A stretch of DNA of 64,000 nt from Belnapia moabensis DSM 16746 (GTDB taxonomy: Bacteria; Pseudomonadota; Alphaproteobacteria; Acetobacterales; Acetobacteraceae), in assembly GCF_000745835.1 (NCBI RefSeq), contig NZ_JQKB01000018.1, positions 1-64,000 on the forward strand. The letters run 5' to 3'. Below, in pieces: positions 1-64,000 of this stretch. Both the position numbers and the translations under genes were made by a program. Within the stretch, counting starts at the first letter, position 1; every line of letters begins with the position of its first letter. The notes under the pieces were generated by a model that did not search any database, was not told the origin of the DNA, and saw nothing but the letters and a program-made list of their open reading frames with translations.

Positions 1-2
1 GA

Positions 3-284
3 GCCCATGCTGTCCTCGTCCTCGACGGCGCGGGCTGGCACACCTCACCCAAGCTGCAACTGCCCGCAAACATCAGCCTGCTGCCGCTGCCTCGCTATGC
101 GCCCGACCTGAACCCGGTCGAGAACCTGTGGGAGTTCCTGCGGGCCAACTTTCTCAGTCATCGCGTGTGGGAGAGCTACGACGCTATCGTGGACGCCTGC
201 TGCTCAGCCTGGAACGCGCTGATGCGCAGACCAGAGCAGGTCACCTCCATCACCACCCGTGCCTGGGCTCAGGTCAAGCTCTAG
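3..284 (+). pseudogene. IS630-type transposase, C-terminal part (cut by window edge)
   Basis: The reading frame enters from the left edge and ends at TAG 282-284, giving 93 residues. It carries the last two acidic positions of an IS630-type DDE endonuclease: the LVLDGAGWH segment (second Asp) and PDLNPVENLW (catalytic Glu) about 35 residues later, followed by the usual WEF/W-rich tail. IS630 transposases cut and paste into TA dinucleotides. Only the C-terminal quarter is visible, so whether the full gene is intact cannot be told; I call it partial. The right end of the element should lie in the non-coding stretch 285-472, but I could not fix its inverted repeat without the left end. Confidence 0.8.
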
Positions 285-472
285 GGCGGCTGGTATAAGG
301 CAAGCGTGCGAAATCGGCCTTTTCGGTTGATAGGAGCAGTCGATTGCCGGCTAGCGGGATCGCACCCGTGCGGTTGCGGAACGCGACTTCATCGCACCGG
401 TTCGCTCCCTCGCGCTGCCGTCATGAGGTGCGGATATGTCGCGTATTCGGCAGGACCGCCTACATACTGTCG

Positions 473-1927
473 ATGACCGATGCCTCCCCTGCCCTGCTCT
501 GGTTCCGCCAGGATCTGCGCCTCGCCGACAATCCCGCCCTTGCCGCCGCAGCCGATCGTCCCCTGCTGCCCGTCTATGTTCTGGACGATGCCGCGGCCGG
601 GCGCTGGGCCCCGGGCGGCGCCGCCCGCTGGTGGCTGCACCACTCCCTTGCCGCACTGAACGAGGCATTGGCTGTGCGCGGGGCGCCGCTGCTGCTGGTG
701 CGCGGCCGGGCGGAGATCGTCATCCCGGCGCTGGCCGATGCTATCGGCGCCGATGAGGTCCTGGCCGGCCGGCTCTACGAACCCTGGGCCCGCGAGCGCG
801 ACGCCCGCGTGGCGGAGGCCTTGCAGGCCGGCGGCCGCAACTTCCGCCTCGTTACCTCGACCCTGCTGCGCGAGCCGCCCACGGTGATGAGCGGCAGCGG
901 CAAGCCCTATACGGTCTATGGCCCCTTCGCCAAGTCGATGGCCACCCGCGGCGAGCCGGAGCCGCCCCTGCCCGCCCCCAACCGCCTGCACCCGGTGCCG
1001 GACGCGCCAGCCGGCGACCGCCTCGCCGACTGGCATCTGCGGCCGCAGCCCCCCATCCCCGACTGGGCCGCCGAGTTCGGCACGGTCTGGACGCCGGGCG
1101 AGGCCGGGGCGCAGGCCCGCCTTGCCCGCTTCCTCGCCGGCCCCGTGCGCGATTATGCGGTCAACCGCAACCTCCCCGGCGTCGAGGGCTCCTCCGGCCT
1201 CTCGCCGCATCTGCGCTGGGGCGAGGTCTCGCCGCGCCAAGTCTGGCATGCCGTGCGCGAGGCCATCCCCGGCGATGCCGAGGCCGCCCAGCCCTTCCTC
1301 TCCGAGATTCTCTGGCGCGAATTCTCCTACCACCTGCTTTGGCACCGGCCGGAAATGCCGGAGGTGGCGCTGCGCGAGCGCTTCGCCCCCTTCCCCTTCG
1401 AACCCGATGCCGCCCTGCTCCGCGCTTGGCAGCGCGGCCGTACCGGCATCCCCGTCGTCGATGCCGGCATGCGCCAGCTCTGGCGCCATGGCTGGATGCA
1501 CAACCGGGTGCGGATGATCGCGGCCTCGCTCCTGGTGAAGCAGCTGCTCCAGCCCTGGCAGGCCGGCTCCGCCTGGTTCTGGGACACGCTGGTCGATGCC
1601 GACCTCGCCTCCAACAGCGCCTCCTGGCAATGGATCGCCGGCAGCGGGACGGATGCCTCGCCCTATTTCCGCGTCTTCAACCCGGTGCTCCAGGGCGAGA
1701 AATTCGACCCCGAGGGCAGCTACGTTCGCCGCTTCGTACCCGAGCTGGCGAAACTGCCCGACCGCTGGCTGCACCAGCCCTGGGAAGCGCCGGGGGGCGT
1801 CCTGCGCGAGGCCGGCCTCGTCCTCGGCCGCGACTATCCGGCGCCCGTGGTGCTGCCGGAAGACGGCCGCCGCCGCGCCCTCGACGCCTTCGCCCGCCTC
1901 CGCGCTGGGCAGGAGCCGGCCGCGTGA
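473..1927 (+). CDS. phrB: Deoxyribodipyrimidine photolyase
   Basis: Light-driven repair of cyclobutane pyrimidine dimers in the cytoplasm, using FADH- and an antenna cofactor. The 484-residue length fits class I photolyases. Visible marks: the N-terminal antenna-domain start WFRQDLRLADNPAL (residues 10-23), the FAD-binding helical core around WRHGWMHNRVRMI (337-349), and the DLASNSASWQW/ASPYFRVFNP block (about 377-404) that lines the FAD and lesion pocket. An in-frame upstream ATG at 344 would add 43 residues with no family similarity, so the start at 473 is preferred. The stop overlaps the GTG of the next gene by four bases, indicating translational coupling. A cryptochrome function cannot be excluded by eye, but the sequence reads as a standard photolyase. 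Confidence 0.93.
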   Translation: MTDASPALLWFRQDLRLADNPALAAAADRPLLPVYVLDDAAAGRWAPGGAARWWLHHSLAALNEALAVRGAPLLLVRGRAEIVIPALADAIGADEVLAGRLYEPWARERDARVAEALQAGGRNFRLVTSTLLREPPTVMSGSGKPYTVYGPFAKSMATRGEPEPPLPAPNRLHPVPDAPAGDRLADWHLRPQPPIPDWAAEFGTVWTPGEAGAQARLARFLAGPVRDYAVNRNLPGVEGSSGLSPHLRWGEVSPRQVWHAVREAIPGDAEAAQPFLSEILWREFSYHLLWHRPEMPEVALRERFAPFPFEPDAALLRAWQRGRTGIPVVDAGMRQLWRHGWMHNRVRMIAASLLVKQLLQPWQAGSAWFWDTLVDADLASNSASWQWIAGSGTDASPYFRVFNPVLQGEKFDPEGSYVRRFVPELAKLPDRWLHQPWEAPGGVLREAGLVLGRDYPAPVVLPEDGRRRALDAFARLRAGQEPAA

Positions 1928-2655
1928 CCGCCGCAGCCCAGGCCGACCTCGCGGCGCGCGGCTTCAGCGGCCTGCGCATCGTCGGCGACGTGCATGGCGA
2001 GGCCACAGCCTTCGAGCATGCGGTCGCCGGGGCGGAGGCGGAGCGGCTCTTCGTCCTGCAACTCGGCGACCTGACTGACCACGGGCCGGACAGCCCGGCC
2101 GTGCTGCGGCGGATGTTCGGCCTGCTCGATGCCGGCGCCGGGCGCTTCCTGCTCGGCAACCACGACCACAAGCTGCGCCGTGCCCTGATCGGCCAGCGGG
2201 TGCGGATGGCGCCGGAAGGGCTCGGGCGGACGCTCGCGCAACTCGCGGAGGCGCCGGATGGCGCCGCGCTGAAATCCCGCGCCATCGCCGAAATCGCCGC
2301 CGCCCCGGCCTGGCTCAGCCTCGGCCAATCGCTCTTCGTCCATGCCGGCTGGCACCCGCGGATGCTGCGCGAACCCTCGCCACCCGATGCCGGCACCCGC
2401 AAGCCGGACCCGATGCTCTCCCGCGCCCTCTTCGGGCAGGTGACGGGGCGGATGATGGCCGATGGCTACCCCGAGCGGCTGCATGACTGGGTGGACCGCA
2501 TCCCCGCCGGCTACACCCTCTATTGCGGGCATGAGCGGCGCTCGACCGATGGCCGCCCCTATATCCAGCCGGGCGAGGCCGGCGGGCGGGCGATCTTCCT
2601 CGATACCGGTGCCGGCAAGGGCGGCCACCTCTCCTGGATCGACCTAGCTTGGTGA
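1924..2655 (+). CDS. Calcineurin-like metallophosphoesterase
   Basis: A 243-residue member of the calcineurin-like phosphoesterase superfamily (ApaH/PrpE-type protein phosphatase branch). The dimetal motifs are in order: GDVHG (21-25), GDLTDHG (48-54), GNHDHK (78-83), then LFVHAGWH and YCGHERR in the C-terminal half. No signal peptide or membrane segment, so cytoplasmic. It starts at GTG 1924 inside the photolyase stop region (GTGA overlap), so it is co-translated with phrB. Substrate is unknown; homologues act on phosphoproteins, diadenosine polyphosphates or other nucleotides. Its 3' end overlaps the convergent VOC gene by 12 bp. Confidence 0.88.
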   Translation: MTAAAQADLAARGFSGLRIVGDVHGEATAFEHAVAGAEAERLFVLQLGDLTDHGPDSPAVLRRMFGLLDAGAGRFLLGNHDHKLRRALIGQRVRMAPEGLGRTLAQLAEAPDGAALKSRAIAEIAAAPAWLSLGQSLFVHAGWHPRMLREPSPPDAGTRKPDPMLSRALFGQVTGRMMADGYPERLHDWVDRIPAGYTLYCGHERRSTDGRPYIQPGEAGGRAIFLDTGAGKGGHLSWIDLAW

Positions 2656-3144
2656 GGCGGCCTCGGCCAGCAACGCCTGCAGGTCGAACCGCCGATTGAC
2701 CATGGCAAGCTCGCCCGCCGTAACGCGCGGCCATTCCTCAGGCGCGCGGTCGCGGTAGAGCTCCACGCCATTGCCGTCCGGGTCGCGGAGATAGACCGCC
2801 TCGGAGACGCCGTGATCCGCCGCGCCCTCCAGCGGCACGCCCGCCTCCACCACCCGGCGCAGCGCCACGGCGAGAGCCGCGCGGTCCGGGTAGAGCAGCG
2901 CCACATGGTAGAGGCCGGTCGCTCCCGGCGGAGGCCAAGCGCCGCCTGCGCTTTCCCAGGTGTTGAGGGCGATATGATGGTGATAGCCGCCGGCCGAGAG
3001 GAAGACGGCCTGCCGGCCCATCCGCTGCTGCACCTCGAGCCCGATCACGTCGCGCCAGAAGCCGAGGGCGCGGTCGAGATCGGCGACCTTCAGATGGACA
3101 TGGCCGATCCGCATGGCGGGATGGACGGGAATGGCGTCGGGCAT
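2644..3144 (-). CDS. VOC-family (CatE-like) dioxygenase/glyoxalase protein
   Basis: A 166-residue vicinal-oxygen-chelate protein, similar to the CatE-like ring-cleaving dioxygenase branch. Two beta-alpha-beta-beta-beta modules are visible: the first opens with MRIGHVHLKVADLDRALGFW (11-30) and the second with GLYHVALLYPD; GNGVELYRDR near the end supplies the expected metal-binding Glu. The YHHHIALN segment sits in the first module. ATG 3144 is preferred over an in-frame upstream start at 3195 because that extension lies in the rpoH terminator hairpin. Substrate is not predictable. It is convergent with the phosphoesterase gene. Confidence 0.85.
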   Translation of the reverse strand: MPDAIPVHPAMRIGHVHLKVADLDRALGFWRDVIGLEVQQRMGRQAVFLSAGGYHHHIALNTWESAGGAWPPPGATGLYHVALLYPDRAALAVALRRVVEAGVPLEGAADHGVSEAVYLRDPDGNGVELYRDRAPEEWPRVTAGELAMVNRRFDLQALLAEAASPS

Positions 3145-3161
3145 TGGATGTCTCCTTCGCC

Positions 3162-3193
3162 CAAAACAATGGCGCCGCCCGGGGGGCGGCGCC
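3162..3193 (-). terminator. Rho-independent terminator after rpoH
   Basis: A GC-only hairpin with GGCGCCGCC (3171-3179) pairing with GGCGGCGCC (3185-3193). Read on the minus strand it is followed by a T-rich tail (ATTGTTTT), 25 bp beyond the rpoH stop. It separates rpoH from the downstream VOC gene. Confidence 0.75.
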
Positions 3194-3217
3194 AATCATC
3201 AGTCCTGATAGTGGTTA

Positions 3218-4099
3218 TCAGACAGCCAGGCGGCGCTCGACGATCTGGTTCTTCATGCTCTTCTGCAGCTTCTCGAAGGCCCGCACCTCGATCTGGCGCA
3301 CGCGCTCGCGGCTGATGTTGTACTGCTGCGACAGCTCCTCGAGCGTGGTCGGCTCGTCCTTCAGCCGCCGCTCGATCAGGATGTGGCGCTCACGCTCGTT
3401 CAGCGTCTTCAGCGCCTCACCCAGAAGCATGCGGCGGTTGGACAGGTCCTCGCGGTCGGAAAGCTCGCTCTCCTGCGTCTCCTGGTCGTCGACCAGCCAG
3501 TCCTGCCACTCGCCCTCGCTATCGGCGCGGACGGGGGCGTTCAGGCTGTGGTCGGGCGAGGCGAGGCGCCGGTTCATCGACACCACGTCCTGCTCCGGCA
3601 CCTGGAGGACGCGGGCGATTTTCTCGACCTGCTCGGATTGCAGGTCGCCCTCCTCCAGTGCCGACATCTGGGCCTTCAGCCGGCGCAGGTTGAAGAACAG
3701 CTTCTTCTGCGCGGCGGTCGTGCCCATCTTCACGAGCGACCAGCTGTGCAGGATGTATTCCTGGATTGCGGCGCGGATCCACCACATGGCGTAGGTAGCG
3801 AGGCGGAAGCCGCGGTCTGGGTCGAACCGCTTCACCGCCTGCATCATGCCGACATTGCCTTCGGAGATCAGCTCGCCGACCGGCAGGCCGTAGCCGCGAT
3901 AGCCCATGGCGATCTTGGCGACGAGGCGCAGGTGGCTGGTGACGAGCTTGTGGGCGGCTCGCTCATCGCCATGCTCTTTCCACCGTTTGGCAAGCTCCAG
4001 CTCCTCCTCCGGGGCGAGCATCGGAAATTTCCGAATCTCCTGGAGGTAGCGCGAGAGGTTGCCCTCGGGGGCAATGGGGATCATGGAGCTGGAAGCCAT
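3218..4099 (-). CDS. rpoH: RNA polymerase sigma-32 (heat-shock sigma factor)
   Basis: A 293-residue sigma-70-family factor directing RNA polymerase to heat-shock promoters. Region 2 is visible as LVTSHLRLVAKIAMGYRGYG to YAMWWIRAAIQEYIL (52-117). The diagnostic RpoH box QKKLFFNLR is at 131-139. Region 4 contains LNERERHILIERRL and the helix-turn-helix ISRERVRQIEVRAFEKLQ. Start is ATG 4099. Regulation is probably by its own promoter in the 240-bp gap before rluD plus the hairpin terminator behind it. Alphaproteobacteria often carry more than one rpoH; this is one of those copies or the only one. Confidence 0.96.
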   Translation of the reverse strand: MASSSMIPIAPEGNLSRYLQEIRKFPMLAPEEELELAKRWKEHGDERAAHKLVTSHLRLVAKIAMGYRGYGLPVGELISEGNVGMMQAVKRFDPDRGFRLATYAMWWIRAAIQEYILHSWSLVKMGTTAAQKKLFFNLRRLKAQMSALEEGDLQSEQVEKIARVLQVPEQDVVSMNRRLASPDHSLNAPVRADSEGEWQDWLVDDQETQESELSDREDLSNRRMLLGEALKTLNERERHILIERRLKDEPTTLEELSQQYNISRERVRQIEVRAFEKLQKSMKNQIVERRLAV

Positions 4100-4278
4100 A
4101 ACTGATATCTGCCTCCTGCGCTGGCGCGGTGCCCCGTGACGGCGGCACCATGGACCAGCGACGAATCTGGCAGTTGAACGCCCTCCGAGCCCACCCGACC
4201 GCGCCTGCCTCGGTCACGACGAGGCGAGCAAGGCTGCGATATGGGTCTTGGCACCCGAAGGCCGCTGCCGAGGCGTTT

Positions 4279-4308
4279 TTTAGACGAAGTGGTGCCGCGA
4301 TGCAACAA
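4279..4308 (-). promoter_or_regulatory. Candidate sigma-70-like promoter of rpoH
   Basis: On the minus strand TTGTTG (4303-4308) and TCTAAA (4279-4284) are separated by 18 bp, about 180 bp before the rpoH ATG. The stretch is clearly more AT-rich than its surroundings. No transcript evidence; this is a pattern call. Confidence 0.4.
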
Positions 4309-4339
4309 AAATCCGACTTTCTGGGTCGGTTACTCGGCG

Positions 4340-5293
4340 TTACGTGCCGCCATCCTTAGTCAGGATATCAAGCAACGCGGCAAAATCCGGGGGCGTCGGC
4401 ACGCTGAAGCTGAGTGCCTCGCCCGTCACCGGATGGCGGAAGCCGAGGCTCGCCGCGTGCAAGGCTTGGCGCGGGAAGGCCAGCAACGCCCCACGCGCCG
4501 GCTCCGCCAGCAGCCGCGCCGCGCCCGGTGTGCGGCGCAGATAGACCGGGTCGCCCACCAATGGATGCCCCCGCTCCGCCAGATGCACCCGGATCTGGTG
4601 CGTCCGCCCGGTCGCCAGCCGGCAGCGCAGCAGGGCACAGGCGGCGCCCCAGGCGCGCTCCGTGGCATAGCGGGTGAGCGCATGCTTGCCGTTGCGGGTG
4701 ACGACGGCCATCCGCTTCCGGTCGGTTGGGTGGCGGCCGATATCCCCCTCGATCTCCCCGGCCGGCGGCTGCGGCACACCCCAGGCGAGAGCCAGGTATT
4801 CCCGGTCGAGGTCCCGATTCGCGAAAGTCTCGGAGAGCGTCCGTAGCGCTCTCTCCGTCTTGGCCACGACCATGACGCCGGAGGTATCCTTGTCCAACCG
4901 GTGAACGATGCCCGGCCGCTTCTCGCCCCCGATTCCCTCCAGCTCCTCTCCCGCATGGGCCAGCAGCGCGTTCACCAGCGTGCCGTCCTGGTTGCCCGGC
5001 GCCGGGTGGACGACGAGCCCCGCGGGCTTGTCGAGCACGATCAGGTCGCGGTCCTCGAACAGGATCGTCAGCGGGATGTCCTGCGGCAGCGGCAGCGCAT
5101 CGGTCACGTGCGGGATGGCGAGGGCGTAGGTGCTGCCCGCCCGCACCGCCTCGGCGGCGTCGCGTAGCGGCTTGCCGTCCCGCGTCGCGGCGCCGGCCAC
5201 GATCAGCGCCTTGACGCGGGAGCGCGAGAGCGAACCTATCGCCTCCGCCAGGAAGCGGTCGGCGCGGGTGCCGGCGGCCTCGGGCCCCGCCAC
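4340..5293 (-). CDS. rluD: RluD/RluC-type 23S rRNA pseudouridine synthase
   Basis: Isomerises specific uridines of large-subunit rRNA to pseudouridine. The 317-residue product from GTG 5293 has an N-terminal S4 RNA-binding domain (RADRFLAEA to KALIVAG, about 10-35) and the RluA-family catalytic core, with HRLDKDTSG at 131-139 (catalytic Asp in HRLD) and ATGRTHQIRVHLA further on. The frame stays open far upstream to 5836, but those residues lie antisense to the DUF6476-like gene and have no family similarity, so the GTG is chosen; no ATG is available near the domain start. It is divergent from the gene at 5322 with only 28 bp between starts, so the two promoters overlap neighbouring coding DNA. 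Confidence 0.9.
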   Translation of the reverse strand: MAGPEAAGTRADRFLAEAIGSLSRSRVKALIVAGAATRDGKPLRDAAEAVRAGSTYALAIPHVTDALPLPQDIPLTILFEDRDLIVLDKPAGLVVHPAPGNQDGTLVNALLAHAGEELEGIGGEKRPGIVHRLDKDTSGVMVVAKTERALRTLSETFANRDLDREYLALAWGVPQPPAGEIEGDIGRHPTDRKRMAVVTRNGKHALTRYATERAWGAACALLRCRLATGRTHQIRVHLAERGHPLVGDPVYLRRTPGAARLLAEPARGALLAFPRQALHAASLGFRHPVTGEALSFSVPTPPDFAALLDILTKDGGT

Positions 5294-5321
5294 GGCGGTG
5301 AATGTCTCGGAGGGGGTCGCG

Positions 5322-5597
5322 TTGAAAGCGCTCAAGGTCCTGGTCGTCGTGATGGGGGTGCTGATCGTCGGCGGCACCGTGACCCTGGTTGCGCTGCTCG
5401 TCCAGCGGGCCGGCGGCGGCGGGGCCAATGCCGCCTGGCAGGCGGCGCTCGACCAGCCCGAGGGATCCCGCATCGCCGGCATCGCCGCGAGCGAGACCGG
5501 CATCGGCGTCTGGGTCCAGCGGCCCGATGGCGACCGGGTGCTGATGGTCGATCCGAAGCGCGGCCGGGTCAGCGGTGAGATCCGCCTCGGCCGATGA
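5322..5597 (+). CDS. DUF6476-like small membrane protein
   Basis: A 91-residue protein from TTG 5322, with a GGAGGG ribosome site 8 bp upstream (5309-5314). One N-terminal transmembrane helix (about 5-27, [20 protein letters not shown]) is followed by a soluble tail with the [18 protein letters not shown] and [13 protein letters not shown] segments typical of this alphaproteobacterial family of unknown function. The tail is predicted periplasmic. An alternative GTG at 5298 lacks a site at proper spacing. The stop overlaps the next ATG (ATGA). Confidence 0.75.
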
Positions 5598-5755
5598 AGC
5601 CGCCCCTGCCGCAGAAAACCTGTGCCGCCTGCGGCCGCCCCTTCGCCTGGCGGCGCAAATGGGCGCGCGACTGGGAGCAGGTGCGCTTCTGCTCCGAGGC
5701 CTGCCGCAGCGGCCGCTATGCGCGGGCGAAAGAAAAACCGCGGAAGGGCGCTTGA
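5594..5755 (+). CDS. DUF2256-like zinc-ribbon protein
   Basis: A 53-residue protein overlapping the previous stop by ATGA. It has two Cys pairs, CAACG (10-14) and CSEAC (33-37), in the DUF2256 layout (KTC.ACGRPF.WR.KW then V.FCSEAC). DUF2256 proteins are often found near photolyase/cryptochrome genes; here the photolyase lies about 3.7 kb away. Function is unknown; a structural zinc is likely. Confidence 0.8.
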
Positions 5756-5797
5756 TCCCGGCTCCATCCGCGGGTAGAAGGCGCGCCTCGCGGCCTT

Positions 5798-5873
5798 GTC
5801 CCCTTCGTCTAGAGGCCTAGGACACCGCCCTCTCACGGCGGTAACAGGGGTTCGAATCCCCTAGGGGACGCCA
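5798..5873 (+). tRNA. tRNA-Glu (CTC), CCA encoded
   Basis: A full cloverleaf is visible: 7-bp acceptor stem GTCCCCT/AGGGGAC, anticodon stem CCGCC/GGCGG with loop CTCTCAC and anticodon CTC at 5832-5834, and a T-arm AGGGG-TTCGAAT-CCCCT. The discriminator G at 5870 is followed by an encoded CCA. Its 3' 18 bases are the left attachment core of the island, and integration leaves the tRNA intact. Confidence 0.96.
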
Positions 5874-5882
5874 CGCGGCGTT
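5856..5882 (+). repeat. attL, 27-bp direct repeat in the tRNA-Glu 3' end
   Basis: The 27 bases from 5856 to 5882 are repeated perfectly at 18329-18355 in the same orientation. The core starts in the 3' strand of the T-stem, covers the acceptor stem and CCA, and ends 9 bp beyond the tRNA. This is the standard footprint of a tyrosine-recombinase island. Confidence 0.93.
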
Positions 5883-5947
5883 TTTGTAGCAAATTCAAAC
5901 GGTTAAAGGACCCAATCGGGCCCACTTTGTAGCACCGTTTTGTAGCA
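5883..5947 (+). repeat. Three TTTGTAGCA repeats beside attL (candidate integrase arm sites)
   Basis: TTTGTAGCA occurs at 5883-5891, 5926-5934 and 5939-5947, all in the same orientation. The same motif lies beside attR. Short repeated motifs inside both ends are what arm-type binding sites of tyrosine integrases look like; the assignment is inference. Confidence 0.6.
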
Positions 5948-5995
5948 ATGCGGTGTTTGAAACCCGCTGCTTGCGCCGCGCTGTCCCTGCCGTCC

Positions 5996-6196
5996 CTACG
6001 GCACGCCGTAGTATGTCCAGAACCACTGCAGCAGAGCCATAATGAACGGCACGGCGGTCATGCTGGCCAGCAACAGAAAAATGCCGCCGACGAATGAGCC
6101 GACGCCTCTGAAGGCGAACCTGCTGACAAAGCGGCGCCCCTTCCTCGTTTCTGCCTCCCGCTTAACCGTCCATTGCGCTGACAGGAGCCCTGTCAG
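5996..6196 (-). CDS. Candidate small membrane protein (uncertain)
   Basis: The minus-strand frame is open from 6214 to the TAG at 5996-5998 and encodes a basic N-terminal part followed by two hydrophobic stretches (GSFVGGIFLLLASMTAVPF and IMALLQWFW), ending in WTYYGVP. No ATG lies at the start; a CTG at 6196 is possible, and an internal ATG within the first hydrophobic segment would leave about 25 residues. It could be a relic. The protein-like hydrophobic pattern is the only evidence. Confidence 0.3.
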   Translation of the reverse strand: MTGLLSAQWTVKREAETRKGRRFVSRFAFRGVGSFVGGIFLLLASMTAVPFIMALLQWFWTYYGVP

Positions 6197-6214
6197 CCAT
6201 CGACGGCTCTGCCG

Positions 6215-6625
6215 TCATCTCTGGACGGCATTAGCGGCCCGGATGAGTGATACCGGCGGCTTGTAACGTGCCAGCGCAATGGTGACGAACTGCGCCTAGA
6301 AGTGTCTGTAATGTTATAGCATTGCGTGAATGTGTGAGGCTGCTTTTCTGCCTCTCTTTTGTCAGGGTGTCTCGCACGTACGCAAGCGACCGCTGCAGTT
6401 ATGTCGCCTCGCCTTGGTGGTCGCCGAAGCAGACCGGATACCCGAAGATTGCAACCTGCGTGGGCTGTCTAACGGCCATCATCGACGCTGCTTCCGGTAC
6501 CGGACTTAAACCAAATCTGCATTCGAGCAGCGCCAGGAAGCGGCTGACTACCCCACCGCCTACCCTTGCTGCGCCGCAACAAGCCACACTTACAACCACT
6601 TGCTCTCGGTTTCGTGAGTTTTAGC
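6215..6625. other. Non-coding or unassigned stretch of the island
   Basis: AT-richer than the chromosome. Short frames exist on both strands but none has domain-like composition or a ribosome site. I see no gene, tRNA or repeat here. Confidence 0.5.
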
Positions 6626-6654
6626 TTGAGGTGAAGATTTCGGCCGGATAAATC
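6626..6654 (+). promoter_or_regulatory. Candidate promoter for the signal-peptide protein
   Basis: TTGAGG (6626-6631) and TAAATC (6649-6654) with a 17-bp spacer, 50 bp before the ATG at 6704. A weak match found by eye. Confidence 0.3.
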
Positions 6655-6703
6655 AACCCCAGCACGATTTAGCCATATTCGCCGAAATAGAGACACAATC
6701 GAT

Positions 6704-7456
6704 ATGTTCGCACCGTTCGCGGTCGGCGCTGCGTTTGCGCGCGCCCTACCACTTTGCGCACTTCTGACCACTCCTCTATCGGCGAAAGCTGATTGGGCCG
6801 TAACGCCAGCTCAGGCTTTAACTGGACAGGCGAACCGGGCGATTCTTACCGACGCGGCACGGGTGCGATGGAGCACGCCAAACGGCAACTTGTGGGCGCA
6901 GGGTGAGGTCCGCCCGACTGCCCCAAGCGTGGAAGCGGAAGGAGGGGTCTATAGGGGCGCTATGAGCCTTGGGACACGTCACAAGCTCATCACCGCAAGC
7001 TCTTTCTCTTTGGCGTTTGTGCCGCAGCTTCGAGTAGAGAGCTCAAGCGTAACGGGCAGTTCGGCTACTTCGCCGGCTCTCGGCGCCTCCCTAGTGCAGG
7101 AAGCTACGTGGGCGCTGCCAAGTGGCATACGCATCAGTGCTAATATGGGGATCGGCGACTCCGTGGGCGTGTCAGCGCCCCTGGAAGGTAGCAATTGGGC
7201 TAACGCGCGGCTGGCTGTTCGCGCCCGTGCTGCCGTAGCGGGTATCATTGGTACAGTCGCAGCGGCGCCGCTGCACGCTGAGTTTCAAGTTACCGCCACT
7301 CGCGCCGTAATCTCGGATCGGGGAGCGGTCCAGAGCTCGCGCTGCGAGCTGAGAATGGAGCTTAGCCGACCCGAGATTCCTCCTTTGCGGTTTGTTACCT
7401 CCTGCCCCGGCGACAATGGGGCGCGTTTTACCGTGGGCATCGGTGGCCATTTTTAA
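6704..7456 (+). CDS. Exported protein of unknown function
   Basis: A 250-residue product. The first 29 residues form a signal peptide (hydrophobic core FARALPLCALLTTPL ending SAKA). The mature part is rich in alternating small and hydrophobic residues (LITASSFSLAFVPQLRVESS, SGIRISANMGIGDSVGV, ARFTVGIGGHF) and ends in Phe, which resembles an outer-membrane beta-barrel or a periplasmic beta protein. Two Cys (in SSRCELRME and VTSCPGD) could form a disulfide. I do not recognise a family. It is the first clear gene after attL and stands alone on the plus strand. Confidence 0.6.
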   Translation: MFAPFAVGAAFARALPLCALLTTPLSAKADWAVTPAQALTGQANRAILTDAARVRWSTPNGNLWAQGEVRPTAPSVEAEGGVYRGAMSLGTRHKLITASSFSLAFVPQLRVESSSVTGSSATSPALGASLVQEATWALPSGIRISANMGIGDSVGVSAPLEGSNWANARLAVRARAAVAGIIGTVAAAPLHAEFQVTATRAVISDRGAVQSSRCELRMELSRPEIPPLRFVTSCPGDNGARFTVGIGGHF

Positions 7457-7748
7457 CCAAGCCGCTTCCGAGACACCTATTCAACCGGCCCCGCCGTACA
7501 TTTTGTGTTAACAACATTCCGGTTAAAGGTCTGAGTGAGAGCCGGAAGGGGCCGTGACTGCGCGAGCTTCCCCGCTGATCGCGGTGCAAGGCCGGGGCCG
7601 AATGGCCCCCTCTCGAAACCTCCAAGGCTCTTATAAATAGAGAGAATTTTTTCGGAGAAGCGCGCTCCGGCATGCTTGCTCACAAGCATTCGAAGCGAGG
7701 CGGAAGCAGCGCCCGCGCCGCCGTCACTTCGGTTGTGTAAGGCAGGAT
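7457..7748. other. Intergenic stretch
   Basis: No supported gene. A minus-strand open frame (7749-7904) just beyond it reads like the continuation of the next entry in another frame. Confidence 0.4.
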
Positions 7749-7837
7749 TTAGCCAGTTAAGCCGGCCGCCTCATGAACCGGTTGGTCAGCGGCGGCATTG
7801 CCGACCCCGACCGTCGCGAGGCGGTCGGCTATGGGGA

Positions 7838-8134
7838 TCAGGCGGCCGTAGGTGAGCACCGCTTCGCCTTTGGGACTAACCGCATATAGCTCGGCAGCCG
7901 ACCCTCATCGAGCCATAGATCAACGAGCGGTGTGATGGTGCCGACAACGCCGAAGCCGCGTCCGTGTAGCGGGTGATCGGGCATCCGAAGCGCGCAGACG
8001 TGCCCGCCCTTGTGGCAGTCGATCACCGCGCCTCGATAGGCGTAAGAGGGACCGCCGAGAGGGCCTTCCGCTGCGGTCAGCTCAGGCTCGGGACGGGCGC
8101 CGTCAACACGCGGGGGGTCGGCGAACAGGCTCAT
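7838..8134 (-). CDS. Hypothetical island protein, possibly frameshifted
   Basis: A 98-residue frame from ATG 8134. The middle (RGAVIDCHKGGHVCALRMPD and GFGVVGTITPLVDLWLDEGR) looks like real protein with His/Cys-rich elements, but I do not recognise a family. Near 7905 the adjacent minus frame (7749-7904) becomes the more protein-like one, reading ELYAVSPKGEAVLTYGRLIP and ending at TAA 7749-7751. A single-base shift near 7890-7905 would therefore give a longer, about 150-residue product. It may be a broken gene. No good ribosome site is visible before 8134. Confidence 0.4.
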   Translation of the reverse strand: MSLFADPPRVDGARPEPELTAAEGPLGGPSYAYRGAVIDCHKGGHVCALRMPDHPLHGRGFGVVGTITPLVDLWLDEGRLPSYMRLVPKAKRCSPTAA

Positions 8135-8541
8135 GCTGCAAGCGTTGCCGAAAACGCCTAACGGTTGATTGCTCGGGCCCGGAGGGGGCTTGGGCCAGCC
8201 GGGGTACCCGGATAGTGGATGTAAGTGAAGGCCAAACAATCCTGGCAAGGGCACGATACCACCTTATCACCTCTGCGCAGGGGTTTCGGACGGCTGGATG
8301 GCGGGTGCACGGATTGTCTGGCTGGCAGCCCTGAACTGAGGCTCGGCGCGGGAGAGCCAGTTCTGACCTAAGCGGCTGCTCACAGGAACAACGCCTAACG
8401 GCCCAAACCGGCATCAGCGTGGCGCCATTCGGCCAGAGGACGGCTCCGGCAATCGGCCAAAACCGCTATGCAGGGGTGCTAGCCGCTCCTGCTTGTTCTG
8501 CGCTCGGATCAGGGCGTCAGAGCGAACGCAAGTGATTTCAG
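8135..8541. other. Unassigned stretch before the polymerase-like gene
   Basis: Several short frames on both strands, none convincing. The stretch ends at a promoter with an embedded palindrome. Confidence 0.4.
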
Positions 8542-8570
8542 TTGACCTCACGATATTGTGAGGCTAAACA
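8542..8570 (+). promoter_or_regulatory. Promoter with embedded operator-like palindrome
   Basis: TTGACC (8542-8547) and TAAACA (8565-8570) with a 17-bp spacer form a good sigma-70-like promoter reading toward the polymerase-like gene. The palindrome CCTCAC/GTGAGG (8546-8551 and 8558-8563) overlaps the -35 end and spacer, where a repressor would block transcription. The island's XRE protein (16339) is a candidate regulator; that link is inference. Confidence 0.5.
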
Positions 8571-8711
8571 GAGGCTATTGGGACCGAGGGCCTTACCCCC
8601 GGAAGCGCCATTAACCCGCCTCGCATTGCAGCTCGGAGTACTGCCAAACCCACTCTTGCAGTGGGTCTGAAGGGCTCCCGGCCTGCTCAACCCTGCATTT
8701 TTGGTCCTGTC

Positions 8712-10454
8712 ATGCTCCCCATTGATCCAAACTGCTCCCCGGCAGATGTGCTGGTGGATGATGCATGCACGCTTAAGTCTATTAGTAGGCTCCCCTCGGG
8801 GGGGCCGTATAACAATAAGCCCCATATAGAGACTCAAGCAGCCAACTCCGAAGATGATTGGCTTCAAGACATCTTCGGGGAGGCTTCCAGCTCTGTCGAA
8901 GCAGCCTCTGTTCATGAATCCGCTTCACTCCTGGAGGAAGATTACTGCTCCAAGGCTGAAATCTCCCTCCAAGCACCTCCGGCGCGGCACTCTCGTACGA
9001 AGAAGCCGAAGCCGATGCCCGAGAAGGTACCTCCGCTCCGGAGCAACTCGTCTCTCGGACTGATGGGAGGGTTCCGGTTCCCTCCGGAGAAGCTGTCTCG
9101 GAAAGCTGTTGGCGACTCCCGCTACCTCAACTTCCTCCGGGCTCCATCGAATCCGGCAGCCGAAGCCTTAGTCGCGGAAATTCACCGCCGCGTCATCCTC
9201 GCAGAAACCTATGCCGAAGCCCGTACTCGGGCTCGCCGGGCGGATGCTGATCGTCAGCTCCGGGCAGCTCTAGGCGCCATTGTCGGCAGTCTGCTTCTCG
9301 CTTGGACAGAAACACCACCTCGGGCAGTCTCCCGCAGCTTCGATGCAAACACCTTCACGGGTGAGGACATTGGTTATCCCGCATTTGTCGATGCGATCCA
9401 CTGGATGGAGAAGGAGTATTTCCTGCGCCGTAGAAGGGGCGGACGCCTCCCGGACGGTTCTAAGGGTGCTGCCTCACGCTTCTGGCCTACCGAGAAGCTG
9501 CTGACGCTCGCCGCCTCCTACGGCATCGACACGGCCACCGTCGCCGCAGATTTCGGGTGGCGCCGGAGCAGCAGCTTGAAGGCTCCCAAGGTCCGCGAGG
9601 CAATCGTCCTGCAAGAAATCCCGCCGCATCCGAATGCCGAGCGGGGACGGAAGCTTCGGATCGATCCACATGACCTCGTCGCTTCCTCACTCCGGGCGGA
9701 GGTAGAGCGCCTGAATGCCTTTGCGGCCGGCTTTGACGTCACGGGATGTCTCCCGCCGCGCTGGCAGCGGAAGTTCAAGGGCAACCTTCAACTCTACGGA
9801 CGCCTCCATGCGGTGGGTGACGGCAACTACCAAAGCATGCCGCTTGAGCGCCGCCTCAATGACATCCGGATCAACGGTGAGTCCGTCGTCGAAGTCGACA
9901 TCAGCGCCTCTCATCTCTCGATTATGCATGCCTTGGTCGGGCTGCCGCTTCCTGAAGGCGACCCTTACGCGGTGCCGGGGTTCAGCCGAAGCACCGTGAA
10001 GGCGTGGGTTAACGCCACTTTGGGCAAGGGAAGCCCGGTGCGGAAGTGGCCGAAGGATCGGCTTGCAAAGACGCCGGAGCTGGCCGCCGTCGACCCGCTG
10101 GAAGTGATGGCCACTGTTCTCAAACAATATCCTTGGCTTTCGGAGCCGTGGCGCCTCGCAACCGAGTTCTCGGCCGTCGCGGAGCCGAAGCGCGTCCTCC
10201 CGCACATGCTGATGGGGCTTGAGTCCGACATCATGCTCGTCGTGGTGCAAGGGCTCGGCAAGCAAGGCATCCTTGGGCTGCCGATCCACGACGGCATCCT
10301 TGTTCCGGCCAACGCTGCGGCTCTGACCTGCGACTTGATCCGCGCCATTTCACGCCGAGAAATCGGCCTCGAATTCAAGCTAAAGACCTACTCTACCACT
10401 CAAAATCACAGCCAGTCCCATTTCGAAGGAGCATACCCATGTGCGGACGCCTGA
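8712..10454 (+). CDS. Protein with family-A DNA polymerase-like palm motifs
   Basis: About 580 residues from ATG 8712; an in-frame GTG at 8661 would add 17. The first 130 residues are low-complexity and poorly conserved in appearance. Numbered from 8661, the C-terminal third shows four elements in the order of a PolA palm. Motif A-like VEVDISASH has Asp 413. Motif B-like VKAWVNATLG has Lys 447 and Asn 451. LMGLESDIM (517-525) is placed like the PolA QGTAADI helix. Motif C-like LPIHDGILVP has His 543 and Asp 544. In PolA the two palm Asp bind catalytic metals. Thumb, fingers and exonuclease regions are not recognisable. Similar proteins occur in other alphaproteobacterial elements as hypothetical proteins, as far as I recall. 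It may be an element-specific polymerase or primase. Its 3' end overlaps the SRAP gene by 16 bp. Confidence 0.6.
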   Translation: MLPIDPNCSPADVLVDDACTLKSISRLPSGGPYNNKPHIETQAANSEDDWLQDIFGEASSSVEAASVHESASLLEEDYCSKAEISLQAPPARHSRTKKPKPMPEKVPPLRSNSSLGLMGGFRFPPEKLSRKAVGDSRYLNFLRAPSNPAAEALVAEIHRRVILAETYAEARTRARRADADRQLRAALGAIVGSLLLAWTETPPRAVSRSFDANTFTGEDIGYPAFVDAIHWMEKEYFLRRRRGGRLPDGSKGAASRFWPTEKLLTLAASYGIDTATVAADFGWRRSSSLKAPKVREAIVLQEIPPHPNAERGRKLRIDPHDLVASSLRAEVERLNAFAAGFDVTGCLPPRWQRKFKGNLQLYGRLHAVGDGNYQSMPLERRLNDIRINGESVVEVDISASHLSIMHALVGLPLPEGDPYAVPGFSRSTVKAWVNATLGKGSPVRKWPKDRLAKTPELAAVDPLEVMATVLKQYPWLSEPWRLATEFSAVAEPKRVLPHMLMGLESDIMLVVVQGLGKQGILGLPIHDGILVPANAAALTCDLIRAISRREIGLEFKLKTYSTTQNHSQSHFEGAYPCADA

Positions 10455-11197
10455 TTTCAAACCTGCCCGTCTCCACTATCGCCGACCTACTCGATGCTAA
10501 GCCGGCTGAAGGGGTCATTGAACCGCGCTTCAACCTCGCGCCACGCGGCATCGCGCCGATGGTCTGCGTCGACAAGAGGCCGGGCTCGAAGGATAGAGGC
10601 CGTCGCGTGCTCATCCCTGCTACCTTCGCCATCTCGGTGCCCGAGCCAGCATGGAAGGCGATCAAGAAGAGGCGGCCCGCATACGACACCCGCACCGAGG
10701 AGGTGCCGTCCGTCAAATCGTCAGCCCTGAAGAAGGCGCCTTGGGCTGATCTACTCCACCATCGCCGTGGGATAGTGGCCGTGTCCGGGTACTACGATTG
10801 GACCGTGCCTCACCCCAACCTGCCGCATCACAAGCACGTCCACGCCGTCGTGCGACAGGATGGCAGCCCTATGTTGCTCGCCTGCCTTTACGATGATGCG
10901 TGTGAACAGCGGCGCGGTGCAGATGTGCGGTTCTCGGTCGTGACCGTTGAGGCAAAGGGACATGAGGCGGCGCCGAATGGATGGATGCCGGCCATCTTGC
11001 AATCCGACGATATTGTGGCGTGGATTGGAGACGCCGCAGCGGAGCATGACTTAAAGCAACTTTCAGCGTTGCTGCGCCCCGCCGCGGACGGTGTGTTGCG
11101 TCGCTACAGGGTGGCGAATGCGGTCGGGAACGCGGCGAATGATGGGGAATGGCTGCTGCAACCCATCGATAGAGTGACAGCCATCAAGGCAGCCTAA
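10439..11197 (+). CDS. Divergent SRAP (YedK/HMCES-type) protein
   Basis: SRAP proteins shield abasic sites in single-stranded DNA by linking to them through Cys2. This 252-residue product starts MCGR, so Cys2 is present after Met removal. It keeps PRFNLAPR (Asn 32, as in the PRYNIAPT motif) and a VLIPATFAI strand. Other catalytic positions are altered: the usual GFYEW is GYYDW (Asp 120), the NARAE motif reads YDTRTEE, and the expected HDRMP is PNGWMP (180-184), which lacks the His. It is therefore a divergent or specialised SRAP. A GAAGGAGC ribosome site precedes the ATG. The start lies inside the polymerase-like gene, so the two are translated together, suggesting joint action on single-stranded or damaged DNA. 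Confidence 0.8.
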   Translation: MCGRLISNLPVSTIADLLDAKPAEGVIEPRFNLAPRGIAPMVCVDKRPGSKDRGRRVLIPATFAISVPEPAWKAIKKRRPAYDTRTEEVPSVKSSALKKAPWADLLHHRRGIVAVSGYYDWTVPHPNLPHHKHVHAVVRQDGSPMLLACLYDDACEQRRGADVRFSVVTVEAKGHEAAPNGWMPAILQSDDIVAWIGDAAAEHDLKQLSALLRPAADGVLRRYRVANAVGNAANDGEWLLQPIDRVTAIKAA

Positions 11198-11314
11198 GTT
11201 CGAGCGGCGCCCTGACGTCTACCTCGGCACGGCCAGCGATTGAGCTTGCGTCGCGTTCGGCCGAGGCTGCTACCCTGCCCGCCAAACTTTGCTCGCAACG
11301 TCGTGGGAGGGGTC

Positions 11315-11527
11315 ATGCAAAGCTGGCAGCCTATCGCAACGGCCCCACAAGACGGTCAGGTCATCCTAGTCTACCTTCCTGAGCGTGCCGGCCATGCCCT
11401 CCGGCAGGACGTGATTACGGCCTATTGGAGTAGTTGGGGCGGTGGGCGATGGGAAACGGCGTGGAGCGGGGCGAAGCTCACCGCGAAGCCGACGCATTGG
11501 ATGCCGCTACCTGATCCCCCGACGTGA
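11315..11527 (+). CDS. DUF551-like small protein
   Basis: A 70-residue protein from ATG 11315 with GGGAGGGG 4 bp upstream. It has the phage/island DUF551-like pattern: WQPIATAPQDGQVILVYLPE at the start and PTHWMPLPDPP at the end. Such proteins are common cargo of prophages and islands; function is unknown. An in-frame upstream start at 11240 lacks a ribosome site. Confidence 0.7.
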   Translation: MQSWQPIATAPQDGQVILVYLPERAGHALRQDVITAYWSSWGGGRWETAWSGAKLTAKPTHWMPLPDPPT

Positions 11528-11723
11528 CATGCAACGCGGTTTGAACCGGAGGAAATAAGCGCGGGCATTCGTCGGTCCGGATAGCTGTTTATGGCATGCA
11601 TGCGTGCTTGCCAGTTGCCAAGAGCGCCGACAGACCGTTGGGCCTAGTCGTTGAGAATACTTTCGGCTCCTTGGAGCTGTCTTAGACAGATTATTTCGAA
11701 TGTTGGCTTCTCCGGAGCCACAT

Positions 11724-11752
11724 TTGGACGCCACACGCTGTTGCCGTAGAGA
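11724..11752 (+). promoter_or_regulatory. Candidate promoter for the HEPN gene
   Basis: TTGGAC (11724-11729) and TAGAGA (11747-11752) with a 17-bp spacer, 37 bp before the start at 11789. The gap 11528-11723 before it holds no gene that I can see. Confidence 0.4.
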
Positions 11753-11788
11753 GTACGGCTTCTTTCACGCTCTACAAAGGAGAACCGC

Positions 11789-13138
11789 TTGGCTGGCCTA
11801 ACTGATATGGAGGAGCTCATCACTACGGTCCACGACCGAGATGTGGCGGACTTTTTAAAGGAAGCCTTCATTTGCTACGGTACTGGTGCACACCGCGCCT
11901 GTGTGGTGCTCACTCACATCGCGCTGTTTGATAGTCTGCGTCGAAAGATCAAGGCCATTGCGCCCGTAAACGGCACCGCAAAGGCCGTTTCCGATGAGAT
12001 CGAGGCGCTGGCTGCCGCACAAAGGGTCTTCGAGACGCCACTTATCCAAAAACTAAAAGCGGCCGGCATACTCACGCACCTTGAGGCGCAGATCCTTGAG
12101 CAGCTTAACTCCCAACGGAACAAGGCGGCGCATCCCTCTGGCCACACTGTCACGGCTGAGGAGGCGCGTTTTGTGTTCGCGGAGGCAGTAAAAAAATTCA
12201 TAAGCCAGCCAGTGAGAGAAACCTCGTACATCGTTGAAGCTGTAATTGGGAGGTTCGGCGATCAGAATTTCTTCCCAAGCTCCAATGTTCCCGACATGGT
12301 GGCTGTTCTCGGCCAAGAGCTCGCCAACCTTGATCCGGCAGCCAAGCCATTTTTGATCAGTCGGGTGGTCCAATCTTTGGACAACGCCGATGCTACTATC
12401 GCCGGTAATGCGCGCAATTTCCTGCTTGCGTTCGTTGCGCGCCGGGAAACCGCTGACCGAGACTTAATCATCAAAGGCCTCGTGATCCCCAAGTCATCTG
12501 ATACGAAGCTTGCCGAACTCTTTTCCATGTTGGTAGCAAGCGACCCATTCTTATTCTCCAGCCTGCCGCTAGCAATCAAGCTTCGCATCAGGTCGCTACT
12601 TATGCTGAATGCCACGGCCGTAGGGGTGGGATTGCCCTATCAGCAGCTTAGGCACCCTGCACGTGTTTTAGGGGCGTGCGTTTCAGAGCTTGGCGAAGCT
12701 TTTGTCGTCGCCGAACTTAAGGAGTTCTCCGATTGGGTTGTAGCGCTCGCCCCATACACGCCGGAACTCTTGCAAACGCTCGCGCATGCTCCCGACCTGT
12801 TCAGCCGGCTGTTCGAGAATTACGTCACTCGTGCGGCCTCGTCGCAATGGGCAACTTCAAACCCGTTTGCAGCAGCCGTTCCGGCGCTCGATGTGCCACT
12901 GGCGGCGTTGATTACGGACGAGCAGGCATTTCAGCTTCTTGCCGCGATCAAGAGAGGAGCAGAGTGGAGCGGCCATGGTCCATTGGCGCTCACCAACAGC
13001 GCGTTTGCTACGTTACCGGCCTTGAAGGCTAAAGCGCAGTCCTTCGCCGCTGTCGACCCTGCAAGAGCCACCGCCGTTCTTGCCGCGCAAAAGGTCGTTA
13101 CCGATCTTGCGGAATTTCTTAGCGAGCACCTTGCCTAA
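11789..13138 (+). CDS. HEPN-domain protein of unknown function
   Basis: A 449-residue protein from TTG 11789, chosen because AAGGAG (11778-11783) sits 5 bp upstream; an ATG at 11807 is the alternative. The N-terminal 140 residues form an all-helical HEPN-like domain: RACVVLTHIALFDSLRRKI (36-54), then a helix leading to RNKAAH (110-115). This is the R-x4-H motif that forms the RNase active site of HEPN toxins and defence proteins. Residues 150-449 are mostly helical with no recognised fold and could be a sensor or effector region. No nucleotidyltransferase partner (MNT antitoxin) is adjacent. It may be a solitary defence or RNA-processing protein of the island; that role is inference. Confidence 0.65.
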   Translation: MAGLTDMEELITTVHDRDVADFLKEAFICYGTGAHRACVVLTHIALFDSLRRKIKAIAPVNGTAKAVSDEIEALAAAQRVFETPLIQKLKAAGILTHLEAQILEQLNSQRNKAAHPSGHTVTAEEARFVFAEAVKKFISQPVRETSYIVEAVIGRFGDQNFFPSSNVPDMVAVLGQELANLDPAAKPFLISRVVQSLDNADATIAGNARNFLLAFVARRETADRDLIIKGLVIPKSSDTKLAELFSMLVASDPFLFSSLPLAIKLRIRSLLMLNATAVGVGLPYQQLRHPARVLGACVSELGEAFVVAELKEFSDWVVALAPYTPELLQTLAHAPDLFSRLFENYVTRAASSQWATSNPFAAAVPALDVPLAALITDEQAFQLLAAIKRGAEWSGHGPLALTNSAFATLPALKAKAQSFAAVDPARATAVLAAQKVVTDLAEFLSEHLA

Positions 13139-13349
13139 TTACAAAAGGGCCGCAGGAAGCTTAGCAAAACGTCGCGTCTAAGCCCGCGCGTCAGCGGTCT
13201 TGAGCGTGAGCTTCGATCAGGTCTAGGTACGGTCACTGTAGTAGGCAGAAAGTAAGAAAAGGATGTAATGCATGTTGCTACAGCCTTTTCTCCTCCTGTT
13301 ACAGGGGCGCCGAATGCAAGCGTCTCGCAGGAGAAGACGGTCAAGAAAT

Positions 13350-13601
13350 TTATGGCAGGCGCCGCCCTATATTACAATTTAGTCGATCGATAAGGATGCC
13401 CGCTCGGCTAACCTCGACAAGATAGCGGCTATTAAGAAGGGTATCGACAACCTCGTCGCATTTAGCGCGTGTTTTCGAAGTGGTTGAGCCTTCAGGTCCG
13501 GGCCACGCTATGGCCCAAGCCAGGAACATGAGCGAGGCTCCAAGAAAAGCCAACGAAACCACCATTCCCATGAGTGGGCGCATACCATCTGCCAAAAACA
13601 T
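13350..13601 (-). CDS. Small single-pass membrane protein
   Basis: An 83-residue product from ATG 13601, with GGTGGAG about 9 bp upstream. One transmembrane helix is clear (about residues 7-31, MRPLMGMVVSLAFLGASLMF). The polar C-terminal part has two Cys (AKCDEVV, DRLNCNIG) and is likely exposed to one side. No family is recognised. It is convergent with the HEPN gene. Confidence 0.45.
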   Translation of the reverse strand: MFLADGMRPLMGMVVSLAFLGASLMFLAWAIAWPGPEGSTTSKTRAKCDEVVDTLLNSRYLVEVSRAGILIDRLNCNIGRRLP

Positions 13602-13956
13602 GGCTAAACACTCCACCAAGCGGCTATAATGTTACACTCCGCTCTGATGCGATGCTAGCCGGTTTTGGAGCCATCATACTCGCACCCAAAGATGCATAGC
13701 CTCTGCCGTAATGAGCATCGAACGCCTGCTTATAAGGCAGGTCGCACCATCTCGCCGAGGTGTCAGAAGGCTTGAAATCGGTGTGCCGCCCTTTGGTTAT
13801 ACCGCCACATTCTATACCCCACCTTGACCCCGCTAAAGCGAACCTTGGGTGGGGCTGAGGGAATGGTCAGAAGTTGCCGTACAAGGTGTCATCTCCGATC
13901 GATCCAGGGCTTGATTGGCAGTCACGACAATACCACGATCACCAACCAAAAAACGC
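13602..13956. other. Intergenic stretch with copy 1 of an imperfect 33-bp repeat
   Basis: No gene seen. It contains CCCCACC (13817-13823), which can pair with GGTGGGG, and the first copy of the 33-bp repeat at 13828-13860. Confidence 0.5.
13828..13860 (+). repeat. Imperfect 33-bp repeat, copy 1
   Basis: Matches 14838-14870 at 29 of 33 positions in the same orientation. It starts with CCCC, ends in GGGG plus a short tail, and can fold with its flank. It could be a terminator pair or a dispersed element. Confidence 0.6.
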
Positions 13957-14265
13957 TTACCCCGCATAGATAGCCACCCGGTACCGCTCGCCGCTCTCGT
14001 CACGCACCACAACGGTCACGGTCTGCCCGGTGCCCTTGCAGTCAAGAGTAGCCCGCAGCAGTTGGGTCGCGGTTAGGATAGCCTGCAATCGGGCCGCTTG
14101 AAGGTTGGCCAGCAGCTCGCCTTGATCGTCGCGGGATGATAGACCGCATCCGAAGATGTCGAAGTAGTAGGTTTCTCCGACCGGCGCCGGCACCAACGAC
14201 AATCGGCGCAGGTCCTGACCATGTTTGGAGCCTCTGGACAGGAGGCGGAGGCCGGCTCGCGCCAT
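13957..14265 (-). CDS. DUF6894-like protein
   Basis: A 102-residue protein with the family pattern TYYFDI...DDQGELLANLQAARLQAI...VVVRDESGERYRV (about 32-97). The family is abundant in alphaproteobacteria, often several copies per genome, and of unknown function; its compact fold is likely cytoplasmic. The start at 14265 lies 2 bp after the stop of the upstream frame at 14268, suggesting a two-gene unit. Confidence 0.7.
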   Translation of the reverse strand: MARAGLRLLSRGSKHGQDLRRLSLVPAPVGETYYFDIFGCGLSSRDDQGELLANLQAARLQAILTATQLLRATLDCKGTGQTVTVVVRDESGERYRVAIYAG

Positions 14266-14267
14266 GG

Positions 14268-14495
14268 TCAGGGCCCCTTCACCGCAGCGGACGAGACGAT
14301 GCCCTCGGCGGCCTCCCGCAGCATCGCCAGAGGCAGCGCAGGATAGCGGCCTACGAGCACTGCCAGCGCCTCCACCGCGCCATCACCGCCCGCCTGAGCG
14401 GCAACTGAGGCAGCCTGTCCAACGGCTGCGACCGCGACGCTGTCGAGCCATACAGGCGAGGTAAGCGGCAAGGGAATCGGCAGGGCGTCCGGCAT
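14268..14495 (-). CDS. Small Ala/Val-rich hypothetical protein
   Basis: A 75-residue frame immediately upstream of the DUF6894-like gene (stop, then 2 bp, then ATG). It is Ala- and Val-rich (VAVAAVGQAASVAAQAGG) with no recognised motif. The tight spacing supports a co-transcribed gene; the composition alone would not. No strong ribosome site. Confidence 0.4.
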   Translation of the reverse strand: MPDALPIPLPLTSPVWLDSVAVAAVGQAASVAAQAGGDGAVEALAVLVGRYPALPLAMLREAAEGIVSSAAVKGP

Positions 14496-14997
14496 GGGCG
14501 GTACGCTGCCACGCCGGGAAGGAACAATTCAAGAACATCAAGCAAGCGGACCGGTGGCTATCCCCGTTATCCACAGTCTTCAGCGAAATGAAGGAGAAGG
14601 GTTAAGGAGCTGGCAGGGTGACTATTTGTCTCGCATTGTGCCGCTCGCGCTCGGATAATTCCTTCTCTCGGGCACCGCGCTCCCTAGCCGTGGTCGAACC
14701 TTGCCTCCGGGGATCGCACCAAGTTTTTGTCGACGCATCCCCGCTGAAAACTGCTTTGAGTTAACGGACAGGCCACTTGCAGCGGTGATAAACCGCACAC
14801 TCAGGACCGCCAAAGCCACCGACAAGCGAGGCTTAAGCCCCGCTGAAGTGAAGCTTGGGTGGGGTTGAGGTACGGTCAGGGTGCTAGGACGGCGGTTCCT
14901 CGGCAGCAACGCACAAGCGCCCAAAATACTCTCCCTAGCTGAGGAGTCCCTCGCTCTAAGGCAAATCCTTCATGTCTGAACCCAAACACCAGCAACA
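14496..14997. other. Intergenic stretch with copy 2 of the 33-bp repeat
   Basis: About 500 bp with no supported gene. It holds the second copy of the 33-bp repeat at 14838-14870. Confidence 0.5.
14838..14870 (+). repeat. Imperfect 33-bp repeat, copy 2
   Basis: 29 of 33 positions match 13828-13860, with the four differences spread through the unit. A GGTCAG sequence follows both copies at nearly the same distance. It lies 128 bp downstream of the intein gene stop, where a terminator could act. Confidence 0.6.
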
Positions 14998-16284
14998 TTA
15001 GTTCGTCCTGCGTCCAGATAACCACTGGCCAAGGGGAGTAAAAAGCCACGTCGAAGGCGCGTCCGTTTGCGGTACTCGCTCGACGGCAACCGCTTCGAGC
15101 CGGGGACATCCGTGAACCGCGATCAAGCTGCGGCCGACAAGGAAAACTCCGTCCGCGCTACCGATAGCAAACGCGCGGACAGGAGCAGGCTCGTCCTCAA
15201 CGGCACTTGCGATGTAGCGCCGCAGCGTCGTCGGCCTGAACCCCTTTAGCTTCTGCCTTTCGGCTTTCCGAGGAAGTCGAAACGCAGGAAAGGGAGCCAT
15301 GAATTTCAAACGGCCTCGGGTACCCACCGTTCGGCCGTACAACTTAGCGGGACCTTGGCGCAGTTCCACCTTGATCCCCAAGCCTGCAACGAGGTCTAGT
15401 ACCCCCTCTATCAACTGCTGGCTCGTAACCGAAAACTCGATCTGACCGCGAGAGTTACACGTACCGTCGGTGTCCAAGAGTCCTTGAAGCAAGGCTATCC
15501 GCTGAGCGATTGAGCTTCGAAGGTAGATAGCGGGGACATGCTTGTTTTTCAGGACCCCAAGCTCTCGCAAGGCCGTTGTCATCCCATCCCATCGGCATAT
15601 GAGGAAGGGCCGCCTGTACGCAGGTCGAGGGTCGACAACCTTCGAGGCAGGCTCCGGCAGGTATGGGAAGAGCAGCTCAAAATCAGACTGTGCCATCCCG
15701 ATTTTGCCGGCGGCGCTGTAACCATCCCCAAGCCAAGCCCCAAAGTGGTAGGGCTCAATCGGCAGCGTAGCTTCGGGCAGCTCGACGCCTACGGAGACAG
15801 GAACGGAATGGTTCAACTCACGCCCGTCGCTGTGCAGCAGGGATGCCATGATCGCTGCTGGCAGCCGAGGAGACGGCAAGATGGGGTCAAGATAGGCGTG
15901 TTGGCGTTGCCGATTCAGCTCGGTCACTTTCAGGGAAACACCGGGCTTCTTCGACACGGCTTTCGCCCGACTAGGACGCGCTGCACGGCGACGTGCCCGA
16001 TACTCATCAGACCGTTTAGCTGAAAGCTTCCGCTCCTCGGCGGTCATCGTTGGGATCGGCTGGTCGAACGCGGTACGAACTTCCTCTCCGGTATCCAGCC
16101 GGTAGCGAGCAAGCTTCGCTTCCGAGAAGTCGGCGATGGCGACAACGGGAACCACCCGGCCTGCGGCACCGAATACTTCATGACCTACGCGGACATCAGC
16201 AACGCGAATTATGCCAGACGGAGACGTTGAGAGGGGGCAGGGCAGAATCTGATCGAGTGTAAGCCCTCCAGTAATCCCCTGCAT
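14998..16284 (-). CDS. Free-standing intein with LAGLIDADG endonuclease core
   Basis: A 428-residue product with a strong AAGGAGG site 4 bp before ATG 16284. Nearly the whole protein is an intein. Block A is CPLSTSPSG...VRVGHEVF, with Cys1 at residue 16. Two LAGLIDADG-like motifs follow, FGAWLGDGYS (181-190) and LLQGLLDTDG (265-274). Block F is AIGSADGVFLVGR (373-385), and block G ends LIAVHG (387-392) before Cys 393 at the +1 position. The flanks are only 15 residues and 36 residues and match no host protein I know. Splicing residues are degenerate: block B reads TAFDQ (His replaced by Gln 75), and the terminal Asn is Gly 392. It may act as a homing endonuclease or as an N-terminal self-cleaving protein rather than a splicing intein. 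Confidence 0.8.
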   Translation of the reverse strand: MQGITGGLTLDQILPCPLSTSPSGIIRVADVRVGHEVFGAAGRVVPVVAIADFSEAKLARYRLDTGEEVRTAFDQPIPTMTAEERKLSAKRSDEYRARRRAARPSRAKAVSKKPGVSLKVTELNRQRQHAYLDPILPSPRLPAAIMASLLHSDGRELNHSVPVSVGVELPEATLPIEPYHFGAWLGDGYSAAGKIGMAQSDFELLFPYLPEPASKVVDPRPAYRRPFLICRWDGMTTALRELGVLKNKHVPAIYLRSSIAQRIALLQGLLDTDGTCNSRGQIEFSVTSQQLIEGVLDLVAGLGIKVELRQGPAKLYGRTVGTRGRLKFMAPFPAFRLPRKAERQKLKGFRPTTLRRYIASAVEDEPAPVRAFAIGSADGVFLVGRSLIAVHGCPRLEAVAVERVPQTDAPSTWLFTPLGQWLSGRRTN

Positions 16285-16338
16285 CTCGCCCTCCTTTGTC
16301 TGCGGCCTGCTTGCCGATAAAGGCGCCTCCTGGCATTC

Positions 16339-16647
16339 GTGACGGTGAAGCCGTTATCGAATGTCGTCAAGGATGCCACTTCGGCGAGCCAGGTGCGCGC
16401 TGCGCGCGCGCTTCTCGCTTGGCCACAACGGCATTTGGCACACCTCAGTGGGGTTCCGCTGCGGACGTTGGCGAGGATCGAAGCCGGAGAAGTGACGAAG
16501 CCACGCGGATCGACGATGAAGCGGCTTTCGGCTGTGCTGCGCGAGGCTGGCGTCGAATTCATCCCCGCTAATGGTGGCGGTCCGGGAGTGCGATTAACCC
16601 GCGAGGCTGCGCTACGGGAGGCGATGATGGCGATGAAGGGGGAGTAG
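16339..16647 (+). CDS. XRE-family helix-turn-helix regulator
   Basis: A 102-residue protein from GTG 16339. The helix-turn-helix is RAARALLAWPQRHLAHLSGVP to RTLARIEAGE (about 20-51), followed by TMKRLSAVLREAGVEFIP, typical of small element-encoded XRE regulators. It is divergent from the intein gene with 54 bp between starts. It may control the palindrome-bearing promoter at 8542; that is inference. Confidence 0.8.
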   Translation: MTVKPLSNVVKDATSASQVRAARALLAWPQRHLAHLSGVPLRTLARIEAGEVTKPRGSTMKRLSAVLREAGVEFIPANGGGPGVRLTREAALREAMMAMKGE

Positions 16648-16665
16648 GGGGACGGGCAGCTACGC

Positions 16666-18228
16666 CTACGCCGGCGATGCCTTGACGCGTGCCGCGTCGG
16701 CGCTCCCCTCAATGCCGAAGGTGACGAGGTCGATCTTCGCCTTCAGCGTGCGCATGCTGTAGCTGCCGTAGGTTCTTCCAACGGATTTCGCCGTGTGGCC
16801 GGTCAGGCGGTCATGAAATTCCTCCGCAACCCCGCCGTCGCGGCACCCGTCCTTGAAGGTATGGCGAAACTCATGAAACACCTTCCCCGATCCGGGTAGC
16901 GCCCCGTCTATTCGCCGCGCCATGCGCTTGCTCATAGCATCGGCATCGACGCTGAATAGGCGCTCTGTCGGCCGACTTTCCATCCAATCGAGGAAGCCGT
17001 CCGTGATGAGCTGGCGGTGGATCGGAACCTTGCGTACCGAGCCTTGAGTCTTAACCGTCCTCCCGACCTCCGCATCCGCATGGATGTCGAAACATGGGAT
17101 GCCATCGACCACTACGATGTCGCGCTTGACGAGCTGGCAGATTTCGTCGAGCCGCGCTCCTGTGTATAGAGCGATGCGAGCCATCCACCATTCGTCACCG
17201 CATAGGACCTGGAACAAGGCACCAAGCTGCTCGGCGGTGAACGCTCCGCGCTTCCTCGCATCCTTTGGGAAGCTGGCCTTGATCCGGACGAAAGGGTTCG
17301 CTTCGAGGAGCCCATCGTTGACCGCGACGTTGAGCAGGGTACGAAGCATACTCCATTTCTTCTGCTTCGTCGCTCCCGCAAGGTTGGGGGCGCTTACAAG
17401 AAATTCCTTAAAACGTCGAGCATGTTCCATGGTAATCTCGGCATATCGAAGCGGGCCATTGATCGCCTCGAACTGCGCGATCGCTTTGGTCATCTCGCTA
17501 TGTGCTGATGGCCCCGATGTCCCTTGAGCCTTCCAACGGGCGGCAAGCGCCGTCAGTGAGGTTGTGTCGATCGGGTTCTCGCTCCCCTTTTCGCCGTCGT
17601 CGGAGGGGCCCGCGATCAATGCCCGTTGGGCTTCCAGTGTCCGTCGTTCGGCCTCGGCGAGCTCACGCGCACGGTCCATCAAGGCTGGAACCCAACGATC
17701 GGGGATAGTTCCGAAATCCGGTCCGCCATCCTCATCGACACCTTTGACAAGCGAGGCTCGCGCAGCCTCGTCCTCAAGGGCCGATAGGTCGTGGTCAATG
17801 TGGCGGATAGCTTCTGTCCGGGTTGCTGGACGGGGCCGCGCAAACCCGGTTGCGATGTTACGGGCGACCGCCTCGGCTTCAGCGGGCGTCGCCCAAGTGG
17901 GTGCAAACGGCAAGCCGCCCGTCTCCATGCCCATCGTAACCGTAGCCTGAGCCCGCAATGCAGCGTCGAAATCTTCAGAAGCAAGGAAGGCTTCCTCGCG
18001 CTTCACCGTATCCCTCGCTTGCCGGGCGGCCGAGAACTGCTGCTCTAGATCAGCCAGCACAGCATGCGAGGCGGCCTCGGCTTCTCGCTTCAAGCCGGTC
18101 TTGAGGCTGATCCAGATTTCCTTTCTGCCTTCGAAGGCAGATTGCACGTCCGGCGGAACAGGCCGCCTCACATAGTAGGTCGTCTTTCGGAGGTGGAGGA
18201 ACTTCGGGAGAGGCGCCATGCTGCTCAC
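16666..18228 (-). CDS. Tyrosine recombinase (island integrase)
   Basis: Catalyses site-specific integration and excision at the tRNA-Glu att sites. The 520-residue product from GTG 18228 (ATG 18219 is the alternative) has an N-terminal DUF6538-like segment (LRKTTYYVRRPVPPDVQ, 13-29), a core-binding region and a C-terminal catalytic domain. The catalytic set is visible: Arg 359 in YTGARLDE, Lys in VKTQGSVRKVP (393 or 400), His 452/Arg 455 in HEFRH, His 478 in LTGHT, and a Tyr at 487 or 490 in TYGSYS. Its 5' end faces attR 100 bp away, with arm-like repeats in between. All key residues are present, so the island may still be mobile. Confidence 0.95.
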   Translation of the reverse strand: MSSMAPLPKFLHLRKTTYYVRRPVPPDVQSAFEGRKEIWISLKTGLKREAEAASHAVLADLEQQFSAARQARDTVKREEAFLASEDFDAALRAQATVTMGMETGGLPFAPTWATPAEAEAVARNIATGFARPRPATRTEAIRHIDHDLSALEDEAARASLVKGVDEDGGPDFGTIPDRWVPALMDRARELAEAERRTLEAQRALIAGPSDDGEKGSENPIDTTSLTALAARWKAQGTSGPSAHSEMTKAIAQFEAINGPLRYAEITMEHARRFKEFLVSAPNLAGATKQKKWSMLRTLLNVAVNDGLLEANPFVRIKASFPKDARKRGAFTAEQLGALFQVLCGDEWWMARIALYTGARLDEICQLVKRDIVVVDGIPCFDIHADAEVGRTVKTQGSVRKVPIHRQLITDGFLDWMESRPTERLFSVDADAMSKRMARRIDGALPGSGKVFHEFRHTFKDGCRDGGVAEEFHDRLTGHTAKSVGRTYGSYSMRTLKAKIDLVTFGIEGSADAARVKASPA

Positions 18229-18234
18229 GGTGAA

Positions 18235-18256
18235 ATTGTAGCAAGGCTTTGTAGCA
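18235..18256 (+). repeat. Two TTTGTAGCA-type repeats beside attR (candidate integrase arm sites)
   Basis: ATTGTAGCA at 18235-18243 and TTTGTAGCA at 18248-18256, same orientation as the three copies beside attL. They lie directly upstream of the integrase start, so integrase binding could also repress its own gene. Confidence 0.55.
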
Positions 18257-18328
18257 GCTCGTTAGCCGTAAGCCTATACATCTAATAAGCTTTTGCGTCT
18301 CCAAGGGTTTGAACAGATACGTCGTCCC

Positions 18329-18355
18329 ATCCCCTAGGGGACGCCACGCGGCGTT
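18329..18355 (+). repeat. attR, 27-bp direct repeat
   Basis: Perfect copy of 5856-5882, including the last 18 bases of the tRNA gene with CCA but without the rest of the tRNA. It marks the right end of the island; chromosomal sequence resumes after it. Confidence 0.93.
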
Positions 18356-18427
18356 CGACTTACCAGGACAGCGGTTGACGGCAGCGCCCCGGCGCCCGAC
18401 GCTCTCCCCAAAAGGGAGGGCGTGGCC

Positions 18428-19309
18428 ATGCGGATCACACCGAACAACGCCGCACTCGGCGCTCGCGTCGAGGATATCGACCTGGCACGGCCGCTGTCGG
18501 CCGAGGACTACCGCACCCTGCTGCGCGCGCTCGGTCGCCACGGCGTGCTCTGCTTCCCCGGCCAGGACCTCGACGCGCCGCAACTCTCCGCCTTCGGCAG
18601 CCGCTTCGGCACGCTCGAGGTGAATGTTGCGAATCTGTTCCATGCCCCGGACCATCCAGAGGTCATGATCCTCTCGAACCGAAGGGACGCGGAGGGCAAG
18701 CCGCTCGGCCTGAACGATGCCGGCCAGGGCTGGCACACCGACATGTCCTATTCGACCGAGATCGCCCTCGCCAATGTCCTGCACGCCAAGCAGGTGCCGC
18801 AGCGCGACGGCCGGCCGCTCGGCGACACCCAGTTCCGCAACATGCACGCCGCCTATGACGACCTCCCGCCCGAGGTGGTGGAACGGCTGGAAGGGCGCGT
18901 GGCCATCCACGACTTCGAGAAATTCTGGGACATGATGCGCCAGCGCCCGGGCAGCATCCGCGGCCCGCTCACCCCGGCGCAGCGCGCGAAGAAGCCGCCG
19001 GTGGCGCAGCCTCTGTTCCGTGTCCACCCGATCACCGGCCGCCGCGTGCTCTACTGCAACCCCGGCTACGCCATGCGGATCGAAGGGCTAGAGCCGGGCG
19101 AGAGCGACGCCCTGCTGGAATACCTCTTCCGCCACCAGGCGCAGCCGAAATACCTCCACAGCCATGCCTGGACGCCGGGCGACCTGCTGATGTGGGACAA
19201 TATCGGCACCACCCACAACGCCGTCGCCGACTACGCCGCCGACGAGCCACGCTACATCCTGCGAGTGCAGGTCATGGCGACGCTCGACTACGCCGCGCTG
19301 GCCGCCTGA
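18428..19309 (+). CDS. TauD/TfdA-family Fe(II)/2-oxoglutarate dioxygenase
   Basis: A 293-residue oxygenase that uses Fe(II), O2 and 2-oxoglutarate to hydroxylate a small organic acid or sulfonate. The metal triad is visible: WHTDMSY (His 103, Asp 105) and the distal His 263 in TTHNAVADY. A 2-oxoglutarate-binding Arg follows in PRYILRV. ATG 18428 is chosen because GGAGG (18415-18419) lies 8 bp upstream. First gene of a packed operon; the next start is 2 bp after its stop. Confidence 0.88.
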   Translation: MRITPNNAALGARVEDIDLARPLSAEDYRTLLRALGRHGVLCFPGQDLDAPQLSAFGSRFGTLEVNVANLFHAPDHPEVMILSNRRDAEGKPLGLNDAGQGWHTDMSYSTEIALANVLHAKQVPQRDGRPLGDTQFRNMHAAYDDLPPEVVERLEGRVAIHDFEKFWDMMRQRPGSIRGPLTPAQRAKKPPVAQPLFRVHPITGRRVLYCNPGYAMRIEGLEPGESDALLEYLFRHQAQPKYLHSHAWTPGDLLMWDNIGTTHNAVADYAADEPRYILRVQVMATLDYAALAA

Positions 19310-19310
19310 G

Positions 19311-20213
19311 ATGAAGCTGGCGACCTTCCAGACCGAGGGCACGGAGCGGATCGGCGCCCTGCTCGGTGATGCCGTGGTGCCGCTGCAACCGGCGCTCGAC
19401 GCCGCCCGCGCCGCCGCCGGCGAGCCGCCCGAGCACCTGCCGGAAACCATGCGCGGCCTGCTCGCCGCCGGCGAGGCGGCGATGGTCGCCGCCGGCCGGG
19501 CGCTGGCCTTCGCCGCCCGGCCGAAGAATGCGGCACTCCGCCGCCCGCTGGCCTCGGTCGCGCTCTGCCCGCCGCTGCAGCCCGGCAAGATCATCGGCGT
19601 CGGCCGCAACTATGCGGAGCATGCGAAGGAGGTCGGCGGCCCGGCCCTCACCGCGCCGCGCCTGTTCCTGAAACCGACCTCCTCGGTCTGCGGCCCGGGC
19701 GACGTCGTGCGCATCCCGCCCACAGTCACCAAGCCGGACTGGGAGGTGGAGCTCGCCGTCGTCATCGGCCGCGCCGCCTGGCAGGTCGGCGAAGGCACCG
19801 CGCTCGACCATGTCGCCGGCTACACCGTGCTGAACGACATCTCGGCCCGCGAATTCCAGTTCGACCAGCCGCTGCCGATGACGAGCTTCGCCAAGGGCTT
19901 GGACGGCTTCTGCCCGCTTGGCCCCTGGCTCGTCACCGCCCAGGAGGTGGGCGAGCCCTGGCAGCTCGGCCTGCGCTGCTGGCTGAACGACGAACTCGTG
20001 CAGGAGGGCAATACGCGCGACTTGATCTTCAGCGTCGCCGCATTAATCGCCTATGTCTCCCGCTACATGGCATTGCAGCCGGGCGACGTGATCGCCACCG
20101 GCACGCCCTCGGGCTCCGGCCATTTCCGCACGCCGCCGCGCTACCTGCAGCCCGGCGACCGGATACGGCTGGAGGTGGAGCGCGTCGGCGTGCTGGAGCA
20201 CGGGATCGCATGA
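19311..20213 (+). CDS. Fumarylacetoacetate hydrolase (FAH) family protein
   Basis: A 300-residue member of the FAH family, whose enzymes hydrolyse or hydrate acyl-pyruvate type intermediates of aromatic degradation. The core begins IIGVGRNYAEHAKE (94-107). The metal site is formed by Glu 145 and Glu 147 in DWEVELAVV and Asp 176 in LNDISAREFQ. QPGDVIATGTPSG is the usual C-terminal signature. The first 80 residues are the small N-terminal domain. It is in the dioxygenase operon and overlaps the following ATG by four bases (ATGA). Confidence 0.9.
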   Translation: MKLATFQTEGTERIGALLGDAVVPLQPALDAARAAAGEPPEHLPETMRGLLAAGEAAMVAAGRALAFAARPKNAALRRPLASVALCPPLQPGKIIGVGRNYAEHAKEVGGPALTAPRLFLKPTSSVCGPGDVVRIPPTVTKPDWEVELAVVIGRAAWQVGEGTALDHVAGYTVLNDISAREFQFDQPLPMTSFAKGLDGFCPLGPWLVTAQEVGEPWQLGLRCWLNDELVQEGNTRDLIFSVAALIAYVSRYMALQPGDVIATGTPSGSGHFRTPPRYLQPGDRIRLEVERVGVLEHGIA

Positions 20214-21196
20214 TGCGGGGATGGATTTCGGCCGCGCTGGCGGCGCTCGCCATCGGCACCGCCCAGGCCCAACCGAAGGCGCCGGGCACCGACTATCCGA
20301 GCCGCCCGGTGCGGGTCATCGTCGCGCTCGCGCCCGGCGGCAATGCCGACATCAACGCCCGCGTCGTCGCCGGCCAACTTTCCGCCCAGCTCGGCCAGCA
20401 ATTCCTGGTGGAGAACCGCCCCTCCGGCGGCGGCACCGTGGCCTTCGAGACGCTCGCCGCAGCGGCGCCCGACGGCTACACGCTGCTGGTCGGCGCGCTT
20501 GGCTCGCATGCGCTGAACATCGGCCTCTACGGCGAACGGCTGCGGGTGCATCCGCTGACCGGCGTCGATCACATCACCATCTCCAGCCATTCCGCCATCG
20601 CCGTCGCGGTGCATCCCTCGCTGCCGGTCAGGACGCTTGCGGAATTCGCCGCGCTGCTGCGGGCCGATCCGGGGCGCTACGACTACGGCTCCTCCGGCAA
20701 CGGCACCACCGGGCACATCGCCGGCGCCATGCTGGTCCAGCTGCTCGGCGTGCAGGCGCAGCACGTGCCCTATCGCGGCTCGGCGGCGGCCTTCACCGAC
20801 CTCGCCGCCGGCCGCACCGCCTTCCAGGCCGACACCATCTCCTTCCTCGCCGAGCCGCTGAAGGCCGGCACGGCGCGCGGCCTCGTCATTGCCACGCCCG
20901 AGCGCTCGCCCCTCGCCCCGGACCTGCCGACCAGCGCCGAGGCCGGCCTGCCCGCCTACCAGGCGACGACCTGGACGCCCTGGTCGGCGACGCTCGGCAC
21001 GCCAGCGCCGATCCGCCAGTTCCTCTACGAGCAGATCGCCGAGGCGCTGCGCGAGCCCGCGGTGCGTGACCGCCTCACCGGCCTCGGCAACACCATCCCC
21101 GAGGGAATGACGCCGGAGCGCACCCGGGCCTTCATTGCCTCCGAGATCGACCGCTGGGTGCCGATCGTGCGCGCCACCGGCGCAAGGGTGGATTGA
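20210..21196 (+). CDS. Tripartite tricarboxylate transporter (Bug) binding protein
   Basis: A 328-residue periplasmic receptor. Signal peptide at 1-20 (ISAALAALAIGTAQA). The mature protein opens YPSRPVRVIVALAPGGNADINARVV, with ENRPSGGGTVA and YDYGSSGNGTTGHIAG, the conserved ligand-loop patterns of Bug proteins. Such receptors bind carboxylates and often act without cognate TctA/TctB genes; none are present here. Context suggests the ligand is the operon's substrate. Confidence 0.9.
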   Translation: MMRGWISAALAALAIGTAQAQPKAPGTDYPSRPVRVIVALAPGGNADINARVVAGQLSAQLGQQFLVENRPSGGGTVAFETLAAAAPDGYTLLVGALGSHALNIGLYGERLRVHPLTGVDHITISSHSAIAVAVHPSLPVRTLAEFAALLRADPGRYDYGSSGNGTTGHIAGAMLVQLLGVQAQHVPYRGSAAAFTDLAAGRTAFQADTISFLAEPLKAGTARGLVIATPERSPLAPDLPTSAEAGLPAYQATTWTPWSATLGTPAPIRQFLYEQIAEALREPAVRDRLTGLGNTIPEGMTPERTRAFIASEIDRWVPIVRATGARVD

Positions 21197-21199
21197 GCC

Positions 21200-22315
21200 A
21201 TGGCCCGCAACGTCACCACCGGCCGCCGCATCCCGGCCGAGACCCTCCGCGCACAGATCCTCGCCGTGCTCGGCGCCTGGGGCATGCCGGCCGGACATGC
21301 CGCGACCACCGCCGAGATTATGGTCGAGACCGACCTGATGGGCATCGACAGCCACGGCGTCTCGATGCTGATGGCCTATGAGGAGGGCGTGCGCGAGGGC
21401 CGCATCCGGCTCGCCGCCGAGCCGAAGCCGCTGCGCGACACCGGCCCGACCGCCCTGCTCGACGGCGGCGACGGGCTCGGCCACCCGGTCTCCGCCATGG
21501 CAATGAACCTCGCCGTCGACAAGGCGAAGCAGCACGGCATCGGCGCGGTCGGCGTCGTCAACAGCCACCATTTCGGCGCGGCCGGGGCCTATGCCCGCAT
21601 CGCCGCGGCGCGCGGCATGATCGGCCTCGTCACCTCCTCGACCCGCGGCGTCTCGCTGGTGCCGACCCGCGGCGCCATGCCGGTGCTCGGCACTAACCCC
21701 ATCGCCTTCGCCGCCCCCGCCGGACGCAACCCGCCCTTCGTGCTCGACATGGCGACGACCACCGTCGCCGCCAACAAGGTGAAGGTGCATCACCTGAACG
21801 ACGCGCCGCTGCCCGAGGGCTGGGTGATCGACGGCGCCGGCCAGGGCGTCACCGACCCGCATGAGGCCAACGCTCTCGTCTTCCAACGGCCTGAGGGCGG
21901 CATCACCCCGCTCGGCGGCCTGGAATCGACCGGCAGCGCCAAGGGCTACGGCCTGGCCATGATGGTCCATATCCTCGCCGGCACGCTGGTCGGCGCCAGC
22001 TTCTCGCCGATCCGCAACCGCACGCAGAAGCCGGGGCAGCCACACAATATCGGCCATTTCTTCCTGGCGCTCGATCCCGGTGCCTTCCGCGCGCCGGGCG
22101 ACTTCGCCGCCGATCTCGACGATGCGCTCGACGTGCTGCACGCCACGCCACCCGCCGACCCTGCCGAGCCGGTGCTCGTCGCCGGCGAGCCGGAGGACCG
22201 GATGCGCGCCGAGCGGCTGGCCCATGGCGTGCCGGTGCCCGAAAGCCTCGACGCGCTCATCCGCGGCATCTGCGACCGCGCCGGCGCGCCCTACCTTCTG
22301 AGACCGAACGCCTGA
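21200..22315 (+). CDS. Ldh-family (malate/L-lactate-type) NAD(P) dehydrogenase
   Basis: A 371-residue member of the LDH2/MDH2 oxidoreductase family, which reduces 2-oxo acids with NAD(P)H. Typical segments: DSHGVSMLMAYEEGVREGRI near the N-terminus, VVNSHHFGAAGAYA in the middle (catalytic His region), LGTNPIAFAAP, and SAKGYGLAMMVHILAGTL near the C-terminus. Fourth gene of the operon, 3 bp after the Bug gene. Together with the FAH hydrolase it suggests catabolism of a hydroxy or oxo acid. Confidence 0.88.
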   Translation: MARNVTTGRRIPAETLRAQILAVLGAWGMPAGHAATTAEIMVETDLMGIDSHGVSMLMAYEEGVREGRIRLAAEPKPLRDTGPTALLDGGDGLGHPVSAMAMNLAVDKAKQHGIGAVGVVNSHHFGAAGAYARIAAARGMIGLVTSSTRGVSLVPTRGAMPVLGTNPIAFAAPAGRNPPFVLDMATTTVAANKVKVHHLNDAPLPEGWVIDGAGQGVTDPHEANALVFQRPEGGITPLGGLESTGSAKGYGLAMMVHILAGTLVGASFSPIRNRTQKPGQPHNIGHFFLALDPGAFRAPGDFAADLDDALDVLHATPPADPAEPVLVAGEPEDRMRAERLAHGVPVPESLDALIRGICDRAGAPYLLRPNA

Positions 22316-22330
22316 CCTTGCACCACCCGG

Positions 22331-22361
22331 GGCTATGCCGCCCGCGCCGGCCGGCATAGCC
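22331..22361 (+). terminator. Perfect hairpin between two operons
   Basis: GGCTATGCCG (22331-22340) pairs perfectly with CGGCATAGCC (22352-22361) around an 11-nt loop. No T-run follows, so it is either a weak terminator or an mRNA-stability hairpin after the dehydrogenase gene. Confidence 0.5.
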
Positions 22362-22419
22362 TCGCAACGAGGCCTGAACCCGGCCGGGACCGGGACAAAG
22401 AACGATCACGGGGACGTAC

Positions 22420-23292
22420 ATGACCGACATCCGATACCTTGCGCCGCGAACCCTCGACGAAGCGGTGGCCGCCTTCGCCGCGGCGCAGGGCGCTGCCCGC
22501 ATCCTGGCAGGCGGCACCGACCTCCTGGTGCAGATGCGCGCCGGCGTGGTGCGGCCCGGCCTCATCGTCGACATCAAGAAGATCGGCGAGATGACCGAGA
22601 TCGTGGAGCCGCCCGAGGGCGGCTTCCGCATCGGCGCCGCCGTCGCGGGTGCGACGCTCGCCGAGCATCCGCGCTTCGGCAAGGTCTGGCCGGGCGTGCT
22701 GGAGGCGATCAACCTCATCGGCTCGAAGCAGGTGCAGGGCCGCGCCTCGCCGGGCGGCAATCTCTGCAACGGCTCGCCGGCCGGCGACAGCGTCCCCGCC
22801 ATGGTCGCCGCCGGGGCCGTGGTCACCATCCAGGGGCCAGGGGGCCGGCGCACCCTGCCGGTGGAGGCCGTCCCGGCCGGGCCGCACCGCACCAGCCTCG
22901 CGCCGGGCGAGATCCTGGTGAGCTTCACCCTGCCGCCGCGCCCCGCCGGCTCGTCGGATGCCTATCTGCGCATGATCCCTCGCACCGAGATGGACATCGC
23001 CGTGGTCGGGCTGGGTGCCAGCCTGACCCTGCAGGGTGGCGTCGTCACCGCAGCCCGCATCGGCCTTGGCGCCGTCGCCCCGACCGTGCTGCTGGTCGAG
23101 GAGGCGGGCAAGGCGCTGATCGGCAGCCGGCTGGACGACGCCGCGCTGGAGGCCGCCGCCGCCGCCTGCCGCGCCGCCTGCCGGCCGATCGACGACAAGC
23201 GCGGCACCATCGCCTACCGCACCAGGGTCGCCGGCGTGCTGCTGAAGCGCACCGTCGCCATCGCAGCCGCGCGCGCCCAGGGAGGGAACTGA
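22420..23292 (+). CDS. Molybdenum hydroxylase FAD-binding (medium) subunit
   Basis: A 290-residue FAD-binding subunit of a xanthine dehydrogenase/CO dehydrogenase-type enzyme; it passes electrons from the 2Fe-2S subunit to the acceptor. FAD motifs: LAGGTDLLVQMR (29-40) and RASPGGNLCNGSPAGD (108-123). The C-terminal CO-dehydrogenase-flavoprotein domain covers about 180-288. First gene of a medium-small-large operon; 4 bp separate it from the next ATG. Confidence 0.92.
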   Translation: MTDIRYLAPRTLDEAVAAFAAAQGAARILAGGTDLLVQMRAGVVRPGLIVDIKKIGEMTEIVEPPEGGFRIGAAVAGATLAEHPRFGKVWPGVLEAINLIGSKQVQGRASPGGNLCNGSPAGDSVPAMVAAGAVVTIQGPGGRRTLPVEAVPAGPHRTSLAPGEILVSFTLPPRPAGSSDAYLRMIPRTEMDIAVVGLGASLTLQGGVVTAARIGLGAVAPTVLLVEEAGKALIGSRLDDAALEAAAAACRAACRPIDDKRGTIAYRTRVAGVLLKRTVAIAAARAQGGN

Positions 23293-23296
23293 CGCC

Positions 23297-23776
23297 ATGG
23301 CCAAGACGCATATCTCGACCAGCATCAACGGCGAGCCGGTGGAATTCCTCGCCGATCCCGGCAGCAGCCTGCTGGATGCGCTGCGCAACACCCTCGGCCT
23401 GACCGGTACGAAGGAGGGCTGCGGCACCGGCGATTGCGGCGCCTGCAGCGTCACCGTCGACGGCCGCCTGGTCTGCTCCTGCCTGGTGCTGGCGGTCGAG
23501 GCCGAGGGCGCCGAGATCGCCACCATCGAGGGCATGGCGCAAGGCGAGGCGCTGCATCCGCTGCAGCGCAAATTCCTTGAGATGGCCGCGCTGCAATGCG
23601 GCATCTGCACGCCGGGTGTGCTGATCTCGGCCCGCGCGCTGCTGGAGAAGAACCCCAACCCGACCGAGACCGAGGTGCGCTTCGGCCTCGCCGGCAACCT
23701 GTGCCGCTGCACAGGCTACGACAAGATCGTCCGCGCGGTGATGGAAGCCGCCGCCGAGATGCGGGAGACCGTCTGA
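23297..23776 (+). CDS. Molybdenum hydroxylase 2Fe-2S (small) subunit
   Basis: A 159-residue subunit with two 2Fe-2S clusters. The plant-ferredoxin-type cluster uses Cys 42, 47, 50 and 60 or 62 (GCGTGDCGACSV...VCSC). The second uses Cys 101, 104, 136 and 138 (CGICTPG...NLCRCTGY). All ligands are present. The stop overlaps the large-subunit start by TGATG. Confidence 0.95.
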   Translation: MAKTHISTSINGEPVEFLADPGSSLLDALRNTLGLTGTKEGCGTGDCGACSVTVDGRLVCSCLVLAVEAEGAEIATIEGMAQGEALHPLQRKFLEMAALQCGICTPGVLISARALLEKNPNPTETEVRFGLAGNLCRCTGYDKIVRAVMEAAAEMRETV

Positions 23777-26052
23777 TGAACGTCATCACCGACAAGCTCC
23801 GGGTCGAGGACAACAAGTGGATCGGCCAGCGCACCATCCGCCCCGACGGCGCGGACAAGGTGACGGGCCGCGCCAGCTACGCGGCCGACAACACCATGCC
23901 GGGGATGATCTGGGGCAAGGTGCTGCGCAGCCCGCACGCCCATGCCCGCATCCGCTCCATCGACACCAGCAAGGCGGAAGCCCTGCCGGGGGTGAAGGCG
24001 GTGGTCACGGCGAAGGACATCGTCGACTTCCCGCTCGAGACCTCGGTCATGCTCGGCATCCAGGACATGCGCTGGATGTGCCGCAACGTGATGGCACGCG
24101 AGAAGGCGCTGTTCCACGGCCACCCCGTCGCCGCCGTCGCCGCGATCAACGAAGAGGTAGCGGCCGCCGCCTGCGCCCTGATCGCGGTGGATTACGAGGT
24201 CCTGCCGCATGTCATCGAGATCGAGGACGCGATCCGCGATGACGCGCCGATCCTGCACGACTTCGCCAAGTTCGAGGGCAAGCCCTCCAACATTGCCGGC
24301 ACGATGACGGCGAAGCTCGGCGATGTGGAGGCCGGCTTCGCCGAGGCCGATATCGTCGTCGAGCGGACCTTCCGCACCCGCCCGATCCACCAGGGCTATA
24401 TCGAGCCGCAGGCCTGCACCGTCAGCTACTCGGCGGATGGCCGCGCCACGATCTGGAGCAGCAGCCAGGGCCAGTTCATGGTCCGCGCCATGACCTCGCT
24501 GCTGACCGGCGTGCCGCAGAGCAACATCCGGGCGATCCCGGCCGAGATCGGCGGCGGCTTCGGCGCCAAGACGATCATCTACCTCGAGCCCGTCGCCCTG
24601 CTGCTGTCGAAGAAGTCGGGCCGCCCGGTGAAGATGGTGATGACGCGGGAGGAGGTGATGCGGGCCACCGGCCCGACCTCCGGCTCCTTCAGCACCGTCA
24701 AGATCGGCGCTAAGAAGGATGGCACCTTCGTCGCCGCCAAGGGCGACTTCTACATCCAGGCGGGCTGCCTTCCGGGCGGGCCGCTGCGTGGACCGGTCGG
24801 TTGCTCCTTCGCGCCCTACGACATCCCGAACGTGCTCTCGGTCGGCTACGACGTCGTCTCCAACCGCTCAAAGGTTGCGGCCTACCGTGCGCCGGGCGCC
24901 CCGCTCGGCGCCTATGCGGCCGAATGCGTCATCGACGAGATCGCCGAGCAGCTGGGGATGGACCCGCTGGAGCTGCGCCTGAAGAACACGGCCAGGTCCG
25001 GCACCAAGGCGGCCTATGGCGCGACCTTCGCCAAGGTGACCTTCGAGGAGACGATCGAGGCGATCCGCGACCATGAGCACTACAAGGCGCCGCTCGACCG
25101 CAACCCGCGCCCCGGCGTGAAGCGCGGCCGCGGCCTCGCCTCCGGCTTCTGGTACAATGCCGGCGGCGAGAGCAGCGCGCAGGTCAACATTACCGAGGAT
25201 GGCAACGTTGTCGTCACCACCGGCCACCCGGATGTCGGCGGCTCGCGCGCCTCGATCGCCAATGTCACCGCCGAGCTGCTGGGCGTCGACCATGGCCGCG
25301 TCTCGGTGCTGATCGGCGACACCGCCAGCATCGGCTACAGCAACCTCACCGGCGGCAGCCGCGTCACCTTCGCCTCCGCCATGGTGGTCACGCAGTCGGC
25401 CGAGAAGGTGATCGGCCAGCTGAAGGAGCGCGCGGCGAAGATCTGGAAGATCGACCCCGAGGCGGTGCATTGGGAGAATGGCGAGGCCCGCCCCGCCGGC
25501 CCCAATGCCGGCCAGTTCCCGCCGCTCAGCCTCGCCGACCTGGCCGCGAAGGCGAGCGAGACCGGCGGGCCGATCGGCGCCGGCGTCCAGCTCAACACCG
25601 CCGGCGCCGAGCCCGGCTTCGCCACCCATGTCGTCGATGTGGAAGTGGATGTCGATCTCGGCATCGTACGCGTCCTGCGCTACACCGCGGCGCAGGATGT
25701 CGGCCGCGCCCTGCACCCCAGCTATGTCGAGGGCCAGATCCAGGGCGGCGTGGTGCAGGGCATCGGCTGGGCGCTGAGCGAGGAGTATCTCTACGACCGC
25801 CAGGGCCGGCTGGAGAATGCCGGCTTCCTCGACTACCGCATGCCGGTCTGCTCCGACGTGCCGATGATCGAGGCGGTGATGCTGGAGATCCCGAACCCCA
25901 AGCATCCGCAGGGCGTGCGCGGCGTGGGCGAGGCGCCGATCGTCCCGCCGCTGGCCGCCATCGCCAACGCTGTCCACGACGCGCTCGGCACCCGCTTCTA
26001 CAGCCTGCCGATGTCGCCACCGAAGGTGCTGGAGCGGCTGGACGGAGGTTAG
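23776..26052 (+). CDS. Molybdenum hydroxylase molybdopterin-binding (large) subunit
   Basis: A 758-residue subunit binding the molybdopterin cytosine dinucleotide cofactor and hydroxylating an aldehyde, N-heterocycle or aromatic substrate. The N-terminal a/b hammerhead domain runs from about 20 to 130 (DKVTGRASYAADN, LRSPHAHARI). Cofactor-binding segments GGGFGAK (about 257), VAAYRAPGAP, and near the end GVRGVGEAPIVPP, with a Glu in the expected catalytic position, are visible. The CO dehydrogenase active-site AYxCSFR loop is not seen, so CO oxidation is unlikely. ATG 23776 is fixed by the overlap with the small subunit. Substrate is unknown. Confidence 0.93.
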   Translation: MNVITDKLRVEDNKWIGQRTIRPDGADKVTGRASYAADNTMPGMIWGKVLRSPHAHARIRSIDTSKAEALPGVKAVVTAKDIVDFPLETSVMLGIQDMRWMCRNVMAREKALFHGHPVAAVAAINEEVAAAACALIAVDYEVLPHVIEIEDAIRDDAPILHDFAKFEGKPSNIAGTMTAKLGDVEAGFAEADIVVERTFRTRPIHQGYIEPQACTVSYSADGRATIWSSSQGQFMVRAMTSLLTGVPQSNIRAIPAEIGGGFGAKTIIYLEPVALLLSKKSGRPVKMVMTREEVMRATGPTSGSFSTVKIGAKKDGTFVAAKGDFYIQAGCLPGGPLRGPVGCSFAPYDIPNVLSVGYDVVSNRSKVAAYRAPGAPLGAYAAECVIDEIAEQLGMDPLELRLKNTARSGTKAAYGATFAKVTFEETIEAIRDHEHYKAPLDRNPRPGVKRGRGLASGFWYNAGGESSAQVNITEDGNVVVTTGHPDVGGSRASIANVTAELLGVDHGRVSVLIGDTASIGYSNLTGGSRVTFASAMVVTQSAEKVIGQLKERAAKIWKIDPEAVHWENGEARPAGPNAGQFPPLSLADLAAKASETGGPIGAGVQLNTAGAEPGFATHVVDVEVDVDLGIVRVLRYTAAQDVGRALHPSYVEGQIQGGVVQGIGWALSEEYLYDRQGRLENAGFLDYRMPVCSDVPMIEAVMLEIPNPKHPQGVRGVGEAPIVPPLAAIANAVHDALGTRFYSLPMSPPKVLERLDGG

Positions 26053-27353
26053 GGCCGCTTCCCCAAGCCCGCGCCGCCGCCCTCCCCGCGGCCGGCGGCG
26101 CGACCTCCGCCCGCTGGCCGGTTTCCGGCATTGCCAGCAGGTAGCCGAGGAAGCCGAGCAGGGCGATGCCGCCCAGCAGCAGGAAGGCGGCCGAATAGCC
26201 CAGGCCGACGATCACCGCCCCCGCCAGCGTCGCGCTGAGCGCCGCGCCCAGCCCCTGCGCGGTGGCGACAGCCCCCTGGCTGACATTGAAGCGCCCCGTG
26301 CCCCGCGTGAGGTCCGCCACCACCACCGGGAACAGCGCCCCGAAGATGCCGGCGCCCACGCCGTCCAGCAGCTGCACGCCGAGCAGCCACCACGGGCTGT
26401 CGGAGACGATGTAGAGCCCCCCGCGCCGCCAGCACGCCGAAGGCCACGAGGAAGATCGGCTTCCGCCCCCAGACATCCGCCCTGGCGCCGACCAGCATGG
26501 CGACCGGCACCATCACGCATTGCGCGCCGACGATGCAGCCCGCGATCAGCGAGGTGGCGTAGTCCTTGCCGACCACATGGGTCAGCTTCTGCCCGACGGT
26601 CGGCAGCATCGCCGCAGTGGCCAGGTGGAAGGTCGCCATCAGCCCGGCGAAGATCAGCAGCGGCCTGCAGGTCAGCAGCGCCTGCCAGGCCGAAGGCTGC
26701 TCCCGCCCGTCCGTCCCGCCCCGCTCCTCCTCCAGCCCCCGCGCCACGTCGTCGTCGATCGCCGCAGCCGCTATCATCAACATGGCGGCGATGCTGGCCG
26801 CCGCCAGCGCCCCCATGATCCAGAAGACGACCACCGGCCCGAACAGCACGGCGAGCCCCGCCGCCAGCGCCGCCGAGACGGCATTGCCGGCATGGTTGAA
26901 GGCCTCGTTCCGCCCGACCCGGCGGGAGAAAGCCCGCGGCCCAACGATGCCCAGCGTGATCGCCGCGAGCGCCGGCGGGAAGATCGCGCCGGCGATCCCG
27001 GCAACCGACTGCGTCGCGGCCACCGCGTAGAAATTGCCGATGAAGGGCAGCACGACGCAGCTTGCCGTCACCGCTACGGCGGCGGCGATCACGATGGCCC
27101 GCTTGTGCCGGCTGCGGTCGATCAGCGCGCCGGCCGGTGTCTGCGCCAGCAGCCCCGCCACGGCCGAGAGGGTGATGACGAGGCCGATGGTCGCCTCGTT
27201 CCAGCCCTGGTCCGGCCCGCGCACCGCGAGCAGGTAGATGGCGAGGTAAGGCCCCAGCCCGTCCCGCACATCCGCCAGGAAGAAGTTGAGCGCATCCAGC
27301 CCGCGGCGGATCCGCCGAGATGGCTCCTCGGCGGCAGCCGTCATCATCGTCAC
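26049..27353 (-). pseudogene. MFS transporter, frameshifted
   Basis: The N-terminal 300 residues read as a 12-helix MFS permease (LADVRDGLGPYLAIYLLAV, GALIDRSRHKRAIVI, RADVWGRKPIFLVAFGVLA). At the C6 run 26417-26422 (G6 on the coding strand) the frame changes: the continuation GLYIVSDSPWWLLGVQLLDG to LAMPETGQRAEV lies in another minus frame. One G too many explains this. In the correct frame there is no stop at the expected place near 26050, so a second change near the 3' end is likely. Either a true pseudogene or an assembly error at the homopolymer. It follows the ArsB-like gene by 13 bp and overlaps the convergent large-subunit stop. Confidence 0.75.
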
Positions 27354-27366
27354 TCCAGGTCGGGGA

Positions 27367-28635
27367 TCAAGAGAGGAGGATCACCGCGGCCATCGCCAGC
27401 ACCAGCGCTGGCGGCGTCACCAGCGCGCCGAGCTTCAGGAACTGCCAGGCCGTCACCACCAGCCCCTCCCGCCGCAGGGCGATCAGCCAGAGGATCGTCG
27501 CCAGTGACCCCGTCACCGACAGGTTCGGCCCGAGATCGATGCCGATCAGCACCGCCGCACGCACCGGCTCCGGCACCTGCGCCAACTCCACCACGCGGCC
27601 GGCGACCAGCCCGGCCGGCAGGTTGTTGACTAGGTTGGTGCCAACCGCCAGCACTCCGCCCGCGATCCAGGCGGCCTCCGTCACCGAGCCCTGCACCAGC
27701 TCCCGCAGCAGCCCGGCCAGCGCGGCGGTGACGCCGGTGCGCTGCAACGCCTCCACCAGCACGAAGAGCCCGGCGACCAGCGGCAGCACGCCCCAGGCGA
27801 CGCCGCGCAGCACCGTCATCGGCCCGCACTCCGAGCGCAGCAGCACCAGCCCCGCCGATACCAGCCCGGCGAGGAAGGTCGGCAGGCCGAGATCCGCCCC
27901 GAGGCCGGAGGCGGTGAGCAGCACGACGGCCGTGCCGAGAATGCCGATGGCTGCCATCCGCCCGCCGGGCGAGAGCACAGGCACCGCGATATCCGTCTCG
28001 AGCGGCGCCCGCAGCGCCTCCCGCTGGGTCAACCACAACATCCCGTAGGTCGTCAGGATCGCCGCCAGCGAGGGCAGCGCGTAGCGCGGCAGCCACTCCA
28101 GCAGTGGCGGCATGTCGCTGCCATAGATCACCAGATTGGCCGGGTTCGAGATCGGCAGCACGAAGCTCGCGGCATTGGCGATGAAGGCGCAGACCAGCAG
28201 GTAGGGCAGCGGCCGCTCCGCCCTGGCCGCCCGCGCCACGGCGGCGACGGCCGGCGTCAGCACCACCGCCGTCGCGTCGTTCGAGAGGAAGGCGGTCACC
28301 AGCGTGCCGACCGCGAAGACCAGCGTGAAGAGCCGCGTCGCCGAGCCCTTCGCCAGCCGCGCCGCGCGGGCGGCGAGCCAGTCGAACAGCCCCTCCTGCC
28401 GCGCCAGCTCGGCCAGCAGCATCATCCCGACCAGGAACAGGTACACATCGGTGCCCCGGGCGACCCCGGCCAGCGCATCCGTCCAGGGCATCAGCCCGAG
28501 CAGCACGAGCAGCACCGCGCCCGACGCCGCCCAGACGAATTCCGGCCAGGCGAAGGGCCGCAGGATCACGCCCGCCGTCGCTACCGCGGCGATGCTCCAG
28601 ACCGTCCAGGGCGAGGCTGCCAGCGTCGCCAGCAT
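27367..28635 (-). CDS. ArsB/NhaD-type anion permease
   Basis: A 422-residue polytopic inner-membrane protein of the ion-transporter (ArsB/SLC13-like) superfamily. Repeated hairpin-helix signatures include TAFLSNDATAVVLTPAVAAV and GTNLVNNLPAGLVAG, with GPNLSVTGSLATILW near the C-terminus, as in ArsB. No arsR or arsC is adjacent, so arsenite export is not established; other anions or dicarboxylates are possible. Translation appears coupled to a mini-ORF, since ATG 28635 overlaps its stop as TGATG. Confidence 0.85.
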   Translation of the reverse strand: MLATLAASPWTVWSIAAVATAGVILRPFAWPEFVWAASGAVLLVLLGLMPWTDALAGVARGTDVYLFLVGMMLLAELARQEGLFDWLAARAARLAKGSATRLFTLVFAVGTLVTAFLSNDATAVVLTPAVAAVARAARAERPLPYLLVCAFIANAASFVLPISNPANLVIYGSDMPPLLEWLPRYALPSLAAILTTYGMLWLTQREALRAPLETDIAVPVLSPGGRMAAIGILGTAVVLLTASGLGADLGLPTFLAGLVSAGLVLLRSECGPMTVLRGVAWGVLPLVAGLFVLVEALQRTGVTAALAGLLRELVQGSVTEAAWIAGGVLAVGTNLVNNLPAGLVAGRVVELAQVPEPVRAAVLIGIDLGPNLSVTGSLATILWLIALRREGLVVTAWQFLKLGALVTPPALVLAMAAVILLS

Positions 28636-28727
28636 CAGCCCGCCACTCTCGCCACGTGACGGCTGAGGCCGGCACGGGCACGGGCCAGGGCAGGATGTCG
28701 TGCGTTACGCACGCAGGCATCGCACAT
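28635..28727 (-). CDS. 30-residue mini-ORF coupled to the ArsB-like gene
   Basis: ATG 28727 to a TGA that overlaps the permease ATG (TGATG). It starts MCDACVRNARH, with two Cys and one His in the first eleven residues, which could bind a metal or metalloid. It could be a regulatory leader peptide. Support is only the double overlap architecture. Confidence 0.35.
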   Translation of the reverse strand: MCDACVRNARHPALARARAGLSRHVARVAG

Positions 28728-28852
28728 CAGTCTCGTCTCTCCTGGACAGCGTGATGGTCAGCCACGCGGCCGCCACGGCCTTCGGGCGCCGGCGGGCCGC
28801 AGGCCTCCACCAGCGGGCCAAGCCGTTCCTCGAATAGCCGATTGATGCGCAT
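28727..28852 (-). CDS. 41-residue mini-ORF, first of a coupled chain
   Basis: ATG 28852 to TGA 28727-28729, which overlaps the ATG of the 30-residue mini-ORF as TGATG. It starts MRINRLFEERLGPLVEACG and has the local GC-rich third-position pattern. No family is recognised. The two mini-ORFs plus the permease form a chain of three stop-start overlaps. Confidence 0.4.
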   Translation of the reverse strand: MRINRLFEERLGPLVEACGPPAPEGRGGRVADHHAVQERRD

Positions 28853-28969
28853 GCCGCACTATAGGCGCGGCGACCCGTTTGGTTGCATCACCCGGCCGCT
28901 CCCTCGACATCCCGCTGCGGATGCCGAAGGCCTGAGGGTCAGGCGGCCATACCCGCCTGACCCGGTCCC

Positions 28970-31900
28970 TCACTCGGCCGGCGCAACCCCCGGATGACCC
29001 GCCTCCACCCGCGGCTTGCGGCGCCGCGCGAGCGCCCGCGCCACCACGTAGAAGACCGGGGTGAAGACCAGCCCGAACAGCGTCACCCCCAGCATCCCAT
29101 AGAACACCGCGACGCCGAGGCTCTGGCGCATCTCCGCCCCCGCCCCCGTCGCCACCGTCAGCGGCAGCACGCCGAGGATGAAGGCGAGGCTGGTCATCAG
29201 GATCGGACGCAGGCGGGTCTTCGCCGCGGCGACTGCGGCGTCCCAGCGGCTCATCCCCTCATCCTCCGCCGCGCGGGCGAATTCCACGATGAGGATCGCG
29301 TTCTTCGCCGCCAGCCCGACCAGAACCACCAGCCCGACCTGCACCAGCACGTTGTTGTCGAGGCCCATATGCTTCACGCCGAGCAGCGCCGCCAGCACCG
29401 ACATCGGCGCGATCAGCACCACCGCCACCGGCAGCAGCCAGCTCTCATACATCGCCGCCAGCACGAGGAAGACGAAGACCACGGCGAAGCCGAAGGCGAT
29501 CGGCGCGGTATTGCCCGCGATGCGCTCCTGCAAGGCCAGCTCCGTCCACTCGTAGCCGAAGCCCTCCGGCAGGTTGGCCTTCAGCACCTCCTCCATCGCC
29601 GCGATCGCCTGGCCGGTGGAGACGCCCGGCAGCGCCGCCCCCTGCAATTCGGCCGCCGGATAGAGGTTGTAGCGCGGCACGCGATAGGGGCCGGAGGTCT
29701 CGTGGAAGGTGGCGAGGCTGCCGAGCGGCACCATGGAGCCGTCGTCGCTCCGCGTCCGCAGCCGCGCGATGTCCTCGATGGCCATGCGATGCTGCATGTC
29801 CGCCTGCGCCGTGACGCGCCAGGTGCGGCCGAGCAGGTTGAAGTCGTTGACGAAGGCGGAGCCCATGTAGACCGCCATCGCCTCATGCACCCGGGAGATC
29901 GGCACGCCGAGCATCTCCGCCCGGGTCCGGTCGATATCGGCACGGATCTGCGGCGTCGCCGTGTTGAAGAGGCTGAAGGCGAAGGCGATGCCCGGCGTCC
30001 CGTTTGCCGCCATCATCACCTGCTGCGTCGCCCGCTCGAGCTCCGCCGGGCCGCGGCCGGCACGGTCCTGGATCATCAGCTTGAAGCCGCCGCCCGTGCC
30101 GATGCCAGGCACCGGCGGCGGCGGGATGACGAGCACCTGCGCATCCGGGTCGCCCATCAGCCGGCGCTGGAGGTCGGCCAGGATGCCGTTGCCGGTCAGC
30201 CCCTCATGCGTCCGCGCCTCGAAGGGCTTCAGGCTGGCGAAGACCACGCCGGTATTCGGAGCGTTGGTGAAGGTCGCGCCGTCGAAACCGACGAAGGCGA
30301 CGGCGCTCTCGACGCCCGGCGTCGCCAGGATGGCGTCGGAGGCCCGCCGCACCACCGCATCCGTCCGGCTGAGGCTGGCGCCCGGCGGCAGTTGGAAGGC
30401 GGCGATGAAGTAGCCGCGGTCGAGCGGCGGGATCAGCCCCGTCGGCGTCGCCAGCACCGTCTGCCCGGTCAGCGCCAGCAGCCCGCCATAGATCAGCAGA
30501 AGCAGCACCGGCAGCCGCACCAGCCGTCGCGTCAACCCGCCATAGCCGAGCGAGAGCCGGTCGAAGACCCAGTTGAAGCCGCGGAAGAACAGCCCGACCG
30601 GCAGCAGCCAGCGCGAGCGCGGCCCATGCCCGTGCGGCTTCAGCAGCAGCGCGGCCAGCGCCGGCGAGAGCGTCAGCGACACCAGCGCCGAGAGCAGGGT
30701 CGCCACCGAGATCGTCGCCGCGAACTGCTTGTAGAAGGCCCCCGCGATGCCGGTGATGAAGGCCGTCGGCAGGAAGACCGCGACCAGCACCAGCGCGATG
30801 GCGATGAGGGCGAAGCCCACCTCGTCCATCGTCCGCCGCGCTGCCTCGAGCGGCGACATCCCCTCCGCCATGTGCCGCTCGGCGTTCTCGACGACGACGA
30901 TGGCGTCGTCGACGACGATGCCGATGGCGAGGATCAGGCCGAACATCGTCAGCGAGTTCAGCGTGAAGCCCAGCGCCAGCAGCACGCCGAAGGTGCCGAT
31001 GATGGAGACCGGGATGGCCAGCAGCGGGATCACCGCCGCCCGCCAGTTCTGCAGGAACAGCACCACCACCAGCACCACCAGGGCCACGGCCTCGGCGAAG
31101 GTGTGCAGCACCGCCTCCATGCTCTGGGCGATGAAGCGCGTCGGGTCGTAGACCACGCTGTAGCCGATGCCGGAGGGGAAGCCGGGCGCCGCCTCCTCCA
31201 TCGTCGCCCGCACCGCGGCCGCCGTCTGCAAGGCATTGCTGCCCGGCCTTTGGAAGATGACGATGGCCGTCGCCACCTGGTTGTTCAGCAGCGCGTTGAT
31301 GGTGTAGTCGGCCGCGCCGATCTCGGTCCGCGCCAGGTCGCGCAACCGCACCGGCGCGCCGCCCGCGCCCGTCGCCACCACCTGCTCGTCGAACTGCTCG
31401 GGCGAGACGAGCCGCCCCTGCGCCTGCACGCTCACCTCGAAGGCGCCCGCCTCCGCCGCGCGTGGCGCCTGGCCGATGGCACCGGCGGCGACCTGCGCAT
31501 TCGCCCGCTGCAGGGCCTGCACCACATCGCCCGGCGAGAGACCGCGCGCCGCCGTGCGGTCCGGGTCGAGCCAGACGCGCATCGCATAGTCCCGCGCGCC
31601 GAAGACCTGCGCATCGCCCACGCCGTCCAGCCGCGTCAGCCGGTCCTTGATGGCGAGCGTCGCATAGTTGGAGACGTAGTCGGGGCTCCGGCTGCCATCC
31701 GGCGAGGTCAGGTGCACGACCATCAGCAGGTCGGGCGAGGCCTTCTTCACCGTGATGCCGAGGCGCCGCACATCCTCCGGCAGGCGCGGCTCTGCGATGG
31801 CGACGCGGTTCTGCACTAGCACCTGCGCCTGGTCGACATCGACGCCCTGGCGGAAGACAACACTGATCGTCACCCGCCCGTCGCCGGTCGATTGCGAGGA

Positions 31901-32140
31901 GAGGTAGAGCATGCCGTCCACCCCGTTCACCTCCTGCTCGATCGGCCCGGCGACGGTGCCGGCGATCGTCTCGGCGGAGGCGCCGGGATAGAGCGCCGTC
32001 ACCTGCACGGTGGGCGGCGCGATCTCGGGATATTCGGCGATGGGCAGCCGCAGCGCGGCCAGCGCGCCGATGAGGGTGATGGCGATCGACAGCACCGCGG
32101 CGAAGACCGGGCGGTCGATGAAGAAGCGGGCGAGGCGCAC
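28970..32140 (-). CDS. RND multidrug efflux pump, HAE1/AcrB type
   Basis: A 1056-residue inner-membrane proton/drug antiporter, the usual AcrB length. It starts MRLARFFIDRPVFAAVLSI. The two large periplasmic loops follow TM1 and TM7. TM4 carries the proton-relay Asp pair in GIVVDDAIVVVENAER, and the second half has GLAAKNAILIVEFA. It works with the adaptor gene upstream (24 bp gap) and an outer-membrane TolC-like channel encoded elsewhere. Transcription is probably repressed by the divergent TetR protein via the inverted repeat at 33384-33431. Confidence 0.96.
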   Translation of the reverse strand: MRLARFFIDRPVFAAVLSIAITLIGALAALRLPIAEYPEIAPPTVQVTALYPGASAETIAGTVAGPIEQEVNGVDGMLYLSSQSTGDGRVTISVVFRQGVDVDQAQVLVQNRVAIAEPRLPEDVRRLGITVKKASPDLLMVVHLTSPDGSRSPDYVSNYATLAIKDRLTRLDGVGDAQVFGARDYAMRVWLDPDRTAARGLSPGDVVQALQRANAQVAAGAIGQAPRAAEAGAFEVSVQAQGRLVSPEQFDEQVVATGAGGAPVRLRDLARTEIGAADYTINALLNNQVATAIVIFQRPGSNALQTAAAVRATMEEAAPGFPSGIGYSVVYDPTRFIAQSMEAVLHTFAEAVALVVLVVVLFLQNWRAAVIPLLAIPVSIIGTFGVLLALGFTLNSLTMFGLILAIGIVVDDAIVVVENAERHMAEGMSPLEAARRTMDEVGFALIAIALVLVAVFLPTAFITGIAGAFYKQFAATISVATLLSALVSLTLSPALAALLLKPHGHGPRSRWLLPVGLFFRGFNWVFDRLSLGYGGLTRRLVRLPVLLLLIYGGLLALTGQTVLATPTGLIPPLDRGYFIAAFQLPPGASLSRTDAVVRRASDAILATPGVESAVAFVGFDGATFTNAPNTGVVFASLKPFEARTHEGLTGNGILADLQRRLMGDPDAQVLVIPPPPVPGIGTGGGFKLMIQDRAGRGPAELERATQQVMMAANGTPGIAFAFSLFNTATPQIRADIDRTRAEMLGVPISRVHEAMAVYMGSAFVNDFNLLGRTWRVTAQADMQHRMAIEDIARLRTRSDDGSMVPLGSLATFHETSGPYRVPRYNLYPAAELQGAALPGVSTGQAIAAMEEVLKANLPEGFGYEWTELALQERIAGNTAPIAFGFAVVFVFLVLAAMYESWLLPVAVVLIAPMSVLAALLGVKHMGLDNNVLVQVGLVVLVGLAAKNAILIVEFARAAEDEGMSRWDAAVAAAKTRLRPILMTSLAFILGVLPLTVATGAGAEMRQSLGVAVFYGMLGVTLFGLVFTPVFYVVARALARRRKPRVEAGHPGVAPAE

Positions 32141-32164
32141 GGCACGGGGCCTTTCAGGGTGCGG

Positions 32165-33361
32165 TTATTGCGCGGCGGCGATCGGGCTCGGGCCGATGCG
32201 GCCCTGCTCGGTGGCGACCTTGGCGCCCGGCCGGGCACGGTGCAGCCCGCCGATGATCACCCGATCGTCCGGCCCCAGGCCGCTGCGGACGACGCGCAGC
32301 CCATCGACGAGCGGACCGAGCTGCACCGTGCGCGGCGCGACGGTGCCGTCCGACGCCACGGTCAGCAGCATCCGGCCGGACTGGTCGGCGGTGACGGCCG
32401 CATCCGGCACCATCAGCGCCGGCGTCTCGCCGGATTGCAGGCGAAGGCGGGCGAAGCTGCCCGGCGTCAGGAACAGGTCCGGGTTGGGCAGCACGGCGCG
32501 GCCGCGGATGGTGCCGCTGCGCGCGTCGAAGGCGGTATCGACGAACTCCAATCGTCCCTCATGGCCGAATTCCGTCTCGTCGAGCAGCCGCAGCTGCACG
32601 GTGACGGCGGATTCGCGCATCCCACCCCGCGCCGCGCGGGCGAAGCGCAGATACTGCGCCTCGCTCGCATCGAAGGTGGCATAGACCGGGTCGAGGGTGA
32701 GCAGCACCGTCATCAGCGTCGTGCCCTGCTGCACCAGGTTGCCGGCATCGACACGCCGGTCGCTGATGCGGCCCGGCCGCGGCGCGCGGATTTCGGTCCA
32801 TTCCAGCTCCAGCTCAGCCTGGTGCAGCGCGGCCCGCGCGGCGGCGATGCCGGCCTGCGCCTCGCGCAGGCTGCTGCGCCGGGTGTCCATCTCGGATTCC
32901 GGCGCGAAGCGCTGCTGCACCAGCGGCGTGTAGCGCTGCACCTGCTGCTCGGCGAGCGTCAGCCGCGCCTCGTTCCGTGCCAGCTCGGCCCGCGCCGTCT
33001 CCACCGCGATCCGGAAGGGCCGCTGGTCGATGGTGAAGAGCAGGTCGCCCGTCCGCACCAGCGCGCCATCGCGGAAATGCACCTCCGCAACCTGCCCCGA
33101 GACCCGCGGGCGGATTTCGACCCGGGCCGAGGGCTCGATCCGCGCCGTATGCTCGTCCCATTCCGTGACCTGCCGGGCGAGTGGGGTGGCGACGACGACG
33201 CTCGGCGTCGGCGGGACGCCCTGGGCAAGCGCCGGGTCAGGCAGGCTGGCGCCGGCCACGAGGGCGAGGGTTGCAGGGGCAGGTAGGGTGCGGGCCAGCC
33301 AGCCGAGCCAAGGGCTTTTACCCTTTGTCGCGACAGGGACCTTGCGGGGATCGGGGAGCAT
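32165..33361 (-). CDS. RND efflux periplasmic adaptor subunit
   Basis: A 398-residue membrane-fusion protein bridging the RND pump and outer-membrane channel. The N-terminus has a hydrophobic export segment (about 24-47). The barrel-sandwich/lipoyl motif is RPRVSGQVAEVHFRDGALVR (83-102). A coiled-coil hairpin follows (ARAELARNEARLTLAEQQVQ to ALHQAELELEWTEIRAP), then DRRVDAGNLVQQGTTLM and the C-terminal beta domains. First gene of the efflux operon. Confidence 0.94.
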   Translation of the reverse strand: MLPDPRKVPVATKGKSPWLGWLARTLPAPATLALVAGASLPDPALAQGVPPTPSVVVATPLARQVTEWDEHTARIEPSARVEIRPRVSGQVAEVHFRDGALVRTGDLLFTIDQRPFRIAVETARAELARNEARLTLAEQQVQRYTPLVQQRFAPESEMDTRRSSLREAQAGIAAARAALHQAELELEWTEIRAPRPGRISDRRVDAGNLVQQGTTLMTVLLTLDPVYATFDASEAQYLRFARAARGGMRESAVTVQLRLLDETEFGHEGRLEFVDTAFDARSGTIRGRAVLPNPDLFLTPGSFARLRLQSGETPALMVPDAAVTADQSGRMLLTVASDGTVAPRTVQLGPLVDGLRVVRSGLGPDDRVIIGGLHRARPGAKVATEQGRIGPSPIAAAQ

Positions 33362-33383
33362 CGCTTATCTCCGGGGTCGGAAA

Positions 33384-33431
33384 ATGATACCGACCGGTTC
33401 GTCCCTATAGTAAGTGACCGGTCGGTATCAT
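33384..33431. promoter_or_regulatory. TetR operator between efflux operon and regulator
   Basis: Perfect inverted repeat: ATGATACCGACCGGT (33384-33398) and ACCGGTCGGTATCAT (33417-33431), 18 bp apart. Each arm contains an ACCGACCGGT-type half that is itself near-palindromic. It sits in the only intergenic DNA between the divergent adaptor and tetR genes, so it likely controls both. Confidence 0.75.
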
Positions 33432-33487
33432 CAAGAGCCAATTTTGCGCTGCCGCATGGTTCCGGCATCGCGAGAAAGGGAGTAAGC

Positions 33488-34072
33488 ATGTCCACCGCGA
33501 CCGCCGACAGGCCGAAAGCCGCCCAGCGCATCCACAGCGCGGCCAAGGATCTGTTCCATCGCCAGGGCATCCGCGCGACGGGGATCGAGGAGGTCTGCCG
33601 CGTCGCCGAGGCCACCAAGATGAGCCTCTACCGCAGCTATCCGAGCAAGGACGCACTGGTCGCCGCGATCCTCGAGGAGGACGCCGCCGCCTACGACGCC
33701 TGGTTCGCGGAGGCGACCGCTCTCGCCGCGACTCCGGCGGAGAAGCTGCGCGCCGCCATCTCCGCCATCGCCGACAAGCTGGAACGCCCGGACTTTTGCG
33801 GCTGCCCGCTGCTGCTGGCCCAGGCCGAGTTCCGCGACCCCGGCCACCCGACCTTCCGCCTCGTCGCCGCCTACAAGTCGCGCATCCGAGACCAGCTCGC
33901 CGGGCTGGCCCGCGACGCCGGCGCCGCCGACCCGGTGCTGCTCGGTGACACCCTCGCCATGCTGATCGATGGCGCCTGGTGCAGCCTGCCCTATATGGGC
34001 GGTCAGCAGGCCGCCGCCGTGCTGCGGCAAAGCACGGCGGCGATCCTGGGCGCCTTCTGCAAGCCCGCCTGA
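33488..34072 (+). CDS. TetR-family repressor of the efflux operon
   Basis: A 194-residue regulator. The N-terminal helix-turn-helix is IHSAAKDLFHRQGIRATGIEEVCRVAEATKMSLYRSYPSKDALV (15-58, written with gaps in mind). The C-terminal domain has FCGCPLLLAQAEF, with two Cys, and GDTLAMLIDGAWCSL, a TetR_C-like ligand pocket. It is divergent from the RND operon, a classic arrangement for drug-responsive autorepression. Confidence 0.92.
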   Translation: MSTATADRPKAAQRIHSAAKDLFHRQGIRATGIEEVCRVAEATKMSLYRSYPSKDALVAAILEEDAAAYDAWFAEATALAATPAEKLRAAISAIADKLERPDFCGCPLLLAQAEFRDPGHPTFRLVAAYKSRIRDQLAGLARDAGAADPVLLGDTLAMLIDGAWCSLPYMGGQQAAAVLRQSTAAILGAFCKPA

Positions 34073-34105
34073 TTGCGCCTACCGAAACCGGCTCTCGTCC
34101 GGTGT

Positions 34106-34130
34106 CCTTCCGCGGCTCTACCGCGGAAGG
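34106..34130. terminator. Hairpin after tetR
   Basis: CCTTCCGCGG (34106-34115) and CCGCGGAAGG (34121-34130), a perfect 10-bp stem with a 5-nt loop, 34 bp after the tetR stop. Confidence 0.6.
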
Positions 34131-34172
34131 CGGTGCGAGGCCTCGGAAGGCAAGCGGCAATCCGGCCCCTCC

Positions 34173-34203
34173 CCCCGCAAAGCCGCGAAGCGGTTTTGCG
34201 GGG
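34173..34203. terminator. Bidirectional terminator between convergent genes
   Basis: A 14-bp stem (34173-34186 with 34190-34203, one G-T wobble) and a 3-nt GAA loop. A-rich and T-rich segments within the stem let it work in both directions. It ends 4 bp before the stop of the monooxygenase gene on the other strand. Confidence 0.65.
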
Positions 34204-34206
34204 AGT

Positions 34207-35310
34207 TTACTCCGCCGCCACCGCCAGCCCGCCCCGCGCTGCGATCGCCGCCCGCGTCGCCGGCAGCAGTTCGCGCCCATAGGCCTCCGCGTCCTCCAGC
34301 GGGTCGAAGCCGCGGATGAGGAAGGTCGTCACCCCGAGCGCATGGTAGTCGGCTAGCGTCTCGGCAATGCCCTCCGTCGTGCCCACCAGCCCGGTGGTGT
34401 TCGCCCCGGCGCCGACTGCCGCCGCCACCTCGGTCCAGAGCCGCGTGTCGCGCACCCGGCCACCCTTCGCCGCCTCCAGCAGCCGCTGCGAGCCGATGCT
34501 CTCCGGCTTCGGCCCGCCGCCGCCCACGGCATCGGCCCGCAACTCGCGGATGCGGGCGATGATGCGGTCGGCCCGTGCCCATGCCGCCTCCTCCGTCGCC
34601 CCCAGCACCGGCCGGAAGGACATGCTGAAGCGGATCGAGGCTGGGTCCCGCCCCGCCTTCGCCACGCTCGCCCTGACCCGCCCGATGGTCTCCCGCGCCT
34701 GGTCGAGCGTCTCGCCCCAGAAGGCGTAGACATCGGCGATGCGCCCGGCAATGTCGATCGCCACATCCGAGGAGCCGCCGAAGAAGACCGGGATATGCGG
34801 CCGCTGCACCGGCTTCACTTCGGAGAAGCCGCCCTCGAAGCGGTAATAGGTCCCCTCATGGTCGAAGGGCCTGTCCTCCGTCCAGAGCCGCTTCAGCAGC
34901 GCCGTGTACTCTTCCGAGCGCGCATAGCGCTGGCCATGGTCGAGCCAGTCGCCATCCTTCCGCTGCTCTACCGGGCTGCCGCCGCTGATGACGTGGATCG
35001 CCGCCCGCCCGCCGGTCAGCTGGTCGAAGGTGGCGAATTGCCGCGCCGCCAGCGTGGGCGCGATGAAGCCCGGCCGGTGCGCCACCATGAAGCCGATGCG
35101 CTCCGTCCCCGCCGCCGCATGGCTGGCGACCAGCAGCGCATCCGGCGAGGTGCTGCCCCAGGCGACGAGGATGCGGTCGAACCCCGCCGCCTCATGCGCC
35201 TGCGCGAAGCGCCGGATATAGCCGGGATCGACCACCGGCCCCTGCGGCGGATGGATCTCGGACTGCGCCCGGTGCGCTATCATCCCGATGAATTCGAGCG
35301 GATGGGTCAT
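34207..35310 (-). CDS. LLM-class flavin-dependent monooxygenase (SsuD-like)
   Basis: A 367-residue bacterial-luciferase-like enzyme of the alkanesulfonate monooxygenase group; these use FMNH2 and O2 to release sulfite from sulfonates. Typical blocks: VDPGYIRRFAQAHEAAGFDRIL near the start, HRPGFIAPTLAARQFATFDQLTGGR, VISGGSPVEQRKDGD, and YARSEEYTALLKRLWTE. ATG 35310 is preferred over an in-frame start 60 bp upstream. Last gene of an operon whose other members (Bug receptor, acyl-CoA dehydrogenase-like enzyme) are often associated with sulfonate use. Confidence 0.87.
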   Translation of the reverse strand: MTHPLEFIGMIAHRAQSEIHPPQGPVVDPGYIRRFAQAHEAAGFDRILVAWGSTSPDALLVASHAAAGTERIGFMVAHRPGFIAPTLAARQFATFDQLTGGRAAIHVISGGSPVEQRKDGDWLDHGQRYARSEEYTALLKRLWTEDRPFDHEGTYYRFEGGFSEVKPVQRPHIPVFFGGSSDVAIDIAGRIADVYAFWGETLDQARETIGRVRASVAKAGRDPASIRFSMSFRPVLGATEEAAWARADRIIARIRELRADAVGGGGPKPESIGSQRLLEAAKGGRVRDTRLWTEVAAAVGAGANTTGLVGTTEGIAETLADYHALGVTTFLIRGFDPLEDAEAYGRELLPATRAAIAARGGLAVAAE

Positions 35311-35326
35311 CCTGGCCTCTCCCCGT

Positions 35327-36277
35327 TCAGGCGATGTTGAGGCGGCGCAACACGCGCCCGATCTCGGCATGGTCGGCGGCGACGCGGCGCCCCAACTCTT
35401 CTGGCGCCACCGCCTCCGGCTTCAGGCCGAAGCGGCGCAGCGCGGCCGCGACCTCCGGCTCGGCGAGGCTATCATTGAAATCACGGTTGAGGCGGGCAAT
35501 CACCGGCGCCGGCGTCCCACCCGGTGCGAACAGCCCGAACCAAGTCCCACCCGGCCAGTTCCGCCCGATGCCCAGCTCGGCCAGGTTCGGCAGGTCCGGG
35601 AAGGCATCCCACCGGTCCGGCCCGATCGTCGCCAGCGCCCGCAGCCGCCCTTCCTGCGCATGCGGCGCCGCGATCGGGTCGATCACCAGGTGGCAGTCAC
35701 CGGCGACGACGCTCATCGCCGCCGCCGCGCTTCCGGGGAATGGCACATGCACCGCATCGATTCGCGCCTCGTCGGCCAGCAGCGCCCCGCGCAGATGCCC
35801 AGCCGAGCCGATGCCCGCCGAGGCATAGTTGAGGAAGCCCGGCCGCCACCGCCCCAGCTCGATCAGCTCCGCGATATTGCGCACCGGCAGCGCCGGATTC
35901 ACCGCAACGAGGCCGTATGCCTCGCCCGCCAGGGCGACCGGCGCCAAGTCCCGCAACGGGTCGTAGCCGACATGCGACAGATGCGGCGCGATGGTGAGGT
36001 TGCCGGCCGAGGCGTTGAGCAGCACATGCCCGTCCGGCTTCGCCTCGGCGACCATTCGGCTGCCGACCGCGCCGCCCGCCCCGGCCTTGTTCTCCACGAT
36101 CACGGGCACGCCGAGCCGCGGCGAGAGTGCCCGGCTCATGGTGCGGGAGACGTTGTCGTTCGTCGCCCCCGGCGGGAAGGGGCAGACATAGCGGATCGGC
36201 CGGTCGGCAAACGCCTGCGCATGGGCGACGAAAGGCGCGGCCAGGCCGGCGCCGAGCAGAAGACGGCGTGAAATCAT
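35327..36277 (-). CDS. Tripartite tricarboxylate transporter (Bug) binding protein
   Basis: A 316-residue periplasmic receptor. It begins MISRRLLLGAGLAAPFVAHA, a possible Tat-type signal (RR at 4-5). Family patterns: RPIRYVCPFPPGATNDNVSR, VIVENKAGAGGAVGS, and LNYASAGIGSAGHL. No TctA/TctB genes are nearby. It overlaps the upstream 36-residue gene by ATGA. Confidence 0.88.
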   Translation of the reverse strand: MISRRLLLGAGLAAPFVAHAQAFADRPIRYVCPFPPGATNDNVSRTMSRALSPRLGVPVIVENKAGAGGAVGSRMVAEAKPDGHVLLNASAGNLTIAPHLSHVGYDPLRDLAPVALAGEAYGLVAVNPALPVRNIAELIELGRWRPGFLNYASAGIGSAGHLRGALLADEARIDAVHVPFPGSAAAAMSVVAGDCHLVIDPIAAPHAQEGRLRALATIGPDRWDAFPDLPNLAELGIGRNWPGGTWFGLFAPGGTPAPVIARLNRDFNDSLAEPEVAAALRRFGLKPEAVAPEELGRRVAADHAEIGRVLRRLNIA

Positions 36278-36384
36278 CTGAGAATGTCCTGAACCAGTGC
36301 CGGCGGGCGGGCGAGATCAGTCGCCGCCAGGACGCCGAGCGCGATGGAAAGAATGAGCAGGAAGCGGAAGGCGAGGCTGGTCAT
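36274..36384 (-). CDS. 36-residue single-pass membrane peptide
   Basis: ATG 36384 overlaps the stop of the acyl-CoA dehydrogenase-like gene (ATGA), and its own TGA overlaps the Bug ATG (ATGA). One transmembrane helix, FRFLLILSIALGVLAATDLA (6-25), then a short polar tail. The two precise overlaps within an operon are strong evidence of translation. No family recognised; it might be a small accessory subunit of transport. Confidence 0.6.
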   Translation of the reverse strand: MTSLAFRFLLILSIALGVLAATDLARPPALVQDILR

Positions 36385-37529
36385 GCCCGCGCCTCCCCGA
36401 GCGCCGCGCGGCCGGCGGCGAGATGCGCCGCATCCTCGGCCGGCGCGTGCATCCGCGCGCATTGCACGTCGCGCCAGTGCCGCTCGAGCGGCAGGGCCCG
36501 GTCATGCGCATGGTTGCCTGCGAGCAGCGTTGCCTCCTCGACGGCGCGCACCGCATTGCCGGCCAGCACCACCTTCAGCACCCCCGCCTCCGTGGCCGAA
36601 GGCGGCACCCCCGCATCAGCGCTGGCGGCCAGCGCCCCGGTGATCCGTGCATTGGCGGCGAGCAGCCCCTCGATGCGCCCCACCGCCTCCTGCACCCGCG
36701 CGAGCGTGGCCAGCGGCGCGCCGAGGCTGCCCGGCGACCGCGCCTTGACGAAGCCGATGATCCAGTCCCGCGCCGCCCGCGCCACGCCGGTATAGACAGC
36801 CGGCACCAGCACCGCGTTCCACAGCATCTGCACCGCATCCGGCGCCGCCCGCCCCGGCGAGGCGAGGCCGATCGCATGCTCCTCCGGGATCTCCACCCCG
36901 TCGAACACCACGTCATGGCTGCCCGAAGCGCGGAGCCCGAGGTGATTCCAGGTCTCGACGATGCCGACACTCGGCGCCTCCGCCGGCACGAGGAAATTGC
37001 CGACCAGCGGCGAGGCGTCATCGGTGCGGGCGAAGACCTCCATCCAGCGCAGCCCCGGCGCACCCGTCGCATAGCGCTTGCGCCCGGAGATCACCCAGCC
37101 CCTGGCCGTCCGATGCGCCACCGTCGCCGGCAGCCCGCCCCGCGTCGGCGAGCCGAGCTCCGGCTCCACCCGCAACGCATTGATGAGCGCGCCCTCGCCG
37201 ACGGCCTCGCGCTGCACCCGCTCGCGCAGCGCCTCCGGCCAGGCCGGGCTGCGAGCGAGCGCCGCATGCTTCAGGTATTGCATGGCGAGCACCAGCGCCG
37301 TCGCCGGACAGGCCGTGGAGACGCGCTCCACCGCCTCGGCGGCCAGCCGCAGCCCACCGCCCCCGCCGCCGAGCGCTGCCGGCACGGTCAGCCCGAGCAG
37401 CCCCGCCCCGCGCAACGCGGCGATGCTGTCATGCGGAAAGCTCGCCTCCCGGTCATGCCGTGCGGCCGCTTCGGCAATACCCGGCAAGAGCCCTGGCAGC
37501 GCGGCGAGCAAGTGCGGCGCCGCCGTCAT
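36381..37529 (-). CDS. Acyl-CoA dehydrogenase-family (DszC/SfnB-like) flavoprotein
   Basis: A 382-residue flavoprotein with the acyl-CoA dehydrogenase fold. N-terminal domain: DSIAALRGAGLLGLTVPAALGG. Middle: ARGWVISGRKRYATGA and VETWNHLGLRASGSHDVVFDGV. The C-terminal helical domain ends near AGNHAHDRALPLERHWRDVQ. The branch resembles sulfur-compound flavin oxygenases such as SfnB/DszC rather than beta-oxidation enzymes, in keeping with the neighbouring SsuD-like gene. Flanked by four-base overlaps on both sides. Confidence 0.85.
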   Translation of the reverse strand: MTAAPHLLAALPGLLPGIAEAAARHDREASFPHDSIAALRGAGLLGLTVPAALGGGGGGLRLAAEAVERVSTACPATALVLAMQYLKHAALARSPAWPEALRERVQREAVGEGALINALRVEPELGSPTRGGLPATVAHRTARGWVISGRKRYATGAPGLRWMEVFARTDDASPLVGNFLVPAEAPSVGIVETWNHLGLRASGSHDVVFDGVEIPEEHAIGLASPGRAAPDAVQMLWNAVLVPAVYTGVARAARDWIIGFVKARSPGSLGAPLATLARVQEAVGRIEGLLAANARITGALAASADAGVPPSATEAGVLKVVLAGNAVRAVEEATLLAGNHAHDRALPLERHWRDVQCARMHAPAEDAAHLAAGRAALGEARA

Positions 37530-37732
37530 CGGACCGGCCTCCGCACCGGCAACCCGCTGTTGCGCCCGATGACGAGGCCGGCGACGCGCTCCGCCTCAGC
37601 CGGGCTCGGGAAGGTGGCGCCGTCGATATCCTCGACGACCGGATCGGTGGCAATGAACCGCCAGGCTGCGGCATGGGCGACGGCGACGCCGAGGAAGCGT
37701 CCCTGCACCTCGATGGGGCGCGATGTATGCAT
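37526..37732 (-). CDS. 68-residue conserved-context hypothetical protein
   Basis: ATG 37732 with GGGAG 9 bp upstream; the stop overlaps the next ATG by ATGA. The sequence IEVQGRFLGVAVAHAAAWRFIA then FPSPAEAERVAGLVI reads as a small alpha/beta protein. I recall similar short proteins upstream of such dehydrogenase genes in sulfonate-type operons, but cannot name a family. First gene of the operon 37732-34207. Confidence 0.6.
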   Translation of the reverse strand: MHTSRPIEVQGRFLGVAVAHAAAWRFIATDPVVEDIDGATFPSPAEAERVAGLVIGRNSGLPVRRPVR

Positions 37733-38172
37733 GGCAGATGTCTCCCGGCGCGCATGCGGGCGCACCGATCGGGAAGGCTGACGTCATGGTGGAGAAGGAC
37801 GGGCGCTCAGCGCCGACAGCGCATCCCAGGACAGGGTCCGGCGGGGCGGCGCTTTAGCCCTTGGTGACGCGGTGCAAGCTGCATCGTTCAAAATCCGCGG
37901 GGCCGACGCGGAATGCGCCTGCCACGGACCAATATAGCGATGACCGACGGTTATTCGTCAATAGCACAAACCACTATTCACGACGCGTGTTCTCAACTCC
38001 ACGCGATAGGTCATGCAAACCACTGAAAAATTTGGAGGACACGCACCCCATTGGTCGGCAATGACGGCTTATTCCACTGTCCTGTTCTGTATTACACGCC
38101 CTGCGTCGTGCTGACCATTTCGCCCACGCCCCTAGCCTGGGGCCACCGCCCGCGCCATGTCACCCTCAAGCC
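37733..38172. other. Divergent intergenic region
   Basis: About 440 bp between divergent genes, AT-richer than the surroundings. It contains the candidate promoter at 37932-37961. No gene seen. Confidence 0.55.
37932..37961 (-). promoter_or_regulatory. Candidate promoter of the sulfonate-type operon
   Basis: On the minus strand TTGACG (37956-37961) and CTATAT (37932-37937), 18-bp spacer, about 200 bp before the first gene. Found by eye. Confidence 0.45.
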
Positions 38173-39519
38173 ATGCCGATTCCCCGCCGCACCGCCCTCG
38201 CCCTGCCCTTCCTCGGGCTTTTTCCCAGCTCCCTCGCCCGCGCCCAGCCCCCCGCCGCGCCGCCTCCCGTGCTCTTCCTGCACGGCAATGGCGACCACGC
38301 TGCGCTCTGGCAGACGACCCTCTGGCGCTTCGAATCCAATAACTGGCCGCGCGAGCACCTACGCGCTGTGAACTTCCCCGACCCCCTCGCCCGCGACGAC
38401 GACGCCATCCCTCAGCCGCTCCGCAGCAGCAGCCTCGAACAGACCGAGCGCCTGGCCGCCTTCATCCGCGCCTTCCGCACCGAGACCGGCGCCGCCCGCA
38501 TCGCGCTCGTCGGCAACAGCCGCGGCGGCAACCCGATCCGCGACTTCACCGTCCAGCAGGGCGGCGCATCGGAGATCTCGCATGCGGTGCTCTGCGGCAC
38601 GCCGAACCGCGGCGTGATGGATTGGCCCGAGCGCGCTGGCAACGAGTTCAACAGCCGCGGCCGCTTCCTCACCCGCCTCAATGCCGGGCCGGACGACGTA
38701 GTGGCCGGCACTGCCTTCCTCACCCTCCGCAGCGACGCCAACGACCTCTACGCCCAGCCCCGCGCCGTCTGGTCGCCGACGCCCGACCGCCCGACCGGCA
38801 CCGATACCGACGGCCCCGAGCTGCGCGGCGCGACCAACCTCGTCCTCCCCGGCCTCGACCATCGCGAGGTCGCCTACCACGCCCGCGCCTTCGCCGAGAT
38901 GGCCCGCTTCATCGCCGGCCGCGCCCCCACCCGCATCGCCGTGGTGCCGGAGGCACGCCCGGTCCTCGACGGCCTCGTCACCGGCACCCCCGGCGGCGTG
39001 CAGACCAACCGCCCCATCGAAGGCGCGGTCGTCGAAGTCTTCCGCACCGACCCCGAGACCGGTGCCCGCCTCGGCGAGGCCATCCACCGCCGCACCACCG
39101 CCGCCGACGGGCGCTGGGGTCCGGTCATGGTCGAGCCCGGCTGGACGCTGGAGCTGGTCGTCGCCGCCCCCGGCCACCCCATCACCCATATCTACCGCTC
39201 GCCCTTCCCCCGCTCCTCCGCGGTGATGCATCTCCGCCCCGCCCGCCCGCTGACCGAGGCCGACCGCGCCGCCGGCGGCGTGCTGCTTTTCACCCGCCCG
39301 CGCGGCTATTTCGGACTGCCGCGGGACACCATCCTGCTCGACGGCGCCGTCCCCGCCGACATCCCCCGGGGCATCGCCCGCGTCGCGACCTCCACCCTCC
39401 GCCTGCCCGCGGGCGAGCTGGGCCGCCCCATCCCCGCCCTTTTCAATGACGAGCGCCTCGTCGCCCGCGCCTGGCCCGTGGCGGAGGGCCGCATCGCCGT
39501 CGCCGAACTGACCTGGTAG
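38173..39519 (+). CDS. Tat-exported alpha/beta hydrolase with C-terminal beta domain
   Basis: A 448-residue exported hydrolase. The N-terminus (PRRTALALPFLGLFPSSLARA, Arg-Arg at 5-6) is a twin-arginine signal peptide. The alpha/beta-hydrolase domain has the LFLHGNGDHAALW oxyanion region (34-46) and nucleophile Ser 116 in GNSRGG. Residues 270-440 form a beta-rich part (GLVTGTPGGVQTNRPIEGA, TAADGRWGPVMV) like a carboxypeptidase-regulatory-type domain. Probable esterase or lipase acting in the periplasm or outside; substrate unknown. It stands alone. Confidence 0.8.
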   Translation: MPIPRRTALALPFLGLFPSSLARAQPPAAPPPVLFLHGNGDHAALWQTTLWRFESNNWPREHLRAVNFPDPLARDDDAIPQPLRSSSLEQTERLAAFIRAFRTETGAARIALVGNSRGGNPIRDFTVQQGGASEISHAVLCGTPNRGVMDWPERAGNEFNSRGRFLTRLNAGPDDVVAGTAFLTLRSDANDLYAQPRAVWSPTPDRPTGTDTDGPELRGATNLVLPGLDHREVAYHARAFAEMARFIAGRAPTRIAVVPEARPVLDGLVTGTPGGVQTNRPIEGAVVEVFRTDPETGARLGEAIHRRTTAADGRWGPVMVEPGWTLELVVAAPGHPITHIYRSPFPRSSAVMHLRPARPLTEADRAAGGVLLFTRPRGYFGLPRDTILLDGAVPADIPRGIARVATSTLRLPAGELGRPIPALFNDERLVARAWPVAEGRIAVAELTW

Positions 39520-39528
39520 CCCCGCCAC

Positions 39529-39557
39529 TTGACATAGATAGCGACCGCCATCCTCAA
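39529..39557 (+). promoter_or_regulatory. Promoter and operator of the TetR gene at 39575
   Basis: TTGACA at 39529-39534, and in its spacer the interrupted palindrome GATAGCGA/CCGCCATC (39537-39552; GATxGCG..CGCxATC). An autorepression operator is likely. Confidence 0.45.
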
Positions 39558-39574
39558 TCCAGGCGGAGGTGGCG

Positions 39575-40144
39575 ATGCGCGTCAGCAGGGCCCAGGCTGC
39601 GGAGAACCGGGCGAGGATTCTCGCCGAGGCGTCCCGGATCATCCGCGAGACCGGCATCGCCGGCGCCGGCGTCGATGCCCTGACGCGCGCCGCCGGCCTC
39701 ACCCATGGCAGCCTCTATAGCCAGTTCGGCTCGAAGGAACGGCTGGTGGCCGAGGCGCTGGAGGCCGCCTCCGCGGCCAGCGGCGAAAAGCAGGCGCAGG
39801 AACTGCCCCCCGGCGGCGGCATCGGCCGCTTCGCCGCCCGCTACCTTTCGCCCGATCACCGCGACCGCCCCGGCCAGGGCTGCGCCCTCGCCGCCATCGG
39901 CCCGGAAGCCGCACGCCAGGGCGAGCCCGTGCGCGCTGCCTATACTGCCGCCGTCCGCCGCATGGCCGCCCGCCTCGCCGCCGCCCTGCCCGAGGGCACG
40001 CCTGACCGCGAGGAGGAAGCCCTCGCCTGCGCCGCTACCCTGGTCGGCGCGCTGATCCTTGCCCGCGCCGTGGATGACCCGGCCCTCTCCGACCGCATCC
40101 TCGCCGCCGGGGTGAACCACCTCACTCCATCCGACCAGGACTGA
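39575..40144 (+). CDS. TetR/AcrR-family regulator
   Basis: A 189-residue regulator from ATG 39575, with GGCGGAGG 5 bp upstream (an in-frame GTG at 39569 is less likely). The helix-turn-helix spans ENRARILAEASRIIRETG to GLTHGSLYSQFGSKERLV (about 10-55). The C-terminal region (LSPDHRDRPGQGCALAAIGPE) resembles the NemR/AcuR-type group that senses reactive small molecules, with one Cys in GQGCAL. Target genes are unknown; it probably regulates itself. Confidence 0.88.
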   Translation: MRVSRAQAAENRARILAEASRIIRETGIAGAGVDALTRAAGLTHGSLYSQFGSKERLVAEALEAASAASGEKQAQELPPGGGIGRFAARYLSPDHRDRPGQGCALAAIGPEAARQGEPVRAAYTAAVRRMAARLAAALPEGTPDREEEALACAATLVGALILARAVDDPALSDRILAAGVNHLTPSDQD

Positions 40145-40243
40145 GCCCAGTACTCTCCACCAGCCTTGCCCCGGCGCTGGTGCGCCGCGGCATCCATGAC
40201 GGCTGGACCATGGCGGCGCTGCTGGCCCTCGCCTGACCGCGCC

Positions 40244-41290
40244 CTATCCGCCGCGCCTGAGCAACGGCATCACATGCTCGGCGAAGCGGCGCATCTCCCG
40301 CTCGAAGGGCTGGAACTGCGTCAGCAACGTGTCGATGCCCAGGTCGTGGAACTGCCGCAGCCGCTCGGCCACCTGCCGGTAGCTGCCAACCGTCCCGGCC
40401 GAGGTCCCGCCATTGGTGCCGACGCTCTCGTATTTCGCCTGGGTCTTCCGCATGGCGACGGCCGGGTCGGTATTGGCCTTCACATAGTCCTTGATGTCGC
40501 TGTCCTCCGCCGCCAGGGCGAGCAGGCGACGGTATTCCGCCTGCGCCTCCTCCGCCGTCTCCCGCGCGATGACGAAGGTGGAGAGGCCGAAGCGCACCGG
40601 CTCCCCCCACCGCGGCCGGGCCCTGACATCGGCGATCAGCGCCTCGACATTCTCGAGCGGCTGGCCGTTGATGAACCAGACATCGGCCTGCGCCGCGACA
40701 AGGTCCCGCGCCGGCGGGCTCTCGCCGCCGACATAGATGCGCGGCCGCGGCCGGGTCGCGGCGCCCGGCCGCAGCACATAATCCCTGACCTGGAAGAAGC
40801 GCCCCTCGTGCCGCACTTCCTCGCCGCGCATCAGCCGCTCGACCAGCGACAGCCACTCCGCGCCATAGGCATAGCGCTCGTCATGCTCGCGGAAGACGAG
40901 GCCCGCATCCTCGATCTCCTTGCGGTTCCAGGCATTCACCAGGTTGATGGCGAAGCGGCCGCCGCTGATCTCCTCGATCTGCAAGGCCATCTTGGCCAGC
41001 ACGACGGGGTGGTAGAGCATCGGCTTGATAGCGGCGATGATCTCGATCCGCCGCGTCTCCGCTGCCAGCGCAGCGGAGGCCGTCCAGGCCTCCAGCTGGC
41101 CGAGATCGGTGCGGTGCGGGTTCATCGTATGCTGCGCGACGAGGACGCAGTCATAGCCGAGCGCCTCCGCCTCCAGCACCAGCGCGCGGTTGCGCCGCCA
41201 GGAGGCGTCATAGGGCTCCTCCGGGTCCCGCAGCGCGGCGCGGTTGCCATGGACGAGCGCCCAGATGCCGATGCGAAGCGGATGGGTCAT
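40244..41290 (-). CDS. LLM-class flavin-dependent monooxygenase
   Basis: A 348-residue luciferase-like monooxygenase. Marks: MTHPLRIGIWALVHGNRAAL at the start, ALGYDCVLVAQHTMNPHR, IEEISGGRFAINLVNAWNRKE and ATRPRPRIYVGGESPPARD. The NAWNRKE segment fits the SsuD/SfnG (sulfonate or dimethyl-sulfone) group. An in-frame extension upstream lacks family similarity, so ATG 41290 is chosen. It stands alone, convergent with the TetR gene. Confidence 0.85.
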   Translation of the reverse strand: MTHPLRIGIWALVHGNRAALRDPEEPYDASWRRNRALVLEAEALGYDCVLVAQHTMNPHRTDLGQLEAWTASAALAAETRRIEIIAAIKPMLYHPVVLAKMALQIEEISGGRFAINLVNAWNRKEIEDAGLVFREHDERYAYGAEWLSLVERLMRGEEVRHEGRFFQVRDYVLRPGAATRPRPRIYVGGESPPARDLVAAQADVWFINGQPLENVEALIADVRARPRWGEPVRFGLSTFVIARETAEEAQAEYRRLLALAAEDSDIKDYVKANTDPAVAMRKTQAKYESVGTNGGTSAGTVGSYRQVAERLRQFHDLGIDTLLTQFQPFEREMRRFAEHVMPLLRRGG

Positions 41291-41626
41291 CCCTGGTCCT
41301 CCCGGAGCACGATCGCCGGAGGCGTGAATCATGCCGCAAAACAGTAGGCTGTCTCCACTTTGGCAGGTCAAGGCTGCGCGGCGCGTCGATCCATCCGGGG
41401 TCATGCGAGCATCGTCGCGCTGTTCGGGCGCGAAGCAGGCGGGCGGCGAGGATGGCATGCCGCATGGCGGGCCGGCCCGGTGAGCTGCGGGACCCGGCAT
41501 TCGGCCCGGCGCCACCACCACCGGTCCAAGCCCATGGAAGCAATGCGCCGCTGCCGCTCAACGCGTCCGGCGCTGCTCCATCCCGCTCTTTCCTGGCGGT
41601 GCCGGGCACACCATGTCACAGCCACC
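41291..41626. other. Divergent intergenic region
   Basis: Minus-strand TTGACC (41366-41371) and TACTGT (41341-41346) at 19 bp could be a weak promoter for the monooxygenase. No gene seen. Confidence 0.35.
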
Positions 41627-42001
41627 ATGCACCGTTTGCTGATCGCGGCCCTGGCCGCCCTCGCCCTCACGGCCTGCGCCACTCGCGCGGGCTTCGACGC
41701 CCGCCAATCCGCCCTGATCGGCCGCTCCGAGGCTGACCTGGTCGCCACCCTCGGCGTTCCGGTCCGTACCTATGAGGCGGAAGGCCGACGCTTCCTGCAA
41801 TATGAGGAGCGGCGCCTTGTTACCTATCCAGGCTCGCCCGGCTTCTATGGGCGGTATGGCCGCTATCTTGGCGGCGGCTTCGCACCCTCGGTCGAGAGCC
41901 GGTCCTGCGATGTCACTTTCGAAGTTCGTGCGGGACGTGTGATCGGCTTCAATGCGCGAGGGAATGACTGCGTTGCGCCACCGCCATCCTCCACGGTGTG
42001 A
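41627..42001 (+). CDS. Small lipoprotein of unknown function
   Basis: A 124-residue protein with a type II signal peptide: MHRLLIAALAALALTACA, lipobox LTAC at 14-17, so anchored by lipid at Cys 17. The mature part has IGRSEADLVATLGVPVRTYE (SmpA/OmlA-like repeat pattern) and ends with two Cys in ESRSCDVTFEV and RGNDCVAPP, likely a disulfide. Probably an outer-membrane-associated lipoprotein. Confidence 0.75.
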   Translation: MHRLLIAALAALALTACATRAGFDARQSALIGRSEADLVATLGVPVRTYEAEGRRFLQYEERRLVTYPGSPGFYGRYGRYLGGGFAPSVESRSCDVTFEVRAGRVIGFNARGNDCVAPPPSSTV

Positions 42002-42136
42002 TCGCGCTTCGCTCCGCTCCCGCGAATGATCAGCAGGCCGTACTCGCCGCTCGCCGGACCGACCCGCTGGCCGCCTTGTGCGAGAAGCTCGCGCCACCGC
42101 CTATAGCGGCTGGCAGTCAGGCCGCAGCAAACCCGG

Positions 42137-42544
42137 CTAGTCGCCCCGTACCGCCTGAACGAGCCGCGGTCCCAGCTCGCACGGCGCCTGTTCGGCCCAG
42201 CTGAGCAGGGCATCCAGCGCCGGGCAGAGCGATTGGCCCCATTCGGTGAGGCGATACTCCACCTTGGGCGGCACTTGGTGGTGGACGATGCGCGCCACCA
42301 CGCCATCGGCTTCGAGTTGGCGCAGCTGCTGTATCAGCATCTTCTGCGACACGCCTGGAATGGCGCGCTCGAGATCGGAGAAACGTCGGACCTGTCCGCC
42401 GAAGAGCTGAAACAGGATCACGAGCTTCCATCGTCCTTCGAGCACCCGGATGACGTTCTGCACGCCCTGCGCTGCCGATTCCGGCGTGTAGGCCACACGC
42501 TTACCTCGAGGTAAGTCCCTTACATTTTCGTCCGTACTTGTCAT
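42137..42544 (-). CDS. HxlR-family regulator
   Basis: A 135-residue MarR-like winged-helix regulator: VLEGRWKLVILFQLFGGQVRRFSDLERAIPGVSQKMLIQQLRQLEADGVV (34-83 overall) is the HxlR signature. The start at 42544 is uncertain. A GTG at 42496 has GAGGTAAG just upstream and would place the operator-like half-sites before the gene. Divergent from the SnoaL/SDR pair, its likely targets. Confidence 0.85.
   Translation of the reverse strand: MTSTDENVRDLPRGKRVAYTPESAAQGVQNVIRVLEGRWKLVILFQLFGGQVRRFSDLERAIPGVSQKMLIQQLRQLEADGVVARIVHHQVPPKVEYRLTEWGQSLCPALDALLSWAEQAPCELGPRLVQAVRGD
42500..42523. promoter_or_regulatory. Three CTTAC/GTAAG half-sites (HxlR operator candidate)
   Basis: CTTACCTCGAGGTAAG is a perfect 16-bp palindrome (42500-42515), and a third half-site CTTAC follows at 42519-42523. 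CTTAC-n-GTAAG is the general form of known HxlR-type operators. It lies at the 5' end of the regulator gene. Confidence 0.5.
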
Positions 42545-42598
42545 CCATTCAGCCTAGAAACAGGTTCTCCGCAGTGCAAGCAACCGCGGAGACATGCG

Positions 42599-42925
42599 AT
42601 GGCCGATGACCTGCCGACACCCATTGCGGCCTATGCCGCAGCCAATGCCCGCCTCGACGCGGATGGCATGCTGGCGCCTTTCGCGCCGGACGCGGTGGTG
42701 CGCGACGATGGCGGGCACCACATGGGCCATGACGAGATCAGGGCCTGGATCACCTCGGCGACGATTGCCGCCAAGGCCGTCTTCACGCCGGAAACCTGGC
42801 ACGACGAGGATGGCCGCGTCATCGTGGAGGGGCCGACCGAGGGCGATTTCCCTGGCAGCCCGATCCGCTTCACCTTCCGGTTCACGCTCCGCGACGGCGC
42901 GATCGCCGCGCTGGATGTCTCCTGA
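42599..42925 (+). CDS. SnoaL/NTF2-like protein
   Basis: A 108-residue NTF2-fold protein: [20 protein letters not shown] (11-30), [20 protein letters not shown], and a C-terminal strand set ending [16 protein letters not shown]. Such proteins act as small isomerases/hydrolases or unknown binding proteins. Its TGA overlaps the SDR ATG, so they are co-translated. Confidence 0.82.
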
Positions 42926-43713
42926 TGCAGCCGCACGCCAACCCCGCAGAGTTCGCGGGACGCCGCGTCCTTGTCACGGCGGGGAGCAAGGGCGCCGGAC
43001 GGGCAACCGTGCGTCGCTTCCTCGACGCCGGGGCCAAGGTCATGACCGCGGCGCGGCAGCGGCCCGAGGATCTCGCGGGCGCCGAGTTCCTGGCGACCGA
43101 CCTCACCAGCCCGGACGGCACCCGCGCCCTGGCCGAGGCGGCGATGGAGAGCCTCGGCGGCGTGGACATCCTGGTGCACGTCCTCGGCGGGTCGGCCGCG
43201 CCGGGCGGGGGCTTCGCTGCCCTGACGGAAGATCACTGGCGCGCCGAGCTCGACCTGAACCTCATGCCGGCCGTGCGGCTCGACCGGCTGCTCCTGCCGC
43301 AGATGATCGCACGCGTGTCCGGGGTGGTGATCCATGTGGCGTCGATCCAGCGCCGGTTGCCGCTGCATGACTCCACCACCGCCTATGCCGCGGCGAAGGC
43401 GGCGCTTACGACCTACAGCAAGGCCCTCTCCAAGGAGGTCGGGCCGAAGGGCGTGCGGGTGAACGTCGTATCGCCCGGCTGGATCTACACCGAAGCATCG
43501 GAGGCTTTGGTGCAGCGGCTCGCGGCCAGCAGCGGGGGCACGCCGGAGGCCGCGCGGCAGGGCATCCTGGAGGCCCTCGGCGGCATCCCCCTCGGCCGCC
43601 CGGCCAAGCCGGAGGAGGTGGCGGATCTCATTGCCTTCCTCGCCTCCGACCGGGCTTCGGCGATCCATGGCGCGGACTACGTCATCGACGGCGGAACCAT
43701 CCCGACAGTGTAG
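42925..43713 (+). CDS. Short-chain dehydrogenase/reductase
   Basis: A 262-residue classical SDR using NAD(P)H. Cofactor loop [10 protein letters not shown] (18-27), active-site Ser 140, Tyr 154 and Lys 158 (YAAAK), and GADYVIDGG near the C-terminus. Coupled to the SnoaL-like gene and probably controlled by the divergent HxlR regulator; HxlR regulators often answer electrophiles or quinones. Confidence 0.9.
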
Positions 43714-43854
43714 CCGCGCCGGGTCCCACCTCGCGGCGACGCGCCATGTCCAGTTCAGCAATGGGCAGCACGCGGCTCCCGGAGGTGGCACCGGCAGGTT
43801 TTGCCTCAAGGAAGCGCTGGCCCGTTCGCCGCCACTCCTGCCCAGCTTTCCAAT

Positions 43855-43974
43855 ACTTGGCTACAGTTGAAATATTAAAGCCGATTCCAGTCGATGGAAC
43901 AGCTGTTCATTGGAATATTGTGTGGGAGCCACAGAAAAATACTGAAAAATTCCTGACAATTCGTGGATATACAC
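43855..43974 (+). promoter_or_regulatory. AT-rich leader with two palindromes before the hydrolase gene
   Basis: The 120 bp before ATG 43975 are much AT-richer than the rest. They contain TTCCAgtcgaTGGAA (43885-43899) and the overlapping AACAGCTGTT (43898-43907). No ribosome site of standard form is seen. Confidence 0.4.
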
Positions 43975-44844
43975 ATGAACACATCGCCTGGACCCGGAGC
44001 GCCGAGCTTTTCCGATACGTCGCACGGGAGGTTGGCTTTCGTGGATAGCGGCGGCGCTGGAACGCCGGTCCTACTCATCCACGGCAACTCCTCATGCCGG
44101 CAGGTCTTCGCGCGCCAGTTTCGCAGCGATCTCGCCGCGAGCGTCCGGCTGATCGCCTTCGACCTGCCGGGCCATGGCGAATCCGAGGACGCGCCGGATC
44201 CCACCCGCACCTACTCCCTGCCGGGCCTTGCCGACTGCACGGCCGAGCTGCTGGGGCGCCTTGGGGTGAAGGAGGCTGTCGTGATGGGATGGTCGCTGGG
44301 CGGCCATGTTGCGATCGAGATGCTGTCCCGCTTCAAGGGCATGAAAGGCCTTATCCTCACCGGCACGCCGCCGATCCGGCGCGGCGGCTATGCGGAAGGC
44401 TTCGTCTCCTCGCCGGCCGACGGGCTGGCCGGCCGTCGCCACCTCGCCGAGGCGGAAATGGACCGCTTCGCCCAGGCGATGTTCGGCACGCCCGTCGAGC
44501 CCTTCCTCCGCGACGCCATCGGCCGCTCGGACGGCCGCTGCCGGCAGGGTCTCTTCGAGGCGTCGCGGGCTGGCCTCGGCGTCGATCAGCGCCTCGCGGT
44601 CGAAGCCAGCGCCCTGCCGATCGCCGTCGTCAACGGCGCGGCCGACCCGCTGATCAGGCTCGACTACCTGGACAGCCTCGCCTACCGCAATCTGTGGCGG
44701 GGGCGCTGCCATCGCCTGGACGGGGCAGGCCATGCCGCGTTCTGGCATGCGGCCGGCGCGTTCAACGCCCTGATGGACGGCTTTCTCCACGATGTGGAAG
44801 GCAAGGCGGCAGCACCTGGACGCGCTGCGTTGGGTCCATCCTGA
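43975..44844 (+). CDS. Alpha/beta hydrolase
   Basis: A 289-residue cytoplasmic hydrolase. HGNSSCRQVF follows the oxyanion strand, LIAFDLPGHGES is the usual strand-4 loop, nucleophile Ser 107 sits in GWSLGG, and GAGHAAFWHAAGAF near the end provides the catalytic His. Start at ATG 43975 (a GTG 12 bp upstream is possible). The last few residues abut a transposase fragment, so the original C-terminus may have been changed. Confidence 0.82.
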   Translation: MNTSPGPGAPSFSDTSHGRLAFVDSGGAGTPVLLIHGNSSCRQVFARQFRSDLAASVRLIAFDLPGHGESEDAPDPTRTYSLPGLADCTAELLGRLGVKEAVVMGWSLGGHVAIEMLSRFKGMKGLILTGTPPIRRGGYAEGFVSSPADGLAGRRHLAEAEMDRFAQAMFGTPVEPFLRDAIGRSDGRCRQGLFEASRAGLGVDQRLAVEASALPIAVVNGAADPLIRLDYLDSLAYRNLWRGRCHRLDGAGHAAFWHAAGAFNALMDGFLHDVEGKAAAPGRAALGPS

Positions 44845-44955
44845 CGGTAGGCGACGCGATCGGCCTCCACGCCGGGCTTGCCGAGCCGCCGGACCACCTC
44901 CTGCCGCAGCGGCATGGCTGCGACCACGCGGGCCGAGCGCTGCTTCTTGGCCGGG
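44841..44955 (-). pseudogene. Transposase fragment (DDE, same family as 60.4 kb)
   Basis: Read on the minus strand it encodes PAKKQRSARVVAAMPLRQEV...GKPGVEADRVAYRQ, clearly homologous to the 3' part of the broken transposase near 61.0 kb. Only about 38 codons remain. It is joined directly to the choice-of-anchor-I relic. Confidence 0.75.
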
Positions 44956-44958
44956 CAA

Positions 44959-45493
44959 GAGAACGCCAATCTCGGCCGGCTGGAAGTGCTGACGACCGAG
45001 GGCGATACAGACGGCGACGGCGACTCGACGCACTCCATACACTGGGCGGAGGTTCAGCATCTGGGAGGTCCAGAAGAACGGCCTCAAGCTGACCTTCGAT
45101 TCGGGTGACCTGATCGAGCGAACCTTGCTGCAGAGGGCCCCATCGCTGCTCGACGATACGCGGCCCGACAACAAGGGCCTGGAGCCTGAGCACGTGTCGG
45201 TCGCCACGCTGGACGGCGAGGTGTACGCCTTCGTCGGCCTGGAGCGCTCGAATTCGATCATGGCCTTTCACGTCCATGGCCCGCGCAAGGCGAGCTTTGC
45301 TGAGGTGATTGCAACGCCGGACGACGTCGGGCCTGAGATCTTCACCGTGGTGGACGAACCCGACCGGGGAAAGGCGGCGCTCTACGTTGCCATTGAGGTT
45401 TCCGGCACGTCGCGAGCCTATGCCCTGGGCTTCGGCGACGACGACAACCTGTTTTGCGCAGACTTGCGGACCTCGGACCTCGACCTGTTCTGA
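44959..45493 (+). pseudogene. Choice-of-anchor-I-type protein, truncated relic
   Basis: The frame starts ENANLGRLEVLTTEGDTDGDGD right after the transposase fragment, shifts near 45050, then reads FSIWEVQKNGLKLTFDSGDL, DDTRPDNKGLEPEHVSVATL and EVYAFVGLERSNSIMAFHV, ending at 45493. These are the family's conserved segments. Both ends are missing, so it is a relic. Intact homologues are secreted proteins often paired with metallophosphatases like the next gene. Confidence 0.65.
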
Positions 45494-45799
45494 CGGGACT
45501 GCAACGCGGAAGCCGGCGGCCAGCCAACCCAAGGCCGTCGAATCTGGGCTGGCGCCGACGAGCCGGGGAGCCATTCTCGGAACAAAGCCTCGCGCACTGC
45601 TAGGCCCACTACGATGTTGCTCGAACCGCTCGATGCACCTCGCTCGGTACCGCGCGAGTTGCCCATGACGGCATTCATCCCGAACGATTTTTCATTAGCG
45701 GGTTTAACGTCACGGAAGTGTGCCGGACCGGCGTTGCCGCTCCGCTTATTCGGTCCCATGCGCTATCCGGCGCCATAAAACTTCCGGTATCGGGACGAC
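45494..45799. other. Intergenic stretch before the metallophosphatase gene
   Basis: Contains the promoter region of the next gene, presumably around the AT-rich 45690-45790. No gene seen. Confidence 0.4.
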
Positions 45800-48001
45800 A
45801 TGCCAATGGCCGCGGACTTTTCGCTGCAGATCCTGCACGCATCGGATTTCGAGGCGGGGCTTGCCGCCCCTGATCGGGCTCCTCAGTTCGCGGCAATCGT
45901 CGACAAGCTTGAGGATGCGGCGCCAAACAGCATCACGCTGTCGTCCGGCGACAACTTCATCCCCTCGCCCTTCCTCAACGCAGAGGGCGATGCCAGCCTG
46001 GCTGAACCGCTGCGCGAAGCCTATGCCGCCTTGCTGGACGTCCCCGTTGAGCAGCTCTCCGCCCTCACCCAAGATCTCGGCCGCGTCGACATGGCAGTGC
46101 TGAGCGCTATCGGCGTGCAGGCCAGCGTCTTCGGCAACCATGAGTTCGATCTTGGTACGACGGTGCTGGCGAATGCGATCGACTTTGCCGTGGGCGAGGA
46201 CGGCACCACCGCGCTAGGCCCTCTCTTCCCCTACCTGTCTGCCAATCTCGACTTCTCCGGCGATGCTGCGCTCAGCCGCATATATACGGCCGAACTGCGC
46301 GATGCAGCGAGCTACGCGGCCACCGCTGCGGACATCGCGGCACCCGAGGTGGCGGCGGACGCGCCGCGCGTCGCCCCCTGGACGACGATCGAGGAGAATG
46401 GCGAGACGATCGGAGTCCTGGGCGTCACGACCCAGATTCTCGCCTCCATCTCCTCCGTGGGTGGCGTCGAGGTGCTGGATCCGAATGGCGACGGCGCCCT
46501 GGACAACACGGACGAGCTGGCAGCGATACTCCAGCCCTATGTTGACCAGATGACGGCGCAGGGGATCGACAAGGTGGTGCTGCTCAGCCACCTGCAGCAG
46601 TATCAATTCGAGCTCGACCTCGCCACCAAGCTCTCGGATGTGGATGTCATCGTTGCTGGCGGCAGCCACGCGCTTTTTGCCGATGACGGCACGCCGCTCC
46701 GCTCCGGCGATGCGCCGGCCGAAGGTTATCCGGTGATCCAGACCGGCGCCGACGGCAACCCCGTTGCCGTGGTCAACACCTCGAGCGAATACAGCTATGT
46801 TGGCCGCCTGGTCGTGGGCTTCGACGAGAGCGGGGTTATTCTCCCGGTCGAGACGGACACCGCCGAGAGCCGCCCTTACGCGACGACCGACGAGACCGTT
46901 GCCGAGCTTTGGGGCAATGAGGACCCCTATGCCGAAGGCAGCCGTGGCGCCATCGTGCGCGGCCTCACGGATGCGGTCGAACAGGTCATCGACACCAAGG
47001 ATGGAGAGGTTTTCGGTTTCACTGATGTCTATCTGGAGGGCCGGCGCACGGCCGTGCGCGCGCAGGAGACCAATCTCGGCGACCTGACAGGCGACGCCAA
47101 TCTCGCCGCGGCGCGCGAAGTCGACCCGACCACAGTTATCAGCATCAAGAATGGCGGCGGCATCCGGGCCGAGATCGGAACCTACGCAACGGGCGCCACG
47201 CCCGAGCCGCTGCCGCCTCAGGCCAATCCCGATGCGGGCAAGCCGGAAGGTGGCATCAGCCAACTCGACATCGAGAATGCGTTGCGCTTCAACAACGGGC
47301 TCTCGTTGGTGACGGTCACTGCGGAGGGGCTGAAGGCGGTGCTCGAGAGCGCCGTCGCCGGTGTTGCGCCCGGCACCACCCCGGGGGCCTTCCCGCAGGT
47401 CTCCGGCATCGAATTTTCCTTCGACCCGGTTTTGCCTGCGGGAGAGCGCGTGCAGAGCCTCGCCCTGGTGGATGAGGCGGGGGTGCCGACCGAGGTGCTG
47501 GTACGCGACGGCGACATCGCGGTCGATCCCGCACGTGAGTTCCGGGTCGTGACACTCAACTTCCTGGCCGAGGGTGGCGACGGCTATGCCTTCGGCGAAT
47601 TCGCCAAGGATCGGGTGGACCTTTATCAAGGCGATGACAATTCCTTTGCTGCCGAGGGACGGGAGCAGCAGGCGTTGGCTGACTTCCTTGCCGCCGAACA
47701 CGGCACGCCGGAGACGGCCTTCGACGTGGCGGAGGTGCCGGCCGAGCAGGACGAGCGCGTGCAGAACCTCTCCGTCCGTGACGATACCGTCCTCGAAGGC
47801 GCAGCCGGTGGCGGCGGCGAAGCGCCAGTCGATTGGAACGCGCTTGCTGCACAGGCTCTCGCAAACTTCGAGGCGACCGGCTTCTGGTACCTCGATGGCG
47901 TGGGCCTCGGCGCGATCGATCCTTCAGAACCGCAGGACTGGAATGCCCTCGCGGCCCAGGTGACCGCGAACTATGAGGCAACGGGCTTCTGGTACCTCTA
48001 A
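45800..48001 (+). CDS. Metallophosphatase/5'-nucleotidase with C-terminal tandem repeats
   Basis: A 733-residue protein of the UshA-like 5'-nucleotidase family. The N-terminal metallophosphatase domain has LHASDFE (12-18), LSSGDN (47-52), GNHEFD, LLSHLQQY and VAGGSHALF; the C-terminal nucleotidase domain has ISIKNGGGIRAEIG and NALRFNNGLSLVTVT. No signal peptide is visible, so secretion by a type I system or similar is possible. The end carries two near-identical units, DWNALAAQ...ATGFWYL, at 678-698 and 713-733; the last residue of the protein is the end of the second. I do not recognise this tail. ATG 45806 is an alternative start. Confidence 0.85.
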   Translation: MPMAADFSLQILHASDFEAGLAAPDRAPQFAAIVDKLEDAAPNSITLSSGDNFIPSPFLNAEGDASLAEPLREAYAALLDVPVEQLSALTQDLGRVDMAVLSAIGVQASVFGNHEFDLGTTVLANAIDFAVGEDGTTALGPLFPYLSANLDFSGDAALSRIYTAELRDAASYAATAADIAAPEVAADAPRVAPWTTIEENGETIGVLGVTTQILASISSVGGVEVLDPNGDGALDNTDELAAILQPYVDQMTAQGIDKVVLLSHLQQYQFELDLATKLSDVDVIVAGGSHALFADDGTPLRSGDAPAEGYPVIQTGADGNPVAVVNTSSEYSYVGRLVVGFDESGVILPVETDTAESRPYATTDETVAELWGNEDPYAEGSRGAIVRGLTDAVEQVIDTKDGEVFGFTDVYLEGRRTAVRAQETNLGDLTGDANLAAAREVDPTTVISIKNGGGIRAEIGTYATGATPEPLPPQANPDAGKPEGGISQLDIENALRFNNGLSLVTVTAEGLKAVLESAVAGVAPGTTPGAFPQVSGIEFSFDPVLPAGERVQSLALVDEAGVPTEVLVRDGDIAVDPAREFRVVTLNFLAEGGDGYAFGEFAKDRVDLYQGDDNSFAAEGREQQALADFLAAEHGTPETAFDVAEVPAEQDERVQNLSVRDDTVLEGAAGGGGEAPVDWNALAAQALANFEATGFWYLDGVGLGAIDPSEPQDWNALAAQVTANYEATGFWYL

Positions 48002-48129
48002 GCCGGAAACCGCCGGCCGCCCGACCAGCATCCTCAGCGCCAAAGCCCAGGCTGGCGTGCGGGTCTCATGACACGGTGGGCTTGGGCTTCCTCACCCGCC
48101 ATGCATCGGCCTCCTCGACCGCCGCCGCC

Positions 48130-48632
48130 TCAGGCGAGTAGGTAATCGCTGGCAGCCTCGCTCAGGGCTGCCCCGTTCTCCGAGACCAGGAAGAAACGCC
48201 TGACGGTCCCAGCATTATTGACGATGCTGTAAAGGTACCGGCTGCCATCGAAGCCTTCGAGGCGGGGATATCTGTGCCGGTGGATGCGTAAGGCCGACAG
48301 GCCCCCTCGAAGTTCAAGAGGGTGTCGATCGTGCCGTCGGCGACGTCGGCCGCGAAAATCGTGAAGGTGTCGTTGCCGGCGCCGCCGGCGATATTGTCCT
48401 GCCCCGCTTCCCCGCGCAGGACGTCGCGCCCCTCGCCGCCGTTGATCGAGTCGTTACCGTTCATTCCGCTGATGTCGTCATTGCCGGCGCGCCCAACCAG
48501 GCGGTTCGCAGCAGCATCGCCACGGATCGTGTCACTGCCTGGGCCGCCGACCACGGTCTCGATGCTGACCAACCGGTCCTGGCCTCCTTGCCCGTCCTGA
48601 CTGTCCCGCGCCACGGCGAGATCGATCACCAC
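48130..48632 (-). pseudogene. RTX-repeat protein, C-terminal relic
   Basis: The minus strand reads VVIDLAVARDSQDG, LVSIETVVGG and then RTX calcium-binding nonapeptides (GRAGNDDIS, GGEGRDVLRGEAGQDNIAGGAGND). After TLLNFEGA near 48305 the frame shifts and continues as EGFDGSRYLYSIVNNAG...SDYLLA with a stop at 48130-48132. The 5' part is missing. A remnant of a secreted RTX protein. Confidence 0.7.
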
Positions 48633-48689
48633 CTGCAGGGTGCTGGGGCCGGAACCACTATGATTGCGACGACGTGGACGTTCTGTTAG

Positions 48690-50894
48690 ATGCGACTAAA
48701 TCGCATTCTCAGGAAACTGCCTGTGTCGCGCATGGTCCACAGAGAGGTCTGGACATCGCTGGTTTCCAAGACCGTGCTATGTATCCTTCAAGTATCGCCT
48801 GGTATTGCCACGGTGCTTCTGGCCGGGGCAGCCGCTGCGCAAGAGCAGCCGGCGCCGCTCGCTATCGAGCTACCCCAGCTCAACGTGACCGGCACGGGCG
48901 AGAGCGCCTTTGGTCCAATCCAAGGATATCGCACCACACGTTCTTCGACCGCGACGCGGACCGACACGCCGATCCGCGATGTGCCCCAGGGCATCACCGT
49001 CCTGCCACGCGAGTTGCTCGACGATCAGCGCATCACCTCCCTCCTCGAGGCCGTGCGGCTCAGCCCGAGCGTGAATGGCGGTGACGGTTATTTCGCCAAT
49101 TTCTTCGTCCGCGGCTTCGAGGCAACACAGCTTCTGAATGGCGCACCTCGCCCCTTCGGCATCGTCAGCAACCGCCTCGGGAACGAGCTCGTCAATGTCG
49201 AGCGGATCGAGATCCTCAAGGGACCGTCCTCGATCCTGTATGGCACGGTTGCGCCAGGCGGGGTGATCAACCGGGTAACCCGCCGGCCGCTGCTCGACGG
49301 GCCGCATCACAGCCTGACCGGGCAGGTGCGCAGCGATGGGCTCTACCGCACCGAGTTCGACACTACCGGCCCGATAGGCTCCGAACGCAGCTTCGGCTAC
49401 CGGATCACCGGCGCCATCGAGGCAGGCCGGACCTACCGCGACCTTTCGGAGGGCGAGCGGTACTTCATCGCCCCGTCCTTCTCCTGGCAGCCAAGCGCCG
49501 CTACGCGTGTCTTCGCGGATTTCTCGGCTGGATACGACAATCGCTTACTGGACCGCGGTTTGCCCCTTGATCCAATCCGCCGGCGCATCCCGCGGGTGTC
49601 ACGCGACCGCAGCTACCAGGAGCCGAGCGACCGCAGTCGCTTCGAGGAATACTCCGCCCAGCTTCGGGTGGAACACGACTTCACCAGCCAGCTCAGCGGT
49701 CAGCTCCGCCTCGACTGGGGCCGCTCTAGGGAAGAGCGGAACGGACTGCACCAGCTTGGCAATGTCGGCGCCAACGGGCGCACAGTTGCACGGACCTACT
49801 CCCTGCTCGACAGCCGGACGGACTCCTATGGTGTGGACGGTTTCCTCGCCTGGCGGTTCGAGACAGGGCCGGTCGCGCATCGCCTGGTAGTGGGAGCGGA
49901 TGCGCGCACTGTTCGCGGCAATCCCTTCATCAATACCTTCTTCACGGCGTCGCCAATCGACCTGCTCGCCCCGGTCTACGGAAATGTCGCGCCCCCCCGC
50001 GCGACCAGCGCCTTCGCCACGGATTACGAGACCCGCAGCTACGGGCTCTATGCGCAGGACCAGCTCTCGCTGTTCAATGACCGGCTGATGCTCCTGCTGG
50101 GCGCACGCTTCGACAACTACGACATCGAGGCCTTGGAATCGGCCGACATTCTCGTCTCTCCGGCCATTTCCCGCCGCGACCGTGCAAGCCGGATCTCGCC
50201 GCAGTTCGGCCTTGTCTACAAGCCGCTCCCCGAAGTCTCGCTCTATGCCAGCTACAGCGAGTCCTTCCGCGCCCCTACCGGATCCAGCAGTCTTGGACCT
50301 GGCCTCTTCCCACGACCTGAAGCCGGGGAGCAGATGGAAGCCGGTGTAAAGGCCGACCTACTGGAGGACCGGCTTTCCGCGACCCTCGCCGTATTCCAGA
50401 TCACCAAGCAGAACATCGTCACCGCGAACCCGGCCGACCCCAATTTCTCCATCCAGGTCGGCGAGGCGCGAAGCCGCGGCGTGGAATTCGAACTGAATGG
50501 CCGGCTGGCGCCGGGCTGGAACGTCTTCGGAGGCGTCGCCTGGACCGATGCGGAGGTCACGAGCGACACGCGGCTGCGCACCGGCGCCCGCCTGCCCGAA
50601 GTTCCTCGCTTCGCGGCCAACCTTTGGAGCAGCTACGAATTCGCTCTGCGTGACGAACGCCAGCGCCTCGGCCTCGGCGGCGGCGTGTTCCATCGCGGCA
50701 ACCGGTATTTTGATGCGGCCAACATCTACGCGCAAGGCGACTACACTCTGTTTAACTTGGCAGCCTGGTGGCGCTTCGGACCCGTCCTTGCTTCGTTCAA
50801 CCTGAACAACCTGCTCAACGAGTACTACATCAGCGAACGAACGGTGCCCGGCGCGGGCCGGACCCTGATTGGCCGGGTGACGGTGTCCTTCTGA
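48690..50894 (+). CDS. TonB-dependent siderophore receptor
   Basis: A 734-residue outer-membrane receptor for a ferric siderophore. After a long N-terminus with signal-like segment (about 33-50), the plug starts LPQLNVTGTGESAFGPIQGY and contains VPQGITVLPRELLDDQ, FFVRGFEATQLLNGAPR and VERIEILKGPSSILYG. The 22-strand barrel ends GRTLIGRVTVSF with the terminal Phe. An ATG at 48732 is a possible alternative start. A palindrome ATGCGA/TCGCAT covers the first codons (48690-48706). Its stop overlaps the PepSY start (TGATG). Confidence 0.93.
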   Translation: MRLNRILRKLPVSRMVHREVWTSLVSKTVLCILQVSPGIATVLLAGAAAAQEQPAPLAIELPQLNVTGTGESAFGPIQGYRTTRSSTATRTDTPIRDVPQGITVLPRELLDDQRITSLLEAVRLSPSVNGGDGYFANFFVRGFEATQLLNGAPRPFGIVSNRLGNELVNVERIEILKGPSSILYGTVAPGGVINRVTRRPLLDGPHHSLTGQVRSDGLYRTEFDTTGPIGSERSFGYRITGAIEAGRTYRDLSEGERYFIAPSFSWQPSAATRVFADFSAGYDNRLLDRGLPLDPIRRRIPRVSRDRSYQEPSDRSRFEEYSAQLRVEHDFTSQLSGQLRLDWGRSREERNGLHQLGNVGANGRTVARTYSLLDSRTDSYGVDGFLAWRFETGPVAHRLVVGADARTVRGNPFINTFFTASPIDLLAPVYGNVAPPRATSAFATDYETRSYGLYAQDQLSLFNDRLMLLLGARFDNYDIEALESADILVSPAISRRDRASRISPQFGLVYKPLPEVSLYASYSESFRAPTGSSSLGPGLFPRPEAGEQMEAGVKADLLEDRLSATLAVFQITKQNIVTANPADPNFSIQVGEARSRGVEFELNGRLAPGWNVFGGVAWTDAEVTSDTRLRTGARLPEVPRFAANLWSSYEFALRDERQRLGLGGGVFHRGNRYFDAANIYAQGDYTLFNLAAWWRFGPVLASFNLNNLLNEYYISERTVPGAGRTLIGRVTVSF

Positions 50895-52438
50895 TGGATG
50901 GCGGCAACCGCTTGCCGTCGGCCTCCGGGACGCGTCGGGGCGGCGGCCGTGCGCGCATCTGGTTCCTGGTTCATTCCTGGCTCGGTTTCAAGCTCAGTCT
51001 CGTGCTGGGGGTGATCTGCCTGAGCGGCAGCCTCGCTTCCGTCTCGCATGAGATCGACTGGCTGCTGACACCGACGCTCCGCTCGAGCGCGCCGCCATCG
51101 GCACCGATGGCTTGGGGGGCGGCAGGGGACGCGTTGGCCGAAGCATACCCCGGGGCCAGGATCGACACCGTTCGCGTCCCGGAGGGGCCGGGCTTCGCGG
51201 CCACGGCCATTGTCACCCTGCCCGATGGCCGCCAGCGGATCGCGCATCTCGATCCCTCGACCGGCCGTGTGCAGGGCGACGCCAGCCGGCAGACCGTGCA
51301 GCGCTTTCTGCGGGATCTGCATATGTGGCTGTTTATCACCAACAGTTGGGGGCTGGTGACCGTCTCGGCCTTTTCAATTCCGCTATTGGCCTCGCTGGTG
51401 ACTGGGCTGGTTGTCTACAAACGCTTCTGGCGCGGCTTTTTCCGACTGCGCCTGCGGGCAGGACCACGGGTGCTGGTGGGGGACCTGCACCGGCTGATCG
51501 GGCTTTGGTCGCTCTGGTTCGTCGTTGTCATCGGCGTGACGGGCGTCTGGTACCTGGTCGAAGTGATCGGATACATGAACGGCCATCGCTTCGATCGTCC
51601 GGTGCCGGCCGCGCCCGGACAGAATCTCGCCGATCTCGGTGCTGCACCTCAGCCGCTTGGCCTGGGCGGGGTCACACGACTTGCGCGCATCGCCTATCCT
51701 GAACTCCGGATCGTCGCGGTCATTCCCGCCCGCTCCGCACGGGAACCGGTCGTGGTCTGGGGCTAGGACGCAGCCTGGCTCGTGCGGGAGCGCGCTAGTG
51801 CCGTGCGCCTGCATCCGGTGACCGGGGCCGTGCTCGACATCCAGCGCGGTGAGGCACTCACGCCCATGCAACGCGTCGTGGAAACTGCCGACCCGCTGCA
51901 TTTCGGCAATTTCGGCGGGCTGCCGATCAAGCTGCTCTACCTCGTCTTCGGCCTGGGCCTCACGGGCCTCATCGTCAGCGGCGGCTGCCTCACGCTGCGG
52001 CGAGGCATAAGGCTGCGGCAAGTAGCCGGTCAGTCCAGGACGGATGGTTGGCGCCTGGGGCGGTGGCGCTGGGCGAACCTCGCTTTGCTTGGCACCGCGA
52101 CGGCGCTGGCACCGGCTGCGCTGTCCGCTTGGGAGGATGGAGGCACGCCGCGCGACTTCGGCACCCGCGACCTTGGTCCCTATCGGGTGACGCTGCTTTG
52201 GCAGGAAAACGGCCCGGCGGCCCGGCGGGGCCTGCATCTACGCCTCGACTGCGGCGGGTGCCTTGCCAATCCTCGTGCGGCCTGGCTGCGGACGGAGGGG
52301 GAACCCGATCTGCCCATCCGTCTCGCAAGTAGCCTGGGCAACTCGCCGGTCGCACAGTATGGGCCCGGCCGGGAACTCTCGATCGAGATGGAGGCATGGG
52401 ATGGAATGCGCGCCACAGCACGATGGGTGACCAATTAA
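50894..52438 (+). pseudogene. PepSY-domain iron-uptake membrane protein with in-frame amber codon
   Basis: Continuous frame of about 514 codons broken only by TAG at 51764-51766. Before it are typical PepSY segments (RIWFLVHSWLGFKLSLVLGV, RFLRDLHMWLFI, GDLHRLIGLWSLWFVVVIGV). After it the same frame continues DAAWLVRERASAVRLHPVTG, DPLHFGNFGGLPIKLLYLVF and a tail domain to 52438. The family normally has Gln there (VWGQDA), so a single CAG-to-TAG change explains it. Such proteins assist siderophore uptake with the upstream receptor, possibly by reducing iron. Either a recent pseudogene, a split gene or an amber-suppressed gene. Confidence 0.8.
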
Positions 52439-52945
52439 CGGCTGCTCCGTTCCGTTTTCATTGCGAGGCATGCCATGGGCCGTGGGTGCCTCGTATAGTC
52501 GGCAAATCAAGCAGCACTCGGCTGCAATGCCGGTTGAGCCTGTTGATGGCCACCGGCCGGGCGAGCCTCTGATGCTGATGACTGGGGGTGACCCACATCA
52601 TGCGCGCCTTATCGCATGTGTGGATGTCCCTTGCGGATCAAGGCGGATCTGCGGCGTTGGCGCCGAGAGCACGGGTGCGGTGATGTGTCCGGCCCTACAG
52701 CCCTAGGCCCTGGCAGATGCCCTCCCCCGTCCTGTTGCCGCAAATAATCCAGATCGTCGTCTCGCCAATGGCCAGCCACAGATCACGCTTCTCAAGACCA
52801 CTCCTCCAACACCTTCCGCTACCTGGAGCCATTGAGCGTCGCCGGCGTACTCTTCCTCCTCTACGATCTCCTGATCGCCTTCTCGATGCAGCGGCACGGA
52901 TGCATCGGGTCCAGGCGTGTTGAGACGGCCGCCAAGGGGAATCGG
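52439..52945. other. Intergenic stretch of about 500 bp
   Basis: No supported gene. A plus-strand frame from 52832 reading AGVLFLLYDLLIAFSMQ is in frame with the next gene but has no family match and is likely an upstream artefact. Confidence 0.45.
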
Positions 52946-54973
52946 ATGGATATCGGCATCGACATTGGCGGAACCTTCACGGACGCGGTGCTGCGCAGCG
53001 GGGACGGGTCGATGCGCTCCCTCAAGGTGCCGAGCACGCCGGACGATCCCGCCCGCGCCGTGGGCCACGCGCTGGAGCGGCTGCTGGGGGCGGCTGAGGC
53101 CGCAGGCGTGCGCCGCTTCCTGCACGGCACCACGGTGGCCACCAACGCCATCCTGGAAGGCACGGCATCGCCGGTCGGGATCATCACCACGGCCGGCTTC
53201 GCCGACGTGATCGAGCTCGGACGGACCAATCGCGCCTCCAACTACGACCTGCTGATCCGCCCGCAGACGCCGGTGGCGCTGGTGCCGCCGGAGCGCCGGA
53301 TGGAGGTGGTCGAGCGGATCGGCGCCGACGGCACGGTGTGGGAGCCGCTGGACGAGGCGGGCGTCGCCGAGGCGGCCCGCGCGCTGGAGGCGGGGGGCGC
53401 GAAGGCGGTCGCGATCTGCTTTCTCTTCGCCTTCATCGATCCCACCCACGAGCGGCGCGCGCGGGAGATCGTGCTGGCGACCTGCCCGGGCCTCGCCGTC
53501 TCGCTTTCCTCCGAGGTCGATCCGGCGCCGCGCGAGTACGAGCGGAGCTGCGCCACCGCCTTCGACGCTGCGCTGAAGCCCGTGATGAGCAGCTATCTCG
53601 GCCGGATCGAGGCCATCCTGCGCGATGCCGGCATCGGCGTGCCGATGGGGGTCATGCACTCGCGCGGCGGGCTGCTGGGCGCGGCGGCAGCGCGGCGCCG
53701 GCCCATCCGCCTCACCCTCTCCGGCCCCTCGGCGGCGGCGATCGGCGCCGCCGCCCTGCTGCGCGAGGCCGGCTTCCTGGACGGCGTCTCCATCGACGTC
53801 GGCGGCACCAGCGCGGACGTGGCGGTGATCCGCGGCGGCGCGCCGGCGCTGCGGGTGGATGGGATGATCGGCACCTTCCCCGTGCGCGTACCCACCGCCG
53901 ACGTGCTGGCGGTCGCGGCCGGCGGCGGCTCCATCGCCTGGATCGACGACGCGGGCGGGCTGCGCGTCGGGCCGCGCTCGGCCGGCGCCGATCCCGGCCC
54001 GGCCTGCTACCGGCGCGGCGGGACACGCCCGACGGTGCTGGACGCCTCCGTCGTGCTCGGGCTGGTCGATCCCGCGCGTTTCGCGGCTGGGCAGCTGGCG
54101 CTGGACTCGGCGGCGGCGGCGGCGGCGATCGAGCGGGAGGTGGCCGGCCCCCTGGGCCTCGGCGTGCGGGAGGCGGCGGTGGCCATCCATCGCGTGATCA
54201 ACGCCACCATGGCGGAGGCGGTACGCGCCGTGACGGTGGCGCGCGGCGTGGACCCGCGGGAGCTGCCGCTGGTGCCGGCGGGCGGCGGCGGCGGCCTGCA
54301 CGCCCACGCCATCGCCGACGACCTCGGCCAGACGCGGATCGTCGTCCCCGCCGCGCCGGGCGTGCTGGCCGCGATGGGCCTGCTGGACGCGCCCCTGGAG
54401 CACGACGCCGCCCGCGGCTTCGGCCGCGTGCTGGACGAGATTCCGACCGCGGATCTGCGCGCCACCATCGACGCGCTGGCGGACGAGACTCGCACGGCCA
54501 TGGCGGCCGAAGGCGCCGACGTGGCGGCCGCCGAGATGGCCCTGACCGCGAGCGCCAGCTATGTCGGCCAGGGGCACAGCCTGGAGGTGCCCTTTCCTAC
54601 GGAGGCCCCCGACCCGGCCGGCGCGATCCGCCGGGGCTTCATCGACCTGCACCGCGCCACCTTTGGCCACGCGCGGGAGGCGCCGGTGCGGCTCGTCTCG
54701 CTGCGCGCCGTGCTGCGGCTGCGGAGCGAGCCGCTGGCGCTCCGCCCCGTCGCGGCCACGAACGCTGCCCGCACGGCGCGCGAGGCGGTGCTGGAGAGCG
54801 TGGCACAGACCATCTCGGTGGTGCCGCGCGGCGCCCTCGCGCCCGGCGAGATCCTGCCAGGCCCCGCCATCGTGGAGCAGGACGACACGACGCTGGTGGT
54901 GCCGGCGGGCTGGCGCGTCACGACGCATCCGGCGCACCTTCTGATGGAACGAGTGGCAGGGAGGCGCGCATGA
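52946..54973 (+). CDS. Hydantoinase/oxoprolinase A-type subunit
   Basis: A 675-residue HyuA-type ATPase subunit. The actin-like nucleotide-binding fold is clear: MDIGIDIGGTFTDAVL (1-16), FLHGTTVATNAILEG, LTLSGPSAAAIGAA and VSIDVGGTSADVAVI; the C-terminal part has GQGHSLEVPFP. With the B subunit it opens cyclic amides (hydantoins, 5-oxoproline) with ATP; substrate cannot be specified. ATG 52946 with an AAGGGG site upstream. The stop overlaps the next start by ATGA. Confidence 0.92.
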   Translation: MDIGIDIGGTFTDAVLRSGDGSMRSLKVPSTPDDPARAVGHALERLLGAAEAAGVRRFLHGTTVATNAILEGTASPVGIITTAGFADVIELGRTNRASNYDLLIRPQTPVALVPPERRMEVVERIGADGTVWEPLDEAGVAEAARALEAGGAKAVAICFLFAFIDPTHERRAREIVLATCPGLAVSLSSEVDPAPREYERSCATAFDAALKPVMSSYLGRIEAILRDAGIGVPMGVMHSRGGLLGAAAARRRPIRLTLSGPSAAAIGAAALLREAGFLDGVSIDVGGTSADVAVIRGGAPALRVDGMIGTFPVRVPTADVLAVAAGGGSIAWIDDAGGLRVGPRSAGADPGPACYRRGGTRPTVLDASVVLGLVDPARFAAGQLALDSAAAAAAIEREVAGPLGLGVREAAVAIHRVINATMAEAVRAVTVARGVDPRELPLVPAGGGGGLHAHAIADDLGQTRIVVPAAPGVLAAMGLLDAPLEHDAARGFGRVLDEIPTADLRATIDALADETRTAMAAEGADVAAAEMALTASASYVGQGHSLEVPFPTEAPDPAGAIRRGFIDLHRATFGHAREAPVRLVSLRAVLRLRSEPLALRPVAATNAARTAREAVLESVAQTISVVPRGALAPGEILPGPAIVEQDDTTLVVPAGWRVTTHPAHLLMERVAGRRA

Positions 54974-56556
54974 ACGCCGAACGCCTGGATCCGGCCACGG
55001 TCGAGATCGTACGTCGCCGCCTGGAGGCGATCGCGGACGAGATGCAGGGAGTGATGCTGCGCTCCGCCGTCTCGCCGATCGTGCGGGAGGCGAATGATGC
55101 CTCAGCCAGCCTGTTCCTACCGGACGGCACGCTGATCGCGCAGTCCAACTCCCTGCCGCTGCTGCTCGGCTGCCTGATGCCGGCCGTGAACCGGATGCTG
55201 CGGGAATTCCCGGTGGAGACGATGCGGCCGGGCGACGCGTACCTCATGAACGACCCCTATGACGGGGGCACGCACATCCCCGACGTCTCGCTGATGGTGC
55301 CGGCCTTCGCGGAGGGGCGGGTGATCGCGCTGGCGGCGGCCATCGTGCATCACCAGGACATGGGCGGCATGACGCCGGGCTCGCTGCCCACCGCGTCCAC
55401 CGAGATCTACCAGGAGGGGCTGCGCCTGCCGCCGCTCCGCTTGGCGCGGGAGGGGGTGGCGGACCCGCAGATCCTGCGCATCATCGCCCTCAACACCCGC
55501 ACCCCCGACGCCTTCGCCTGGGACCTGGAGGCGCAGGCGGCCTGCTGCCGCGGCGGCGCGGCGCGGATGGAGGAGCTGGCCGCCCGCCACGGCGCCGCTC
55601 CGCTCGCTGCCATGATGGCGGAGCTGGTCCGGCGCGCCGAGATGGCGACGCGCGCCGCCATCCGCGCCATCCCCGACGGGTCCTGGACCTACGAGGACGC
55701 GCTCGACAACGACGGCGTGGAACTCGACCGCGCGGTGCCCATCCGGGTGCGCGTGACGGTCTCGGGCGAAGCCATGACCTTCGACTTCACGGGCTCCGCC
55801 CCGCAGGTGCGCGGGCCGGTGAACGCAGCTCCGGCCGGCGTGATGGCCGGGTGCTTCTTCGCGCTGCGCGCCGTGACCGGTCCGGACATCCCGAACAACG
55901 GCGGCTGCGCCCGCCCGCTGACGGTGGTGCTGCCCGAGGGCAGCGTGCTGAACCCGCGCCTGCCGGCGCCGCTGAACGCGCGCACGGGCACCGTGAAGCT
56001 GGCGACGAACGCCATCCTCGGCGCCCTGGCCCAGGCGCTGCCGGAGCGCATCCCGGCGGCGAATGCCGGCTGCTCCACCATCATGGCGCTTTCCGGCCGG
56101 CACGCGGACGGCAGCACCTGGGTGGTGACGGAATCCATGGCGAGCGCGGCGGGCGCCTCCGCACACGGGCCGGGCGTCAGCGGCATCTCCACCGACATCA
56201 GCAACACGATGAACATGCCGGCGGAGGCGATGGAGACGGACGCGCCGGTGCGCGTGCACCACTACCGCGTCCGGCGCGGCTCGGGCGGCACGGGGCGGCA
56301 CGCGGGCGGCTGCGGCATCAGCCGGGAGTACGAGGTGCTGCGCGGCCCGCTCACCCTCACCTTTCGCGGCGAGCGCCACTACCACGCCGCGCGCGGCGCC
56401 GCGGGCGGCGGCGACGGCCTGCCCGCGGAGGCCTGGGTGATCCGCGCGGACGGGCGCCGGGAGGGGGTCCGCTCCAAGCTGACCACTGTGCTGCAAACGG
56501 GCGACCGGCTGCTGATGGGCACGGCCGGGGCCGGGGGCTGGGGAGACGCTGCATGA
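54970..56556 (+). CDS. Hydantoinase/oxoprolinase B-type subunit
   Basis: A 528-residue HyuB-type subunit. Family blocks: PATVEIVRRRLEAIADEMQG (8-27), REANDASASLFLPDGTLIAQ, YLMNDPYDGGTHIPDVS, MTFDFTGSAPQVRGPVNA, and RRGSGGTGRHAGGCG near the C-terminus. Four-base overlaps with both neighbours give an A-B-receptor operon. Confidence 0.93.
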   Translation: MNAERLDPATVEIVRRRLEAIADEMQGVMLRSAVSPIVREANDASASLFLPDGTLIAQSNSLPLLLGCLMPAVNRMLREFPVETMRPGDAYLMNDPYDGGTHIPDVSLMVPAFAEGRVIALAAAIVHHQDMGGMTPGSLPTASTEIYQEGLRLPPLRLAREGVADPQILRIIALNTRTPDAFAWDLEAQAACCRGGAARMEELAARHGAAPLAAMMAELVRRAEMATRAAIRAIPDGSWTYEDALDNDGVELDRAVPIRVRVTVSGEAMTFDFTGSAPQVRGPVNAAPAGVMAGCFFALRAVTGPDIPNNGGCARPLTVVLPEGSVLNPRLPAPLNARTGTVKLATNAILGALAQALPERIPAANAGCSTIMALSGRHADGSTWVVTESMASAAGASAHGPGVSGISTDISNTMNMPAEAMETDAPVRVHHYRVRRGSGGTGRHAGGCGISREYEVLRGPLTLTFRGERHYHAARGAAGGGDGLPAEAWVIRADGRREGVRSKLTTVLQTGDRLLMGTAGAGGWGDAA

Positions 56557-57515
56557 AGAGACGCCATCTCGGGACGCTGCTCCTCGCCGCGGCGGCCAAG
56601 CCGGATCGCGCGGCGGCGCAGGGCGCTGGACGCCCCCTCCGCATCCAGGTCGGCTACGCCAGCGGCAGCTTCGACGCGACGGGCCGCATCGTGGCGGACG
56701 GGCTGCGCGAGCGCCTGGGCGTCAACGCGGTGGTGGAGAACCGCACGGGTGCGGGCGGCGCCATCGCCTCCGACTATGTGGCCAAGGCGCCGGCGGACGG
56801 CTCGGTGATCCTCATCGGCGGCGCCGGCACCCACGGCGTCACCCCGGCGGTGCGCAAGACCCTGCCCTTCGACGCCGCGCGCGACTTCACCGCCATCGCG
56901 CGCGTGGCCGAGTTCCCCAACGCCATGGTGGTCTCGGCCGCAATGCCCGTCCGCACCGTTCAGGACTTCGTCGCCTGGGCGCGCCGCTCCGGGGGCTTTA
57001 ATTTCGGCTCCTCCGGCACCGGCACCTCCATCCACCTGACGGGAGAGCTGTTCCGGCTGCGGACGGGGCTGGAGATGACGCACGTCCCCTACCGTGGCAG
57101 CCCGGCGGCCGTGCTGGACCTGCAAGCCGGGCGGATCGCGGTGATCTTCGACAACCTGCCCAACGTGTTCGGCGGCATCCAGGCCGGCACGCTGCGGGCG
57201 CTCGCCGTCACCTCGGCGGAGCGCGTGCCGACCCTTCCGGAGGTGCCGACCATGGCGGAGGCGGGGATGGCGGACTTCGTCGTCTCCAGTTGGGTCGGCG
57301 TCTACGGCCCGGCGCGGATGGAGGCGGCGACGGTACGCCAGCTCTCGGACGCCGTCGTGGACACGGTCCGCACCGAGCCGGGCCGCACGCGGATCGCCAA
57401 TCTCGGCGGCACCCCCTCCCCCGCAGGCCCAGCCGAGTTCGACGCCATGTGGCGCGCCGACATGCGCCGCTGGGCCGAGGTGGTCCGTGCTGCAGGGATC
57501 GAAGTGGACGACTGA
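56553..57515 (+). CDS. Tripartite tricarboxylate transporter (Bug) binding protein
   Basis: A 320-residue receptor with an N-terminal signal (MKRRHLGTLLLAAAAKPDRA; the core is short). Patterns: IQVGYASGSFDATGRIVADG, VVENRTGAGGAIASDYVAKA, FNFGSSGTGTSIHLTGEL and THVPYRGSPAAVLDLQAG. Third gene of the hydantoinase operon, so the ligand may be the cyclic amide or a related carboxylate. No TctA/B nearby. Confidence 0.88.
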   Translation: MKRRHLGTLLLAAAAKPDRAAAQGAGRPLRIQVGYASGSFDATGRIVADGLRERLGVNAVVENRTGAGGAIASDYVAKAPADGSVILIGGAGTHGVTPAVRKTLPFDAARDFTAIARVAEFPNAMVVSAAMPVRTVQDFVAWARRSGGFNFGSSGTGTSIHLTGELFRLRTGLEMTHVPYRGSPAAVLDLQAGRIAVIFDNLPNVFGGIQAGTLRALAVTSAERVPTLPEVPTMAEAGMADFVVSSWVGVYGPARMEAATVRQLSDAVVDTVRTEPGRTRIANLGGTPSPAGPAEFDAMWRADMRRWAEVVRAAGIEVDD

Positions 57516-57765
57516 GGGCCACGCCTCATCACTTGCCTGAAGGTCGGCCTCATGGCCAACCACGCCGGCGACTGGCGCCGCCTCGCCGATGCGATTTTCC
57601 CTTCGGTCGGGCTGCGGCGCCTGCATCGGGATCAGCAGGTACCGCAGCGGCTTGGATCGTGACGGAAGGCAATCGCCGCCAGAGCTCATAGCGGCTGCGG
57701 GCTTCGCATCACATCTCGCTGGCGCGCCGGTCCTGGAACATCTAAAGAACTAACCCAGCGCCGCC

Positions 57766-60126
57766 ATGACCGACCAGATCGTCATCACCGAAAAGACCAG
57801 CCAGGCGAAGGACGTCCGCGCCGCGGTCGGCGGCCGCTATGGGGCCATCCTGCCGGCCGAGGGCCATCTGTTCGACCTGATCGAGCCCGAGGAGGTCTCA
57901 CCGGACTGGAAGCGCTGGACGCCGGTCCTGCTCCGGCCGGAAGGGCTCTACGGCACCAAGCCGGCCAAAGGCGGCAACAAGGCGCCCAAGCTCAAGGCGA
58001 TCCGCGACGCGCTGCGCCACGCGAAGCGCGTCTGGCTCGCCACCGATTGCGACCGCGAGGGCCAACTGATCGGCCAAGAGATCCTGGAACACTACGGCTT
58101 CCGCGGCGCGGTGATGCGGGTGATCTTCACCGCACAGGACCCGCAGACCATCCGCAACGCCTTCGCCCAAGCCAGGCCGAATGCGGAGTATGCCCGGCTC
58201 TATGCCGCAGCGGTGGCGCGACGGCAGGCCGACCAGATCTACAACCTCTCACTGACCCGCACGGCGACCGTGACCCTGGCCCGCGGCGGACGGGGCGTCA
58301 TCGGCGTCGGCCGGGTAAAGACCCCGACCCTGGCCATCGTCTGCAAGCGTGAGCTCGAGATCCGGGACTTCGTCCCGCAGGCCTATTTCGAGGTCGTGGC
58401 CACCGCCGAGGCCGAGGCAGGCCAGTTGCGGATGCGGCATGCACCCAAGGAGCGGATCCTGAAGCGCGAGGACGCCGAGGCCATCGCTGCGGCCGCCGAA
58501 GGCTTCGCCGGGCCGCTCGCGGTCAAGGTCGAGGACAAGCGGCAGGGCCCGCCCCGGCTGCATGACCTGCCTGCGTTGCAGAAGCTTTGCGGCTCACGCT
58601 TCGGCTGGTCGGCGGCGCGCACCTTGGAGGTGGCGCAGGAGCTCTATGACGGCCAGGGCAAGAAGATCATCACCTACCCCCGCGCCGAAACTCGCTATCT
58701 GCCCGAGAGCCTGATCCCGGACGTTCCCCGGATCGTCGCCGGGCTGCGCGTGGGGCGGGCCTTCAGCGGAATCCCGGTGCCGGAGCCGCCGGTGGTCCGC
58801 CGAGGTGCAAGCGGCCATTTCCACGACAAGGGCCTGGCCGGGGCCAGCCACCATGCAATCATCCCCAACGTCAACACGGTCGACACGCTGCGCGAGGTGT
58901 GGCCGCGCCTGTCGGGCGACGAGCGCCGATTGTTCGACGTCATCGCCCGCGCCTACCTCGCCGCCGTCATGCCGGACTTCCGTTACCGGCAGACCACGGT
59001 CACGCTGGACGTCCGCGGCTACCTGTTCCGGGCCACAGGGCGGCAGCCGATCGAACTCGGCTGGCGGCAGGCCTTCCCCGATTGGCAGCCGGCCGAGGAG
59101 AAGGGCGAGGACGCGCAACTGCTGCCCGCCCTCCGGCACGGCGAGACGGCCCTGCTACGCGATGCCGCGGTCGAGGCAAAGGAGACCAGGCCGCCGCCGC
59201 GCTACAACGAGGGAACGCTGATCGAGGCAATGCAGAATGCCTGGCGCTTCGTTGAGAACGAGGCACTGCAGGAGCGTCTGAAGGAGGCCAAGGGAATCGG
59301 CACGCCGGCGACCCGGGCCGAGATCATTCGTGGCCTCAAGGCGCAGGAGTTCCTCGTCGCCAACGGCAAGCACATCCTGCCCACCGAGCGCGGGCTCGCG
59401 CTGTTCGCGGTGCTCGAGCGGGCCGACCCAGCCTTGGTCGATCCCGGCGTGACCGCGCAGATGGAACGCCTGCTGGATGATGTACTGGTCGGGCAGCAGG
59501 ACATGGTCGGTGCCATCGATGCGGTCTGCGCGCAGGCCAGCCGCATCATCGGGCGGCTGCAGGAGGGGGCGCCGGTCGGCGATGCCGACCTGCTCGGCGT
59601 CGGGGCGAAGAAGCGCGGCGTGGACCGCCCGCCGACGCCGGCCATGAAGCAGTTCGTCGACGGCCTGGCCCGGCGGAAAGGGCTTCCGCCGCCGCCCGGA
59701 TACACGACATCGAGCGCTGCGTGCCGCGCCTTCCTCGACCAGCATGCGCCGAGGAAGGAGGCTCCCCAGGCGCGGGCGAAGCCTGTCGCTGAACACCCTG
59801 CACCGCCGCGGCAGGCGATGGCGAAGCGGCCCAGGGCCAGGCAAGGCAAGGCGGCCGTGTCGTCTCCAGGACCCAAGGCGTCGCGTGGCGGCCAGTACGG
59901 TGTTCCAGGCCGGAAGAACAATAGTGGGACAGCGCGTGCGACGCGTGTCGTGAAGGCAGCCGGCGATGGTTCGGTATCGCCGGCAGCGGAGGGTGAGACA
60001 CGGCTGCGCATTCCATTTGGGAATAAGGATGCCGCGCGGCAACTCGGTGCCCGCTATCGTGCCGGCAGCTGGTATGCGCCACCTGGCACCGACCTCGACG
60101 GCTTCCGCGAACGCGGATGGCTATGA
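57766..60126 (+). CDS. Type IA DNA topoisomerase (TopB-like) with DUF5710-type tail
   Basis: A 786-residue topoisomerase relaxing or decatenating DNA through a 5' phosphotyrosine. The Toprim domain has LATDCDREGQLIG (91-103, acidic triad). The catalytic Tyr 304 lies in ITYPRAETRYL, followed by LAGASHHAIIPN and EAKGIGTPATRAEII. After about 620 the protein is basic and disordered (Lys/Arg/Pro/Ala), then ends with RIPFGNKDAARQLGARY...WYAPPG, a DUF5710-type module found in proteins of mobile elements. This TopB type is common on conjugative islands, not as the housekeeping TopA. Next to transposase debris, it suggests a decayed element. Confidence 0.92.
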   Translation: MTDQIVITEKTSQAKDVRAAVGGRYGAILPAEGHLFDLIEPEEVSPDWKRWTPVLLRPEGLYGTKPAKGGNKAPKLKAIRDALRHAKRVWLATDCDREGQLIGQEILEHYGFRGAVMRVIFTAQDPQTIRNAFAQARPNAEYARLYAAAVARRQADQIYNLSLTRTATVTLARGGRGVIGVGRVKTPTLAIVCKRELEIRDFVPQAYFEVVATAEAEAGQLRMRHAPKERILKREDAEAIAAAAEGFAGPLAVKVEDKRQGPPRLHDLPALQKLCGSRFGWSAARTLEVAQELYDGQGKKIITYPRAETRYLPESLIPDVPRIVAGLRVGRAFSGIPVPEPPVVRRGASGHFHDKGLAGASHHAIIPNVNTVDTLREVWPRLSGDERRLFDVIARAYLAAVMPDFRYRQTTVTLDVRGYLFRATGRQPIELGWRQAFPDWQPAEEKGEDAQLLPALRHGETALLRDAAVEAKETRPPPRYNEGTLIEAMQNAWRFVENEALQERLKEAKGIGTPATRAEIIRGLKAQEFLVANGKHILPTERGLALFAVLERADPALVDPGVTAQMERLLDDVLVGQQDMVGAIDAVCAQASRIIGRLQEGAPVGDADLLGVGAKKRGVDRPPTPAMKQFVDGLARRKGLPPPPGYTTSSAACRAFLDQHAPRKEAPQARAKPVAEHPAPPRQAMAKRPRARQGKAAVSSPGPKASRGGQYGVPGRKNNSGTARATRVVKAAGDGSVSPAAEGETRLRIPFGNKDAARQLGARYRAGSWYAPPGTDLDGFRERGWL

Positions 60127-60399
60127 CGTCGGTGTTTGGTCTCGTGTCGTATGGTTGGGGTATGCAGGCCAGGGAAAGGCGAAGCAGCAGCCGATCCTGC
60201 GGTTGGACCGCAGGCTCCAGCCCGCTGAAAAGGGTGCATCTTGAGATCACTAGGAGAAGGGTACACTCGCCTTCGACCTGCTTGTGTTCCGGTCGATGGT
60301 CTGTGCCCTGCAGGCCGGTCCGCCCGTCGTTCGAAAGCGTCTTGCTTTGTTGCGAACCTATGTGGAGCAGGATGAGGTCTCAAGCCCCGCCTTGGGGCA

Positions 60400-61091
60400 A
60401 TGATGGATCATGAGCTGCTTCGCTTTAGCCGGCTCGCAGAGGTAGTATCGCGTCACGTAGCCCCCGCCCCGAGCCGCTTCGCCACCCCGGCCTACGCGCC
60501 CGCCGCCTTGTTTGCCCTGCTCCTGCTGCGGGAGAGGCTGCGGCTGACCTACCATGGCTTAAAGGACCTTCTCCGCCTGCCTGGCCAACTCCGCCGCGTG
60601 TTCGGCCTCCGAGCCGTCCCCGACCGCGCGACGATGTGGCGGTTCGCCCGCCGTCACGTCGGCCCCACCTGCTGGACCCGGCCTTGAAAGAAACCGTTCG
60701 CCGCGCCCGCGGGGACGCCGAGCGCGCCTGCCAGATCGCGCTCGGCTCCACCGGTCTCTTCCTCGCACACATCCCGCTACTTCGAGTGGCGCGCGAAGCG
60801 GCACCGGGGCCAGCGCGGCTGGCTGGAATGGGCCTTCGCCATGTGGGTCGCGCCGCAGATCCGGCGACTTCACCGATCTGCCACCCCCGACGAGCGCAAC
60901 CGACGCCCGCATGCCCTTCGAGCAACTCCTGGTGGAAGCAGGCTATGATACCGAAGCCAACCACCGCCACTGCCGCGAAGCCCCCGGCGTCGACAGCCTG
61001 ATCCCGGCCAAGAAGGGGCGCTCGGCCCGCGTGGTCGCAGCCACGCCGCTGCGGCAGGAGATGGTCCGGCGGCTCGGCAAATTGAACCAGC
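60400..61091 (+). pseudogene. DDE-type transposase, multiply frameshifted
   Basis: The N-terminal part is in one frame (FARLAEV-like start, YAPAALFALLLLRERLRLTYHGLKDLLRLP, 60403-60663). It then shifts to LLDPALKETVRRARGDAERACQ, then to SRYFEWRAKRHRGQRGWLEW, then to FEQLLVEAGYDTEANHRHCREAPGVDSLIPAKKGRSARVV ending in RRLGK near 61085. At least three frame changes, so dead. The family is IS5/IS1182-like. A shorter piece of the same family is at 44841-44955. Confidence 0.8.
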
Positions 61092-61101
61092 AGACGACCG
61101 G

Positions 61102-61560
61102 TCAGGGTCGCCCGTCCTGCCTCCGCCTCTCCCTGGCCAGCCAGTCCAGTCCGTTCTCCACGATCCTGCCGATCGCTTGGAGGTCGATCGCGGCGGCCGC
61201 ATTCGGGCCTGGCTGATACGCCGCGTGGCCCTGGCCCCTGACCGCAGATGCGAGCCGGACCAGGAGAGGAGAAAGGTTGGCCTTGGCGAAGGCGTCGAAC
61301 CCCTCGGGCGAAGCATCGCCCTGCGCAGCATCCCGGGACAGCAGGGTAGCGGCGACCCGTTCCAGGGCCTGCGCCCGCTCGGTCTTTGCCCCGGCTTCCG
61401 CCTCAAGCCGCGCGATGGCCTGCTGCACCAGACCGGAGGGAGCCTGGATGGCGGAGCGGAGTGCCTCTGCCTCCCGGCGCATGGCCTCGGCGTCGCCGTG
61501 AAGCCGTTCGGCTTCCGCGCTCAGCGATTGAGTTGCGATGATGGCGTCGTTCTGGCTCAT
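61102..61560 (-). CDS. Coiled-coil hypothetical protein of a mobile region
   Basis: A 152-residue product from ATG 61560. Residues 8-85 form a strongly helical, probably coiled-coil stretch (LSAEAERLHGDAEAMRREAE, VQQAIARLEAEAGAKTERAQ). The rest (LSPLLVRLASAVRGQGHAAY to WLARERRRQDGRP) is helical. No membrane segment. The frame extends upstream, but that part overlaps the CoA-transferase end. Family unknown; its neighbourhood suggests it belongs to the decayed element with topB. Confidence 0.5.
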   Translation of the reverse strand: MSQNDAIIATQSLSAEAERLHGDAEAMRREAEALRSAIQAPSGLVQQAIARLEAEAGAKTERAQALERVAATLLSRDAAQGDASPEGFDAFAKANLSPLLVRLASAVRGQGHAAYQPGPNAAAAIDLQAIGRIVENGLDWLARERRRQDGRP

Positions 61561-61699
61561 CCTGATCAGGTGAGAACGGGCGCCGGGGCAAGCAAGAGGA
61601 AACCCGCATGGACCGGGCATAATCGACGCGGCCGCCCGGCTCGGGGCGGCAAGACCGCCGGCGGTGAGCTCGACGGAGGTTACCTCCGGCCGGATGCCG

Positions 61700-63148
61700 T
61701 CAGCGGCCGCCGCCATCCCGGGCCAGCCATTCCGGCCGGTCTCCGCCGAGCTTCGGCGTCGGCAACGCCCAGCGGCATGGCGTCTCTGACAGGCGCAACA
61801 CCGGGCCCAGTGTCAGCAGGTCGCCATAGGAGGAATCCTCACGCACATGCAGCGGCGCAAGCTCCGCTTCGGTCAGCTGCTCGGGGCCGTCATCGAAGCG
61901 GTCGAGCAGTCCCTGGCGCTGATAGAACATGGCGGATTGGCATAGCGAAGCTTGCACGTGATAGCTCCCGCCCTCCCGAGCCCGACGGTGCAGGGCCAGC
62001 ATCGTGCCGAAGGCTGCGAGGTAACCCGTCAGGTAGTCGCAGATCGGGGCCGGGGCGAGCGTCGGCTGCCCGGCATTCGTCATTTGGCCATGAGTGTGGG
62101 CAATGCCCGAGACCGCCTGCGCGATCTGCTCCCACCCGGCCCGCCCCGCGAAGGGTCCGCCCGAGCCGAAGCAGCTGACCGAGACGGCGATCAGGCCCGG
62201 GCGAAGCCGGACCAGATCCTCCAGGCCGAAGCCATGTTCGCCGAGCTGTCCAGGGCGGTAACCGTTGACGAAGACATCGGCCTCCCGCGTCAGTGCGGCC
62301 AGACAGCTCGCTTGGTCGGCCTGCCGAAGGTCGAGGAAGCAGCTCCGCTTGCCGTGGCTCAGGTCGCGAACGTACTCGGGGACCTGCGGCAGGTGGGGCG
62401 CGGTGACCATCAACACGTCGGCGCCGTGCTCCGCCAGCGTCCGCCCGGCGGTCGGCCCCGCCAGGATGCGGGTCAGGTCGAGCACGCGCACGCCGGATAG
62501 CGGCCGGCCGCCGGGCGGCAGCGGCTCGGGCGGGCCATCGGCGATCCTGGTGACCTCCACGACGGGCCGGGCGGCGAGATAGGCGCCTTGCGGATGCGCC
62601 AGCCACTCCTCCCGCGTCCGGACCTTGCCGCCGCAGGCGCGTGCCCTGGCGATCGCGGCCTCCAGCGCATCGGCGGTCCAGCGGCCGACGGCGGCGCTGA
62701 CGGAGGCTGGCGTGCTTTCGCACTCCAGAACATCCAGCACGCGGCGCTCCAGATGAGGCAGGTTGAAATGCGGCAGGAACCAGCACCCGTCCGCGGTCGG
62801 CCAGGGCTGGGTCACCGTCGCCATGTGCTTCATGCTGTCGGACACGGGCGGGCGCCGGTACTGCCCGTCCGAATCCCGCTTCCTCGTGTAGTCGACCACG
62901 CGCAGCGTCGCCGCCGCTTCGGGCACCGTGATGCCGATGGACTGGCGGCGGCCGGTGCGCAGCTCCCAAAGGTCGTTGGCGGCGACGCCGGTGGCGCCGA
63001 GGACGGCGGCCGCCGTCTCTCCGACGCGGAAGGGCGTCCGGTAGAATGGATCGGCCCCTGTGATCGTGACCTCGCCCACCTCCGGCGGCGGCAGGGCGCG
63101 GACGGCCATCAATTCGGAGAAGGCGTCAGACCGGGCTGCCTGTGTCAT
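61700..63148 (-). CDS. CaiB/BaiF-family CoA-transferase
   Basis: A 482-residue class III CoA-transferase. The core is VRVLDLTRILAGPTAGRTLAEHGADVLMV (about 225-253) with DLRQADQASCLAALTREADV, GFGLEDLVRLRPGLIAVSVS and GYLAAFGTMLALHRRAREG. It has a long N-terminal part of about 220 residues that looks like a second, degenerate CaiB half. The expected catalytic Asp after the core is not securely placed. ATG 63148 with an AAGGGACACGG leader. Substrate unknown. It may form a unit with the SDR upstream. Confidence 0.85.
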   Translation of the reverse strand: MTQAARSDAFSELMAVRALPPPEVGEVTITGADPFYRTPFRVGETAAAVLGATGVAANDLWELRTGRRQSIGITVPEAAATLRVVDYTRKRDSDGQYRRPPVSDSMKHMATVTQPWPTADGCWFLPHFNLPHLERRVLDVLECESTPASVSAAVGRWTADALEAAIARARACGGKVRTREEWLAHPQGAYLAARPVVEVTRIADGPPEPLPPGGRPLSGVRVLDLTRILAGPTAGRTLAEHGADVLMVTAPHLPQVPEYVRDLSHGKRSCFLDLRQADQASCLAALTREADVFVNGYRPGQLGEHGFGLEDLVRLRPGLIAVSVSCFGSGGPFAGRAGWEQIAQAVSGIAHTHGQMTNAGQPTLAPAPICDYLTGYLAAFGTMLALHRRAREGGSYHVQASLCQSAMFYQRQGLLDRFDDGPEQLTEAELAPLHVREDSSYGDLLTLGPVLRLSETPCRWALPTPKLGGDRPEWLARDGGGR

Positions 63149-63275
63149 TCCGTGTCCCTTCTCGCAGGGGGAAGCGTGCCGGCCAGCATGGCATGGTTCC
63201 GATAAGCCGGGCAGCGACGGCGGGCCTGCGGACCGTGGTGGAAGGATGAGCCGGAACGCATCATGCAACTGCTGG

Positions 63276-64000
63276 CTACATCTTCTTGCCCGTCGTCCAG
63301 CCGCCATCCACGGTCAGGATGCTGCCCGTCATGAAGCCGTTTTCCTCCGCCGCCAGGAACAGGATGGCGAGGGCGATCTCATACGGTTCGCCCCAACGGC
63401 CCAGCGCGTGGATGTCGCGGATGGCCTGGGCGTAGCTCTCATCCTGAAAGTAGCGCTCGGTGAGGGGCGTGCGCACGACCCCCGGCGCCACCGCGTTGAC
63501 GCGGATGTTGTTCTCGCCCAGCTCCAACGCCATCTGCTTGGTCAGACCGACGACGCCGTGCTTGGACGCCGTGTAGGCGGCCCGTTTGGGCGCCGCCATC
63601 AGGCCAAGGGTGGAGGCCAGGTTGACGATGCGCCCCGGTCGGCCCAGCGCGACCAGTCGCCGCGCGAAGGCCTGGCTCGGCAGGAAGGTGCCCGACAGGT
63701 TCACGCTGATCACCCGCTGCCATTCCTCGAAGGACAGGTCGAGCAGCGGGACGATCTCCCGCACTCCGGCGGAGTTGACGAGAACATCCAACCGGCCGAG
63801 AGTGGTTTCCGCCGCGGCGACAAAATCCGCCGCCGAGGCCGGGTCGGCCACGTCGATGCGGAAGGCTTGCGCCTCACCCTTGCGCCGGCGGATCTCGGAG
63901 GCGGTTGCCTCCGCGCGTTCGTGATCGAGGTCGCCGACCGCGACACGCGCGCCTTCCTGTGCTGCCGCGTAGCACACCTGCTGGCCGATCCCACTGCCGC
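63276..64000 (-). CDS. Short-chain dehydrogenase/reductase (5' end beyond window)
   Basis: The frame runs off the right edge; 240 residues are visible. The cofactor loop (GSGIGQQVCYAAAQEGARVAV) is at the edge, so only about 10-15 residues are missing. NSAG, active-site Ser in NLASTLG, YTASK and the closing SILTVDGGW are present. Classical NAD(P)-dependent SDR, same strand as the CoA-transferase, 127 bp upstream of it. Confidence 0.9.
   Translation of the reverse strand, partial: GSGIGQQVCYAAAQEGARVAVGDLDHERAEATASEIRRRKGEAQAFRIDVADPASAADFVAAAETTLGRLDVLVNSAGVREIVPLLDLSFEEWQRVISVNLSGTFLPSQAFARRLVALGRPGRIVNLASTLGLMAAPKRAAYTASKHGVVGLTKQMALELGENNIRVNAVAPGVVRTPLTERYFQDESYAQAIRDIHALGRWGEPYEIALAILFLAAEENGFMTGSILTVDGGWTTGKKM

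What the first reader, a model, noticed from the sequence alone, without database searches (positions are those of the whole stretch)
8712..10454. Cryptic family-A polymerase-like palm in a short island protein
Seen: Asp in VEVDISASH, Lys...Asn in VKAWVNATLG, ESDIM, and HDG in LPIHDGILVP, in the order and rough spacing of PolA motifs A, B, the QGTAADI helix and C. Inference: an element-encoded polymerase, primase or terminal transferase lacking recognisable exonuclease and thumb. I know of no described function for this family.
Basis: partly seen in the sequence, partly recalled or inferred. Interest (0 to 1): 0.78.

Follow-up and report, generated by a model that had tools for sequence, protein, structure and literature searches.

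The report
Mini DNA polymerase carried by tRNA islands
A short protein on a mobile island of a bacterium really does contain the catalytic core of a DNA polymerase I-type enzyme; relatives have been described in phages, and others recur on small bacterial islands beside an integrase and a tRNA gene, where they may copy the island's DNA.

Summary
The ORF 8712-10454 (580 aa) has a family-A polymerase palm: AlphaFold is confident, Foldseek's 30 PDB matches with E<=0.001 are all family-A DNA polymerases, profile comparison with PolA gives P=1e-5 against 0.19-0.57 for four controls, and four key residues are present in 76 of 76 aligned rows.

The family is not unknown: it is PHROG 4756, whose phage members were described in 2024 as "divPolA2" (PMC11348598).

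What appears new is the bacterial branch (24 of 289 genomes of the class match the PHROG, 4 of them weakly). Copies sit on small islands with a tyrosine integrase, and in part a tRNA gene and a serine resolvase. The window's island is 12.5 kb with 27-bp repeats at tRNA-Glu. PolA's ribose-gate glutamate is absent in 75 of 76 rows; the N-terminus looks like a winged helix (weak scores).

Best reading, about 0.5: the priming/replicating enzyme of a pipolin-like integrative element, with a family-A polymerase. No activity was tested; no iteron array and no empty site were found.

The parts
5798..5873 (+). tRNA-Glu (CTC), integration target of the island
   Evidence: ARAGORN; Rfam tRNA 58.6 bits at 5798-5870
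5856..5882 (+). att repeat, left copy, overlapping the tRNA 3' end
   Evidence: 27-nt perfect direct repeat, spacing 12,473 bp
8712..10454 (+). divPolA2-type mini family-A polymerase (580 aa from ATG; 597 aa if GTG 8661 is the start)
9240..9518 (+). N-terminal winged-helix-like domain, residues about 177-269
   Evidence: H-S-H-H-S-S-H order in both models; best but weak matches are MarR/PadR/TubR-type winged helices (best Foldseek E 0.082)
9747..10412 (+). palm and short fingers, residues 346-567
9798..9803 (+). GR motif (G363-R364), counterpart of the TGR motif of PolA
   Evidence: R364 in 76 of 76; aligned with TGR
9888..9914 (+). motif A, VEVDISASH, catalytic D396; H401 at the ribose-gate position
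   Evidence: D396 76 of 76; gate Glu in 1 of 76
9987..10001 (+). motif B, R426-x3-K430
   Evidence: both invariant in 55 of 55; K430 76 of 76
10221..10235 (+). ESDIM, counterpart of the AADI helix of PolA
   Evidence: aligned by hhalign; D or E at 504 in 55 of 55
10278..10307 (+). motif C, LPIHDGILVP, catalytic D527
   Evidence: D527 76 of 76
10439..11197 (+). SRAP (HMCES/YedK-type) gene overlapping the polymerase stop; probably cargo or a local partner
   Evidence: Pfam SRAP 9.1e-27; not in any multi-locus cluster shown
16666..18228 (-). DUF6538 tyrosine integrase of the island
   Evidence: Pfam DUF6538 1.7e-16, Phage_int_SAM_5 6.4e-8, Phage_integrase 3.7e-4 (this last below its cut-off)
18329..18355 (+). 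att repeat, right copy

Best explanation
The protein is a bacterial, island-borne member of the divPolA2 family: an N-terminal winged-helix-like domain followed by a stripped-down family-A palm with short fingers and no exonuclease. It belongs to a small integrative element whose recurrent genes are a tyrosine integrase (often of the DUF6538 kind), this polymerase and, in a part of the copies but not in the window's, a serine resolvase; other genes, some of them defence genes, vary. Proposed mechanism: the integrase excises the element from a tRNA 3' end as a circle; the winged-helix part holds the polymerase on the element's DNA; the palm, which lacks the PolA glutamate that excludes ribonucleotides, starts and/or extends strands on the circle so that it multiplies before re-integration; the resolvase, where present, breaks up multimers. 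Shown: fold, conservation, island borders, gene association. Inferred: DNA binding, priming, replication of the circle, dimer resolution.
For: Fold and motifs. Family: PHROG 4756 and the divPolA2 representative. Mobile-element association: of 29 polymerase loci taken lie within 10 kb of an integrase or DUF6538 hit, against 1.5 expected from the density of Phage_integrase hits (the hit list was cut, so 15 is a minimum; the expectation leaves out DUF6538-only genes). Integrase in the flanks of 23 of 68 contig loci, resolvase of 20, both of 9; in the 30 bacterial-genome loci 17, 13 and 8, the integrase within 1 kb in 14 of the 30. tRNA gene found in 11 of 33 loci scanned (33 of 68, chosen mostly because they carry recombinase genes), within about 360 bp of the integrase in 10 of the 11. 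A repeat of the tRNA end was found in 4 of 12 tried: the window, L081, L084, L092; 7.0-12.5 kb. Among 107 neighbour ORFs (of 133 listed) of 16 loci chosen mostly for their recombinases, only integrase (12), resolvase (10), DUF6538 (7) and the resolvase HTH (4) recur in more than two; the choice of loci favours recombinases, but nothing else recurs. Integrase, polymerase, Vsr/HNH/DNA methyltransferase and a recombinase stand in that order on an independently annotated Sphingomonas plasmid, and a second, 37%-identical copy in the window's own genome has resolvase and DUF6538 integrase on the same 9 kb. Selection: Ka/Ks about 0.16 in the palm.
Against: No iteron array beside the gene in the window or in nine other stretches examined, only scattered two-copy repeats. 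The window's island has no recognised resolvase, and its integrase lies at the end away from the tRNA. No clean empty site: in 6 of the 7 other genomes of the genus the left flank with the tRNA matches (in the seventh only the tRNA stretch does), but the right flank is on another contig or hundreds of kb away in all 7. 12 of 29 loci have no integrase hit on their contig in the lists seen, and 2 more have it beyond 10 kb; 45 of 68 contig loci show no integrase in the flank held, many flanks being cut by contig ends. Some relatives sit in phages that bring their own replication genes. One neighbour ORF matched replication initiator A and one ParA. The winged-helix assignment has no significant score. 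No small circular form was met; the only two plasmid records with a match are 138 kb and 1.6 Mb. The type member AUR84708 keeps the gate Glu.
Confidence: 0.5

Rival explanations
1. It is a single-subunit RNA polymerase or primase: it makes RNA (transcripts of the element, or primers for the host polymerase), not element DNA.
For: Gate Glu absent in 75 of 76 rows; third residue of motif C is Ser in 55 of 76, as in 14 of 14 T7-type RNA polymerases checked, while 12 of 12 PolA have HDE. Yutin et al. 2024 also raise an RNA polymerase role for divPolA2.
Against: Profile comparison with T7-type RNA polymerases is not significant (P 0.08); Foldseek prefers DNA polymerases, first RNA polymerase at rank 46, E 0.014; the motif-B Tyr position is N or G in 62 of 76 rows.
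Confidence: 0.2
2. It is a repair or gap-filling polymerase, useful when the element enters as single strands or is damaged; in the window it works with the overlapping SRAP protein.
For: SRAP gene overlaps its stop codon in the window; repair is one role suggested for divPolA2.
Against: SRAP is in none of the recurrent neighbour clusters or families shown; the recurrent partners are recombinases.
Confidence: 0.14
3. It is a defence enzyme carried as cargo, for example an untemplated polymerase like the Abi reverse transcriptases.
For: Other genes near it include restriction, Abi and TIR-effector genes.
Against: No PADLOC match for the four members tested. It recurs next to integrases while the defence genes vary; phage-borne members are common.
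Confidence: 0.1
4. The palm is catalytically dead and the protein is a DNA-binding regulator of excision.
For: The gene abuts the integrase gene in several loci; winged-helix-like N-terminus; one weak member, L019, has lost motif residues.
Against: Both catalytic Asp, the motif-B Lys and the GR Arg in 76 of 76 is not the pattern of a dead enzyme.
Confidence: 0.06

Closest known systems
divPolA2 of Caudoviricetes (Yutin et al. 2024, PMC11348598; sections 13 and 14 and search passages read)
   Same: Same family by profile (AUR84708: 129 bits; both match PHROG 4756): active-looking palm, no exonuclease, no homologous thumb, N-terminal domain of another kind.
   Different: Described from phages with a regular DNA polymerase; AUR84708 has Glu at the gate position and FDE at motif C, whereas the other 75 rows lack both Glu. 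It is the only published divPolA2 examined here. Integrase/tRNA islands of bacteria are not mentioned in the sections read.
DNA polymerase I (PolA, Pfam PF00476)
   Same: Palm fold, GR...Q..P, motif A, motif-B R/K, AADI-like helix and motif C.
   Different: No Pfam match; no exonuclease, no recognisable thumb; gate Glu lost and motif-B aromatic residues mostly lost; Glu of HDE replaced, mostly by Ser, Gly or Ala.
Pipolins (piPolB elements; PMC7385651, search passages read)
   Same: Integrative element with its own polymerase, tyrosine recombinase, att repeats at a tRNA gene, variable other genes.
   Different: Polymerase is family A-like, not family B; a serine resolvase recurs; priming and replication not shown.
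T7-type single-subunit RNA polymerase
   Same: Distant palm homologue (recalled); HDS at motif C.
   Different: No significant profile match; shorter (580 against 883 aa).

Membership tests
divPolA2 / PHROG 4756 | Sequence homology to the published representative AUR84708 | tested here: met
   hmmsearch with the profile of A6 (55 rows, window first) finds AUR84708 with 129.4 bits, i-E 1.3e-40 (14 sequences searched); PHROG 4756 matches the window (1.3e-16) and AUR84708 (2.3e-91)
divPolA2 / PHROG 4756 | Palm with catalytic residues, no exonuclease, no thumb | tested here: met
divPolA2 / PHROG 4756 | Encoded by a tailed phage beside a regular DNA polymerase | tested here: not met
   window copy lies on a 12.5-kb tRNA island with integrase; of six island ORFs scanned with Pfam none is a virion gene, but one, 15001-16284, matches terminase PHROGs, probably through an intein-like part. 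Phage relatives exist
DNA polymerase family A (Pfam DNA_pol_A) | Match above the family's cut-off | tested here: not met
   no DNA_pol_A match for the window protein or six relatives at E<=10
DNA polymerase family A (Pfam DNA_pol_A) | Palm fold and motif A/B/C catalytic residues | tested here: met
DNA polymerase family A (Pfam DNA_pol_A) | Gate glutamate in motif A and HDE in motif C | tested here: not met
   each Glu in 1 of 76 rows, the same row; 12 of 12 PolA controls have both
Single-subunit RNA polymerase | Profile similarity to T7-type enzymes | tested here: not met
   P 0.081, against 0.19-0.57 for four controls; one clade of 14 sequences was the template, so a remote link is not excluded
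Single-subunit RNA polymerase | Template-directed RNA synthesis | not testable with these tools
   needs purified protein
Pipolin | Tyrosine recombinase and att repeats at a tRNA gene | tested here: met
Pipolin | Family-B, primer-independent polymerase (piPolB) | tested here: not met
   polymerase is family A-like
Winged-helix proteins | Winged-helix fold of the N-terminal domain | tested here: inconclusive
   topology and kind of best hits agree, but no significant score: hmmsearch E 0.044, Foldseek E 0.082 at best

The most novel reading that the evidence does not exclude
The family-A counterpart of pipolins: a widespread class of tRNA-targeting, self-copying integrative elements of Alphaproteobacteria whose single winged-helix-palm protein recognises the origin, starts strands without a primer and extends them, with a serine resolvase to keep the circle monomeric.
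Probability: 0.3. Interest if true: 0.82.

Novelty: new variant of a known kind. Interest (0 to 1): 0.62.

Why it matters
The self-copying integrative elements named in the pipolin paper (polintons, casposons, pipolins; passages read) rely on family-B polymerases. A recurrent integrase-polymerase-resolvase set built on a family-A palm that lacks the ribose gate would be a second, independent solution, and would make the question left open by Yutin et al. (DNA repair enzyme or RNA polymerase?) directly testable on 7-12 kb elements with few genes. It would also add a very small family-A enzyme, useful for asking what a palm can do without a thumb.

Tried and rejected
Rejected: MDMPI_N as the only Pfam hit (E 0.1, below its cut-off). 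Rejected: SRAP as a conserved partner. Rejected as support: iterons (no array), an RNA feature (only the tRNA), an empty site in the genus. Exact peptide search with the window protein alone confirmed no relative; alignment A1 was too divergent to search with. The first family alignment translated minus-strand loci on the wrong strand; it was redone and is not used. PDB searches by sequence gave nothing (E<=10) or nothing significant (best 0.044). Upstream DNA of the window and the B. mucosa copy aligns only in patches.

Rows dropped: A6 holds 54 of the 68 loci plus the window; left out were near-duplicates, judged by length and ends (L065, L071, L074, L100, L110, L116), and short, open-ended or weak ones (L079, L097, L098, L104, L107, L108, L109, L115). 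Of 23 oriented class loci, four were not entered as class rows: L005 (cut by a stop), L019 (lacks the GR motif and the motif-B Lys), L031 (the window itself), L032 (entered under its own name). One search leaves out fragments and the weakest loci (for instance G008, G058, G163, G215, G241, G304, G065 and the C9 fragment) but includes G142, whose protein is L019. The neighbour scan used 107 of the 133 ORFs.

Papers: PMC11348598 sections 13 and 14 and search passages; PMC12926913 outline, section 15 and search passages; PMC7385651 and PMC13228545 search passages; all others as listings only. "divPolA2" occurs in 2 papers of the library, "DUF6538" in none; the listings show no title on family-A polymerases in integrative elements. 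Subscription papers are mostly not held.

Full report
WHAT WAS CHECKED. The finding lies in an ORF of 580 aa from ATG 8712 (597 aa from GTG 8661) to the stop at 10454. The quoted strings are all there. A loose spacing pattern is met by 56 of 20,000 shuffles, so more evidence was needed. Pfam gave only one hit below its cut-off, NCBIfam and a PDB sequence search nothing; PHROGs gave family 4756, of unknown function, at 1.3e-16.

THE FAMILY. PHROG 4756 is matched at E<=0.001 in 24 of 289 genomes of the class, 4 of them weaker than 1e-6, and in 25 of 398 of the phylum, 23 of these 25 in the same class (how many of the 398 belong to that class is not shown). Close relatives of the window protein are fewer: 12 of 385 in a class sample. 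The genus is Belnapia by inference: the same-genus genome G292 has its match at the same contig coordinates as the Belnapia mucosa locus L080, 72% identical. Searches of public contigs gave 68 loci (28, 30 and 10): phage contigs, Alphaproteobacteria, and three assemblies labelled Desulfobacteraceae, Desulfobacula and Lentisphaeria. In a 55-row alignment R364, R381, D396, R426, K430 and D527 are invariant; in a 76-row alignment D396, D527, K430 and R364 are present in all 76. One weak class member (L019), left out of both, lacks the GR motif and the motif-B Lys. In a quick tree the window protein falls in a 14-row group (SH-aLRT 100) of alphaproteobacterial copies; several branches of the tree are long or weak.

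THE FOLD. AlphaFold on the 55-row alignment gave mean pLDDT 81.9, pTM 0.77, the stretches below 50 lying in the first 117 residues and the last 13. Foldseek against the PDB: 30 matches with E<=0.001, all family-A DNA polymerases, Taq first at 5.8e-6 with probability 1.00; TM-scores are low (0.20-0.30); the first RNA polymerase is rank 46 at E 0.014. Foldseek against viral models: the eleven best are proteins of 400-450 aa, E 3.5e-19 to 1.1e-14, one of them named DNA polymerase of a Rheinheimera barbavirus. hhalign against 12 PolA: probability 82%, P 9.9e-6 over 213 columns, with GR, motif A, the ESDIM helix and motif C in register (motif B is not); T7-type RNA polymerases 0.081; controls: reversed PolA 0.36, reversed RNA polymerase 0.50, integrase 0.57, resolvase 0.19.

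THE ACTIVE SITE. In PolA the ribose gate is Glu710 in E. coli numbering (stated in PMC13228545, passages read); that it stands five after the motif-A Asp is recalled and agrees with the DYSQ-x-E-x-R of the 12 PolA controls, which all have HDE too. Here the position is His in 45 of 76, Gln 7, Tyr 6, Phe 6, other residues 11, and Glu in one, the phage protein AUR84708. The third residue of motif C is Ser in 55, Gly 10, Ala 8, Cys 2 and Glu in AUR84708 only. The position of the motif-B Tyr is Asn in 50 and Gly in 12 of 76. Relaxed sugar selection is a reasonable inference, not a result. Only one published divPolA2 was compared at these positions.

THE N-TERMINUS. Folded alone (residues 131-345, 52 rows) it reaches pLDDT 88.7 and shows helix-strand-helix-helix-strand-strand-helix, the order of a winged helix. 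The best Foldseek matches are MarR-type (MexR, ZitR), TubR and PadR-type proteins, but none below E 0.08, and the family profile's best PDB hits are MarR/PadR regulators at E 0.044 and worse. I call it winged-helix-like.

KNOWN OR NOT. Yutin et al. 2024 (PMC11348598, sections 13 and 14 read) describe divPolA2: palm, no thumb, no exonuclease, an N-terminal domain without known relatives, in barbaviruses and other phages; they leave open DNA repair or RNA synthesis. Their representative AUR84708 was fetched and is found by this family's profile with 129.4 bits and by PHROG 4756 at 2.3e-91. By tblastn it has relatives in 266 of 50,697 phage records, among them Vibrio phage ICP1. So the window protein is a member of that family. 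The bacterial polymerase survey PMC12926913 (section 15 read) names PolA1, PolA2, PolA3 and PolA1-like in its A-family section. Searches for divPolA2 and DUF6538 gave 2 and 0 papers.

THE ISLAND. A perfect 27-nt direct repeat at 5856-5882 (the tRNA-Glu 3' end) and 18329-18355 bounds 12.5 kb of lower G+C. Inside are the polymerase, an SRAP gene that overlaps its stop, an ORF with weak resemblance to the defence protein PD-T7-3 (3.5e-5), a LAGLIDADG ORF whose PHROG matches are mainly terminases, and a DUF6538 integrase at the far end. The flanks joined in a script found no uninterrupted site in the 7 other genomes of the genus; the left flank with the tRNA matches in 6, only the tRNA stretch in the seventh, and the right flank is on another contig or hundreds of kb away. 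One of them, G291, carries the same tRNA flank, a relative of the polymerase and a DUF6538 gene on one contig.

THE RECURRENT SET. In 25 genomes bearing the family, integrases were located (the list was cut). Of 29 polymerase loci 11 lie within 5 kb and 15 within 10 kb of an integrase or DUF6538 hit, against 0.75 and 1.5 expected from Phage_integrase density. In the 68 contig loci an integrase is in the flank of 23, a resolvase-like gene of 20, both of 9; in the 30 bacterial-genome loci the counts are 17, 13 and 8 (flanks are cut by contig ends in many, and a few resolvase hits are long or doubtful, such as that of L080). Integrase and polymerase genes abut in some (L083, L085, L090, L102: 0-23 bp between mechanically called ORFs). 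A tRNA gene was found in 11 of 33 loci scanned, the 33 chosen mostly for their recombinases; in 10 of the 11 it lies within about 360 bp of the integrase: Thr, Tyr, Glu, Phe, Leu, Arg, Glu, Thr, Thr, Met. A repeat of the tRNA end was found in 4 of 12 tried, the window included: elements of 7.0, 7.5, 8.5 and 12.5 kb. The 7.0-kb one, in Gluconobacter japonicus, holds resolvase, an HNH protein, the polymerase, a TIR effector and the integrase. A Sphingomonas plasmid record, annotated by others, shows integrase, HTH protein, this protein as hypothetical, another hypothetical protein, Vsr, HNH, DNA methyltransferase and, after three further genes, a recombinase. The window's genome has a second copy with integrase and resolvase on the same 9 kb, and a degenerate fragment elsewhere. 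Pfam on 107 neighbour ORFs from 16 loci chosen mostly for their recombinases: integrase 12, resolvase 10, DUF6538 7, resolvase HTH 4, every other family at most 2.

HOW IT MOST LIKELY WORKS. Shown: conserved palm, island borders, association. Inferred: the integrase frees a circle; the polymerase, bound through its N-terminus, starts or extends strands on it; a resolvase, where present, separates multimers. Pipolins are proposed to work in a like way with a family-B enzyme (PMC7385651, passages read). Against it stand the lack of an iteron array, of a recognised resolvase in the window, of an empty site, of any small circular form, and the presence of the family in phages with their own polymerase. 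I give it 0.5, RNA polymerase or primase 0.2, repair 0.14, defence 0.1, dead regulator 0.06.

VERDICT. Observation confirmed; interpretation right on the fold, too strong on novelty. New here, as far as the searches go: the bacterial island branch, its recurrent partners, and the loss of the gate glutamate. New variant of a known kind, interest 0.62.

Noticed in passing
window 15001-16284 (-): Stand-alone LAGLIDADG ORF (Pfam LAGLIDADG_3, 2.1e-7) that matches phage terminase profiles (PHROG 36964, 2e-19), probably through an intein-like part.
   Followed up: no
window 10439-11197 (+): SRAP-family gene whose start overlaps the polymerase stop; not among the recurrent neighbours of the relatives.
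   Followed up: partly
window 11789-13138 (+): 449-aa ORF with weak resemblance to the defence protein PD-T7-3 (3.5e-5) and to DUF4145 (0.024).
   Followed up: no
L012 / L028 (genome G105, contig C14, about 8.3 and 17.3 kb): Two polymerase copies with equal scores 8.9 kb apart, which could be a tandem array of one element.
   Followed up: no
L062, 1170-2477 and 5899-6915: Two polymerase-family genes on one phage contig, beside a DUF6538-type integrase and a terminase-cluster gene.
   Followed up: no
Vibrio phage ICP1 records, e.g. NC_015157 54067-54777 and MW794167 57667-58956: Records of the cholera phage ICP1 carry relatives of AUR84708, annotated as hypothetical proteins.
   Followed up: no
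L033 (genome G000, contig C9, 85816-86208): Degenerate fragment similar to the first 132 residues of the window protein, with five stops.
   Followed up: no
L084, 7310-8152 (-): CAP12/Pycsar TIR effector gene in the 7-kb Gluconobacter element, between polymerase and integrase.
   Followed up: partly
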